From a virus: a DNA stretch of 37,182 bases. How positions within the stretch are numbered: the stretch's first letter is position 1; the number at the start of each line of letters is the position of its first letter. The notes beneath the pieces were generated by a model. It did no database searches and was not told the origin of the DNA. It saw only the letters and a list, made by a program, of their open reading frames with translations. The position numbers and the translations under genes are program-made. Of the stretch, positions 1-37,182 are shown one piece after another. The stretch covers positions 1 through 37,182 of IMG/VR virus record IMGVR_UViG_3300037196_000486. One strand, 5' to 3'.

Positions 1-279
1 GTTATTTTTGCAGCACTCGGTAATTTTCAGATCGCTGCGCGCCGTAAGTCCTTTAAATATCGAGAGTGGTGCAAAATAACGTGCAACTCGCAGGAAGGTC
101 GCTCAGAGACCAGGAAACGGCCGATTGTGGAAAACTCACGGTCGCCGCCATTGATGCGGCTCAGACCGCACTTCAGCACCCCACAAACGAGCCCGAAAAC
201 ACCCCCAAAACCTCATCTATTGATAATCATACACAAAAACGGACATAGCATAAGAAAGAGCAAAAAAACGACAGTTTAC
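1..279. other. Gene-free, AT-rich left region, probably phage terminus with transposase-site-like repeats
   Basis: No convincing gene is seen here; two short overlapping plus-strand frames have no ribosome site and odd composition. The region is AT-richer than the rest, especially 200-280. It carries short related motifs: GTTATTTTTGCA at 1-12 (minus sense TGCAAAAATAAC), TGCAAAATAAC at 70-80, and looser relatives at 19-30 (minus sense) and 127-139. Clustered sites of the type TG-A-rich-TAAC in both orientations are typical of the ends bound by MuA/TnsB-family transposases. The early operon running leftward ends at 280, so the left phage end should lie here or just outside the window. The exact terminal dinucleotide and host junction cannot be placed from this sequence. 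Confidence 0.45.
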
Positions 280-549
280 CTAATGGATTTCAGGGCAGGT
301 TTCGATGCCGATTGTGAGGCAGGAAAGCAGCGATTTGTCGCCCTCTGAAAGCAGCAGATCGAACACCTTCTCAGCCGGCCCATAGGTTCCAGAGATCTTA
401 CCATCGTCATCTCGAAAAACAGCCGCAAGTACCGGAAACTGACAGAAGCTTCCATCTAACTTTCTAACTCCGAAAACCGAATCTCCAAATTGATAACTCA
501 AATCAAAACCTCTGCTCAAGACCGTTCTTTTTGTGCATTTCTTCGACAT
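280..549 (-). CDS. Hypothetical protein, last gene of the early operon
   Basis: An 89-residue reading frame from an ATG at 549. It overlaps the end of the upstream excisionase-like gene by 47 bases, an unusually long overlap here. In-frame TTG codons near 519 and 507 could be the real start; the latter sits just after an AGAGG-like stretch. The protein is soluble, with no membrane segment or recognised motif. As the last frame before the AT-rich terminus it would be the distal gene of the leftward operon. Function is unknown, and the frame itself is less certain than its neighbours. Confidence 0.45.
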   Translation of the reverse strand: MSKKCTKRTVLSRGFDLSYQFGDSVFGVRKLDGSFCQFPVLAAVFRDDDGKISGTYGPAEKVFDLLLSEGDKSLLSCLTIGIETCPEIH

Positions 550-748
550 AGGCAACGACTGAGTCGTAGTTAACCCGCCACGGGCTGTTGGGTAAGTCCC
601 TGACCTTATAAGCTTTCAGGGTTCCGTCCTCTATCATCGAGCACACTGTCTTGACGCAAACTCCAAGCATCTCGGCGACGCGCCTGGTGGAGACGGTCAG
701 CCTGGGCGACCAGGGCAATAATAACTGATCTGGAGTGCGGAAGGCCAT
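503..748 (-). CDS. Excisionase/MerR-like helix-turn-helix protein
   Basis: An 81-residue protein. Residues about 17-70 match the winged helix-turn-helix fold of the excisionase/HTH_17 family: a VAEMLGVCVKTV recognition segment, a GTLKAYKV wing and a terminal WRV..DSVVAYVEE helix. Such proteins bind DNA as recombination directionality factors or small transcription regulators. No integrase is present, so a regulatory or transposition-accessory role is more likely than classical excision. The ATG at 748 shares its A with the stop of the preceding gene (TGATG), so translation is probably coupled. A GTG one codon earlier is the alternative start. Confidence 0.7.
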   Translation of the reverse strand: MAFRTPDQLLLPWSPRLTVSTRRVAEMLGVCVKTVCSMIEDGTLKAYKVRDLPNSPWRVNYDSVVAYVEEMHKKNGLEQRF

Positions 749-999
749 CACACATCACCTATAACATCAGGCACGATTCGAAGATTGTGAAGAAAGTTAG
801 CATCAGCTTGGCTTAGGCTAGACGCGCCGACTTCCCGCGCCGGCACTTCAATCGTTTCGATGCGTAGACTGAATTGCAAACGCACGACGCGCAGACCTAC
901 TCCCTCGAAAGCGGCCAAAGCATCCAGGATGATCTGGTCGCGATCGACCGCGGTCACGAAGGCCTTCAATAAATTGTCTACGGCATCCTTCCTGGTCAT
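748..999 (-). CDS. Hypothetical early protein downstream of gemA
   Basis: An 83-residue protein starting at the ATG at 999, which overlaps the stop of the GemA-type gene as ATGA. The frame is open further upstream, but the overlap makes 999 the natural start. The first half looks helical (DAVDNLLKAFVTAVDRDQIILDA) and the second half includes a short strand-like segment. No family is recognised. It is bracketed by a GemA-like and an excisionase-like gene, which suggests a DNA-related accessory role, but this is inference from position only. Confidence 0.6.
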   Translation of the reverse strand: MTRKDAVDNLLKAFVTAVDRDQIILDALAAFEGVGLRVVRLQFSLRIETIEVPAREVGASSLSQADANFLHNLRIVPDVIGDV

Positions 1000-1511
1000 G
1001 CGGCCTTCACTTTCCACGCGCCCTTGCTGCGCGCAATACGTTTGAGCGCCCACCATACCTTGTTCGCGTCGGAAGTGGTGCGGATGGATTTATCGGCGCG
1101 CCTGGCGAGCGGCGAGCGGCCGGATTCAAGGAACGCGCGGAATGTCTCCTCACTCCATTCGAGCTGCTCGCGGATAGCCTCTATGCGCGCCAAATCGGCC
1201 GCTGTGGCCATTTGCGGCGACGCGGAGTACTCCGCGCCATCGCTACGCCCGTCGAGCCCAGCGCGGCGCGCCTGGTCGCGATCGAGCCGGCGCGTGGATA
1301 GCGCTTTGACGCCCAGCTCGCGCTGCAGGCTGTCGATGAGGAAGCCTGCGTCGTCGCAAGAGATTGTCTTGAACGATTCCACAGGCCTGCCCAGGCGCTC
1401 TGTTGCCCAGCGAAGCCGCGAAGGGCGATCCGTCTCGACGCCGATCTCGCGCGCGGCGAGCTGGCTGTACAACACTTGCAGTCTCGCGATTTGTGGCTTC
1501 GTGATCTTCAT
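996..1511 (-). CDS. gemA: GemA/Mu gp16-type regulatory protein (DUF1018-like)
   Basis: A 171-residue protein with the two-part organisation of Mu gp16/GemA. The N-terminal part (about 1-70) begins KITKPQIARLQVLYSQLA and contains the R-L-R-WATERLGR..SFKTIS..DAGFLIDSL segment. The C-terminal part (about 100-165) repeats the plan with an EAIREQLEWSEETFRAFL segment and ends in the KVWWALKRIA helix. In Mu, GemA modulates host gene expression and supercoiling during lytic growth; the biochemical mechanism is poorly defined. The position near the distal end of the early operon agrees with Mu. The ribosome site before the ATG at 1511 is weak, and 108 bases separate it from the preceding gene, in which I see no other gene. 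Confidence 0.8.
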   Translation of the reverse strand: MKITKPQIARLQVLYSQLAAREIGVETDRPSRLRWATERLGRPVESFKTISCDDAGFLIDSLQRELGVKALSTRRLDRDQARRAGLDGRSDGAEYSASPQMATAADLARIEAIREQLEWSEETFRAFLESGRSPLARRADKSIRTTSDANKVWWALKRIARSKGAWKVKAA

Positions 1512-1619
1512 TTCCGGCTGTTCTCCGCGGCGATATCCGATCTGCGGTGCGTTGCCGCGGTCGCTTGGCTTTGAATCGAGCCTGAGCCAAGCGGCCGCGG
1601 AAACCGTTCGTTAGCTCCG

Positions 1620-1997
1620 TTAGGAGCTTGCTGTGGTTGGTGCCGCCGCCGGCACTGGCACCGGCGCTGGCGGCGTGACAGCGGCAGTCAACGCCGCCGT
1701 GGTTGCGTTGATCGCTGCGGTATTCTGTTCAAACTGCGCGGCCAGGTTCTGCACAGCCGGGTCTTCGCTGTTGAGTGCGCTCAATTGCGCGCTCAGTGAA
1801 GCGATCGATGCGGCTTGCGCGGCGAGTTGAGTTACAGCCGCGTTTACGGCGGCTGTGTCGGCGGCAACGGCGGCAGCGGTGTCGATTTCGGCCTGCTGCA
1901 ATGCGGCGAGTCCTGCTTGGGTTGTCGATGCCATAGCTTCAATTTTCCTTTCGATTCGGGTTAGTGTTTGTTTTACTTCACGATTGTTGAACAGCAT
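1620..1997 (-). CDS. Alanine/threonine-rich coiled-coil protein
   Basis: A 125-residue protein with a GAGGT ribosome site before the ATG at 1997. The first about 20 residues are charged (NNREVKQTLTRIERKIEAM). Residues about 25-105 are a low-complexity Ala/Ala-Val/Gln helix with regular hydrophobic spacing, strongly predicted to be a coiled coil. The tail is Pro/Ala rich (PPAPVPVPAAAPT). A second in-frame Met (MASTTQAG, residue 22) could also be used. Small coiled coils of this kind often occur in phages as oligomeric scaffolds or structural accessories; a specific role cannot be assigned. Confidence 0.65.
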   Translation of the reverse strand: MLFNNREVKQTLTRIERKIEAMASTTQAGLAALQQAEIDTAAAVAADTAAVNAAVTQLAAQAASIASLSAQLSALNSEDPAVQNLAAQFEQNTAAINATTAALTAAVTPPAPVPVPAAAPTTASS

Positions 1998-2040
1998 GTT
2001 GCTACCTCGTGGGGTTACAACCTCGTTGGGCTTTCAGACT

Positions 2041-2301
2041 TCAGGCCGACCTCCGATACGCAACGGAGTGCCGGTAGCAGGCGACGATCACCGGCTTCGG
2101 CGGCTTTTTCGCGGCTTCGATCTTCGCCAGGCCCTTGAGCAATTTCGATCCGTAGCCGGCCTCGTGCAGAACGCGCCAGGCCAGGTTGCGATGCACGCCG
2201 GCATTCCTCGCCGCGACGGTGATATTGCCGCCGGCGTCTTTGGCCGCGCGGAGAAAATATTCGAGCCTGAAGTCGCGCTCGGCCTCGCGATAGGGTCTCA
2301 T
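2041..2301 (-). CDS. Fis-type helix-turn-helix protein, candidate middle/late activator
   Basis: An 86-residue protein starting in an ATGA overlap with the upstream receiver-like gene. Residues about 16-50 form a Fis/NtrC-type HTH: a helix, then AGGNITVAARNAGVHRNL, then AWRVLHEAGYG, matching the usual N-hydrophobic-x-x-A-A-x-x-x-G-hydrophobic pattern. The C-terminal 35 residues are basic (KLLKGLAKIEAAKKPPKP). In two-component regulators of the ActR/PrrA type, a receiver and a Fis HTH lie in one chain; here the same order is split over two coupled genes. The position just before gemA in the operon is close to where Mu carries mor. The DNA-binding call is solid; the activator role is inference. 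Confidence 0.7.
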   Translation of the reverse strand: MRPYREAERDFRLEYFLRAAKDAGGNITVAARNAGVHRNLAWRVLHEAGYGSKLLKGLAKIEAAKKPPKPVIVACYRHSVAYRRSA

Positions 2302-2720
2302 GCGCGCCTCGCTCTGAGCAGCATCTCTTCAATCTGCACGCCCACGGGAGGAATCCGATATGGCTTCGGGCCGCGCTTGCGGGCGCAGAGCACCTTGACG
2401 CGGTCCAGCAGCTCCTCGGCGCAGATGCCGCGCACAATCTCCACATCCGCACAGCCTTCCCAGGCGTCTAACTTGCCGCGCAGAACCATCGAGTGCATGA
2501 AGGGATTCGCCTGGCGGCCGGCGTCGAGCACGGATTGCGCGCCATCGAAAGGCAAATCGCAAATGAGCAAGTCGCGCCGGCGTTGGCGAAGGCGTTCTAC
2601 GCCCTCGGCAGAAGAAAACGCGCGCGAGACCGCGAAGCCATTAACCTGCAGCATGTACGCGAGAATGCCCAGCCGATCTTCGTTCGAACCGACGAGCAGG
2701 ATTTGCTTTTTGGGCCTCAT
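2298..2720 (-). CDS. Response-regulator receiver-like protein
   Basis: A 140-residue protein. The start is taken at the ATG at 2720, which overlaps the previous stop as ATGA. Residues about 5-115 follow the CheY fold: KQILLVGSNEDR (beta1 and acidic corner), an amphipathic helix, GFAVSRAFSSAEGVERL, DLLICDLP with the expected phospho-acceptor Asp55, and a VLRGK segment with the conserved Lys83. The first acidic pair is degenerate (G-S-N-E-D rather than D-D), so phosphorylation is possible but not assured. The C-terminus is basic. No kinase gene is in the window; a host kinase, or phosphate-independent use as a protein interaction module, is possible. It is coupled to the Fis-type HTH gene. Confidence 0.72.
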   Translation of the reverse strand: MRPKKQILLVGSNEDRLGILAYMLQVNGFAVSRAFSSAEGVERLRQRRRDLLICDLPFDGAQSVLDAGRQANPFMHSMVLRGKLDAWEGCADVEIVRGICAEELLDRVKVLCARKRGPKPYRIPPVGVQIEEMLLRARRA

Positions 2721-3052
2721 GGGCGCTCCTTTACTTGCACCAGGTTGGGTTGCGTCGGGTGGTGATGGAGAAGGTCGCGAGCGACGCAATAGGCAAGCTC
2801 ATAGTCGTTCTCGATATCCAGCGAGTCCAGCTCGTACCAGGTCGCGCCGTCGGCCGTGACGGGCGCGGCGTTCGAGATCAGCAACTCGGGAGCTGCAACG
2901 TCTGCGATGGCATAGGCGAGATCGTTGATCTTCTGGATTTGCGCCAGGCGAGCGGCGAGAGCCTGTTCTTGCGTGGGGTCATCCATATGCAGCGTCACTT
3001 GGTCGAGGTCGACGATCTCGAAGGTGCCCGCGTATTTTCCTACCATGGTCAT
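2717..3052 (-). CDS. Hypothetical early protein
   Basis: A 111-residue acidic protein starting at the ATG at 3052 within an ATGA overlap with the upstream stop; a second Met two codons later is the alternative. It has an N-terminal strand-rich segment (GTFEIVDLDQVTLHMDD), a central helix (QEQALAARLAQIQKINDLAYAI) and a C-terminal part with WYELDSLDIEND and a HHHP stretch. No family is recognised. It is soluble, with no Cys cluster. It is coupled to the zinc-finger-like gene before it and the receiver-like gene after it. Confidence 0.6.
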   Translation of the reverse strand: MTMVGKYAGTFEIVDLDQVTLHMDDPTQEQALAARLAQIQKINDLAYAIADVAAPELLISNAAPVTADGATWYELDSLDIENDYELAYCVARDLLHHHPTQPNLVQVKERP

Positions 3053-3339
3053 GATCTTGTTTTCTCCTTTGCCGCCAGCTCCGCTTCGAGCGCGGCGACA
3101 TCGATGCCGTGGAGCTTGCCAACGTGGATGATCGCTTTCAGCCGCGCGATCAGATACTGCTTAACCGGAATCTCGCCGCGCTGCCAGGAGAGAAAGTAGC
3201 TCGTCACCTGAAAGCGCAGATCCGCGGGGACCTCGTACCAATGCTTGACGCACATCAGGTGCACGGGCGCCCTCCGCGTGGCGCAGCCCGGCAGATGGCA
3301 GATACGCACGGCGGCTTCCGAAGCTGGGCGCGGATGCAT
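3049..3339 (-). CDS. Small zinc-finger-like protein (C-x4-C-x10-C-x2-H)
   Basis: A 96-residue protein with potential metal ligands Cys14, Cys19, Cys30 and His33 in a CHLPGCATRR..HLMCVKHW context, followed by a helix starting VPADLRFQVTSYF. This treble-clef-like arrangement (C-x-x-P-G-C, a basic stretch, MC-x-x-HW) recurs in small phage proteins of unknown role. The C-terminus is helical and charged. The ATG at 3339 shares its A with the upstream stop (TGATG). Zinc binding is a structural inference; nucleic-acid binding is possible but not shown. Confidence 0.65.
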   Translation of the reverse strand: MHPRPASEAAVRICHLPGCATRRAPVHLMCVKHWYEVPADLRFQVTSYFLSWQRGEIPVKQYLIARLKAIIHVGKLHGIDVAALEAELAAKEKTRS

Positions 3340-3512
3340 CAGCTCACCGTTCCTTCGAGCGGAATCGGACGAACGGTTTCGCGCAGCACTTGGAGTTCCT
3401 TCAACGCTTCGGCTGCCTGCGCGGACATCAAGGCCGTGTAGCCGTCGTCGCGTTTTCCGCGGTTCTCGTGGAACTTGATCAAGGCTTCCAATCTGAGTTC
3501 GCTTGTGGGCAT
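3339..3512 (-). CDS. Small hypothetical protein, 57 residues
   Basis: A short frame from the ATG at 3512, preceded by a good ribosome site (GGAGG about 8 bases upstream) and ending in a TGATG overlap with the next gene. The protein begins MPTSELRLEALIKFHENRG and continues as a mostly helical, charged chain (SAQAAEALKELQVLRETVRP). The context (good ribosome site, coupling at both ends) supports it as a real gene. No family is recognised. Confidence 0.6.
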   Translation of the reverse strand: MPTSELRLEALIKFHENRGKRDDGYTALMSAQAAEALKELQVLRETVRPIPLEGTVS

Positions 3513-3521
3513 CTTTGCCTC

Positions 3522-3632
3522 CTATTTCCAGCAGTGCGCGGCAACGAGGCCGCAGATGATGGCGACAACCATGCAGACGGCGAACAGGCTGCCGGCGAGC
3601 ATGACCAATGGATCGGATTCTCTGGCTTGCAT
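3522..3632 (-). CDS. One-helix membrane peptide, 36 residues
   Basis: A very small gene starting at the ATG at 3632 with AGGAGA about 6 bases upstream and ending in TAG at 3522. The peptide begins MQARESDPLVML and has a single hydrophobic segment (about residues 9-32, AGSLFAVCMVVAIICGLVAA), then a short HCWK tail. It lies next to another one-helix peptide gene (3642-3749). Such peptides could modulate a host membrane protein or act in exclusion or lysis timing, but nothing in the sequence decides this. Confidence 0.6.
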   Translation of the reverse strand: MQARESDPLVMLAGSLFAVCMVVAIICGLVAAHCWK

Positions 3633-3641
3633 GGATATCTC

Positions 3642-3749
3642 CTAGTTGAAGCTGGCTCCGATGATGAAGCCGACGATGTAAAGCGCGATGAGGAGGAAGA
3701 TGAAAGACAGCGCGCCGGGCGCATTGGACTCTTCGGATTGCATGGTCAT
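3642..3749 (-). CDS. One-helix membrane peptide, 35 residues
   Basis: A short gene whose ATG at 3749 overlaps the stop of the winged-helix gene (ATGA); a second ATG two codons on is the alternative start. The peptide has a polar N-terminus (MTMQSEESNAPG) followed by one hydrophobic helix (LSFIFLLIALYIVGFIIGA) and ends in SFN. It is similar in plan, not in sequence, to the adjacent 36-residue peptide. Membrane location is well supported; the role is unknown. Confidence 0.62.
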   Translation of the reverse strand: MTMQSEESNAPGALSFIFLLIALYIVGFIIGASFN

Positions 3750-4210
3750 TCCTCTCTGGGTTGGGGCGCGAGGCCGATGGAGAGCTGACCCCACAACGCG
3801 TTCAGGTCGGGCAGGTTGCGAATGATGCGCACGCGCTCGAGCATGGCGACGGCCTGCTTCAGATCGTCGGCCGAGCCGGAGATGCGCTCTTCGGCAGTGG
3901 TGGCGAAGAAGTAGCCGCCCAGGTCCGAGTCGCGCGAAGCCACGATGGGCAGGCGGAAGTTCATCACCAGCTCGCGCACGTCGCCTTTGATGGAGCGCGG
4001 ATCGGAATCGAGCTTGATGACCAGGTCGCTGATAGGCATCGCCTGCAGGCGGCCCTGACGCCCGCGCAGCGCTTCGAGAATCTGCCGCTGGCGCTGCGAA
4101 AGCTGCCAAGGCCCACGGCCGACAAGCGCATCGTGGACGCGCGCGCCGTTGTCGGCGACCGCCTCGCGGCGGATGTCCTCGTCGGTCCGGGTTTCGAAGA
4201 GCGTGTTCAT
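3746..4210 (-). CDS. Winged-helix regulator-like protein
   Basis: A 154-residue protein starting in an ATGA overlap. Residues about 36-105 look like a winged helix: LSQRQRQILEALRGRQGRLQ (helix 1), MPISDLVIKLDSDPRSIKGDVRELVMNFRLPI (helix-turn-helix) and VASRDSDLGGYFFATT (wing). Proteins of this plan are used in phage operons as local transcription regulators or DNA-binding accessories. The C-terminal helix (ADDLKQAVAMLERVRIIRNL) may mediate oligomerisation. A role in tuning the early operon is possible but is inference. Confidence 0.65.
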   Translation of the reverse strand: MNTLFETRTDEDIRREAVADNGARVHDALVGRGPWQLSQRQRQILEALRGRQGRLQAMPISDLVIKLDSDPRSIKGDVRELVMNFRLPIVASRDSDLGGYFFATTAEERISGSADDLKQAVAMLERVRIIRNLPDLNALWGQLSIGLAPQPREE

Positions 4211-4386
4211 GATTGCGCGTCAAGCTCCTTCAGCGTGCCAATAACTTCGTCTCCCTCGATCGACCAATCGTCGATCGCTCCGCTATAGCGCTTATCTCGG
4301 TTCACGAGCACAACCTTCTGTAGCGGCACAAGACGTTCGAGCAGCCAGACGTTCAGGTAATAGACAAGAATCCACAGCCGTTTCAT
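4207..4386 (-). CDS. Small hypothetical protein, 59 residues
   Basis: A short frame read directly from the sequence, from the ATG at 4386 to a TGA that overlaps the next ATG as ATGA. The peptide begins MKRLWILVYYLNVWLLERL, then has a strand-rich segment (QKVVLVNRDKRYSGAIDDW) and an acidic tail. The N-terminus could be a short membrane-associated helix or simply an aromatic amphipathic helix. The upstream gene ends at 4383, so start and stop overlap as ATGA there too. It is clearly part of the coupled series; function unknown. Confidence 0.58.
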   Translation of the reverse strand: MKRLWILVYYLNVWLLERLVPLQKVVLVNRDKRYSGAIDDWSIEGDEVIGTLKELDAQS

Positions 4387-4619
4387 GCCGCTCCTTTCAG
4401 CCGTTCGATCTCGCGCTGCGCTTCGTGGCGCAAGAGCGAGACGGCTTGAAGAACGATGCCGGCGCGCATCTCGATGAACTCGGCGAGCCGCAAAGTTTCC
4501 TGCGGCTCGGGAAACTCGCGCAGCCTGCCGATGCGCGGAAAGGCGATCGACAGGTCATCGAGCTTGCGGCGCAGGCTGACCAGCGCGTCGTCGAGCGTCG
4601 GCTCTAGAGGTCGAATCAT
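4383..4619 (-). CDS. Small helical hypothetical protein, 78 residues
   Basis: The start is set at the ATG at 4619, which overlaps the preceding stop as ATGA, although the frame is open further upstream. The chain is almost wholly helical and charged: LDDALVSLRRKLDDLSIAF, a short loop with PRIGRLREFPEPQE, then RLAEFIEMRAGIVLQAVSLL and a basic helix. This resembles a small four-helix or coiled-coil protein. No family is recognised. Confidence 0.58.
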   Translation of the reverse strand: MIRPLEPTLDDALVSLRRKLDDLSIAFPRIGRLREFPEPQETLRLAEFIEMRAGIVLQAVSLLRHEAQREIERLKGAA

Positions 4620-5302
4620 CGGGCCGTCCCCGCCGGATCGAAGAAGAAGTTCGCGGCGAAGATGCCGGCCTGAAAATCGAGCGACAAAGAGTTCCACCAG
4701 GCATCGAGCTGTTTCCGACTCACGTCGAACTGCACGGACCGCAACTCCGGCTCGTCCGAGTCCGGTTTCGTTGCGACCGTCCGTTTCGTTTTGGCGGCTT
4801 TCTTTGTTGCGGAGCCTTTCGGGCGCCCCGCATTCTTCTTCAACGTGATGCCGTTCTTGCGGCGAAAGACCGAGATCCGGGCGTCGCTGACCCCGAACTG
4901 GGTCGCCAACTCCACATTCGAAACGGTGGGCGGGGAGGCGAGAATCTTGGCGCGGATCTCGTCGGAAATGGGCTTATGCATCGTTTGCTCCTTTCTTACT
5001 TTTGCCGGCGCGGCGGCGTCTTGAATGGCGTGCACGACTGCAGGCGCGGCCAGGAGCCGCGCCATCCGCTCAACCTCCGGCGTCACGGGCTGACAGGAAA
5101 TGACGTACGGAGGATGCTCCGCGACGGTCACGGCCGGATGCGTGCCGTCGTCGCGGCGATTGCAAAGGAACTCGCCGTCGAAGCAGATGACAGCCTCGCA
5201 GCAGGGGCAGCGCGAGCACATCTTTCCCGGCGGCGCGATCAAAGTCGAGCCGGGCACGGGATGCGTCCAGCCGGTCAAGGCGCGTTCGGCGAATTCTGTC
5301 AT
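4616..5302 (-). CDS. Cys-rich N-terminus joined to a helix-turn-helix domain
   Basis: A 228-residue frame from the ATG at 5302, with a GGGAGGT ribosome site; a TTG two codons earlier is less likely. The N-terminal half has clustered cysteines (Cys29, 32, 34, 35, 40 and 47 in an MCSRCPCCEAVIC context), so a metal-binding knot is likely. The second half starts at an internal Met107 (ATG at 4984) and contains an HTH (about 120-150: NVELATQFGVSDARISVFRRKNG) followed by a Lys-rich linker and a C-terminal helix. Met107 has its own excellent ribosome site (AAAGGAG 6 bases upstream), so a shorter HTH protein may be made separately, or two former genes have fused. Confidence 0.62.
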   Translation of the reverse strand: MTEFAERALTGWTHPVPGSTLIAPPGKMCSRCPCCEAVICFDGEFLCNRRDDGTHPAVTVAEHPPYVISCQPVTPEVERMARLLAAPAVVHAIQDAAAPAKVRKEQTMHKPISDEIRAKILASPPTVSNVELATQFGVSDARISVFRRKNGITLKKNAGRPKGSATKKAAKTKRTVATKPDSDEPELRSVQFDVSRKQLDAWWNSLSLDFQAGIFAANFFFDPAGTAR

Positions 5303-5304
5303 CT

Positions 5305-5577
5305 TCAATACCTCCCGAGACCGGCTCGATAGATGCGCGGTGGCGCCGCGAACGACATGGCCTGAGTCGCAGATGAAGTGCAGGCTCTCGTTCTAGCCAC
5401 CGCACAGCTCGGGCACAGATCGATCCTTGGTGCGGAAACGCGCTTCCATCCGTGCTTCCGCGCCGCGAGCCGCAGATCGTTGGGCGAATAGATCGCGCCG
5501 TCGACTGGCCCCTCGGACGGGAAGAAAGCAGAGCACCGATCCCCTGCGCAATGGAGTTGGAGTCGCGTCACAATCAT
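5305..5577 (-). CDS. Zinc-ribbon-like small protein
   Basis: A 90-residue protein starting in an ATGA overlap at 5577. Cysteines 10, 15, 55 and 58 (C-x4-C and CPSC) could form one zinc site with a 40-residue insert (DLRLAARKHGWKRV) between the knuckles. The C-terminus is basic and aromatic (RIYRAGLGRY). The plan (C-x4-C, long insert, C-x2-C after a strand) matches small phage zinc-ribbon proteins of unknown function. Binding of DNA or RNA is possible; nothing in the sequence decides it. Confidence 0.62.
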   Translation of the reverse strand: MIVTRLQLHCAGDRCSAFFPSEGPVDGAIYSPNDLRLAARKHGWKRVSAPRIDLCPSCAVARTRACTSSATQAMSFAAPPRIYRAGLGRY

Positions 5578-6110
5578 TTGCGGCCTTTTCCGGCCGCCTT
5601 CTTGGCGGCCTTCTCTTCCTTGGCCTTGACCGCGGAGATGCTGTCGACGCTGAGCGACGGCGTCTTCGAGTTCACGTCGAAGCAGGAACTGAACAAGGCC
5701 AGCACCGGCGCTTTCTTCGCGGCGGCCAGCGACGCCAGCGCCAGCTTGAGCGCGTCGGCGGCGTCTTTTACCAGCGAGTACTTCACCTGGCGCGCAAACA
5801 GTTTGGCGAAGAGGCGCGGTTTCTTGAGCCGCGAAAGTTCGAGCTGCAGCTTGACTACGCTTTCGGTCTTCACTTCCACGGTCGACCCGGTGGTGGTGGT
5901 GGCCACCCAGATCACGCCGTCGAGCCGTTTCGACTTCTCGGCATTCGAAGGCACATAGCCCTGCTTCTCGACCCGGTCGATGAGCTGGGCCTTGATCTCG
6001 CTGAGCGCGGCAACGGCCAGTTCCGCGGCTTGCTTCTTCTCTTCAAACTCGAAGCAGAGCGCGTCGATCTGAACCGCGTTGAGCGGAAGTTCCTGATTTA
6101 TGGCATTCAT
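5574..6110 (-). CDS. Conserved-looking early protein, Lys/Ala-rich C-terminus
   Basis: A 178-residue protein; the ATG at 6110 overlaps the upstream stop (ATGA) and is preferred over in-frame starts further up. The N-terminal about 45 residues form a coiled-coil helix (DALCFEFEEKKQAAELAVAA). A central globular part includes a strand-rich segment (DGVIWVATTTTGSTVEVKTE), and the C-terminus is a basic Lys/Ala tail (AKKAAGKGRK), as in DNA-associated proteins. It sits downstream of the transposition genes, roughly where Mu carries gam, but I see no clear Gam signature. A DNA-end or nucleoid-type role is a guess. Confidence 0.6.
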   Translation of the reverse strand: MNAINQELPLNAVQIDALCFEFEEKKQAAELAVAALSEIKAQLIDRVEKQGYVPSNAEKSKRLDGVIWVATTTTGSTVEVKTESVVKLQLELSRLKKPRLFAKLFARQVKYSLVKDAADALKLALASLAAAKKAPVLALFSSCFDVNSKTPSLSVDSISAVKAKEEKAAKKAAGKGRK

Positions 6111-6436
6111 ATGGCATTCCTCATGCTTTCCGCTTCGGCCGAGGGCTGCCGGCCGTCGCGCGTTAAAGGCGGTTTGAGTTCGAGCGTCGAGGCGCGATCG
6201 CCCAACTCGCGTTGCGGGTTCATCCACGAGGTCAGCCACAGCGAGAAACGCTTGGTGGCGCAGGCCTGCCCGCAGATGTCTTCGTACTCGAAGTCCTTAT
6301 CGCGCTCGCCAGCGCTTTCGGCGGGAACAAAACAGATTCCCTTGAAGAGCGGGCTGGTGACGGCCTTGAGCCAATTGTTGGTTGCGCCCTTGAGCTGGCC
6401 GCAGACGTTGCATTGTGGTGCCGTGAACTCGCTCAT
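6107..6436 (-). CDS. Putative zinc-binding early protein
   Basis: A 109-residue protein from an ATG at 6436, four bases after the preceding stop. Cys9 and Cys12 (CNVC) and Cys55 and Cys59 (CGQAC), with Cys35 between them, suggest a zinc-ribbon-like site. A helix with RFSLWLTSW follows the second Cys pair. The last 40 residues look disordered. The arrangement resembles small phage or host proteins with a C-x2-C...C-x3-C finger. No specific family is recognised. Confidence 0.6.
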   Translation of the reverse strand: MSEFTAPQCNVCGQLKGATNNWLKAVTSPLFKGICFVPAESAGERDKDFEYEDICGQACATKRFSLWLTSWMNPQRELGDRASTLELKPPLTRDGRQPSAEAESMRNAI

Positions 6437-6440
6437 GCGC

Positions 6441-6542
6441 TCACCACTTTCCGCCGCGCTGGATGACTCCTGTCAGCCAAATGCCCGCGGCCGCGATGCC
6501 CAGGGCCGCGTAGGCCGCGAAGATAAGATTCACTGTGCTCAT
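6441..6542 (-). CDS. One-helix membrane peptide, 33 residues
   Basis: A very small gene with its ATG at 6542 overlapping the upstream stop (ATGA); an AGAAGG-like ribosome site lies upstream. The peptide is almost entirely a single transmembrane helix (VNLIFAAYAALGIAAAGIWL) with a short basic end (QRGGKW), so it would sit in the inner membrane with the C-terminus inside. It is the first of three one-helix peptides in the early operon. Confidence 0.6.
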   Translation of the reverse strand: MSTVNLIFAAYAALGIAAAGIWLTGVIQRGGKW

Positions 6543-6784
6543 GCCGCCTTCTTTCTCCGCAGATATTTGCGGATCTTCAAATTCGCGCGCCCTACGACCA
6601 CGTCCACTCCAGCGGGCGCGCTCACACCCACTCCGCCGGGCACGTACACCGGCGCTTTGCGGATCTCTTCGAACACGCGCTTCCATTCAGCCGGAGACCA
6701 GGTGGAGATCTCGGCCAGGTCTTCGGCGGCGAGCTCGATCTTCACGCGCTCGTTAGCCAGCAATGTGTATTTCGTTTTGTCCAT
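6539..6784 (-). CDS. Hypothetical early protein, 81 residues
   Basis: The ATG at 6784 follows a near-perfect ribosome site (AAAGGAGG) 6 bases upstream, the strongest in this operon, so the start is well set even though it lies 32 bases inside the preceding gene. The protein has a helical N-terminus (ERVKIELAAEDLAEIS), a conserved-looking WSPAEWKRVFEEIRKAP motif, a Gly/Val-rich loop and a very basic C-terminus (KIRKYLRRKKAA). The strong site suggests it is made in larger amounts than its neighbours. Function unknown. Confidence 0.65.
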   Translation of the reverse strand: MDKTKYTLLANERVKIELAAEDLAEISTWSPAEWKRVFEEIRKAPVYVPGGVGVSAPAGVDVVVGRANLKIRKYLRRKKAA

Positions 6785-7040
6785 CGCGGACCTCCTTTCG
6801 CGGGCTTCTGATGGCCAGATCGAGGGCCGCCGTTACCGGCTCCATGTTGCGCAGAATGGCGGTGGCCACCGGCACGGGCACGCCGCCGAAAATGGCGACG
6901 CAATCGAGCGCCAGATCCAGATCGTCGGCCAGCGTCTGCAGACAGCGCGCGAACTCCAGAGGCAGCTCAACCGTGTCCTCGGCCGTCATGCAGCCAGGCG
7001 CGCCGCCCATGCGTACATAGACCAAGCGCGCGGCGCTCAC
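6753..7040 (-). CDS. Hypothetical early protein, 95 residues
   Basis: The frame starts with GTG at 7040 in a GTGA overlap with the preceding stop; an ATG at residue 11 is the alternative. The chain contains the hydrophobic helices ARCLQTLADDLDLALDCVAIF and PVATAILRNMEPVTAALDLAI separated by a Gly-Gly-Val-Pro turn. It ends in a charged tail. It looks like a compact helical protein of unknown role. Confidence 0.55.
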   Translation of the reverse strand: MSAARLVYVRMGGAPGCMTAEDTVELPLEFARCLQTLADDLDLALDCVAIFGGVPVPVATAILRNMEPVTAALDLAIRSPRKEVRDGQNEIHIAG

Positions 7041-7393
7041 TGTGTGCCTCCAAGCAGCCGGGCGAGAACGCCGTGCGAGATCAGTGCGCCGGCGACGGAA
7101 TAAAGCGTGTAGATGGCGCCGAGCAGGACGGCCGATCTCAGGGCATAGCTGGCTGGTTCGCTCGCCGCCTCAAGCCAGTCGCAGACGCGGTCGAGTCGAT
7201 CTGCCTCAGGCACCAAGCGCGCCGCCAGCGCCCACCAGGTGCAAAGCCGAACGCCGATGCGAACGTGGCTGCCGCGCGCGCTTGTGGTGAGCGAGCCCTC
7301 ACGCTGCGAGATGAGTTGAAGATCGTCTGCCTCGGGTATCGCGTCGAGCAGGCGGCGAAGCGATTGCGGCGTGGATTCTCTGGAAAAGTTCAC
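7037..7393 (-). CDS. Putative membrane-associated early protein
   Basis: A 118-residue protein starting with GTG at 7393, which overlaps the stop of the ATPase gene as GTGA. The first 80 residues are polar and likely soluble. Residues about 82-112 contain one or two hydrophobic segments (ASYALRSAVLLGAIYTLYSVAGALISHGVLA), so the C-terminus is probably in the membrane. Its position directly after the transposition ATPase, where Mu has the small kil-region genes, is noted, but there is no sequence evidence for that function. Confidence 0.58.
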   Translation of the reverse strand: MNFSRESTPQSLRRLLDAIPEADDLQLISQREGSLTTSARGSHVRIGVRLCTWWALAARLVPEADRLDRVCDWLEAASEPASYALRSAVLLGAIYTLYSVAGALISHGVLARLLGGTQ

Positions 7394-8355
7394 TGCATTG
7401 CTCCTTCGGTTTGCGAATCCTCGCGCGCGGCAAGCCCCTCGCGGATCTCGCGGATTGCGGCCATCAGGCGGCCAATGCTGATGTAGCGCCGCGTCTGCTT
7501 ATCCACGCGAACGCTGATGGTGGCCAGCTCGATCTGCTGGCGAATAAGGTTGGAATCGAGCGCGGCGCCGGGCAGCTCGCTGCGCAGTATGCCGGCAGCC
7601 TCTTCGGCCGTTACCGCGGGCAGCGTGACTTTGTCGCTGATGCGGCGCTCCAATTGTTCGAGAGTCCCGGCAAAGCGCGCGAACGTCCGGTCCAGTTGGT
7701 GCGAGCCGGCGAAGCACAGGCTGAAGCGCGGGTCTTCGTCCAAAAGTTCGCGCACGGTTTCCAGGCAGGGAATGTCCAGATGCTGCGCTTCGTCGAAATA
7801 AAGCACGGTCCGGCTGCCTTTAAAGTCCCAACGCAGATTGCGGATGACGCGGTCGACGCTTACGTTGGCCTCGGACCCGCAGACCCCGGCGATGCGGCGC
7901 AGCAGATCGCGAGGCGTGATCTGCGCGCGGCAGTAGACGCGGAAGATGAAGTTTTTCCGCTCGGCAGTGCGCTGGGCGTTGTGCTCCGCGATCAAGTGGC
8001 GGGCGATGTCCGTCTTGCCCGAGCCTGGCGGCGCGTAGACCAGATAAATCTGCGGCCGTTCCAACAGCCGCGCAAACACGCCGCGCATCACCTTGACGGT
8101 GCTTGTCTCGTAGATGTTGTGGCTTACCAGCGTGTCGGTGTCCAGCGGGTTCTGCTCTATGAACAGCAGCAGCGCGCCGCAGATGGCCCCAGTGTCTTTG
8201 CGGATGTCGTTGTACCGTCCGCTAAGAAAGCTCTGCACCGTGCTGTAGGCGTAGCCGAGCCGCCGCGCGAAATCGACCGGGCTCATGCCGGAGCGATTGA
8301 GATATTCGGTGGCGAGCCGTTGCACCCTGGCCGGAGTGATTTGGTTATTGTTCAT
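7390..8355 (-). CDS. B: MuB/TnsC-type AAA+ ATPase, transposition target-DNA activator
   Basis: A 321-residue protein coupled to the transposase by an ATGA overlap. Residues about 7-50 are an N-terminal HTH (FARRLGYAYSTVQSFLSGRYND), as in MuB. The AAA+ core follows, with Walker A PPGSGKT at 109-115, Walker B VLYFDEA at 184-190 with the DEAQH motif, and a sensor-like CFAGSH segment. In Mu, B forms ATP-dependent filaments on target DNA, activates transposase A and gives target immunity. The length matches MuB (312). Gene order A then B on one transcript, with overlap, is the classic transposable-phage arrangement. Confidence 0.92.
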   Translation of the reverse strand: MNNNQITPARVQRLATEYLNRSGMSPVDFARRLGYAYSTVQSFLSGRYNDIRKDTGAICGALLLFIEQNPLDTDTLVSHNIYETSTVKVMRGVFARLLERPQIYLVYAPPGSGKTDIARHLIAEHNAQRTAERKNFIFRVYCRAQITPRDLLRRIAGVCGSEANVSVDRVIRNLRWDFKGSRTVLYFDEAQHLDIPCLETVRELLDEDPRFSLCFAGSHQLDRTFARFAGTLEQLERRISDKVTLPAVTAEEAAGILRSELPGAALDSNLIRQQIELATISVRVDKQTRRYISIGRLMAAIREIREGLAAREDSQTEGAMQ

Positions 8356-10202
8356 GCGTCCTTTTTCGTCTGTAAGAACATGCGTGCTGCCTGGGCCGGT
8401 GTTGGCGGCGCTGTGAGGGTGATGTGGCCTTGGCCCGGCTTGCGGTTGCGTTGCGTAACAACGTCTTTGCCGGTTTCGCCGGCGGAGAGCTGCAGGCGGT
8501 TGGCCATGGCCTCAAGCGGAGAAACCGCTCCGTTGGCGCGGGCCGCGCGGGCCACCAGCTCGATGCATTCGCGATTGCCCTTTTCGAGCCGGCGCCGCGT
8601 GGCCATGCTGTCAGCGATCCGCGCCTGGGTCTTGGGATCGTAAGGGGCGAAGCGAACAAGCTCTTCGCGCTCCAGCCAGGCCACAAAGTTCCCGTCCATG
8701 TCCAGAGCGGCCACGTTATCGAGGTCGGCCGCATCGTGAGCGACGATCACCTGGCGCTCATTCAAAAAGTGCATGTCCGCCCATCCCTGTTGATCGGTGG
8801 GCGTGTAGCGATGCTTGTTCAGGGTCACTGCGCACTCGCTCACCTGGCGCACAGAGTGCTCGGCCATCAAGAGTGCGAGAGTCGCGTAATCGGGAGCGGG
8901 CTTTTGCGCGGGGTTGAGGTTGGCTTCGAACGCCTGGCGCGGGGTCGCGCCTTCGAAGCCCTCACCGGTGTGAACGGTATCCGCGTATTCTTCGAGCCAG
9001 CCGAGGCAGGCAAGGATGAACTGGCTGGCCTTGGGATGTTTCGATTCGCCCACGCGGCCGGCTTTTAGAAGTCGGCGGTGCTTCATCATGGCCGCTTCGG
9101 TCGATTCTGGCCGCGTGAACGGGCTGCCCGATGTGTAGGTGGGCCAAACTTTGTCGAAGCGCTCGTGGAGGGTTCCGAAGAATCTTTCGATGGCCTTGCT
9201 CTGCGGGTGGTGCGGGATGCAATGGGTGACCGCGATATTGAGCCGCGCCAGAAATCCCGTCGCGGCGATCTGGTCAAGTTCGGCTTGCTTCCAGCTCTCA
9301 GGCGCAAGCGCCGCGTCTGTTTCGCACCCTCGCACCGCGCCACGGGCCACCTTGCGGTAATCTTTGCCATTGTCGACGTAGAGGTGCTCGGGAGGGCCGT
9401 ACTTCGATATGCTACGCCTCAAACAGGCAGCGATTGCACGGGAACTTCCCTCCCAACAAAACGTGACCCCCGTGATCAATCGCGACCGGTAATCCATCAT
9501 GGCGGAGAGGCGAATTCTGATCGGCGCGCCCCACTCCACGTTGTCGAAGGAATCGTTCTGGACCTCAACATCGAGGATGGCGTGGTCCGCGATCAGAACG
9601 GAGTTTGCAAAAACGTCAGTGAAGCCGCGCGTCAGATAGGGGCTCATCCGCTCTCTGTATATCTTTTTGCCTTCGCGGGCGTAGACGGTCAGCGACGCGG
9701 GCATCGCGTTCAGCCAGCGGCGGACGGTGGCCACGCTGGGCAGGTCCTCGGCGGGAATCTCAAGCACGGCGGCTTCGCGGACGATGCTCTCGTGACATAC
9801 GGCGGCGCTGGCGCGGCAGTCCAGGAATAAATACGCAACGAGCAGCGCGGCTTTCGAGTGCTCCTTGAAGAATCGGCTCTGGCCTTTGTCGCTGCGTACG
9901 CGGTCAGCGAGGGCGGGCACGCCGCCGCGCTTATAAAGCTCCAGCCAACGCCAGATCGTTTTCTCACAGTTGCCGCTAGTTTCAGCGACGTAGGCAACCA
10001 TCCTCGACACGCTTGTGACGCGGGTTCCGTCTTTCATCTGAAGTCGCCCGAAGCGCTGCGGGTCTTTTTGATAGTCGAGAACCTGATTCACCACAGCAAG
10101 GCGTTGCTCGGCTTGTTGCTGAGCCTCCGGGTCGGGCAGAAGCACGCGCTGCGGCGCGGCGACGGGCATCGGAATTGGCAAAGAGAGCGCGAGCTGGGCC
10201 AT
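8352..10202 (-). CDS. A: Mu-type DDE transposase (MuA homologue)
   Basis: A 616-residue protein, near the 663 of MuA. Residues about 63-100 carry an HTH (SRMVAYVAETSGNCEKTIWRWL), and a second DNA-binding part follows up to about 170. The catalytic rve core (about 195-350) shows all three acidic residues: Asp206 in VLIADHAILD, Asp277 in YVDNGKD and Glu339 in KAIERFFG. A Mu-type C-terminal barrel lies around 430-495 (ALTLNKHRYTP-like region), followed by a basic tail that would contact ATPase B. It catalyses strand cleavage and transfer at phage ends, for integration and for replicative transposition. The ATG at 10202 follows the previous stop by 3 bases. All key residues are present, so it is probably active. 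Confidence 0.95.
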   Translation of the reverse strand: MAQLALSLPIPMPVAAPQRVLLPDPEAQQQAEQRLAVVNQVLDYQKDPQRFGRLQMKDGTRVTSVSRMVAYVAETSGNCEKTIWRWLELYKRGGVPALADRVRSDKGQSRFFKEHSKAALLVAYLFLDCRASAAVCHESIVREAAVLEIPAEDLPSVATVRRWLNAMPASLTVYAREGKKIYRERMSPYLTRGFTDVFANSVLIADHAILDVEVQNDSFDNVEWGAPIRIRLSAMMDYRSRLITGVTFCWEGSSRAIAACLRRSISKYGPPEHLYVDNGKDYRKVARGAVRGCETDAALAPESWKQAELDQIAATGFLARLNIAVTHCIPHHPQSKAIERFFGTLHERFDKVWPTYTSGSPFTRPESTEAAMMKHRRLLKAGRVGESKHPKASQFILACLGWLEEYADTVHTGEGFEGATPRQAFEANLNPAQKPAPDYATLALLMAEHSVRQVSECAVTLNKHRYTPTDQQGWADMHFLNERQVIVAHDAADLDNVAALDMDGNFVAWLEREELVRFAPYDPKTQARIADSMATRRRLEKGNRECIELVARAARANGAVSPLEAMANRLQLSAGETGKDVVTQRNRKPGQGHITLTAPPTPAQAARMFLQTKKDA

Positions 10203-10205
10203 TTC

Positions 10206-11009
10206 TTACGCGACCCCTGTATTCTTGGCTTCGATTTCGGCATCCACGCGTGACATCTCGGCGTCGCGGGTGGCCATAGCATCGCGAATGGCTCTCAAAG
10301 TTCTTCGAGGAGACGAGTTTGAGGCCGCATGGTGTACCGCCGAGGGGTTCTGCTTTAGATATCTGGAGACCTCTGCATACACCCCGTAATACTTGCCGCC
10401 CGTTCCGAATTGCGCCTTTTCCGCCTGCGTGAGCGGGGCGTCGGGACCGGCATTTGGGGCGTCGGGACCGGCATTTAAGGCGGCGTCCACGATGGCCATC
10501 TCGGCTCTTAGCGCGGGCAACACATCGTGGCCGGGCCATACCCCGCGAGTCACATTTAGGACGCTTGATCGACTGATGCCAAGCCTCTTCGCGACGCGCG
10601 TAGGGATGCCGAAATAGCGACCGCCAATATGAAATTCAGCTAACTCATCGAATGCCAGCGGAACGGGGGCGAAAGATATCTCAGCATCGATCTGACGGAT
10701 GGTCTCTCGGATAGCCGCGACTGTGTGGGGAACGGAACTTCTTCCGTAGGCGGCCTTCGCCACAGTCGATGGATGAAGTTGTAGCGTCAGGGCTGTGCGG
10801 AAGAACGCCCCATGATATTTGCCGCCGGTCAGGAAATCTTTAGGATCGTACTCGGAAAGGACGCCCGCCAGCGGGTGCGCGCCGCGGCGGCTTAGATTTT
10901 TTTTGGCCGCCGCGCGTAAGGTCTTGTCGGCGATGTGCCCGGAAACAAGGACCGTCATGCAGGCGCAGGCGAGATCTATCGTCAACGAAAGGCGACTGGG
11001 CTTGCTCAT
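10206..11009 (-). CDS. Early regulator-like protein with three tandem HTH-like units
   Basis: A 267-residue protein; the ATG at 11009 overlaps the upstream stop (ATGA). After an N-terminal part of about 60 residues it contains three copies of a unit of about 47 residues with the pattern GG-K/R-Y-x-G, a helix with V-A-x-x-L, then S-x-V and a closing helix with R-x-x-x-x-x-D-A-E/A. Examples are KYHGAFFRTALTL, RYFGIPTRVAKRLGIS and KYYGVYAEVSRYL. The middle of each unit (VAKRLGISRSSVLNVTRG) reads as an HTH. Copies two and three are linked by a duplicated NAGPDAP heptad. The neighbouring small gene (11006-11230) has one copy. It probably binds repeated DNA sites as an early regulator or transposition accessory; I know no named family for it. 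Confidence 0.72.
   Translation of the reverse strand: MSKPSRLSLTIDLACACMTVLVSGHIADKTLRAAAKKNLSRRGAHPLAGVLSEYDPKDFLTGGKYHGAFFRTALTLQLHPSTVAKAAYGRSSVPHTVAAIRETIRQIDAEISFAPVPLAFDELAEFHIGGRYFGIPTRVAKRLGISRSSVLNVTRGVWPGHDVLPALRAEMAIVDAALNAGPDAPNAGPDAPLTQAEKAQFGTGGKYYGVYAEVSRYLKQNPSAVHHAASNSSPRRTLRAIRDAMATRDAEMSRVDAEIEAKNTGVA
10435..10476. repeat. Two exact tandem 21-base copies within the repeat-HTH gene
   Basis: A 21-base unit (10435-10455) is repeated exactly at 10456-10476, in frame, giving the duplicated heptad NAGPDAP in the linker between the second and third HTH-like units of the encoded protein. Exactness at the DNA level points to a recent slippage or recombination event, so linker length may vary among related phages. 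Confidence 0.9.
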
Positions 11010-11230
11010 GCCGCGCGCCTTTCCTTGCGCCGGCTCTCGTCCCACACTTCGATGGCCGAAAGGACGCCGCGGGCAATCCGGTCTGAAACGGTCTGGCCGA
11101 AAAAGACGCGGCGAACATGACTGGGCCAGGTGCCGAAGTCACGGGCGACCTCAGAATAGAAGCCATAATATGGAGCTTTCCCGCGAAATCTGCGCCGGGT
11201 TGCGATAAGCTTGGAGGCCAAAGTATTCAT
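11006..11230 (-). CDS. Single-unit HTH-like protein, first gene of the early operon
   Basis: A 74-residue protein from the ATG at 11230; an alternative ATG lies at 11245. After a short basic N-terminus it contains one copy of the unit seen three times in the next gene: PYYGFYSEVARDFGTWPSHVRRVFFGQTVSDRIARGVLSAIEVWDE, here written in pieces as YYGFYSEVARDFG, SHVRRVFFGQ and VLSAIEVWDE. The end is very basic (SRRKERRAA). A first-in-operon small DNA binder matches the place of Ner in Mu, which represses early transcription, so a Ner-like role is a fair hypothesis. The predicted early promoter would start transcription only a few bases before 11230. Confidence 0.65.
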   Translation of the reverse strand: MNTLASKLIATRRRFRGKAPYYGFYSEVARDFGTWPSHVRRVFFGQTVSDRIARGVLSAIEVWDESRRKERRAA

Positions 11231-11240
11231 CACGTAGAGG

Positions 11241-11269
11241 AGCATATCGATGGTCGATAAATTTGTCAA
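11241..11269 (-). promoter_or_regulatory. Predicted early promoter (leftward), sigma70 type
   Basis: On the minus strand a perfect -35 TTGACA (11269-11264) is followed, after exactly 17 bases, by TATGCT (11246-11241), matching the sigma70 consensus at 10 of 12 positions weighted to the key bases. The predicted start point is about 11234, only about 4 bases before the ATG at 11230, so the early message would be almost leaderless unless a downstream start is used. The promoter overlaps the repressor's start codon and a perfect palindrome. Confidence 0.68.
11245..11259. promoter_or_regulatory. Perfect palindrome, candidate operator between early promoter and repressor start
   Basis: TATCGA-TGG-TCGATA is a perfect inverted repeat with 6-base arms and a 3-base centre. 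It lies between the -10 and -35 elements of the predicted leftward early promoter and covers the repressor ATG (11250-11252). A dimeric regulator bound here would block early transcription and could hinder repressor expression, a compact autoregulatory switch. The binder could be the XRE-type repressor or the repeat-HTH proteins; the sequence does not say which. Confidence 0.6.
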
Positions 11270-11780
11270 GATAAAAATCGGCAGTCGAAGTTCGGCCAAC
11301 CTCGTCCCTGCGAAAATTAGAGCGTTGCGGGAGAGTCGCCACATGAAGCAAGTGGCTTTCGCTGAGTTCCTTGGGATCAGTCAAGGGACCCTTTCAGAGT
11401 GGGAAAGCGGCACCCAGGAACCTTCCCCACTGGCCTTGGCGGCTCTCGGTCGAATGGACTACGAAAACGCAACCTGGTGGTATGAACAGGCCGGCCCAAG
11501 GTTCGCCGAGCGGCTCAAGCTGCAAGGCGTGATCCGGGAAGTGAGAGCGGAAATCAAAGAAGCGCGGGAGGAGCGCGTGGATCCCGATTTGCTCGCCTGG
11601 ATCCTTCAGGCGCTTGACTCGGCGTCGAATCTCATTGGCGTCGTGCTCCCGTTGAAGAAATACGCGCGGATCGTGGCTGCGGTCTATGATGAGTGCCAGG
11701 AATCGGGCGAGCGTGACGCCGCGATGGTAGAAAAAGCGGTGAGAGCCGCATGCGCACCGTCCAACGAGAAAGTGAGATAG
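11250..11780 (+). CDS. XRE-family (Cro/CI-type HTH) regulator, candidate lysogeny repressor
   Basis: A 176-residue protein. The ATG at 11250 has an AGAGGAG ribosome site 7 bases upstream. Residues about 22-70 form an HTH_3 domain: KIRALRESRHMKQVAFAEFLGISQGTLSEWESG in pieces, with FAEFLGIS, QGTLSEWESG and PSPLALAAL, and the usual Q-x-x-x-A and S-x-x-S-x-W-E-x-G positions. The C-terminal half is helical (EVRAEIKEAREERVD) and has no S24/LexA-type protease motif, so induction is unlikely to work by RecA-stimulated self-cleavage. It is divergent from the early operon, with only 19 bases between the starts, and its start overlaps a palindrome. The repressor role is inferred from position and fold. 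Confidence 0.78.
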   Translation: MVDKFVKIKIGSRSSANLVPAKIRALRESRHMKQVAFAEFLGISQGTLSEWESGTQEPSPLALAALGRMDYENATWWYEQAGPRFAERLKLQGVIREVRAEIKEAREERVDPDLLAWILQALDSASNLIGVVLPLKKYARIVAAVYDECQESGERDAAMVEKAVRAACAPSNEKVR

Positions 11781-11783
11781 ACC

Positions 11784-12050
11784 ATGGCAAATTGCAGGTA
11801 TTGCGGGAAACCGGCCGGTTTCTGCTGCCCCGAACATGAGATCTGCCGCAAGGCAAACGAGGCTGGCGTCTCACTGGAAGAGTTGGCGGCAAAGCCGCCA
11901 GTGCGCGTTCCGGGTCCCCCGGTTACCGCCCAAGGCGTGTTCTTCGCGGTCTTCTTCGCGCTCTGCGCATGGTCCCTGGTGATGAGCGTCGTTCTCGCTT
12001 TCATACGCGACTTCATCCTGATCCCAGCCGCGATCAACTCAGGGCAATAG
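11784..12050 (+). CDS. Zinc-ribbon protein with one membrane helix
   Basis: An 88-residue protein starting 3 bases after the repressor gene, probably on the same transcript. Residues 4-21 carry C-x2-C...CC-x2-H-x2-C (Cys4, 7, 14, 15, His18, Cys21), a small zinc knuckle. A Pro-rich linker (KPPVRVPGPPVT) leads to a transmembrane helix at about 52-75 (FFAVFFALCAWSLVMSVVLAF). The N-terminus with the zinc site probably faces the cytoplasm. Co-expression with the repressor would make it a gene expressed in the lysogen, so superinfection exclusion or another prophage-benefit role is a reasonable guess. Confidence 0.65.
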   Translation: MANCRYCGKPAGFCCPEHEICRKANEAGVSLEELAAKPPVRVPGPPVTAQGVFFAVFFALCAWSLVMSVVLAFIRDFILIPAAINSGQ

Positions 12051-12145
12051 CCGCCGCCCCGCTTTTCTTTTACATAATCTATTTCTTCTCTGCAGAGTCT
12101 TCCCGCTCTGAGCCAGCGCCCCTGCGCATCGCCCTACACTCGGCA

Positions 12146-12162
12146 CATTCCTGAACGGAATG
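12146..12162. promoter_or_regulatory. Inverted repeat CATTCC-n5-GGAATG, candidate activator site
   Basis: A perfect inverted repeat with 6-base arms and a 5-base spacer (TGAAC), 17 bases in all, about 115 bases before the endolysin start. The size and symmetry suit a dimeric activator, such as a Fis-type HTH protein. No second copy was noticed in the window. Its role is inferred from position only. Confidence 0.4.
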
Positions 12163-12230
12163 GCGACACGATACTCCGCCTTAGATTGGCACGGAAGGAG
12201 GTCGCGAGAGCCAGAGCTGTGAGGATCCGT

Positions 12231-12250
12231 GGGAAGGCGGTTGCCTTCCC
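12231..12250 (+). other. Perfect hairpin in the leader of the lysis module
   Basis: GGGAAGGC and GCCTTCCC pair over 8 bases around a GGTT loop. No T-run follows, so it is not a classic terminator. It ends 25 bases before the endolysin ATG and could protect the message or act with a regulator; the ribosome site GAGGGG itself lies outside the stem. Confidence 0.5.
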
Positions 12251-12275
12251 CGGCCTCGATTTGTGGCGAGGGGCT

Positions 12276-12824
12276 ATGAACCAGGCGCAATCGGAGTTTC
12301 TGAAAAAAGTTGTACCCGCCGCGATGGCTTCGCAGGCTGATTCTGGCGTTCCCGCGTCGGTCACCATCGCTCAATCCATGCTCGAATCGAGCACCGGCGA
12401 CGAGAAGAAAATCAAAGCCGCGGGTACGGCGTGGGGGCAGAGCGACCTGGCCCTGAAAGCCAACAACTACTTCGGCATCAAGGCCACCCACCTCAGCGAT
12501 CCGAACAGCTACATTTGGGAGCCCACGGCTGAGTACGAGAACGGCGTCAAAGTCATGATCCACGCTCAGTTCGAGCGCTACGCCAGTCTCTCCGGCTGCT
12601 TTGTGGCGCACGCGTTGCTGCTGAGCCGCGCCGGGCGCTACCGGCCGGCCATGCGCGAAAAGAACGATCCCGCCGCATTCGCCTCGCAGTTGCAGGCCTG
12701 CGGCTATAGCACTTCTCCCGATTACGCCGCCGCGCTCGTCAGGCTTATAAATCAATTCGACCTGCGCCAATACGATGCACAACCGATTCAGCCGCCGGCA
12801 GCCCCGGCGAAGGCAAAACCATGA
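12276..12824 (+). CDS. Endolysin, GH73-type glucosaminidase (FlgJ/muramidase-like)
   Basis: A 182-residue protein. The ATG at 12276 follows GAGGGG by 2-5 bases and precedes the family start (NQAQSEFLKKVVPAAMAS). The GH73 signature is clear: PASVTIAQSMLESSTG with the catalytic candidate Glu37, then LKANNYFGIKA (the NN-x-FG-I-K motif), EYENGVKVMIHAQFERYAS and a final YAAALVRLINQFDL helix. It would cut the beta-1,4 link between GlcNAc and MurNAc at the end of infection. There is no signal peptide, so release needs a holin. Pro/Ala-rich C-terminus. It overlaps the next gene as ATGA. Confidence 0.88.
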   Translation: MNQAQSEFLKKVVPAAMASQADSGVPASVTIAQSMLESSTGDEKKIKAAGTAWGQSDLALKANNYFGIKATHLSDPNSYIWEPTAEYENGVKVMIHAQFERYASLSGCFVAHALLLSRAGRYRPAMREKNDPAAFASQLQACGYSTSPDYAAALVRLINQFDLRQYDAQPIQPPAAPAKAKP

Positions 12825-13465
12825 GATGCAAATCATCCGTTCCAATTCTGGGCGTTCTGGCGCTGAGCCTCGCGCTTTTCGCCGGCACGCTGCCCGTGGT
12901 GGGGTGCACGCAACAGCAAAGAATCAGCGCTGCACAGGAGATCGTCAACTGGGCTCCCGTCTTCATCAGCACGGCCGACACGGTGAACGCCGCCATTGAA
13001 GCCCTCGACCCCGCGACCGTCGTCATCCTCGGCCCGCTCACAGCCGGGATCAACGCCTTCGGCCCTCAATTTGAGCTTGCCGCTCAGAACTACCTGAAGA
13101 ATCCCAACCAAACCACGCTTCAAGTGCTGCAGTCGCTGGTTACACAGATCCAGCAGAATGCGAGTGCCGCGCTGCTGGCCGCCGCCAAGATCGTCAACCC
13201 GGCGAGCCAGGCCACGGCTACAAAGAACATCAATCTGCTGGCGACCATCGCGAATACGCTGCTGGCTCTTGTGCAAAGCATCAGCACCAAGGCGCAGGTT
13301 GCCGCCATGGCCACGCATGTGCATGTGACGCTGGCCCAGGTGCGGCCGTATCTCGATCAGGGTCAGATGCAAGAGGCTTCGATTCAGGTTTCGCACGATC
13401 TGGCGTTGAATTCGGCTCCCACACCGGCGCAGTTCTTCGCTTACGAGCAACACGCGGGCTTTTAG
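12821..13465 (+). CDS. Predicted lipoprotein of the lysis/envelope module
   Basis: A 214-residue protein starting in an ATGA overlap. A signal peptide (basic start, hydrophobic VPILGVLALSLALFAG) ends in a lipobox VVG-Cys29. The mature part is helical and Ala/Gln/Asn-rich, with long amphipathic stretches (AAQNYLKNPNQTTLQVLQSL, NINLLATIANTLLALVQSIS). Spanins are coiled-coil envelope proteins in this genomic place, but this protein is much longer than usual o-spanins. It may be an outer-membrane lysis factor or an envelope protein of other use; the lipoprotein call is firm, the role is not. Confidence 0.7.
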   Translation: MRCKSSVPILGVLALSLALFAGTLPVVGCTQQQRISAAQEIVNWAPVFISTADTVNAAIEALDPATVVILGPLTAGINAFGPQFELAAQNYLKNPNQTTLQVLQSLVTQIQQNASAALLAAAKIVNPASQATATKNINLLATIANTLLALVQSISTKAQVAAMATHVHVTLAQVRPYLDQGQMQEASIQVSHDLALNSAPTPAQFFAYEQHAGF

Positions 13466-13498
13466 AGAATAACCCCGACGACGCGGCAGTAGATGGAG

Positions 13499-13529
13499 GG
13501 GGCCGCGCCCGAGCAGTAAGCGCGGCCCC
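13499..13529 (+). other. Perfect 10-bp GC-rich hairpin
   Basis: GGGGCCGCGC pairs perfectly with GCGCGGCCCC around an 11-base loop in the 101-base gap between the lipoprotein gene and the next gene. No T-run follows (AACCGGG), so an intrinsic terminator is unlikely; message stabilisation or a pause is more likely. The rest of the gap carries only the ribosome site region of the next gene. Confidence 0.6.
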
Positions 13530-13566
13530 AACCGGGAATTACCGGGCGAGAGAGCGAGGATTCAAC

Positions 13567-13827
13567 ATGTCGGTCAAGCAACTTTCATTCAGCGGGGTCT
13601 CCCGAGCGCGGTACGAGGCTCTGCAAATCGAGATCTACCACGAAACCAAGGTCATGCTCGAAGGCGACTCGGGCAACTACACCATTCCCGAGGGCATGGC
13701 CAAGGGCCTCAAGGTCTCGTACGCGTTCAACGAAGCAGCGCAAACGCTTTCAGTCACCTGCGACGGTTTCTTCGCCGGCGCTGCCGCGGGCAAGATCGGC
13801 ACTTTGGTGAACTCGGTTCACGGATGA
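13567..13827 (+). CDS. Small strand-rich hypothetical protein
   Basis: An 86-residue protein from the ATG at 13567, with a GCGAGGA ribosome site about 7 bases upstream. It looks soluble and beta-rich (ALQIEIYHETKVML, GLKVSYAFNEAAQTLSVTCDG) with a small Gly/Ala segment near the end. No signal peptide. It overlaps the next gene as ATGA. No family is recognised; its place between the endolysin/lipoprotein and an exported coiled-coil protein gives no clear role. Confidence 0.6.
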   Translation: MSVKQLSFSGVSRARYEALQIEIYHETKVMLEGDSGNYTIPEGMAKGLKVSYAFNEAAQTLSVTCDGFFAGAAAGKIGTLVNSVHG

Positions 13828-14213
13828 CGAAGAGGCTCCAACTCGCGGCGCTGCTGTTTGCCATCTACGGCTGCATGTGGAGCTGTGGGGGCGGAGGTGG
13901 CACCTACGCCTTTGCGCAGAAAGACACGGCGACCAGGGCCGAGCTTGAAAAGCGGCTGGCGAATATTGAGAGCCAGATCCAGTCGACCGACGATCTCGCC
14001 CGGTTAAAGAAGCTCAACGCGGAAGAGAAGATTGTGGGCGATCGGCTCATCGCCATGGACACAGATCGGCTGCACGCCAACACGGTGGAGTGGGAGCGGC
14101 TGAATAGCGAGATGCATCCTCAGCTCGACCAGGCGCAGATCTCTTTGAACAAGCTTCAGGCGCAGCGACGGATCTGGAACGCGCTGTGTTTTTGGAAGTG
14201 GAGGGCAAGATGA
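13824..14213 (+). CDS. Exported coiled-coil protein, spanin-like
   Basis: A 129-residue protein in an ATGA overlap. A basic start and hydrophobic segment (RLQLAALLFAIYGCMWSCGG) form a signal peptide or lipoprotein signal, with Cys17 or Cys21 as possible lipid sites; the lipobox fit is loose. Residues about 38-115 are a charged coiled coil (ATRAELEKRLANIESQIQ, WERLNSEMHPQLDQAQISL). An exported coiled coil beside an endolysin suits an Rz-type spanin subunit, which joins the inner and outer membranes at lysis. The next gene, with an N-terminal helix and coiled coil, could be the partner. Confidence 0.6.
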   Translation: MTKRLQLAALLFAIYGCMWSCGGGGGTYAFAQKDTATRAELEKRLANIESQIQSTDDLARLKKLNAEEKIVGDRLIAMDTDRLHANTVEWERLNSEMHPQLDQAQISLNKLQAQRRIWNALCFWKWRAR

Positions 14214-14998
14214 CAGGCTTCGGGATTTTCGCCGCGTTCGCCGCGCTGGCGTTGCTGTTGCTCACCTTCTGGCTGGGAGCCAGGTTCGGCGGCCGCCACA
14301 CCGAGCGCGAGCTGCGCGCCGAGCGCTCGCATTCGATCGTGCTGCAGAAGCAGCGCGATGAGGCAAGGACGAACCTCGAACGCGCTCAAAAAAACGTGCG
14401 CAAGCTGGGCCTCGAGCCGCGCAAGGTGTTTCCCTGGCTGGCGTGTCTCTTGTTCCTGGCGGCGTGGCCGATGCAAGCCGCCGCGCAGACGCCAGCGGCC
14501 GCACCGCCGATCGGGACCAGCTACTCTCCCGAGGAGAATCTTGAAGGGCTCGACGTTGCCGCAATCGCTTCGGCGAGTTCTTCGATCGACCTGGCCGCCC
14601 ACTCGCTCACCGACCCGTTTGTCATCGGTGAGCTAGCCGCCCAGGCGAAGGCCGGAATCAAGGTTAGGATCTATCTCGACCGCGGCGAGCTGCAGGCCGA
14701 GTGCCGGGAAGATGTTACCTGTGCCCGCGTCCAACTTAGCCGACTTATCGGCCTCCCCGGCGTTGAGATACGGGTCAAGCTTTCAAAGGTTCTGATGCAT
14801 TTGAAGAGTTATCAGGTCGACGGCGGTTTGGTGAGGGACGGATCGGCCAATTTCAGCGAGCAGGGGGAGCGCAGCCAGGACAATTCGGCGACCTGGTCCA
14901 CGAACCCGAGCATCGCGGCGGCCTTCCGGGCGAAGTTCGACGGGATGTGGAACCGGCCTGGGAACCTGACGGTGGCCCAGGCGGTGGGGTCGAAGTAG
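14210..14998 (+). CDS. Membrane-anchored PLD-family (HKD) protein, Nuc-like
   Basis: A 262-residue protein; the ATG at 14210 overlaps the upstream stop (ATGA). A membrane helix at about 5-24 is followed by a coiled coil (ERELRAERS...LERAQKNV), then a second hydrophobic or signal-like segment at about 73-92 ending AQAAAQT-like. From about 105 a phospholipase D domain follows with a single complete HKD motif: His197, Lys199, Asp204, then GSANFSEQGERSQDNS. One HKD per chain is the plan of Nuc-type endonucleases, which work as dimers. Such a domain in a phage lysis module is unusual. It could degrade nucleic acid or lipid in the periplasm. The two-part build could be a fusion of a spanin-like protein with a secreted nuclease. 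Confidence 0.75.
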   Translation: MTGFGIFAAFAALALLLLTFWLGARFGGRHTERELRAERSHSIVLQKQRDEARTNLERAQKNVRKLGLEPRKVFPWLACLLFLAAWPMQAAAQTPAAAPPIGTSYSPEENLEGLDVAAIASASSSIDLAAHSLTDPFVIGELAAQAKAGIKVRIYLDRGELQAECREDVTCARVQLSRLIGLPGVEIRVKLSKVLMHLKSYQVDGGLVRDGSANFSEQGERSQDNSATWSTNPSIAAAFRAKFDGMWNRPGNLTVAQAVGSK

Positions 14999-15207
14999 AG
15001 GTGACTTTCGCCTTTTCGGTTGGCAAAAAGGCGAAAGTCGCGTCGGCGGGGCACAGCGCCCGGAACGGCGATTTCCGGGTAGGGTAACCCCAGAAAAGTC
15101 TGGAAGCGCCTGGAGGACGGTCTGGCGGGGCGGCATCGGGGCAATTTCGAGCCGGTTCGACTCTCCGGGCGGCGTCGGCGGGGTTCTTAGGGTTTTGGAG
15201 GGAGATC
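14999..15207 (+). other. Non-coding gap after the PLD gene
   Basis: No gene is seen here apart from the hairpin described separately at 15003-15039. Near 15145-15175 there is a GGTTCGACT string that resembles a tRNA T-loop, but the flanking stem does not pair and no acceptor or anticodon arm is found. The end holds the GGAGGGAG ribosome site of the zinc-ribbon gene. Confidence 0.5.
15003..15039 (+). terminator. 14-bp perfect hairpin after the lysis/envelope module
   Basis: GACTTTCGCCTTTT pairs without a mismatch with AAAAGGCGAAAGTC around a 9-base loop, starting 4 bases after the PLD gene stop. The downstream flank is GC-rich with no T-run, but the stem itself ends in AT pairs, so it could act as a two-way attenuator or as a barrier protecting the message 3' end. 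It probably separates lysis and packaging expression. Confidence 0.55.
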
Positions 15208-15429
15208 ATGGGGAAAGCGGCTGGACGGTCCGCGATTTGCCGGGAGCAAGGGAGGGTCAAGGGCGGCGCGGGTCGCGTTTCCGCCGACCGCGGTTACGTC
15301 GGCAGCTACGTCTGCGACACATGCCACCGGCCTGCAAGGCTGGTTTTCGAGCTGGCGGACGGCTTGGAGTGCGAAAGCTGCCGGACGCTCCCGGCCCCGA
15401 AGCCGGAAGGCGAGTTAGCCGCCGCGTAA
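15208..15429 (+). CDS. Small zinc-ribbon protein
   Basis: A 73-residue protein from the ATG at 15208, with GGAGGGAG 5 bases upstream. Cys36-x2-Cys39 and Cys55-x2-Cys58 (CDTC and CESC) form a zinc ribbon with two strands between the knuckles. The N-terminus is basic and Gly-rich, and the C-terminus Pro/Ala-rich. Small ribbons of this kind often bind nucleic acids or a partner protein. It stands alone between two non-coding gaps before the membrane proteins and packaging genes. Confidence 0.65.
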   Translation: MGKAAGRSAICREQGRVKGGAGRVSADRGYVGSYVCDTCHRPARLVFELADGLECESCRTLPAPKPEGELAAA

Positions 15430-15495
15430 GTGGTGCTCTAAGTCGGAGACTGGCGGCGGTAAGTGCTGGTAAGTCGATGGTTCTGAAAGGGTAAC

Positions 15496-15858
15496 ATGGG
15501 CGATAAGTGGGTGGCATTGATGGTGTGGTGGCAGGGTAAAAAGACCATGGTGGGTGGCGCGCTGATCGTCGCGGCCGCGGTGACGGCAATCTGGTTTGGA
15601 AAGATCGATGTCACCACCGGCGCGATGATCGCCGGCGCGGGGCTTTCGGTGGCCGGTTTTGCGGCCAAGGCGAACCGTCACCAGGCGGAGCTGCTCGTCG
15701 GCTTGCGGGCAATCGCCGAAGCGGGCGTCGACGCGCGAGCGGGGAAGCAGGCAAACGCGGTGGTGGACATTGAGAATGCGGCGCGCCAGCTCGCGGCCCG
15801 CAGATGGAACCCGCAGAATTCCGGCGGCACAACCGATGCGGGAGGCGACGCCAAGTGA
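15496..15858 (+). CDS. Small membrane protein with two helices, holin candidate
   Basis: A 120-residue protein from the ATG at 15496 (AAAGGG ribosome site). Hydrophobic helices at about 17-34 (GGALIVAAAVTAIWFG) and 41-57 (GAMIAGAGLSVAGFAA) are joined by a short turn, and a soluble charged tail of about 60 residues follows. Two helices with a cytoplasmic tail fit a class II-type holin or a general membrane protein of transposable phages. The next gene, overlapping as GTGA, also has two helices; such paired proteins may act together. The 66 bases before it hold no gene. Confidence 0.6.
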   Translation: MGDKWVALMVWWQGKKTMVGGALIVAAAVTAIWFGKIDVTTGAMIAGAGLSVAGFAAKANRHQAELLVGLRAIAEAGVDARAGKQANAVVDIENAARQLAARRWNPQNSGGTTDAGGDAK

Positions 15859-16403
15859 CGGCCCTCGACTTGAACGGAACCGCGCCTCCGAAGACGGCGA
15901 TCGACGTGAACATGCGGTCGGGGCTCTTGCGCCACGCCGGAATAGCCATTAGCGGCGCCAGCGGCGCGGCTATTGTGATGGGCGGCTACGAGGTGTTGCG
16001 CGCGCAGCCGGACCGGGCTTTCGGGCTGCTTGAGGCGTGGGGACCGTTCTTTCTGATCGCGCTGGTGGCCATCCTGGTGCTGGGGAAGTTTCTCGAAGGG
16101 ACGAACCAGACGGTGCGCGAAAGTTTCGGTGTGGTGGCTGAAGCGGTGAAGAGTTCGGCCGACGCGGCGGCGAGGACGGCCGACGCGCTGACCAGGCTGG
16201 CCGATCAGGGCGGACGCCAGGCCGAGCAGGTTGAGAGGTTGGCCATCTACTCGGCGCAGGAGTTTCCGCGCGTCTACGAACGGTTCGACGCGCAGGACGC
16301 GCTATTGAAGGGGCTGGCGAGTTCGATCGATTCGTTCCGGTCGCATCTTGAACGAAACATGAACGACGACAACGGGGGCGCGCATGGAAGCGGCAGAGCT
16401 TAG
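15855..16403 (+). CDS. Membrane protein with two helices and a coiled coil
   Basis: A 182-residue protein starting with GTG at 15855 in a GTGA overlap; an in-frame extension upstream is less likely. Helices at about 28-46 (AGIAISGASGAAIVMGGY) and 62-80 (WGPFFLIALVAILVLGKFL) are followed by a long coiled coil (about 85-175, with VVAEAVKSSADAAARTADAL). Two-helix proteins with a long coiled coil are found near lysis genes in Mu-like phages. It may be a holin partner, an antiholin or a spanin-like inner-membrane protein. Confidence 0.6.
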   Translation: MTALDLNGTAPPKTAIDVNMRSGLLRHAGIAISGASGAAIVMGGYEVLRAQPDRAFGLLEAWGPFFLIALVAILVLGKFLEGTNQTVRESFGVVAEAVKSSADAAARTADALTRLADQGGRQAEQVERLAIYSAQEFPRVYERFDAQDALLKGLASSIDSFRSHLERNMNDDNGGAHGSGRA

Positions 16404-16707
16404 ATTGATTCAGACGCGGCGGCGCAGGGGCATCATCCTGAAGCTGGTTCGCGAAGGCCACGAGAATCAGCTCTCGCGCATGGACGACTTCGAGTTGTGG
16501 GCCATGCTGCTCAAGATGGGTCAGACGGTGGGCCGCGACCAGACGGTGACGCTGCTGCAGGATCTGCGCGTGCTCGAATATCTCGACTTCAAGCAATCGA
16601 CCAACGAATACAGCGGGCGCACCGAGCTGAGTCAGATCGTGCTCACGGCGGCGGGGCTGCGCTTCGTCTCCACCGGCAGAAGCAATGACGATGTTCTCCT
16701 CACGTAA
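16384..16707 (+). CDS. Winged-helix-like protein upstream of terminase genes
   Basis: A 107-residue protein from the ATG at 16384, 20 bases inside the preceding gene. The fold appears to be a winged helix: RRGIILKLVREGHENQ, a helical DFELWAMLLKMGQTVGRDQ turn, TVTLLQDLRVLEYLDF and a TELSQIVLTAAGLRFV wing. A small protein of this type lies just before the DUF3486 gene in many Mu-like phages. A role in packaging-site recognition or local regulation is plausible. Confidence 0.65.
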   Translation: MEAAELRLIQTRRRRGIILKLVREGHENQLSRMDDFELWAMLLKMGQTVGRDQTVTLLQDLRVLEYLDFKQSTNEYSGRTELSQIVLTAAGLRFVSTGRSNDDVLLT

Positions 16708-16722
16708 ACGCAAAGGCGACCG

Positions 16723-17424
16723 ATGACCACCAGGCCCAAGACCGGAGAGCCGCGGAAGACGCATCTACCGTTGAAAATCGACCGTCTGCCCCAACCGGCG
16801 CGCGACGCCATCAAAACTCTTTACGACCGCGGGCGCACCTGGGTCGAGATCGCCGCGCAATCCGCGAAACCCTACAGCGAGGATTGGGAGAAAGACGGCG
16901 GCGGCTTTATCGACTGGGACGAGGTCGATACCGATGCGCTCGAACTCTTCCCTGAATTGTGTCTGGCCAAGTCGAGTCTGCAGCGCTGGTTCGATCTGCG
17001 CGTGAAGCAGGTGCGCAGCCAGGTGCTGGCTGAGAGCGCCAAGGCTCGCGCTTTCGCCGAGAGCTTTGCCGGAAAGAATCTTGAGGAGTCGAACGCGGCG
17101 GTGATGAACGCCATGCGCGACGTGGTTTTCAACCTGATGCAAAACGTGGGGCCGGGCGACCAGGCCAAGTTTCTTGAAGGCCTCAATCAGCTCTCGCTCA
17201 CCATGAGCCGGCTGCAGCGTGTCGATCTGCAGGCCAGGCGCGTCGAAGTAGACCAGCGCAAGCTCAGGCTGCTTGAGGAGCGCGAGCAGAAGGCCCGCGA
17301 ACAACTCGACCAGGCCACGCAACAGGCGGCCAGGAAGGGCGCGGGGCAGTTCTCTCTCGACGACATCAACCTGCTGCGCGAGCGCACCTTCGGTTTGCCG
17401 CCGCTGGTGAGCGCTCGCGAATAG
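16723..17424 (+). CDS. Small terminase subunit, Mu gp27/DUF3486-type
   Basis: A 233-residue protein from the ATG at 16723, 15 bases after the previous stop. The N-terminal part contains the DUF3486 plan: KIDRLPQPARDAIKTLYDRG (helix), TWVEIAAQ, and a later SSLQRWFDLRVKQVRSQ recognition-type helix. The middle and C-terminal parts are helical with a coiled coil (QRKLRLLEEREQKAREQLDQ) for oligomerisation. It would recognise phage DNA for headful packaging and hand it to the large subunit. A loop (about 47-75) with a KDGGGFIDWDEVD stretch appears as an insertion compared with the shorter family members. Confidence 0.82.
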   Translation: MTTRPKTGEPRKTHLPLKIDRLPQPARDAIKTLYDRGRTWVEIAAQSAKPYSEDWEKDGGGFIDWDEVDTDALELFPELCLAKSSLQRWFDLRVKQVRSQVLAESAKARAFAESFAGKNLEESNAAVMNAMRDVVFNLMQNVGPGDQAKFLEGLNQLSLTMSRLQRVDLQARRVEVDQRKLRLLEEREQKAREQLDQATQQAARKGAGQFSLDDINLLRERTFGLPPLVSARE

Positions 17425-17446
17425 ATTGTGTTGTGCAAGGAGCGGC

Positions 17447-17812
17447 ATGGGCAAAAGAGGCGCAAAGGCCGGGGTCTTAACGGGAGAAGTTAGCGCGGCC
17501 AATCTCCGTGCCTTCGATGCCTCCGAAGCGGACCGCCTGCTCAAGCGGATAAACGGCCTCAGAGCCTATTTCGCCGCCAAGTACCGGTTCTTCGGAAATC
17601 CGGAGACGCGAGCGATTCTCATCTGCGACGCCGAACGCGAGCTCAAGGTCGTCGATCCCGCGCTTATCCGTTTCCTGCTGTTTGTGTACGGATTTGGATA
17701 CGGAGTTGGAGAGACGACCAGAGCGATAGGATGGGGAACGCGCAAGGGATCGATCCTTCGCCGCCGCGCGCATCTTGCGCTGCTGCAGATCGAGGGGGGG
17801 GAGGGGAAATGA
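17447..17812 (+). CDS. Sigma-region-4-like HTH protein between terminase genes
   Basis: A 121-residue protein from the ATG at 17447, with AAGGAG about 5 bases upstream. The C-terminal part (about 74-116) reads like sigma factor region 4: IRFLLFVYGFGYGVGETTRAIG, then WGTRKGSILRRRAHLALLQ, i.e. a helix, an E-T-x-x-A-I-G turn helix and a basic recognition helix. The N-terminal part is a helical domain without region 2 features. It could regulate late genes or assist packaging DNA recognition. The reading is by pattern only. Confidence 0.6.
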   Translation: MGKRGAKAGVLTGEVSAANLRAFDASEADRLLKRINGLRAYFAAKYRFFGNPETRAILICDAERELKVVDPALIRFLLFVYGFGYGVGETTRAIGWGTRKGSILRRRAHLALLQIEGGEGK

Positions 17813-18030
17813 GAAAACGTTTGGCGTTCTGCGCGATTTTGGCGCTATGCGGTTGCGCTCACAACTCGGCGCCGGCGCCCGCGCCTCCCGCTATCACCGC
17901 GCCTTCGCTGCCTACCGCCCCCGACGCGGCGGCCGCCGCATCCTGCACGCCCATTCCGCCGGCGACAGCGTGCGTAATTGTCATTCAGGGCTGCACCGGC
18001 GTGCGACCGGATGGAGTGACCTGTTATTAG
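17809..18030 (+). CDS. Small predicted lipoprotein between terminase genes
   Basis: A 73-residue protein starting in an ATGA overlap with AGGGGA upstream. A typical lipoprotein signal (MRKRLAFCAILALCG then Cys16) is followed by a Pro/Ala-rich spacer and a Cys-containing C-terminus (Cys42, 50, 57 and 63 approximately) that could form disulfides. A lipoprotein within a packaging module is odd; it may be a moron-type gene acting at the envelope, for example in exclusion or as a small o-spanin-like protein. Confidence 0.6.
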   Translation: MRKRLAFCAILALCGCAHNSAPAPAPPAITAPSLPTAPDAAAAASCTPIPPATACVIVIQGCTGVRPDGVTCY

Positions 18031-18042
18031 GAAGGGCGCGCT

Positions 18043-19509
18043 TTGATTGAAGTCCCCGATCGCGAAATCAAAATGCCGGCCGTGCTGCAGATGCGCCCCT
18101 ATCAGCAGCGCTGGATCGACGACGACACGCGCTTCAAATGCGCCGTAAAGTCGGCGCGCATCGGCTACAGCTTCGCCACCGCCTACCGGCGCGTGGAGAA
18201 GTCCATGCGGAGTCCTGGCCGTACTACGACCGTGCTCTCCGCCTCGAAGGCGCAGTCGGTTGAATTCGTCGAGACCTGCGCGAAGCTCTGCGAGCTGATG
18301 GGCGGAACGGCCCGCATGGTGGCCAACGAAGACTTTATCGACGCGCTGGGCCGCATCGAAGCCATTCAGAGCCGCATCAGCTTTCCCAACGGCAGCCGCA
18401 TCATCGCGCTGCCCGCCAATCCGCGCACCGCGCGCGGCTACCCCGGCGACGCGGTGCTCGACGAGTTTGCGCACCACGAAGACAGCTACTCGATCTTCGC
18501 CGCCGTCTTTCGCCAGGTGGCGCTGGGCAACTCGCTTGAAGTGCTGTCGACGCCCAACGGCGAGCAGGGCAAGTTCTACGACATTGCCCGCAACCTGGGC
18601 CTTGAGATGGGCGTCGCGCCGGCCGAGCTGCCGGTAAAGAAAGACGGATGGTCGGGCCACTGGGTCGATGTTTACAAGGCCGTGGCCGAGGGCTGCCCCA
18701 TCGACATCGAGGGAATGCGGCGCGGCCTGAACGACGACGATACGTGGAATCAGGAATTTTGCTGCGTATTCCTGAAGTCCACCGGCGCATGGCTTACGCT
18801 TCCGCTCATCTCCGGCTGCGAGGATGCGGAGACCGGCGCCACGCTGTTGCACATGTATCCCGAGTCCGGACTCTTGGTCGACTTCGTCGCGAACTTCACG
18901 AAGCGCGGATCGCTGTCGTTGGGAATCGACGTGGGCCGCGATCACGACGCCACTTGCGCGTGGCTCGACGAAAAGATCGGCGACGTCGCCTGGACGCGCC
19001 TGGTGCTCTGGCTGCACGGCATCACCTTTCCCAACCAGTTCAGGATCCTCAACCCGATTCTGAAGATGTGCTCGCGCGGCGCGATCGATAAGACCGGCAT
19101 GGGCTCGGGCCTCTACGACATGTTGAACGAGACCAACGCCGGGCGTCTCTTGGGCGTCAGCTTCTCCGGATCGAACGACGACGGCGTCCGCATGAAGACC
19201 GATCTCGCCATTCGCATCAAGAAGCGGTTCGAGGAAGCGCGGGTGAGGATTCCTTACGATCCTCAGATCCGGACCGAGCTGCAGGCGATCAAGCGCCAGG
19301 CCACGTCGACCGGCGTGACGTTCGACGCGCCACGCATTGAGGTGGACACGGCCGTCGCCGGCGGACAAAAGAAAAAGGTTTTTGCGCACGCCGACGCGTT
19401 CTGGGCCAAGGCGCTGGCCGACCTGGCCGCCGACGACGGCGAATACGTGCTGAGCGTGGGCACGCCGCCCAAACCAACCGCCTACAGCCAATTGAAGGGA
19501 TACCTCTGA
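18043..19509 (+). CDS. Large terminase subunit (Mu gp28-type)
   Basis: A 488-residue protein if TTG at 18043 is used (GGAAGGG 6-7 bases upstream); an ATG at 18073 is the alternative. The ATPase domain shows a variant Walker A (KSARIGYS, 36-43) and Walker B VLDEFA with Asp140 and Glu141. The RNase H-type nuclease domain has GIDVGRDHD with Asp296 and Asp300, AIDKTGMG with Asp349, and a late AHADAFWAKAL motif with Asp451. It pumps DNA into the prohead and cuts it. In Mu-type phages packaging starts near one phage end and runs into host DNA. It overlaps the portal gene as TGATG. Confidence 0.92.
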   Translation: MIEVPDREIKMPAVLQMRPYQQRWIDDDTRFKCAVKSARIGYSFATAYRRVEKSMRSPGRTTTVLSASKAQSVEFVETCAKLCELMGGTARMVANEDFIDALGRIEAIQSRISFPNGSRIIALPANPRTARGYPGDAVLDEFAHHEDSYSIFAAVFRQVALGNSLEVLSTPNGEQGKFYDIARNLGLEMGVAPAELPVKKDGWSGHWVDVYKAVAEGCPIDIEGMRRGLNDDDTWNQEFCCVFLKSTGAWLTLPLISGCEDAETGATLLHMYPESGLLVDFVANFTKRGSLSLGIDVGRDHDATCAWLDEKIGDVAWTRLVLWLHGITFPNQFRILNPILKMCSRGAIDKTGMGSGLYDMLNETNAGRLLGVSFSGSNDDGVRMKTDLAIRIKKRFEEARVRIPYDPQIRTELQAIKRQATSTGVTFDAPRIEVDTAVAGGQKKKVFAHADAFWAKALADLAADDGEYVLSVGTPPKPTAYSQLKGYL

Positions 19510-20966
19510 TGGCCGATACCGAGACCCGCGAAGTTCTGCCGCTGCCGCCGAAGGGAGAGCTGATCTCTTCGACGAGCCTGTACATGAGCCAGATCTCTCT
19601 TTACCGCAATACGCTGGCCTTCGGAGGCACGCGCAACCCCACGTCGATCTGGGCGTCGATGGTTTACAACCAGCCCGAGACGATGGCCTATTATCGCGAG
19701 CTTGAAGACAAAGACGAGGACGTCGCCAACTGCATCGACACGCTGAAGCTCTCGGTGCTTGAGCGCGACCGCAGCGTGCTGCCGTGCCCCGGCGACGAAA
19801 CTTCGCAGGCGGTCGAAGTGAAGGAATTTATCGAACAGCAATTGGGCAAGCTCGACTTTCACGCCATTCTAGATTGCGTGCTCGACGCGCCGGCCTACGG
19901 CTTCAGCGTGCAGGAGCTGATCTTCGACGTCTCCGCCGGGCAGGCCGAGCTGACCGACATCTCCGATTGCCCGCAAGAGCTGTTCCTTTTCGGCAACCGC
20001 TTCTATCCGCAGGTTGGCGCGTTGCAATTGCTTCCGAATCCCTGGGCGTCGGAAGGCGCGGAGGTTCCGGAGAGCAAGTTTCTCGTCTTCAGCTACCGCA
20101 AGCGTTCGCGCAACCGCATGGGCAGACCGCTGTTGAAAAGCGTCTTCTGGCCATCGTGGTTCAAGCGCAACATCCAGCGGCTGTGGATGCAGTACGCGGA
20201 GAAAGGCCCCGGCACGGCCGTGGTGCATTACAACGACGCGGACAATGCGTCGGAGCGGCAGAAGGCGGTAGACATCGCGCAGGCCATTGTCGACAACGTC
20301 GCTGTAGCCGTGCCCAAGGGCTTCGAGTACGACCAGGAGCTGCTCAAGATCGCGCGCTCGCAGAATCCCCAGGTCTACGAGAACTTCTTTCAGGCGATGC
20401 AGTATTCCATCGCCCGGCGGGTGCTGGGCGAAACGCTGACCAGCTTCGGCAACGAGGGAGGCGGGGGATCGCGCGCGCAGGGCCAGACCCACGCCGACAC
20501 GCTCGACAAGAGATCGGTGGAGCTTTGCCGCAGTCTTCAGTCCATCGTCAACGATCAGCTCATCAAGCCGCTGGTGCTCTGGAACTTCGGCCCCAAGGCG
20601 CCGATGCCCGTCTGGCAGTTCGACCTGGAAGAGGCCGAGGATCTCTCGCTGGCTTTGACGGTAGACTCCGGCCTGCAACGCATGGGCAAACAGTTCACCG
20701 TGGGCTACGTTGCCGATCGTTACGATCGGCCGCTGGCCACCGGCGAAACTCCGGACCAGGTGCTGGTGCCCAACGTCAACGCGCCGCCGGTGGCGCTGCG
20801 CGATACGTCGAGCGCCAGCTTTGCCGAGCGCCAGGCCGAAGCCGCCGTGCTGCACGAGATGGCGCAGTACGACAAGCTCTTCGCACAACTGCAGGGCGAG
20901 GCGAAGGGCATCTTCGCCTCGCGCGTAAAGCAGATCGCCGACTCGGCCGTACCGCCGAAGGAATAG
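19509..20966 (+). CDS. Portal protein, Mu gp29/DUF935-type
   Basis: A 485-residue protein from the ATG at 19509. The family features are present: an N-terminal segment with MAYYRELEDKDEDVANCIDTLKLSVL, a central LPNPWASEGAEVP region with SYRKRSRNRMGRPLLKSVFW and KRNIQRLWMQYAEKGPGTAVV, and a C-terminal helical stem rich in AEAAVLHEMAQYDKLF. The portal forms a twelve-part ring at one capsid vertex through which the terminase drives DNA. It lies between the large terminase and the F-type head protein, as in Mu. Confidence 0.9.
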   Translation: MADTETREVLPLPPKGELISSTSLYMSQISLYRNTLAFGGTRNPTSIWASMVYNQPETMAYYRELEDKDEDVANCIDTLKLSVLERDRSVLPCPGDETSQAVEVKEFIEQQLGKLDFHAILDCVLDAPAYGFSVQELIFDVSAGQAELTDISDCPQELFLFGNRFYPQVGALQLLPNPWASEGAEVPESKFLVFSYRKRSRNRMGRPLLKSVFWPSWFKRNIQRLWMQYAEKGPGTAVVHYNDADNASERQKAVDIAQAIVDNVAVAVPKGFEYDQELLKIARSQNPQVYENFFQAMQYSIARRVLGETLTSFGNEGGGGSRAQGQTHADTLDKRSVELCRSLQSIVNDQLIKPLVLWNFGPKAPMPVWQFDLEEAEDLSLALTVDSGLQRMGKQFTVGYVADRYDRPLATGETPDQVLVPNVNAPPVALRDTSSASFAERQAEAAVLHEMAQYDKLFAQLQGEAKGIFASRVKQIADSAVPPKE

Positions 20967-20990
20967 TACTCGGGGCCTGGGAAACATACG

Positions 20991-21182
20991 ATGCGGGAAT
21001 TTCTTCGAGCAAAATGCGAAGGCGCGCTGATCATCTGCGGTTCGTGTGGAAAGAGGTGCGCCGATGAGGTTCCGCCCGATTACAGAGCGCCTAACGAATG
21101 CCGCTGCACGGTCTTGATCGGAAGGAAATCGGCTGATCCCCGTTCCCTGATCCCTATCCCCTCGGCGCCGGAGGCGTCGTAG
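20991..21182 (+). CDS. Small Cys-rich protein, possibly Com-like
   Basis: A 63-residue protein from the ATG at 20991, 24 bases after the portal gene. Cys16-x2-Cys19-x3-Cys23 and Cys37-x-Cys39 (CGSCGKRC, CRC) suggest a small zinc-binding fold, and Cys9 is extra. Mu Com, which activates mom translation, is a 62-residue zinc-finger protein, so size and cysteines are similar, but the spacing differs and no mom gene is in the window. The C-terminal third encodes a low-complexity stretch (PRSLIPIPSAPEAS) from a GGGATC-type repeat, so the gene may have been extended recently. No strong ribosome site. Confidence 0.45.
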   Translation: MREFLRAKCEGALIICGSCGKRCADEVPPDYRAPNECRCTVLIGRKSADPRSLIPIPSAPEAS

Positions 21183-21183
21183 C

Positions 21184-22014
21184 ATGGGCTTCGGTCTGAA
21201 TACGCGCGAACACGCGGCGCAGGCGCGTCTTGGCGATCTGCTGGCCCATCACCTGGCCGCGTCCAACCTGCTCGGCCGGCTGCATATCGCCAAGGTCGCG
21301 CTCAAGAAGACGGGGCGCCCCGTGCGCCTGGTGACGGCGCTCAACCATACGCGCAACTTCGCTGAAGACAATTCCGACAGCCAGGGCAGCACGCTCAGCG
21401 TGGGTTTCAGCTTCGACGTTCCCAACACGGGCGCGATCGATTATCTGCGCAACCTGACGCCGGTCACGCGTCACGTCTTCGACGGCCTGCTCAACCAGTA
21501 CCGCAACGACGCTTTTACCGTCGCCGGCGCGAGCGATCAGAATTTGATCGCCAAGATCCGCGACGCGCTGAGCGACGTGCTCGCCAAGGGAGGCACGCCC
21601 GCGAGCTTCCGCAAAGAGGTTGACGAGCTGTGCACCGAGGCCGGCGTCGAGAAGCTCGCGGCCTTCGAACTCGATACCATTTTCCAGACCAACATCGGCA
21701 AAGCGTATTCCGCCGGGCGGCTTGAGCAGTTGCAGGAGCCTGGTCTGATGGAAGCGTTGCCTTATTGGCAGTACTGGACCGCCGGAGATTTGCGCGTGCG
21801 GCCGGCTCACACCGCGCTCGACGGCTTCTGCGCGCGCGCCGTGGATCCGGTATGGCTCAGGATTTATCCGCCCAACGGCTACAACTGCCGCTGCTCTGTC
21901 ATTCCCGTTATGCCCGAAGATGCGCCGCCAGGCAGCGGCGAAGGCGGCATAGAGCGCCTGCCGGTGATGGCCGCCTTCGCGCGTCCGCCGGGCTGGAACG
22001 GTCTGCGCTGGTGA
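21184..22014 (+). CDS. Head morphogenesis protein, Mu F/SPP1 gp7-type
   Basis: A 276-residue protein from the ATG at 21184. The family signature lies near the C-terminus: RPAHTALDGFCARA, then WLRIYPPNGYNCRCSV, i.e. R-x-x-H-x-x-L-x-G and P-P-x-G-x-N-C-R-C. It is a minor capsid protein injected or packaged with DNA in related phages. The N-terminal half is helical, with a FQTNIGKAYSAGRLEQ segment. The order portal-F-protease is the Mu order. Confidence 0.88.
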   Translation: MGFGLNTREHAAQARLGDLLAHHLAASNLLGRLHIAKVALKKTGRPVRLVTALNHTRNFAEDNSDSQGSTLSVGFSFDVPNTGAIDYLRNLTPVTRHVFDGLLNQYRNDAFTVAGASDQNLIAKIRDALSDVLAKGGTPASFRKEVDELCTEAGVEKLAAFELDTIFQTNIGKAYSAGRLEQLQEPGLMEALPYWQYWTAGDLRVRPAHTALDGFCARAVDPVWLRIYPPNGYNCRCSVIPVMPEDAPPGSGEGGIERLPVMAAFARPPGWNGLRW

Positions 22015-22087
22015 GAATCTGTTTCCTCTTTTTACGTTGTTTCCTCTACCGCACAACCCCGCGCATCGGGCCGCTAGATTGGACGTT

Positions 22088-23422
22088 ATGGCGAAGGAAC
22101 TCACGAAGACAGTAGACGGCGCTCCGTTGACCGCCGACAAGTTTGCCGCCGTGGGCGACCCTTCGAATATCGACACCTGGCATCTTCCGCTCGACACGCA
22201 CAAGCATGTGAATTCCGCGCTCGACATGTATGCGCACACCGATTTGCCGTCGAGCCTGAAGGCTCCGGCCGCGCGCAAGATTGTGGCCCGCGCCAAGGAA
22301 GAGGGCCTGGACACCACCGACTTCGTCAAGAACCATCTCTCTTCGCAGACCCACGGCGAAGCGCCCAGGCCGTGGATCGAGATTTTTCGGGCCGGCGATT
22401 ACTCGAAAGCCGGCAAGGGCACGATCACGCCCGACGATCTGCATCGCGTCGCCAGAGCCTACGATCCCACCTATCACGAAGCGCCGGAGACATTGGGACA
22501 TCGCTCCGACGATCAGCCGGCGTTTGGGTGGATCGATGGGTTGATGGTGGACGGCGACAAGCTGCTGGCGCGCGAGCGGCAGGTTGACCCCAAGTTCGCC
22601 GAAGCTCGCAAGGCGGGCAAATTCAAGAAACGTTCGGCCGCGTTCTACACGGACGAAAATGGCCAGGTCACCGGGTTGCGGCATCTGGCATGGCTGGGCG
22701 CCGGGATTCCGGAAGTCAAAGGATTGCAAGACGTCAATTTCGACGATCACGGATCGAAGTTCATCATGGTGGACTTCGGGGAGGAAGAAGCTGTGGCACA
22801 GGAAACCAAAACCGTAGCTGAGCAGATCAAGGCCTACTTCGCCGAGTTGTTTGGCGGCAACGCGCAGCCCGCGACCTTTAGCGAAGCCGATGTAACGCGC
22901 ATCGCCACCGAGGCGGCCACGGCCGCGGCTGCGCCGCTGCAACAGAAAATCGCCACTCTCGAAACCGACCTGACGGCGCAGAAGACCCAGTTCGCCGAGC
23001 GCGAGCGGGCTCTGGCCGGCGGCGCGACGAAGCTGAAGGCCGAGCAGGCCGTGACCAAGCTCAAGGGCGCAGGCAAGTGGATTCCCGCATTCGACAAGGC
23101 CGGCGTGCCGGTTCTTTTCGACGAGCTGGCCAAGCTCACCGTCACCGTCGAGTTCGGCGAGGGCGCGGAGAAAAAGCCCACTGCCCCGTTCGACATGCTG
23201 CTCAACTTTCTCGAAGGCTTGCCCAAAATCGTTCCCGGCGGCCGGCTGGTTGAGGGCGCGCCTCGCGCCGCGGGCGGCCCATCGACCGGCGATCCGCTCA
23301 CCGACTTAGCCAAGACGCGGCAGAAGGAAAAGAACATCAGCTTCAGCGAAGCTCTGGATCAAGTTGTTGCCGAGCAGCCGGAACTGGCCACGGCCGGACG
23401 CTCCACTGCCGGCGCTATCTAA
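22088..23422 (+). CDS. Prohead protease-scaffold fusion (Mu I-type) with extra N-terminal domain
   Basis: A 444-residue protein from the ATG at 22088; the ribosome site is weak (TTGGA). Residues about 28-75 (WHLPLDTHKHVNSALDMY, then DLPSSLKAPAARKIVARAKE) form an added helical domain. A protease-like domain follows: WIEIFRAGDYSKAGKGTITP, HRVARAYDPTYHEAP, GHRSDDQPAFGWIDGL with a candidate His, and KFKKRSAAFYTDENGQ with a candidate Ser. From about 255 a helical coiled-coil scaffold (AATAAAAPLQQKIATLETDL) and a C-terminal AISFSEAL-type tail complete the chain. Such fusions cleave themselves and the scaffold during capsid maturation. Confidence 0.78.
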   Translation: MAKELTKTVDGAPLTADKFAAVGDPSNIDTWHLPLDTHKHVNSALDMYAHTDLPSSLKAPAARKIVARAKEEGLDTTDFVKNHLSSQTHGEAPRPWIEIFRAGDYSKAGKGTITPDDLHRVARAYDPTYHEAPETLGHRSDDQPAFGWIDGLMVDGDKLLARERQVDPKFAEARKAGKFKKRSAAFYTDENGQVTGLRHLAWLGAGIPEVKGLQDVNFDDHGSKFIMVDFGEEEAVAQETKTVAEQIKAYFAELFGGNAQPATFSEADVTRIATEAATAAAAPLQQKIATLETDLTAQKTQFAERERALAGGATKLKAEQAVTKLKGAGKWIPAFDKAGVPVLFDELAKLTVTVEFGEGAEKKPTAPFDMLLNFLEGLPKIVPGGRLVEGAPRAAGGPSTGDPLTDLAKTRQKEKNISFSEALDQVVAEQPELATAGRSTAGAI

Positions 23423-23431
23423 GAGCCCGTC

Positions 23432-23453
23432 ACTCAGGCATATCTGCCTGAGT
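23432..23453 (+). other. Perfect 9-bp hairpin between protease and decoration genes
   Basis: ACTCAGGCA pairs with TGCCTGAGT around a 4-base TATC loop, 10 bases after the protease stop. No T-run follows. It is well placed to protect the 5' end of a processed message for the decoration and capsid genes or to attenuate upstream transcripts, setting a high ratio of capsid to protease. The rest of the 113-base gap has only the AAGGAGG ribosome site of the next gene. Confidence 0.55.
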
Positions 23454-23535
23454 AAGATGGAGCGGCATTTTAGGGCACTGGCCGAGCAGCCGCTATTCGC
23501 TCGGCACACTTTGAACGCGAGCCCAAGGAGGGCAC

Positions 23536-24261
23536 ATGCCGAACATCAGTACCGAAACCAAAGGCCCCAAGGGCGTGCAGATCAAGGAGAGCCTGATCCC
23601 CGCGGCCACTTCCGGCTTTACGCGCGGCCTGGCTGTCACCTACGGCGCCGACTGCAACCATGCCGCCGTCGCAACGGCCGCTGCCACCGCCTGCATCGGC
23701 CTGATCGAAGAGGATGCGGTCTCCACCACCGAGGCTGTCGCCATCATTGAGTTCGGGCAGTCTGTCGCAGTCATCGGCGCGTCCGTTACCGCCGGCGAAT
23801 CGCTGACCTGCAACGCTGCCGGGCAACTGGTGCCGGCGACTTCGGGGCAGCCCGTCGTCGCCATCGCGCTCGAACCGAGTTCCACCGCCGGCGATTACAT
23901 CGCCGTTTTCGTCGTGGGCATCACCGGCCAGGGCTTCAGCTCCGGCAACAGCGCGGTCAATCACGTTACGGCAGCCGGCGCCATTCCGGTGGTCAGCGGC
24001 ACAGTGGGCCTGGGCAGCGGCGCCGCGCTGGCTATGACGCTGGCTACGCCAACCCTCGCGCAAGACGGTACGACCATCACCGTCGTTGCCGAGACCGCGC
24101 ACGCCCACACGATCAAGACTGCGGCAAACATTATCCAGGGCAACGGCGACACCGTTACCTTTGCAGCCATCGGCGACATCGTGCAGCTTCGCGCCGTGGG
24201 CCAAAAGTGGATGATCATGAGCATCGGCGGACCTACGCCGGCGGCTCTCACCGAAGTGTAA
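23536..24261 (+). CDS. Capsid decoration/cement protein, DUF2190-like
   Basis: A 241-residue protein with an excellent AAGGAGG ribosome site before the ATG at 23536. The N-terminal about 110 residues follow the DUF2190 pattern: LIPAATSGFTRGLAVTYG, IGLIEEDAV, VAIIEFGQSVAVIGASVTAGESLTC and GQLVPATSGQPVVAIALE, a small beta barrel of decoration proteins such as gpD-type trimers. The C-terminal half (about 140-241) is another beta-rich domain (AHTIKTAANIIQGNGD), beyond the size of typical DUF2190 proteins. It probably binds outside the capsid and stabilises it. Confidence 0.78.
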   Translation: MPNISTETKGPKGVQIKESLIPAATSGFTRGLAVTYGADCNHAAVATAAATACIGLIEEDAVSTTEAVAIIEFGQSVAVIGASVTAGESLTCNAAGQLVPATSGQPVVAIALEPSSTAGDYIAVFVVGITGQGFSSGNSAVNHVTAAGAIPVVSGTVGLGSGAALAMTLATPTLAQDGTTITVVAETAHAHTIKTAANIIQGNGDTVTFAAIGDIVQLRAVGQKWMIMSIGGPTPAALTEV

Positions 24262-24351
24262 TTACCCTCGACGGCGCGGCCCAGGTGACCGCGCCATTGA
24301 GATGCAAGCGTAAAAGGATTCGACCCGCGAACGCGGCCAGGAGGAAATTGA

Positions 24352-25407
24352 ATGGGCGGCTATGTAGGAACGATGCCGGTTGGGGCTCTCAATGTGGCGT
24401 TGTCGAACTACTCCAAGGAGTTCCGCAACAACGCTCTCGTGGGTGAAATGTTTGCGCCGCGCGTACCCGTGGCGCGGCAGTCATTCCAATACGTCGTCTG
24501 GAATCGCGACGACTTCAAGCTGCCCGGCACAACCCTGCGCGCGCCCGGCGACGAGCCGCAGACGGTACGGCGCAGCTATTCCGTGGCACCGTACATGGCT
24601 CAGTCGCATGCGCTGCAGGGCGACGTGGCCTTCGAAAGCGAGAGCTACGGCCTGGGCCTGGGCTTCTCTACGCGCAAGCAACTCACCAAGCAGCTCATCG
24701 CGCAGATCAATCTCGATCGCGAGGTTGCGATCGCGAAGCTGCTGCTGAGCACAGCCAACTTCCCGAACTATACGGATCTCACGTCCGAATCCAACAATCA
24801 GTGGGACGTATATCCGTCAGTGCCCGAAACTGGCACCGATGGATCGCATCCGATCAAGCAGGTCGAGGCGCTCAAGGCCATTCTGCGCCAAGCCGGCGTT
24901 CAGGATAGCGACATGGCGCTGCTGCTCAGCGACCCGGTTGTGGTGGCGCTGCAGAATCATCCCGACATCGTGAACCGCTTCAAGTACACGATGCCCGGCT
25001 CTATCTCGCTCGACCAGCTCAGCCAGGTCTTCCGCGTCAAATGCGTGCAGGCCTCGGCTCTGGTGCTCTCGCGCAACAATACCGCTTCGTGGGTGTGGGG
25101 CAGCAGTGCGTTCCTGGGCTACGCACAGGCGGCTCCCACGCAGGAAGATATCTCCTGCGCCAAGACCTTCGTGTGGACGGGCGGCACGGACGGCGAGGCC
25201 GGCGCGATCGCCGGGCCTCCTTCCACGGTCGACGGTTACGGGGTGCTCGAATGGATTGATCCACACCTGGCCAAGAAGAAGTACTGGCAGTCGGTGGACT
25301 GGTATTACGATCTGCGCGCAACGGCGACGGAGACCGGCATCCCGATCCTCAACTGCCTGAGCATCGCGCCCACCATGGGCGCCATCCCCTCCAACGTAGA
25401 GGGCTAA
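24352..25407 (+). CDS. Major capsid protein (HK97 fold)
   Basis: A 351-residue protein from the ATG at 24352, with an AGGAGGAA ribosome site. Position after the protease and decoration genes, a strong ribosome site and a following terminator all fit the major head protein. It contains SNYSKEFRNNALVGEMFAPRVPV, KLPGTTLRAPGDEP (E-loop region), FSTRKQLTKQLIAQINLD (spine-helix-like region) and LLLSDPVVVALQNHPDIV with a late axial domain. Mu's capsid protein T occupies the same place. The 90 bases upstream have no gene. Confidence 0.88.
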   Translation: MGGYVGTMPVGALNVALSNYSKEFRNNALVGEMFAPRVPVARQSFQYVVWNRDDFKLPGTTLRAPGDEPQTVRRSYSVAPYMAQSHALQGDVAFESESYGLGLGFSTRKQLTKQLIAQINLDREVAIAKLLLSTANFPNYTDLTSESNNQWDVYPSVPETGTDGSHPIKQVEALKAILRQAGVQDSDMALLLSDPVVVALQNHPDIVNRFKYTMPGSISLDQLSQVFRVKCVQASALVLSRNNTASWVWGSSAFLGYAQAAPTQEDISCAKTFVWTGGTDGEAGAIAGPPSTVDGYGVLEWIDPHLAKKKYWQSVDWYYDLRATATETGIPILNCLSIAPTMGAIPSNVEG

Positions 25408-25429
25408 CGTTCCACGGGGAACATAGGAA

Positions 25430-25462
25430 CACAAGAGGCGCGCCAGGTGCGCGCCTTTTGTG
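25430..25462 (+). terminator. Intrinsic terminator after the capsid gene
   Basis: A 14-bp stem with one G-T pair (CACAAGAGGCGCGC with GCGCGCCTTTTGTG), a 5-base loop and a TTTT run inside the descending arm. It lies 23 bases after the capsid stop. The next gene starts 32 bases later on the same strand, so read-through is needed for the tail genes, which would lower their expression relative to the capsid. Confidence 0.75.
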
Positions 25463-25493
25463 AATCGAAAGCAAGCGAACGGGGAGAATCGAC

Positions 25494-25658
25494 ATGGCAG
25501 CAAATAAGGCTCCGGCTGCACCTGCCTACAAGGTGCTCGCGAATTTCCAATTCAAGCACGGCATCTACACGATCGGCCAGGAACTCGATTTTTCCAAGGC
25601 AGACGCGCAGATCCTGCTCGGTCGCGGCGTCATCAAGCTCAACACGGAAGGCAAGTAA
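25494..25658 (+). CDS. Small head-tail region protein, 54 residues
   Basis: A short gene read from the ATG at 25494 with GGGGAGA about 7 bases upstream. The peptide has a compact domain (YKVLANFQFKHGIYTIGQEL, DFSKADAQILLGRGVIKL), with the strand-turn-helix pattern common to small phage proteins found between the capsid and connector genes. It is followed after 3 bases by the DUF1320-type gene. The function is unknown; a connector accessory or small structural role is likely. Confidence 0.68.
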   Translation: MAANKAPAAPAYKVLANFQFKHGIYTIGQELDFSKADAQILLGRGVIKLNTEGK

Positions 25659-25661
25659 ACG

Positions 25662-26102
25662 GTGGCCTACGCGACCCAAGCCGACCTGGTCCCCGTCCGC
25701 ATGACGGCGAAGGACCTGACCGAGCTGACCGACGACGACAACACGGGCGAGATCAACACTTCGCTCGTGTCGGCCGTTCTCGAAGAAGCTTCGGGGCGCG
25801 TTGAAAGCTATTGCCGCGGACGCTACATCACGCCGCTGCAACCTTCCGACGATGTCAAATCTTTAACCCTCGACATCGGCGTTTACCTGCTCTTCTCGCG
25901 CCGCCGCGAGACCAACGTAGGCGAAACGGTGAAGACGCGTTTCGACCAGGCTATCGCGTTTCTCAAAGACATCGCGTCCGCCAAGGCTTCGCTCGATCAG
26001 CCGGTCTCGAATCAGCCGCAGACCTCGCTGAGCGGCCCGCAGATCTCTGAGAAAGATCGCCGGCTGCGTTTCGGCGATCGCAACATCGAAGGCTTCGTAT
26101 GA
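25662..26102 (+). CDS. Head-tail connector, Mu gp36/DUF1320-type
   Basis: A 146-residue protein starting with GTG at 25662. The sequence follows DUF1320: MAYATQADLVPV, LTELTDDDNTGEINTSLVSA, LEEASGRVESYCRGRYITPL, TLDIGVYLLFSRRRE and a C-terminal RRLRFGDRNIEGF segment. Such proteins form the ring beneath the portal that adapts the head to the tail. It overlaps the next gene as ATGA. Confidence 0.88.
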   Translation: MAYATQADLVPVRMTAKDLTELTDDDNTGEINTSLVSAVLEEASGRVESYCRGRYITPLQPSDDVKSLTLDIGVYLLFSRRRETNVGETVKTRFDQAIAFLKDIASAKASLDQPVSNQPQTSLSGPQISEKDRRLRFGDRNIEGFV

Positions 26103-26773
26103 CGGTTTCAGTCCAGGTCGACGATTTGGGCGCCACGGTTGCGCTGGGCAAGTTCCGGCTGAACCTCGCGCAGAATGAGGAGCTGATGCGCGACCTCGGC
26201 GGCGTCATGCTGCCGTCGATCGCCAAGACCTTCCGCGAAGAAGGCTCGCCTGCCGGATCCTGGATGCCGCTGGCGCCCTCGACCATCCGCAGCTACGGCA
26301 AGAAGGCCGCGGGCCACAAGCTGCTGATGATGAGCGGCCGGCTCTTCCGCTCCATCCGGTTCACCGCTTCGCCGGGCCAGGTGGTCATTGGTCCCAGCGC
26401 GGACGTGAAATATGCGGCCGTGCATCAGTTTGGCTCCGCCGATCGCGGCTCGAGCTTCGGCCCTCGTACCGAGAAGATGGAAAAGGCGCTGGTCGAAGTG
26501 AAAGAGCACAGCTATACGCGGCTGCAGAACGCGCTGGGCACGCGCAAGCACCAGATGACGGCAAAGAGCGGGCGCAGCTACCTCGTCAACCGCCGCGTCG
26601 CCGGGCCGCGCAATCAGCTACGCATCAGCATCGGTGGCCACACGCGCCACCAGAACATTCCGGCGCGGCCGTACCTGGTCTTCAGGCCCGAGGATCCGGA
26701 GCGGCTTCAGCAGGTCGCCGATCAATTCGTTGTGCGCGCGGCCGAAGCCGCGGGGTTGGAGGTCCAGCAATGA
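26099..26773 (+). CDS. Virion morphogenesis/tail completion protein, Mu G-type
   Basis: A 224-residue protein starting in an ATGA overlap. The tail-completion features are clear: LMRDLGGVMLPSIAKTFREEG, SWMPLAPSTIRSYGKKAAG, KLLMMSGRLFRSIRF, VIGPSADVKYAAVHQFGSA and, near the C-terminus, IPARPYLVFRPED. An insert of about 70 residues (about 115-185, with HQMTAKSGRSYLVNRRVAG) enlarges it relative to Mu G. It joins tails to heads. Confidence 0.86.
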   Translation: MTVSVQVDDLGATVALGKFRLNLAQNEELMRDLGGVMLPSIAKTFREEGSPAGSWMPLAPSTIRSYGKKAAGHKLLMMSGRLFRSIRFTASPGQVVIGPSADVKYAAVHQFGSADRGSSFGPRTEKMEKALVEVKEHSYTRLQNALGTRKHQMTAKSGRSYLVNRRVAGPRNQLRISIGGHTRHQNIPARPYLVFRPEDPERLQQVADQFVVRAAEAAGLEVQQ

Positions 26774-27291
26774 GCGGGTCTCCGAGCCAGTTTCAGATTT
26801 CGCAGGTCGAGGTCGCGCTGATCGCGCTTTTGAAGACCGTGATGCCCGCGGCCTACGGCACCGTGGAAGCGCCGATCAACGTCGACGTGAACTCGCTCGG
26901 CGACAAGGATTTCGACGCCGAAGGCCAACTGGTGCTCAAGCCGCCGTCGATCCGCGTGCGCTTCGATCGCACCAGGCGCGATCCGCTGCGCGACAATCAG
27001 CGGCTGAGCTACCAGGCCAAGCACAGCTTCGACATTCTCTGTTACGAATCGAGCCTGCGCGGAAAAGCCGACGAACGCAGGCAGACGCTGGCACTCACGC
27101 AGATCGTAGAAAACCAACTCGCCGGCGCGCGTCTCGCGCTTGCCGACGGCACCAGCTCCATGCCGTGCTCGCTGGGCAGCACCTATCTGGTCGCGGAGTC
27201 TTCCGGCTCCGTCGATCAGTTGTTTTGTTTGGAAGTCATCGTCGAGGGCATTCAACAGTACGACGGCCCCAACGCGAGGTTCGGATCATGA
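26770..27291 (+). CDS. Tail terminator-region protein, Mu gp37/DUF1834-like
   Basis: A 173-residue protein in an ATGA overlap. It begins ISQVEVALIALLKTVMP, has PINVDVNSLGDKDF and PSIRVRFDRTRRDPLRDNQRLSY in pieces, then HSFDILCYESSLRG and a final FCLEVIVEGIQQYD strand. The strand-rich pattern with KHSFDILCYE fits DUF1834 proteins, in Mu found after DUF1320, which are likely tail terminators. It overlaps the next gene as ATGA. Confidence 0.8.
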   Translation: MSGSPSQFQISQVEVALIALLKTVMPAAYGTVEAPINVDVNSLGDKDFDAEGQLVLKPPSIRVRFDRTRRDPLRDNQRLSYQAKHSFDILCYESSLRGKADERRQTLALTQIVENQLAGARLALADGTSSMPCSLGSTYLVAESSGSVDQLFCLEVIVEGIQQYDGPNARFGS

Positions 27292-27533
27292 TCACGGCCG
27301 CTTCCGATTTCGTCCAAGTGCAGCTCAGCGCGGCCGGCGTCGCGTTCGCCGGCGCCGGCGGCAGCGTGCGCATATGCAACAGCAGCTTCGATTACACCTT
27401 CGCCCAGGGCGTCCCGGTTCGGGTGCTCACCAGCGAATGGCGAAAAGTTCTCTCCCTCAGAAGCCACCAAGGCGCGGCCATTCTTGAAACGATTGCCGAG
27501 CCCGAACAAAAAGCAGAAGCCGAGGTGAAGTAA
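27288..27533 (+). CDS. Small tail-region protein, positional analogue of Mu gp38
   Basis: An 81-residue protein in an ATGA overlap, from the ATG at 27288. It is beta-rich: DFVQVQLSAAGVAFAGAGG, SFDYTFAQGVPVRVLTSEW, KVLSLRSHQGAAILETI. The V-P-V-R-V-L-T-S-E-W-R-K segment looks like the short conserved stretch of small proteins found just before the tail sheath or tube gene in Mu-like phages. It overlaps the tube gene as TAATG. The exact function is unknown. Confidence 0.65.
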   Translation: MITAASDFVQVQLSAAGVAFAGAGGSVRICNSSFDYTFAQGVPVRVLTSEWRKVLSLRSHQGAAILETIAEPEQKAEAEVK

Positions 27534-28549
27534 TGGGCGGTCCTTACAACTTTGAGTCTCAGTGGAAAACAGCTCGAAACCTGGTGCTGAGCCCGAACAA
27601 GCAGCTCGCCTGGAACACCGCGCTGGCCGACATCAAGCTCACGCAGCGCCAGCGTTTCGACGGCGCAGCCATCCTTGAACGCACCATCACCCGGCGCTCC
27701 GACATCATGTACGCCGGCAAGGGCACCGCCTTCGCCACTAACGGGCAGATCACCAGCTATGATACGAAGTTCAGCGGATTCAAGGCTGAGCTTTCGCCCT
27801 GGCTGGCAGGCTACATCTTCGCGCTGCTCATGGGCAGCGACACGGTGACCGGAGTCGTCTCGCCCTACACGCACACGTTCACGTTCGACGAGTCGACGCG
27901 CACCGCCGTTCCCACCACCCTCTACGTCGAAGACACCGAGGACGTGCACAACAAGTATTGCGACATGTGCATGGACGATCTCACGTTGACCATCGGTGAG
28001 ATCGGCGCCATCATGGCCGAGTTCAGCATGGTAGGCACGGGCTACCTGACCGCCGAAACCATCGCGGCCATGCCCGCACTGCCCACCGAGAGCTACCTGC
28101 TCGGCTCCGACGCGTCCCTTTCATTCGGCCCGGTCGGCTCGCCGGTTCCCTTTATTGGCCGCCACATGAGCACCACGCTCAAGCTGCAGAACCAGCTCCA
28201 GGTTCACAAGGCGCCGGGCGGCGGCCTCTACGGGATCTTCGTCCGCAAGGGCGCGCCCAAGTTCTCGCTGGCCACCACCTTCGCCGCCAAGGATGTCGAC
28301 GACATCTACACGCTCTTCACCAACGACACCGCCTCCGATTACGCGCTCACCGTGAACTCGGGAGCCGCGAATCAGATGACCGTCACCATTCCCGCCATGC
28401 ACCTGAAAACCACGAAGCTCGGCTTCGACGGCGATATGACGGTGTGGCAGGTTGAAAACGACGAGACCACCAACTACCAGGCCGCGGGCACGCCGCCCAT
28501 CACCGTGACGGTGACCAACGCGGTCGCCGCTTACCTTGTGGGCGCTTAA
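27533..28549 (+). CDS. Major tail tube protein (siphophage type)
   Basis: A 338-residue protein from the ATG at 27533. It is beta-rich with a DIKLTQRQRFDGAAIL start, FKAELSPWLAGYIFALLMGSD in pieces, DDLTLTIGEIGAIMAEFSMVG, and a terminal domain with TTKLGFDGDMTVWQVEND. The position before a terminator, tail chaperone-like genes and a tape measure fits a tube protein. No sheath gene exists in the window, so the tail is non-contractile, and the extra C-terminal part may decorate the tube outside. Confidence 0.82.
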   Translation: MGGPYNFESQWKTARNLVLSPNKQLAWNTALADIKLTQRQRFDGAAILERTITRRSDIMYAGKGTAFATNGQITSYDTKFSGFKAELSPWLAGYIFALLMGSDTVTGVVSPYTHTFTFDESTRTAVPTTLYVEDTEDVHNKYCDMCMDDLTLTIGEIGAIMAEFSMVGTGYLTAETIAAMPALPTESYLLGSDASLSFGPVGSPVPFIGRHMSTTLKLQNQLQVHKAPGGGLYGIFVRKGAPKFSLATTFAAKDVDDIYTLFTNDTASDYALTVNSGAANQMTVTIPAMHLKTTKLGFDGDMTVWQVENDETTNYQAAGTPPITVTVTNAVAAYLVGA

Positions 28550-28563
28550 CGAGTTTCTCTGGG

Positions 28564-28593
28564 GGGCGGTCTCCGGGTGGCCGCCCTTTTTTT
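28564..28593 (+). terminator. Intrinsic terminator after the tail tube gene
   Basis: An 8-bp GC-rich stem (GGGCGGTC with GGCCGCCC, one T-G pair) and a 7-base loop are followed by a run of seven Ts. It lies 15 bases after the tube stop, the best intrinsic terminator in the window. Tail genes downstream need read-through or a new promoter in 28594-28724, where no clear sigma70 promoter is seen. Confidence 0.85.
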
Positions 28594-28669
28594 ATTCCGC
28601 AGTGCCCGCGCCACGACTCCGGCGCGGTTCGAGGTTTCACACGGCTGCCTGGAACCTCAATCTGTAAAA

Positions 28670-28724
28670 GGGTCCTTCACCCTTCGGCTTCGAAAACTCC
28701 AAATCAAAAACGAAAGAAGGACCC
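28670..28724 (+). promoter_or_regulatory. Inverted repeat sequestering the ribosome site of the tail chaperone gene
   Basis: GGGTCCTTC (28670-28678) pairs perfectly with GAAGGACCC (28716-28724), which contains the ribosome site AAGGA and ends directly before the ATG at 28725. The 37-base loop is A-rich. The folded message would hide the ribosome site, so translation of this low-copy assembly protein could be kept down or switched by a trans factor. Confidence 0.6.
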
Positions 28725-29516
28725 ATGTCTGACGAAATATTGAAAGTTCAGCGTCCCGAGCCTTGGCCAGCCCCGCCAGCGGACGTTCATTCAATCGACC
28801 TGAAAGCGCCGCGCGTCGTCGCCATCGAAGATCGCGGCAAGCAATACCTGCTCACCGTCGGCCGCATCCTCAAAAAGCAGTGGCTGAAGTACTTCGAAGG
28901 CATCCTTTCGACCAGCGAGAACGAGAAGGGCGCGACCGTCAATCAATACGACAGCAGCACCGCCAGGCTTGAGCTGATCGAAAGCGCGCTGATCGACGCC
29001 CAGGGCTATCCGCTGCCCGAGGGCAAAAGCGCAATAACGCAGCTACCCGGCTGGCAGGCGCTGCTGCCGCTCTCGCACCGTCTGGGCGCGGCCAACGCGC
29101 TGGTTGCGGTAACGCGCAGTGAAGCTGCCGACGACGCGCCGATCGCCCTCGGCCGGGAATCTGTCTATCTCGACGCCGTATGGAGCGCGGATGCAACCGG
29201 TGTGATGCGCAAGTTCTCGAACCTGCGCCACGACTTCAAGACGCCCACGGCCGAGCAGCAGCGGCGCCTGGCGCGCGACAACGGCAGATCCAGGGTCGTC
29301 GGCGGCTCGCGCAAAGGAACGACGGTCTGGCTGGGCGCGCAGGCCACCATGGCCGAGCTTTACGACGAGCTGATCGTCGCCGTCGAGGGCTATTCGGTCG
29401 ATGGCGCTGCGCTTGAGCAGAACATTCCGGAATGGATGGACACGTTCCACAAGGTAGCCGCGATCGACGTGCTGTTTGCGCCGGCCGCGCCCAAGGTCGA
29501 AGAGGATGTGGATTGA
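28725..29516 (+). CDS. Tail assembly chaperone-like protein
   Basis: A 263-residue protein from the ATG at 28725. Its place between the tail tube and tape measure genes is that of the lambda G/GT pair. The sequence is mostly helical (VGRILKKQWLKYFEGIL, LIESALIDAQGYPLPEG) with a middle part LGAANALVAVTRSEA and a C-terminus rich in acidic residues (PKVEEDVD). No strong family match is recognised. The next gene overlaps it in another frame, and a frameshift product is possible. Confidence 0.62.
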   Translation: MSDEILKVQRPEPWPAPPADVHSIDLKAPRVVAIEDRGKQYLLTVGRILKKQWLKYFEGILSTSENEKGATVNQYDSSTARLELIESALIDAQGYPLPEGKSAITQLPGWQALLPLSHRLGAANALVAVTRSEAADDAPIALGRESVYLDAVWSADATGVMRKFSNLRHDFKTPTAEQQRRLARDNGRSRVVGGSRKGTTVWLGAQATMAELYDELIVAVEGYSVDGAALEQNIPEWMDTFHKVAAIDVLFAPAAPKVEEDVD

Positions 29517-29910
29517 TGTTTGGCGAGACAGCGAAGGCGTGCGCATGGCTCTCGAAGAGATCTTCGAGCAGGACTTTGCGCGCGCGCGTCTCAAGCGCGA
29601 AATGGAACAGGCAGACGACGAGACGGTTGCCAGGATGGAACTGCGGCTACCTGGGCGCACGCTGGCGCGGGGTTACTACCGCTTCGCCGATTATCTGCTT
29701 CGCCTCGATGCGCAAAGGCGCGCCGGCATTTCTTTCCAGCTTGCCGATCTGGCGGCCTTTGAAGTTGATGGACTGCTGGCGCTCGATCTCGCGCGTGGAT
29801 GTTTTGAAGGGCGTCATCCGGTTTGCAGTGCATGCGGCGTTCGACAGCAGAATCGTTTTTCGGTTGAGTGCCATGCGTGCGGAACGAAGTGTCATCTGCG
29901 CAAGGCGTAG
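29506..29910 (+). CDS. Second tail assembly chaperone-like protein with zinc-ribbon end
   Basis: A 134-residue protein if the ATG at 29506 is used; the ATG at 29545 has the better ribosome site (GAAGG about 8 bases upstream). The frame is open back to 29458, in the +1 (or -2) frame relative to the preceding gene, which ends at 29516. The first half is helical (LEEIFEQDFARARLKREME), then YYRFADYLLRLDAQRRAG, and the end has CSAC and CHAC-x3-C, a zinc ribbon. It may be the T part of a G/GT-type pair. Confidence 0.6.
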   Translation: MWIDVWRDSEGVRMALEEIFEQDFARARLKREMEQADDETVARMELRLPGRTLARGYYRFADYLLRLDAQRRAGISFQLADLAAFEVDGLLALDLARGCFEGRHPVCSACGVRQQNRFSVECHACGTKCHLRKA

Positions 29911-29946
29911 CACCAGGGATCAGGCGTCAGGGATCGGGGGTCAGTC

Positions 29947-32900
29947 GTGGGCGTAGAAACCAGCGCGGTACAGATCCGCATCGACGTAGTCGACGCCAAC
30001 TCGGGCGCCGCGATCGCCGCTGTCGAGCAAAACGTCAAGAAGCTGGGCACGACCGCGGTTGCGTCGAGCCAGCAAATGAAGCAGGGTCTGGAAGCAGCGG
30101 GAGGCATGGCGCTCAGCGCGCGCGAAAAGACAAGGCTGCTCACTGAGGAGTTCGGCATTCGGATTCCCCGCGCCATGCAAACGCTCGTGGCGCAGAGCAA
30201 GCTGGCGCAAGCGGCTCTGGGCTCGCTCACCGGCGCGATGGTGGCGTTTGGTGCAGTGCAGATCGGCGGCATGGTCTTCGAAGCCGCATATCGAGGCGCT
30301 GAAAAACTTTGGGATCATTTTCAGGGACTGACTAAAGCCGCGCAAGACTACCAGACCGAGATCGAGAAAACTCAGCAGCAGGAGTTCGGCAACGCGCGAT
30401 CTATTGAAACCACGCGGTTGCGCATCGACGACGCGACGGATTCCGCCAAGGACTTCATGCGGCAGGCTGAAGATGCGCGCAAGGTGACCGTGGGCTGGCG
30501 CGATGCGCTTAGCCTCGTGGTTCCTGGCGCAGGCGGTTTATGGCAGGCCTGGCATTCGCAGGGACAGGCGAACGATCTTGCCGCGCAAAGCGTGGCGGCG
30601 CAAAGACAGCGAGACCGTCTCGCGCAGCTCACTGAAGGCTCTCAGTATCACGAACAGCGCGTTGGCAATATCAACCTGCAGCATGCCGGCGATAGCGCGT
30701 TGAAGGGACAGCAGAAGATCACGGCGGAGTATCAGAAACGCCGCGACCTGGCCGCCGAGACGCGCCGCTATGAGAACGAGCAGGATCGCATCCACGGCAA
30801 TCCGGTGGCCTCGAACTCCGGTGCAAGCAAGGAAGCATTGGCGGACTCCACAGCCCTAGCCGAAGCGCGCGCGCAGCAGACCGTGCTGGCGCGCCAGCAG
30901 GCTCAGGAGCTTATGCATCTGCGCGAGCAGGCGTTGGAGGCCGGACTCAAAGGCGAGGCGCTCTACAAGGCCCAGGAAGCCGCCGCGATCGAGGAACTGA
31001 AGTTCAAGGACATGGACAGCATGGTCGCGCGCAGCGCCATCCATGCCAGATATCACGCCGAAGAGCTGAAGCGCATCCAGGATGAGACGCGCGAAACGGA
31101 AAGGCTGGAACGCGCCGCCGCCCTGAGCGGCATGACCGGCATCGGCAGAACTCAGATGGAGGGCGCGAATCGAATCGCGGACATCAACGCCGACACGAGC
31201 CTCGATCCGGAGAACCGCGCTCGTCGCGTAGCCGCCGCACAGCGCGAAACCGATCAGCAAATCTCAGAAGAGCAGCGCACCTTTGCCGAGCAGGTCGATT
31301 CGATCGTCGAGCAGTCGGCCGACAAACAGGTCGGCGGCTTCGCACGCATCCGCGCCGAAGCTTCAAAGGCGGCGGCGGATCTGCAACGCCAGTTCGACAA
31401 AGCGCACGAACTGATGAATCTGAGCGCGCCTGGGGCCCAGGACGTTCTCGATCGCGACACAGCTCAACTCAGCCGAGGCCTGGGCGCAATCAATTCCGGC
31501 GCCGACTCTCAGACCGAGCAGCTCGCCAGGAAGAACTCCGAAGACACCGAGCGCATTGAAGCCGAGGCGCGCATCAAGCTGCTCGATTCTGAGAAGCAAA
31601 AGACGGCGGCCATCCAGGTCGAGTTAAATGAGCGGCTGCAGAAATATCGCGAAGAGCTTCAGCAGCAGGAGATTTCGGAAGACGACTTCAATCGCCGCTC
31701 CGTCGCTGCCCAGCAGCAAGCGCAGGCCGAGATGATCCAGGCCGCTACCGAGGCGCGAGAAAAGATGGCCGGCGAGTTCGACTCGCTGTTCAAGAGCCTC
31801 GATCATCCGATGCAGGCATTGAAGAGCCTTGGCGAAAAGGCTGCTGCCGAAGCGGCCGCTTCACTGGTGCAGCGGCTGCAGCAGCGCAGCCAGGGCAGCG
31901 CGGGCGCAAGCGGCGATAACGGCATGCCGCGTGGCTTGCTCTCCGACGTGCTCGGCGGCTTTGGGTTCGGCGGTCGCAAGAACGCGGCGCCCGGCGCGTC
32001 CCCCGTTCCCGGCTCTTCCGAACCTCCGCATGCAACAGACAAATCGCTCAGCGTGGCGCACGCAACCATCCAGGTTGGCAGCGCCAGCTTCTCGTTCGGC
32101 TCGGGCGGCGGCGCGGGCACGGCTGCTCCTGGCGCGTCGCCTGGCGGCGGAAGTACCGGCCTCTTCGCATCTGGAACCAGCGGCGCCAGCGGCGGCTTTG
32201 TATCGGGCGCGCCCAGCAGCTCCGGCGGCGGCGGCGAGATGTATGGCGGCAGCTCTTACGGCAGCGGCGATGTCGTTGGCGGTTATAGCGGAGGAACGGG
32301 CGGGGCGGCCGCGGGCGGCGGCGCAACGCCGGCAACCTTCGGGACGGCGGGAACCTACAATCCGCAGCAAGGCAACCGCGCCGGCGGCGTGATCAGCAAT
32401 CTGCAACAGGGTTGGAACTTCTTCAATCAAGCCAAACGAACGTTTGGCGGGGGCTCGGGGTCGGGCGCGGGAAGCGATAACGGCTTGGCAGAGACGCAGG
32501 GATCACCGCTCGCTGGCACGCTCAATGCCGACGGCAGCTTCACCAGCGCTGGTTCGACAAATGGCGGCATGCTCGGCGGCGGCGGCTTCAAGGGCAACAT
32601 CGGCGGCGCGATCTCGGGCGGCCTCGGCGTGTATTCGGCTGTCGAGGGCAATGGCGGCGTGGGCGGCGCGCTGGGCGGCGCTATGAGCGGCATGCAGCTC
32701 GGCATGGCCTTGGGCGGCCCGATCGGCGCGGCGATCGGCGCGGCCGCGGGCGCGGTGGTGGGCGCCATCGGTTTCGGCGGCCGCGAGAAAGCCCGCGTCT
32801 ACGATCTGAAAAACGTTCGGCCGAGGATCACTTCCGACCAGGACTCCTATAACCAGGGCACCATGGCCTACAGCGACGTTTACCAGGATTTCCAGGGGCT

Positions 32901-33330
32901 TCAGACAAGTTCCTGGGCCGCGATTCGTTCTCTGGGGCCGAGCGCGATGGGCTATTGGAACGACACCATCAAGCCCGAGATCCAGCAGGCGCAGGCCAAG
33001 CTCACCGCCGAGCAGCGCGCCGGGCGCAGCATGTACACGTCCCAGGGCGCGCAGTACGCCACCGGCGCCGACTATGTTCCCAGAACAGAAAACGCTCTGG
33101 TTCACCGAGGCGAGCGCATCTTCGACACCGACCAAAACGAGCGCATCACGCGGGCCATCACCGGCGACGGCGCGAGGATGCCTGCGCAGGGGCAATCGAT
33201 GGGCGATGTGCATCTTCACGTCCACGCCATCGACGCCAAGGGCGTTGAAGCCTTCCTTGGCAAATACAAGCACAACATCCGCTCGGCGGTGAACGACAGC
33301 TACGCCGAGAACTCCGGAGGGGGACTCTGA
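29947..33330 (+). CDS. Tail tape measure protein
   Basis: A 1127-residue protein starting with GTG at 29947. Residues about 15-630 are helical and coiled-coil-rich (EAAYRGAEKLWDHFQGL, RFDKAHELMNL-type stretches). Residues about 640-950 are a Gly/Ser/Ala-rich low-complexity region with several hydrophobic Gly stretches (GGALGGAMSGMQLGMALGG, GAAAGAVVGAIGFGG) that may span membranes during injection. The end has YVPRTENALVHRGERIF, common in tape measures, and LHVHAIDAKGVEAFLGKY. At about 0.15 nm per residue, tail length would be near 170 nm. It starts 36 bases after the chaperone gene, in a gap made of GGGATC-type repeats. Confidence 0.92.
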   Translation: MGVETSAVQIRIDVVDANSGAAIAAVEQNVKKLGTTAVASSQQMKQGLEAAGGMALSAREKTRLLTEEFGIRIPRAMQTLVAQSKLAQAALGSLTGAMVAFGAVQIGGMVFEAAYRGAEKLWDHFQGLTKAAQDYQTEIEKTQQQEFGNARSIETTRLRIDDATDSAKDFMRQAEDARKVTVGWRDALSLVVPGAGGLWQAWHSQGQANDLAAQSVAAQRQRDRLAQLTEGSQYHEQRVGNINLQHAGDSALKGQQKITAEYQKRRDLAAETRRYENEQDRIHGNPVASNSGASKEALADSTALAEARAQQTVLARQQAQELMHLREQALEAGLKGEALYKAQEAAAIEELKFKDMDSMVARSAIHARYHAEELKRIQDETRETERLERAAALSGMTGIGRTQMEGANRIADINADTSLDPENRARRVAAAQRETDQQISEEQRTFAEQVDSIVEQSADKQVGGFARIRAEASKAAADLQRQFDKAHELMNLSAPGAQDVLDRDTAQLSRGLGAINSGADSQTEQLARKNSEDTERIEAEARIKLLDSEKQKTAAIQVELNERLQKYREELQQQEISEDDFNRRSVAAQQQAQAEMIQAATEAREKMAGEFDSLFKSLDHPMQALKSLGEKAAAEAAASLVQRLQQRSQGSAGASGDNGMPRGLLSDVLGGFGFGGRKNAAPGASPVPGSSEPPHATDKSLSVAHATIQVGSASFSFGSGGGAGTAAPGASPGGGSTGLFASGTSGASGGFVSGAPSSSGGGGEMYGGSSYGSGDVVGGYSGGTGGAAAGGGATPATFGTAGTYNPQQGNRAGGVISNLQQGWNFFNQAKRTFGGGSGSGAGSDNGLAETQGSPLAGTLNADGSFTSAGSTNGGMLGGGGFKGNIGGAISGGLGVYSAVEGNGGVGGALGGAMSGMQLGMALGGPIGAAIGAAAGAVVGAIGFGGREKARVYDLKNVRPRITSDQDSYNQGTMAYSDVYQDFQGLQTSSWAAIRSLGPSAMGYWNDTIKPEIQQAQAKLTAEQRAGRSMYTSQGAQYATGADYVPRTENALVHRGERIFDTDQNERITRAITGDGARMPAQGQSMGDVHLHVHAIDAKGVEAFLGKYKHNIRSAVNDSYAENSGGGL

Positions 33331-34187
33331 TGCCCGCGTCCGACATCCTCAACCCTACGACGACGTGGCAAAGCGACATTCAGGATTCAATGACGCCGAA
33401 CTACGGCTTCACGCGCAAGCGCACCGCGACCAGGCTCACCAAGAAAGCCGTCGGCGGAACGCCCTGGACGCGCGAGACGCAAAACACCGGGCACGTCTTC
33501 AACTTCAGTTGGATCGCGCGAAGCTGGGCTTGCGTGCAACGGCTAAAACGGTACTACGAGCAATACGAAGACGGCTTCTTCACCATCGTCGATTGGGACG
33601 GCGGCGGCCGGCAATACGTCGGCCGCTTCACCACAGAAGTGGTTCCCGTTGAGACGGGCAACGGCATGTGGGACGTGCAGAACGTCACCTTCGAAGAAAT
33701 TCCGCAGCAGGCCATGGTCGAGTATCCCAGCGACTGGGCCGGCGATGCGATCGCGTTTTTTGTGGCCAACGATTTCGGAGAGCAGAAGCTGGCCACCAGC
33801 GGCGCGTGGGCGCAGGCGGCGCGTTATTCCGTCGCGCCCAGCCAGGGCACCGTTCACGTTCCTCTGTCCACCGTTGGCACCCCCTACACCAGCATGGACG
33901 ATCCTGGTACCGCCGGCGACTGGGCGACGTACGAGTACCGCGGCTACGGGTTCAGGCTTTATTTGCTCATGGGTCCGGAGTTCGGCCAGTGCCAGGTCGC
34001 GGTCGACGGCGTGGTGCTGGCCACTCTCGATCTCTTCTCCGAAATCGAGATGGGGCCGCAGCTCGTCTACACCAATCAGAATCTGCCGCTCGACATTCAC
34101 GACGTTCAGGTGGTTTGCCTGGGCACGCACGCCGGGGCAGCAACCGGCAACAACATTAGTTGGTATGCGATCGAGGTGATGCGGTGA
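33330..34187 (+). CDS. Distal tail-type protein with carbohydrate-binding-like end
   Basis: A 285-residue protein from the ATG at 33330 (TGATG overlap with the tape measure stop). Residues about 1-130 (FNFSWIARSWACVQRLKRYYEQYEDGFF in pieces, IVDWDGGGRQYVGRFTTEV and WDVQNVTFEEIP) fit a distal tail protein of the ring at the tube tip. Residues about 140-285 form a beta-sandwich of the kind used in carbohydrate binding (YRGYGFRLYLLMGPEFGQ, VAVDGVVLATLDL, DVQVVCLGTHAG). It could bind host surface polysaccharide. Confidence 0.72.
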   Translation: MPASDILNPTTTWQSDIQDSMTPNYGFTRKRTATRLTKKAVGGTPWTRETQNTGHVFNFSWIARSWACVQRLKRYYEQYEDGFFTIVDWDGGGRQYVGRFTTEVVPVETGNGMWDVQNVTFEEIPQQAMVEYPSDWAGDAIAFFVANDFGEQKLATSGAWAQAARYSVAPSQGTVHVPLSTVGTPYTSMDDPGTAGDWATYEYRGYGFRLYLLMGPEFGQCQVAVDGVVLATLDLFSEIEMGPQLVYTNQNLPLDIHDVQVVCLGTHAGAATGNNISWYAIEVMR

Positions 34188-35431
34188 TCGCGTATCCTCC
34201 TTCGCTGAAAGCCGTTGGCGGCGCGCGCACCGGCGTCGCGCCCGCTCACTTGCTCGACGTGCAGGATGTGAACGGAAATCTCTACTACTGGTCGGACAGA
34301 TCGCATGTGGTCGCGCCCGTTCGCATCACCGGAGTTCCGCCCGGCGTGACGCCGCCGATCGCGGTTCCGGCCAATTCCAGCGTTGCCTGGGCGCTTCCCC
34401 GGAGCTGCGCGCTTTCCGGCGTTGCGCCGCCGGCATTGAACGGCTACTTTGCGCAGACGCCGCAAGGATATGTCGAGAACGCCTTTCTGCAACTGCGTGG
34501 CACAGGCACCCTAGCCATTGCGTTCACCAATTTCGCGCCGCCCGCGCTTCCTGTGAATGCCGTCGTCAACTCCATCGTTCCGGTAATGCTTGCTGTGGGC
34601 ACCGACAAAGCGCAAGCCGGCGCGCCCGTCACCGGCAACTGCGGTCTCACCGCCTCAGGCAATTTCAGCGGAGAATATTTCGCCGCTTCGCTTTGCTCTT
34701 CCGGCACTTCGCAGAGCGCCGCGGCCACGCTCTTGGCGGCCGCCTCAATCACCGCACAGATCGCCGACACCACGCCCGACGATGTAAATTATCAGGACCT
34801 CACCATCGCCTTCGCCGGCTTCGCCGTTTACTATTCGATCGCGAGCGGCCTCTCCGATGCGCTTCCCGCCTACGCGCGTCACGTACCCAGCATCTACCAG
34901 CCCTGGAACCTGTCGATCGGCGCCGCGTCGCCCTATCTGCCCTGGCTCGTCTCGGTGCCTCAGTTCACCTTTCATCGTTCGCTGATCACCGACATGGGGT
35001 CGTTCACCATCCAAAACCTCAGCGGCGACACGCTGAGCCGCGACTTCGAGAAGATCGCGCGGCGTTCAGCGCTTGAAGGCGCGCTGTTTGTTTACAGGCT
35101 GTGGCAGGCGGACGCGCAGGCCGCGTGGCTCGAAGTTCACGGCACGCTTACCGTCGACGATGTCGGCGTCGACACGGTGCAGCTCAAGGGCATGCAACTC
35201 CTCAATCCATCGCAGGAAGATACGCCGCTTGAGAACTATTCGGAGACCTGCCAACTGCAATGGGGCGGCCGCCGCTGCGGGGCCACCGGATCCACCGAGT
35301 GCAGCTACAGCTTCGCGACCTGCCAGGTGGTTGAGCGAATCATGGTGGCGATGAACAATTACGAGAAAAACTACGGCGAGACCGCCGCAAACACAGCGCA
35401 GAACGTGATCAATCGGAGGCGGGTGATCTGA
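34184..35431 (+). CDS. Tail hub-type protein with four-cysteine C-terminal motif
   Basis: A 415-residue protein starting with GTG at 34184 in a GTGA overlap. It has an N-terminal beta domain (LKAVGGARTGVAPAHLLDVQD) and a region RSLITDMGSFTIQNLSGDTLSRDFEKIA, followed by FVYRLWQADAQAAWLEVHGTL. The C-terminus carries Cys356, Cys365, Cys373 and Cys380 in the C-x8-C-x7-C-x6-C order (TCQLQWGGRRCG, ECSYSFATC). Tail hub proteins such as lambda gpL and GTA hub proteins hold an iron-sulfur cluster on such C-terminal cysteines, which is the likely role. Confidence 0.75.
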   Translation: MIAYPPSLKAVGGARTGVAPAHLLDVQDVNGNLYYWSDRSHVVAPVRITGVPPGVTPPIAVPANSSVAWALPRSCALSGVAPPALNGYFAQTPQGYVENAFLQLRGTGTLAIAFTNFAPPALPVNAVVNSIVPVMLAVGTDKAQAGAPVTGNCGLTASGNFSGEYFAASLCSSGTSQSAAATLLAAASITAQIADTTPDDVNYQDLTIAFAGFAVYYSIASGLSDALPAYARHVPSIYQPWNLSIGAASPYLPWLVSVPQFTFHRSLITDMGSFTIQNLSGDTLSRDFEKIARRSALEGALFVYRLWQADAQAAWLEVHGTLTVDDVGVDTVQLKGMQLLNPSQEDTPLENYSETCQLQWGGRRCGATGSTECSYSFATCQVVERIMVAMNNYEKNYGETAANTAQNVINRRRVI

Positions 35432-37182
35432 TGTCGAATGCCGCCACAACCCAGACCAGCTCCGCCAGCGATACCACCGGAACTCCGATCGCGCTGGGCT
35501 ACGGCTACGTTTGGGCAACGGGCAAGCGGCATGCTTATTATCAGTTGCTGAACACCGGCGACCAGGTTGGGGACTATTGGCGCGTGGGCATCTGGCTGCT
35601 CGGGCACGGCGAATGGGACGGCCCCATCGAACTGTGGATCAACGACAAGCTGACCTGGCGCGCGAATGTGGCCGCGCCCCCGCCCAACTTCAAGCAAGTC
35701 GGCTCTCCCATTCCCTGGTGGCAAGCTCTCGATGGAGGTCCCGCATTTGCTTTCAACTTCCATCGCGGCTCCGACGCAATCATCGGCTCGGGGCTGAGCA
35801 CGCCTTCATCGAGCGGCCCAGACCAAGGCACCGATATTTTGTGGCCGCTGTTTCCACCGGCCATCCAGGTGCTCGATTTTTCGCGCATCGCCTACTACTC
35901 TCTTTATCGCAAGCAGCCCGTCGAAAACCAGACCAACACGCACCAGAACGATCCTTCGCAGTGGACCGACATCGCGCCCATCGGCCTGTGGCGCGCGCTG
36001 CGTTGCCGCCTCTTCGACGATCAGGGCAATCAGACCGGTTATGCCTTCACCACCAATCCGGCGTGGCACTTCGTCGACGTGCTGTTGCGCCGCAAGATCT
36101 TCCCAGACTTTGGAATCGACCTGGTCAACGGGCCTGATCCGCTCCCCGCTGCCGTCGCGAATCGCTTCGATTGGGGATCGATCTACACCGCCGCCATCTA
36201 CTTCGATGAGTTCCTTGCAAACGGGCGCAGGCGCTTCGAAGGCAACTACGCGTTCGCTCAGCAAACGAGCCTGCAATCCGTGCTCGAACAGATCCTGCTG
36301 AATTGCCGCAGTTTTCAGTCCGAGTACGAGGGCAAGATCGGGCTGCATTGCGATATGCCGCGGTCGAGCGTGTTCACCTTCAGCCGCGCTCACGTTCTGC
36401 CCGGCTCGTGGAACGCAAGCGACCAGGTGCTCTCGAAGAGCGCCAATCGCTACATAGCGAAGTTCCGCGATCTGCTCGTGCCCCAGTGCTCGCAGATTCA
36501 GTCGATTGTCGGCTGGCAGGTGACAACCCAGGAGCCGCATCCATTCGAGAATGGCGACTGGATCGCGATCGGTGGCACCAGCTCACCGTACGACGGCCAG
36601 TGGGAGATCCTGTCGGTGCCCGACGTAATCGACGCCGGCCAGGCCGACGAGGTCGATCCCACCACGTTCGTGCTTGTCGAAAACGGCCAGAATGCGCCGG
36701 TAAACGTAGGCGCGGTCGGCGGCTGCGGACTTCTTTATTCGCGCTTTAAGGAGCGCGCCCCGGAGTTCTGGCACAAAAACAATATGCTGGCGCGCGGCAA
36801 CGTTGGCCTGGGCATTCCGCGTCAACGCGAAAAGATCAAGCAGACGGTGGAGTTGGCGACGATGACATGGGACCAGGCCAGCCGGTTGACCATGTACGAG
36901 CGCGACCGGCTGCTGGGGCTCGATCAAGCGCCTTACGTCACGCCGCCTCGCGTCAAGCTGCGCACGTCGATGTTTGCCGTGGACGCTTACGGAAACCTCG
37001 CCTGCGCCGTCGCTCCCGGCGATCGCGTCACCATCGACACGACTTCCAACTTCCAGTACGCGGGCGATTACGAAGTTCTGGAGCCGCTGATCAAGGTCCC
37101 GCCCACTTGCGCCGCGGCCGCCGCGGCCGGTTCCATTGCGCTCACCCCCAGCGAAAACAGCGGAGAGATCGAATTCAATCTC
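35431..37182 (+). CDS. Tail tip/host-specificity protein, incomplete at window end
   Basis: A frame open from the ATG at 35431 (TGATG overlap) to the last base, at least 584 residues, with the C-terminus outside the window. It contains IALGYGYVWATGKRHAYYQL near the start, then GDYWRVGIWLLGHGEWDGPIE in pieces, a long part with LLRRKIFPDFGIDLV, LEQILLNCRSFQSEYEGKIGL, RYIAKFRDLLVPQCSQIQ and later TVELATMTWDQASRLTMYERD. The position after the hub and the region resembling a central tail fibre base (gpJ-type) suggest the host-binding tail tip. It is partial, so its receptor-binding end cannot be judged. Confidence 0.75.
   Translation, partial: MSNAATTQTSSASDTTGTPIALGYGYVWATGKRHAYYQLLNTGDQVGDYWRVGIWLLGHGEWDGPIELWINDKLTWRANVAAPPPNFKQVGSPIPWWQALDGGPAFAFNFHRGSDAIIGSGLSTPSSSGPDQGTDILWPLFPPAIQVLDFSRIAYYSLYRKQPVENQTNTHQNDPSQWTDIAPIGLWRALRCRLFDDQGNQTGYAFTTNPAWHFVDVLLRRKIFPDFGIDLVNGPDPLPAAVANRFDWGSIYTAAIYFDEFLANGRRRFEGNYAFAQQTSLQSVLEQILLNCRSFQSEYEGKIGLHCDMPRSSVFTFSRAHVLPGSWNASDQVLSKSANRYIAKFRDLLVPQCSQIQSIVGWQVTTQEPHPFENGDWIAIGGTSSPYDGQWEILSVPDVIDAGQADEVDPTTFVLVENGQNAPVNVGAVGGCGLLYSRFKERAPEFWHKNNMLARGNVGLGIPRQREKIKQTVELATMTWDQASRLTMYERDRLLGLDQAPYVTPPRVKLRTSMFAVDAYGNLACAVAPGDRVTIDTTSNFQYAGDYEVLEPLIKVPPTCAAAAAAGSIALTPSENSGEIEFNL

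Follow-up and report, generated by a model that had tools for sequence, protein, structure and literature searches.

The window, by which we mean the whole stretch of DNA analysed here (37,182 bases), is a partial record of a Mu-like phage from IMG/VR. Its right edge cuts through an open reading frame in the late region on the tail side, which makes the record incomplete, with one phage end missing; positions 1 to 300, at the left edge of the record, carry no coding sequence and are possibly a phage end or a host junction. The early genes run leftward from a divergent XRE repressor in the order 74-residue protein, 267-residue protein, transposase A and MuB-like ATPase, and the opposite strand encodes the endolysin, terminase, portal, head and neck proteins. 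The features of the early region are as follows.

7390..8355, minus strand: MuB-like transposition ATPase, phrog_296 (family match).
8352..10202, minus strand: MuA-like transposase A (phrog_310), lacking an additional N-terminal domain that some relatives have (family match, comparison).
10206..11009, minus strand: three-unit predicted HTH array protein, 267 residues, with an N-terminal hydrophobic helix (residues 6-40) and then three HTH units (AlphaFold model, profile match).
10254..10415, minus strand: array unit 3 (U3), about residues 199-252 (sequence, model, profile).
10435..10476, minus strand: two copies of a 21-bp direct repeat, each encoding NAGPDAP, in the linker that joins units 2 and 3 (read from sequence).
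10473..10637, minus strand: array unit 2 (U2), about residues 125-179 (sequence, model, profile).
10677..10841, minus strand: array unit 1 (U1), residues 57-111 (sequence, model, profile).
11006..11230, minus strand: one-unit predicted HTH protein, 74 residues, first gene of the early operon, at the position of ner in Mu (AlphaFold model, profile match); modelled helices at residues 3-14 (N-terminal), 24-32 and 36-43 (HTH) and 50-73 (long helix).
11241..11269, minus strand: predicted early promoter with the boxes TTGACA and TATGCT separated by 17 bp, lying 10 bases ahead of the one-unit ATG (sequence; a TTGAC box is similarly placed in nearly all relatives).
11245..11259, no strand assigned: palindrome with arms TATCGA and TCGATA around a central cca, within the promoter spacer (sequence, comparison with relatives).
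11250..11780, plus strand: divergent XRE-family (HTH_3) repressor (family match).

Both repeat-bearing reading frames were confirmed at these coordinates, the stop codon of the longer one being included in 10206-11009. They overlap as ATGA, and only 3 bases separate the stop codon of the three-unit gene from the tnpA start at 10202. An earlier note on this DNA had placed the two genes first in the early operon, directly before transposase A, and the gene order bears this out. The one-unit gene would have a near-leaderless start, judging from the promoter position. The repressor ATG at 11250 sits within the palindrome, and the true repressor start is unsure. The NAGPDAP duplication looks as if the linker length drifts through slippage.

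The two proteins are built from a module of about 50 residues, present three times in the 267-residue protein and once in the 74-residue protein. We compared the units by pairwise alignment against 2000 shuffles. Four pairs scored above the shuffle maximum (given in brackets), namely U1-U3 at 86 (52), U2-U3 at 63 (49), U1-U2 at 49 (40) and U3-single at 45 (42), and the weaker pairs were U1-single (p=0.0065) and U2-single (p=0.0265). Moreover, an HMM built from relatives alone, with the window sequences excluded, was run on the 658 open reading frames of the window and recovered the array protein at E 5e-29 (domain E-values 8e-7, 6e-12 and 2e-7) and the single-unit protein at E 7e-12, the next-best reading frame lying at E 0.026. 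Profiles of the one-unit and array families also align to each other in hhalign with 98.3% probability (E 1.9e-14). The earlier proposal that the one- and three-unit proteins share a module is thus confirmed by shuffles, by the relatives-only HMM and by hhalign.

The AlphaFold2 models, computed from alignments of relatives, contain an HTH in each unit of both proteins (at a pLDDT of 82.8 in the array and 89.9 in the single-unit protein), so that the structure prediction agrees with the HTH nature suggested at the outset. Every modelled unit has two HTH helices (e.g. 68-76 and 80-87) and then a long helix; in the array units a short helix and a G-G-K-Y turn precede the HTH, and the array model opens with a 35-residue helix (6-40). 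We therefore regard the HTH fold of the units as well supported by the models, and a LacI/Cro-like character as likely. The unit profile finds the Lac repressor as its nearest solved structure (E 0.019), and Foldseek places LacI-family headpieces, 434 Cro, SinR and other HTH domains at or near the top as weak matches, with the LacI-family matches at an rmsd of about 2.1 over 40 residues and E-values of 1 or more, and none of its matches falling at E<0.001. The earlier statement that no named family covers these proteins also holds, since neither window protein has a family in Pfam, PHROG or NCBIfam. The array protein (P0001) scores 15.7 bits against P22_Cro, for which the Pfam cut-off is 30.2, and the one-unit protein (P0002) has no Pfam match. 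Individual relatives weakly match HTH_3, P22_Cro, YdaS and phage repressor PHROGs, with HTH_3 reaching E<0.01 in 4 of 35.

Direct sequence searches of phage records, viral contigs and genome contigs yielded no close relatives of the array protein, and relatives were reached through searches with MuB and the portal protein instead. These gave many, including three contigs of Acidobacteriaceae MAGs from peat bog and fen. In the three MAGs all matches to the unit profile lie within the same prophage loci, save two weak ones, and among 297 Acidobacteriota genomes only 5 carry a unit at E<1e-6; in this sample, then, the module seldom occurs outside these phages. Only 8 viral contigs matched a signature pattern built on the array units, and two of them yielded new arrays.

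We compared the architecture of 32 distinct early regions, the window included. In all 32 a single-unit gene precedes the transposase gene, at the place that ner holds in Mu, and 5 hold a second single-unit gene. The multi-unit array is present in 10 and missing from 22: two-unit arrays occur in L049, L060, L063, L069, L076 and L115, and three-unit arrays in the window, L048, L066 and L114. On the transposase tree the presence of the array requires 8 changes. The slot between the single-unit gene and the transposase is accessory, being occupied in phages without an array by single-unit genes, the phrog_2345 regulator, a PAP2-like membrane protein, a DnaJ-like protein or unknown proteins. The phrog_2345 transcriptional regulator tends to give way to arrays: it is found in 2 of 10 array phages versus 15 of 22 others (p=0.021 uncorrected, about 0.22 once corrected for the transposase tree). 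Several array proteins share the N-terminal segment MS..PSR.EQLG.LLTAMIAVI.GGSSDLL, and since the segment also heads proteins in which no unit is detectable (L034, L031/L075), it is a separable part. The N-terminal helix, with a hydropathy of 1.67 in the window array and up to 1.99 in relatives, is hydrophobic enough that it may serve as a membrane anchor.

How do these proteins vary? The window and L048 are 86% identical in MuB and 72% in the transposase, versus 28% in the array and 30% in the single-unit protein. The closest array to that of the window is the one in L066 (44%), a phage with a different type of transposase (39%). In the array units conservation is seen in the G-G-R/K-Y-x-G turn (1.4 bits) and in the C-terminal helix, and the exposed positions of the recognition helix have a mean of 2.96 bits, like ordinary surface, versus 2.06 in the single units, where H, R, V and A are held at fixed places of that helix. 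The array units are basic, with a mean net charge of +5.8 (+4, +4 and +5 in the window). Because they stay basic, we favour the interpretation that the array units read different DNA over a relaxation of DNA reading. In published Mu-like phages of P. aeruginosa the repressor and Ner-like proteins are likewise variable (PMC4378225).

The early promoter (11269-11241, minus strand) carries the palindrome TATCGAccaTCGATA in its spacer, and many relatives have a palindrome of other sequence at the matching place. One might expect it to be the operator of the one-unit protein. However, the comparison excludes this, since the palindrome covaries with the recognition helix of the repressor and not with the one-unit protein: the window and L050, L058 and L072 carry TATCGAccaTCGATA, L075 carries its core, and all five have the repressor recognition helix SQGT-I/L-SEWE; L050, L058, L072 and L075 nevertheless differ from the window in their one-unit protein; and L051, L063, L068, L057, L060 and L074 have near-alike one-unit proteins with various spacer sequences. 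The promoter palindrome is most likely the repressor operator. No relevant direct repeats or additional inverted repeats lie near the switch. No binding site was found for the single-unit or the array protein. The covariation between repressor recognition helix and promoter palindrome is in itself a natural data set on the operator specificity of phage repressors.

The earlier note also read the array as a duplication whose parent gene is still adjacent, a reading that our analysis does not bear out. In a tree of units (51 columns, poorly resolved) the array units cluster, mostly with array units of other phages (4 changes versus 14.5 in shuffles), window U2 pairing with the second unit of L049, and U1 of the window joining U3. 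The tree gives no support to the array as a recent duplicate of its neighbour, although grouping all four window units in one clade is statistically acceptable (p 0.22). Since unit 1 of L060 falls among the single-unit proteins, the tree suggests that arrays arose more than once.

The observations to be accounted for are the repeat and its conservation, the predicted HTH folds, the gene order, and the variation in unit number and recognition positions. From here on we infer, for both proteins, DNA binding, targets and direction of regulation. We propose that this transposable phage uses both as early regulators, with a single small HTH module as their building block. The one-unit protein would replace Ner: made first, from the early promoter, it would be expected to act at the switch region, damping the repressor and early promoters. 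With unlike recognition helices on three units and flexible linkers between them, the array should bind a longer, asymmetric composite site whose sub-sites differ from one another, probably within the control region of the phage itself, and would tune early and transposase expression. We hold the chances to be about even that the single-unit protein is a regulator at the Ner position and the array an auxiliary early regulator reading a longer asymmetric site. The HTH folds with their HTH neighbours and family matches, the basic charge, the operon position with a one-unit gene in all 32 early regions, the conserved scaffold beside variable recognition positions and the trend toward replacement of phrog_2345 count toward this proposal; against it count the failure to find a binding site, the lack of any Foldseek match at E<0.001, the weakening of the phrog_2345 trend after tree correction, an N-terminal helix that may be a membrane anchor, the 22 of 32 phages that manage without an array, and the freely varying recognition positions, which could mean that binding was lost.

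That last possibility deserves consideration in its own right. The array could be a degenerate or structural repeat that kept the HTH fold and lost DNA binding, serving as a protein scaffold, as a membrane-linked protein or, through pairing with the single-unit protein, as an antagonist. Such a role would suit unconstrained recognition positions beside a conserved turn and C-terminal helix, as well as the hydrophobic N-terminal helix, but the units are still basic and some array proteins still match DNA-binding HTH families, so we consider it unlikely. A transposition helper, in which the array binds the transpositional enhancer or the phage ends and stands in for a missing enhancer-binding domain at the N terminus of the transposase, would fit the tight placement of the gene before tnpA and a window transposase without that domain. 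This replacement looked promising on the first 14 relatives and did not survive the inclusion of L066, L114 and L115: the N-terminal domain is present in 4 of 10 array phages versus 12 of 22 others (p=0.70), 7 of 8 independent pairs show no difference, and L051, L054-L057, L064, L068, L074, L027 and L034 have neither the domain nor a multi-unit array. We rate a helper role as very improbable. The extra domain itself (Q-x-T-G-W-S-D), found in the transposases of L050, L058, L059, L061 and others, divides these phages into two sets, and the division falls on one branch of the transposase tree.

Could the array instead act on competitors? For superinfection exclusion, each unit would target the operators or early promoters of a different rival and silence incoming genomes. 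The slot is accessory and highly variable, the window and L048 share so much of MuB and the transposase and so little of the array, and in Pseudomonas phage Fc02 the slot right after ner carries a gene that shows exclusion (PMC9936078). However, the array lies within the early lytic operon and is presumably silent in the lysogen, which leaves exclusion quite unlikely. A broader picture, speculative and in our estimation somewhat unlikely, is a natural modular DNA-reading array, in which phages would set one to three LacI/Cro-like units into an unchanging scaffold while diversifying and swapping their recognition helices, each array reading its own composite address and perhaps silencing its own or rival promoters. 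Zinc-finger arrays would offer a parallel in the manner of working.

Returning to the proposed pair of early regulators, Mu Ner (phrog_769) and Ner-like proteins are likewise small HTH proteins (74-75 residues) encoded by the first early gene, divergent from the repressor and just before transposase A, and Ner-like proteins of transposable phages likewise evolve fast together with the repressor. Here, however, the module, which is probably LacI/Cro-like, has a Y-x-G turn, and a multi-unit paralogue follows. No homology to Mu Ner was detectable by hhalign (probabilities 1.6 and 3.6), and Mu Ner matches phrog_769 at 7.5e-32, whereas P0002 and the other one-unit proteins do not. On these comparisons the single-unit protein occupies the ner position but is not a Ner homologue. 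The LacI-family headpiece is the best neighbour by sequence profile and fold, at marginal E-values, and resembles the module in its V-A-x-x-x-G-V-S ... V-x-x-V HTH followed by a helix; yet the hinge helix and periplasmic-binding-like ligand core of that family are absent from proteins of 74 residues or of repeats only, and the tandem arrays within a single chain differ from it. Cro/HTH_3 repressors (434 Cro, P22 Cro) are likewise fold neighbours, have weak family matches among several relatives and act in the same functional setting, but the window proteins fall under the Pfam cut-offs and the tandem arrays again differ. The phrog_2345 regulator of transposable phages, which occupies the same operon slot in relatives and tends not to co-occur with arrays, is unrelated in sequence. 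In Myb R1R2R3 proteins adjacent sub-sites are read by imperfect HTH repeats, two or three in number, each with three helices and about 50 residues. The working would be similar in outline, with longer linkers and a bacterial phage origin here; we claim no homology, and the three regularly spaced tryptophans per repeat of the Myb type are absent from the unit alignment.

With a DNA-reading surface that varies freely in the array units, the two proteins seem to form a phage regulator of a new and modular kind, one that, on our reading, works like a phage early regulator but with a new tandem architecture, belongs to neither the Ner nor the LacI family and falls below the HTH_3 cut-offs. Tandem HTH arrays with variable unit number and recognition helices are unusual among phage regulators. 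If the units bind in series, they would show how a short phage HTH is extended to longer asymmetric sites, and the ten arrays would form a natural set for learning the reading rules. More immediately, the gene at the Ner position gains a name and a place in a large group of transposable phages whose hosts are acidobacteria of peat and soil.

Some further observations concern the genes around the slot. The PAP2-superfamily membrane protein lies before the transposase at L051:5333-6148 and L056:4707-5519, the latter above the Pfam PAP2_3 cut-off. Directly before tnpA in L054, L055 and L056 is a protein of roughly 210 residues with a DnaJ-like C-terminus (tested in L055, just under the Pfam cut-off). 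At L027:2334-2768 (minus strand) a hybrid reading frame, consisting of a transposase fragment and one array-type unit, stands beside an intact transposase and is a trace of recombination in the slot. Finally, the one-unit genes of relatives have a nearly invariant C-terminal R/K-A-A ahead of the ATGA overlap, an ending that the ribosome-binding site of the next gene together with this overlap may explain as well as a degradation tag.
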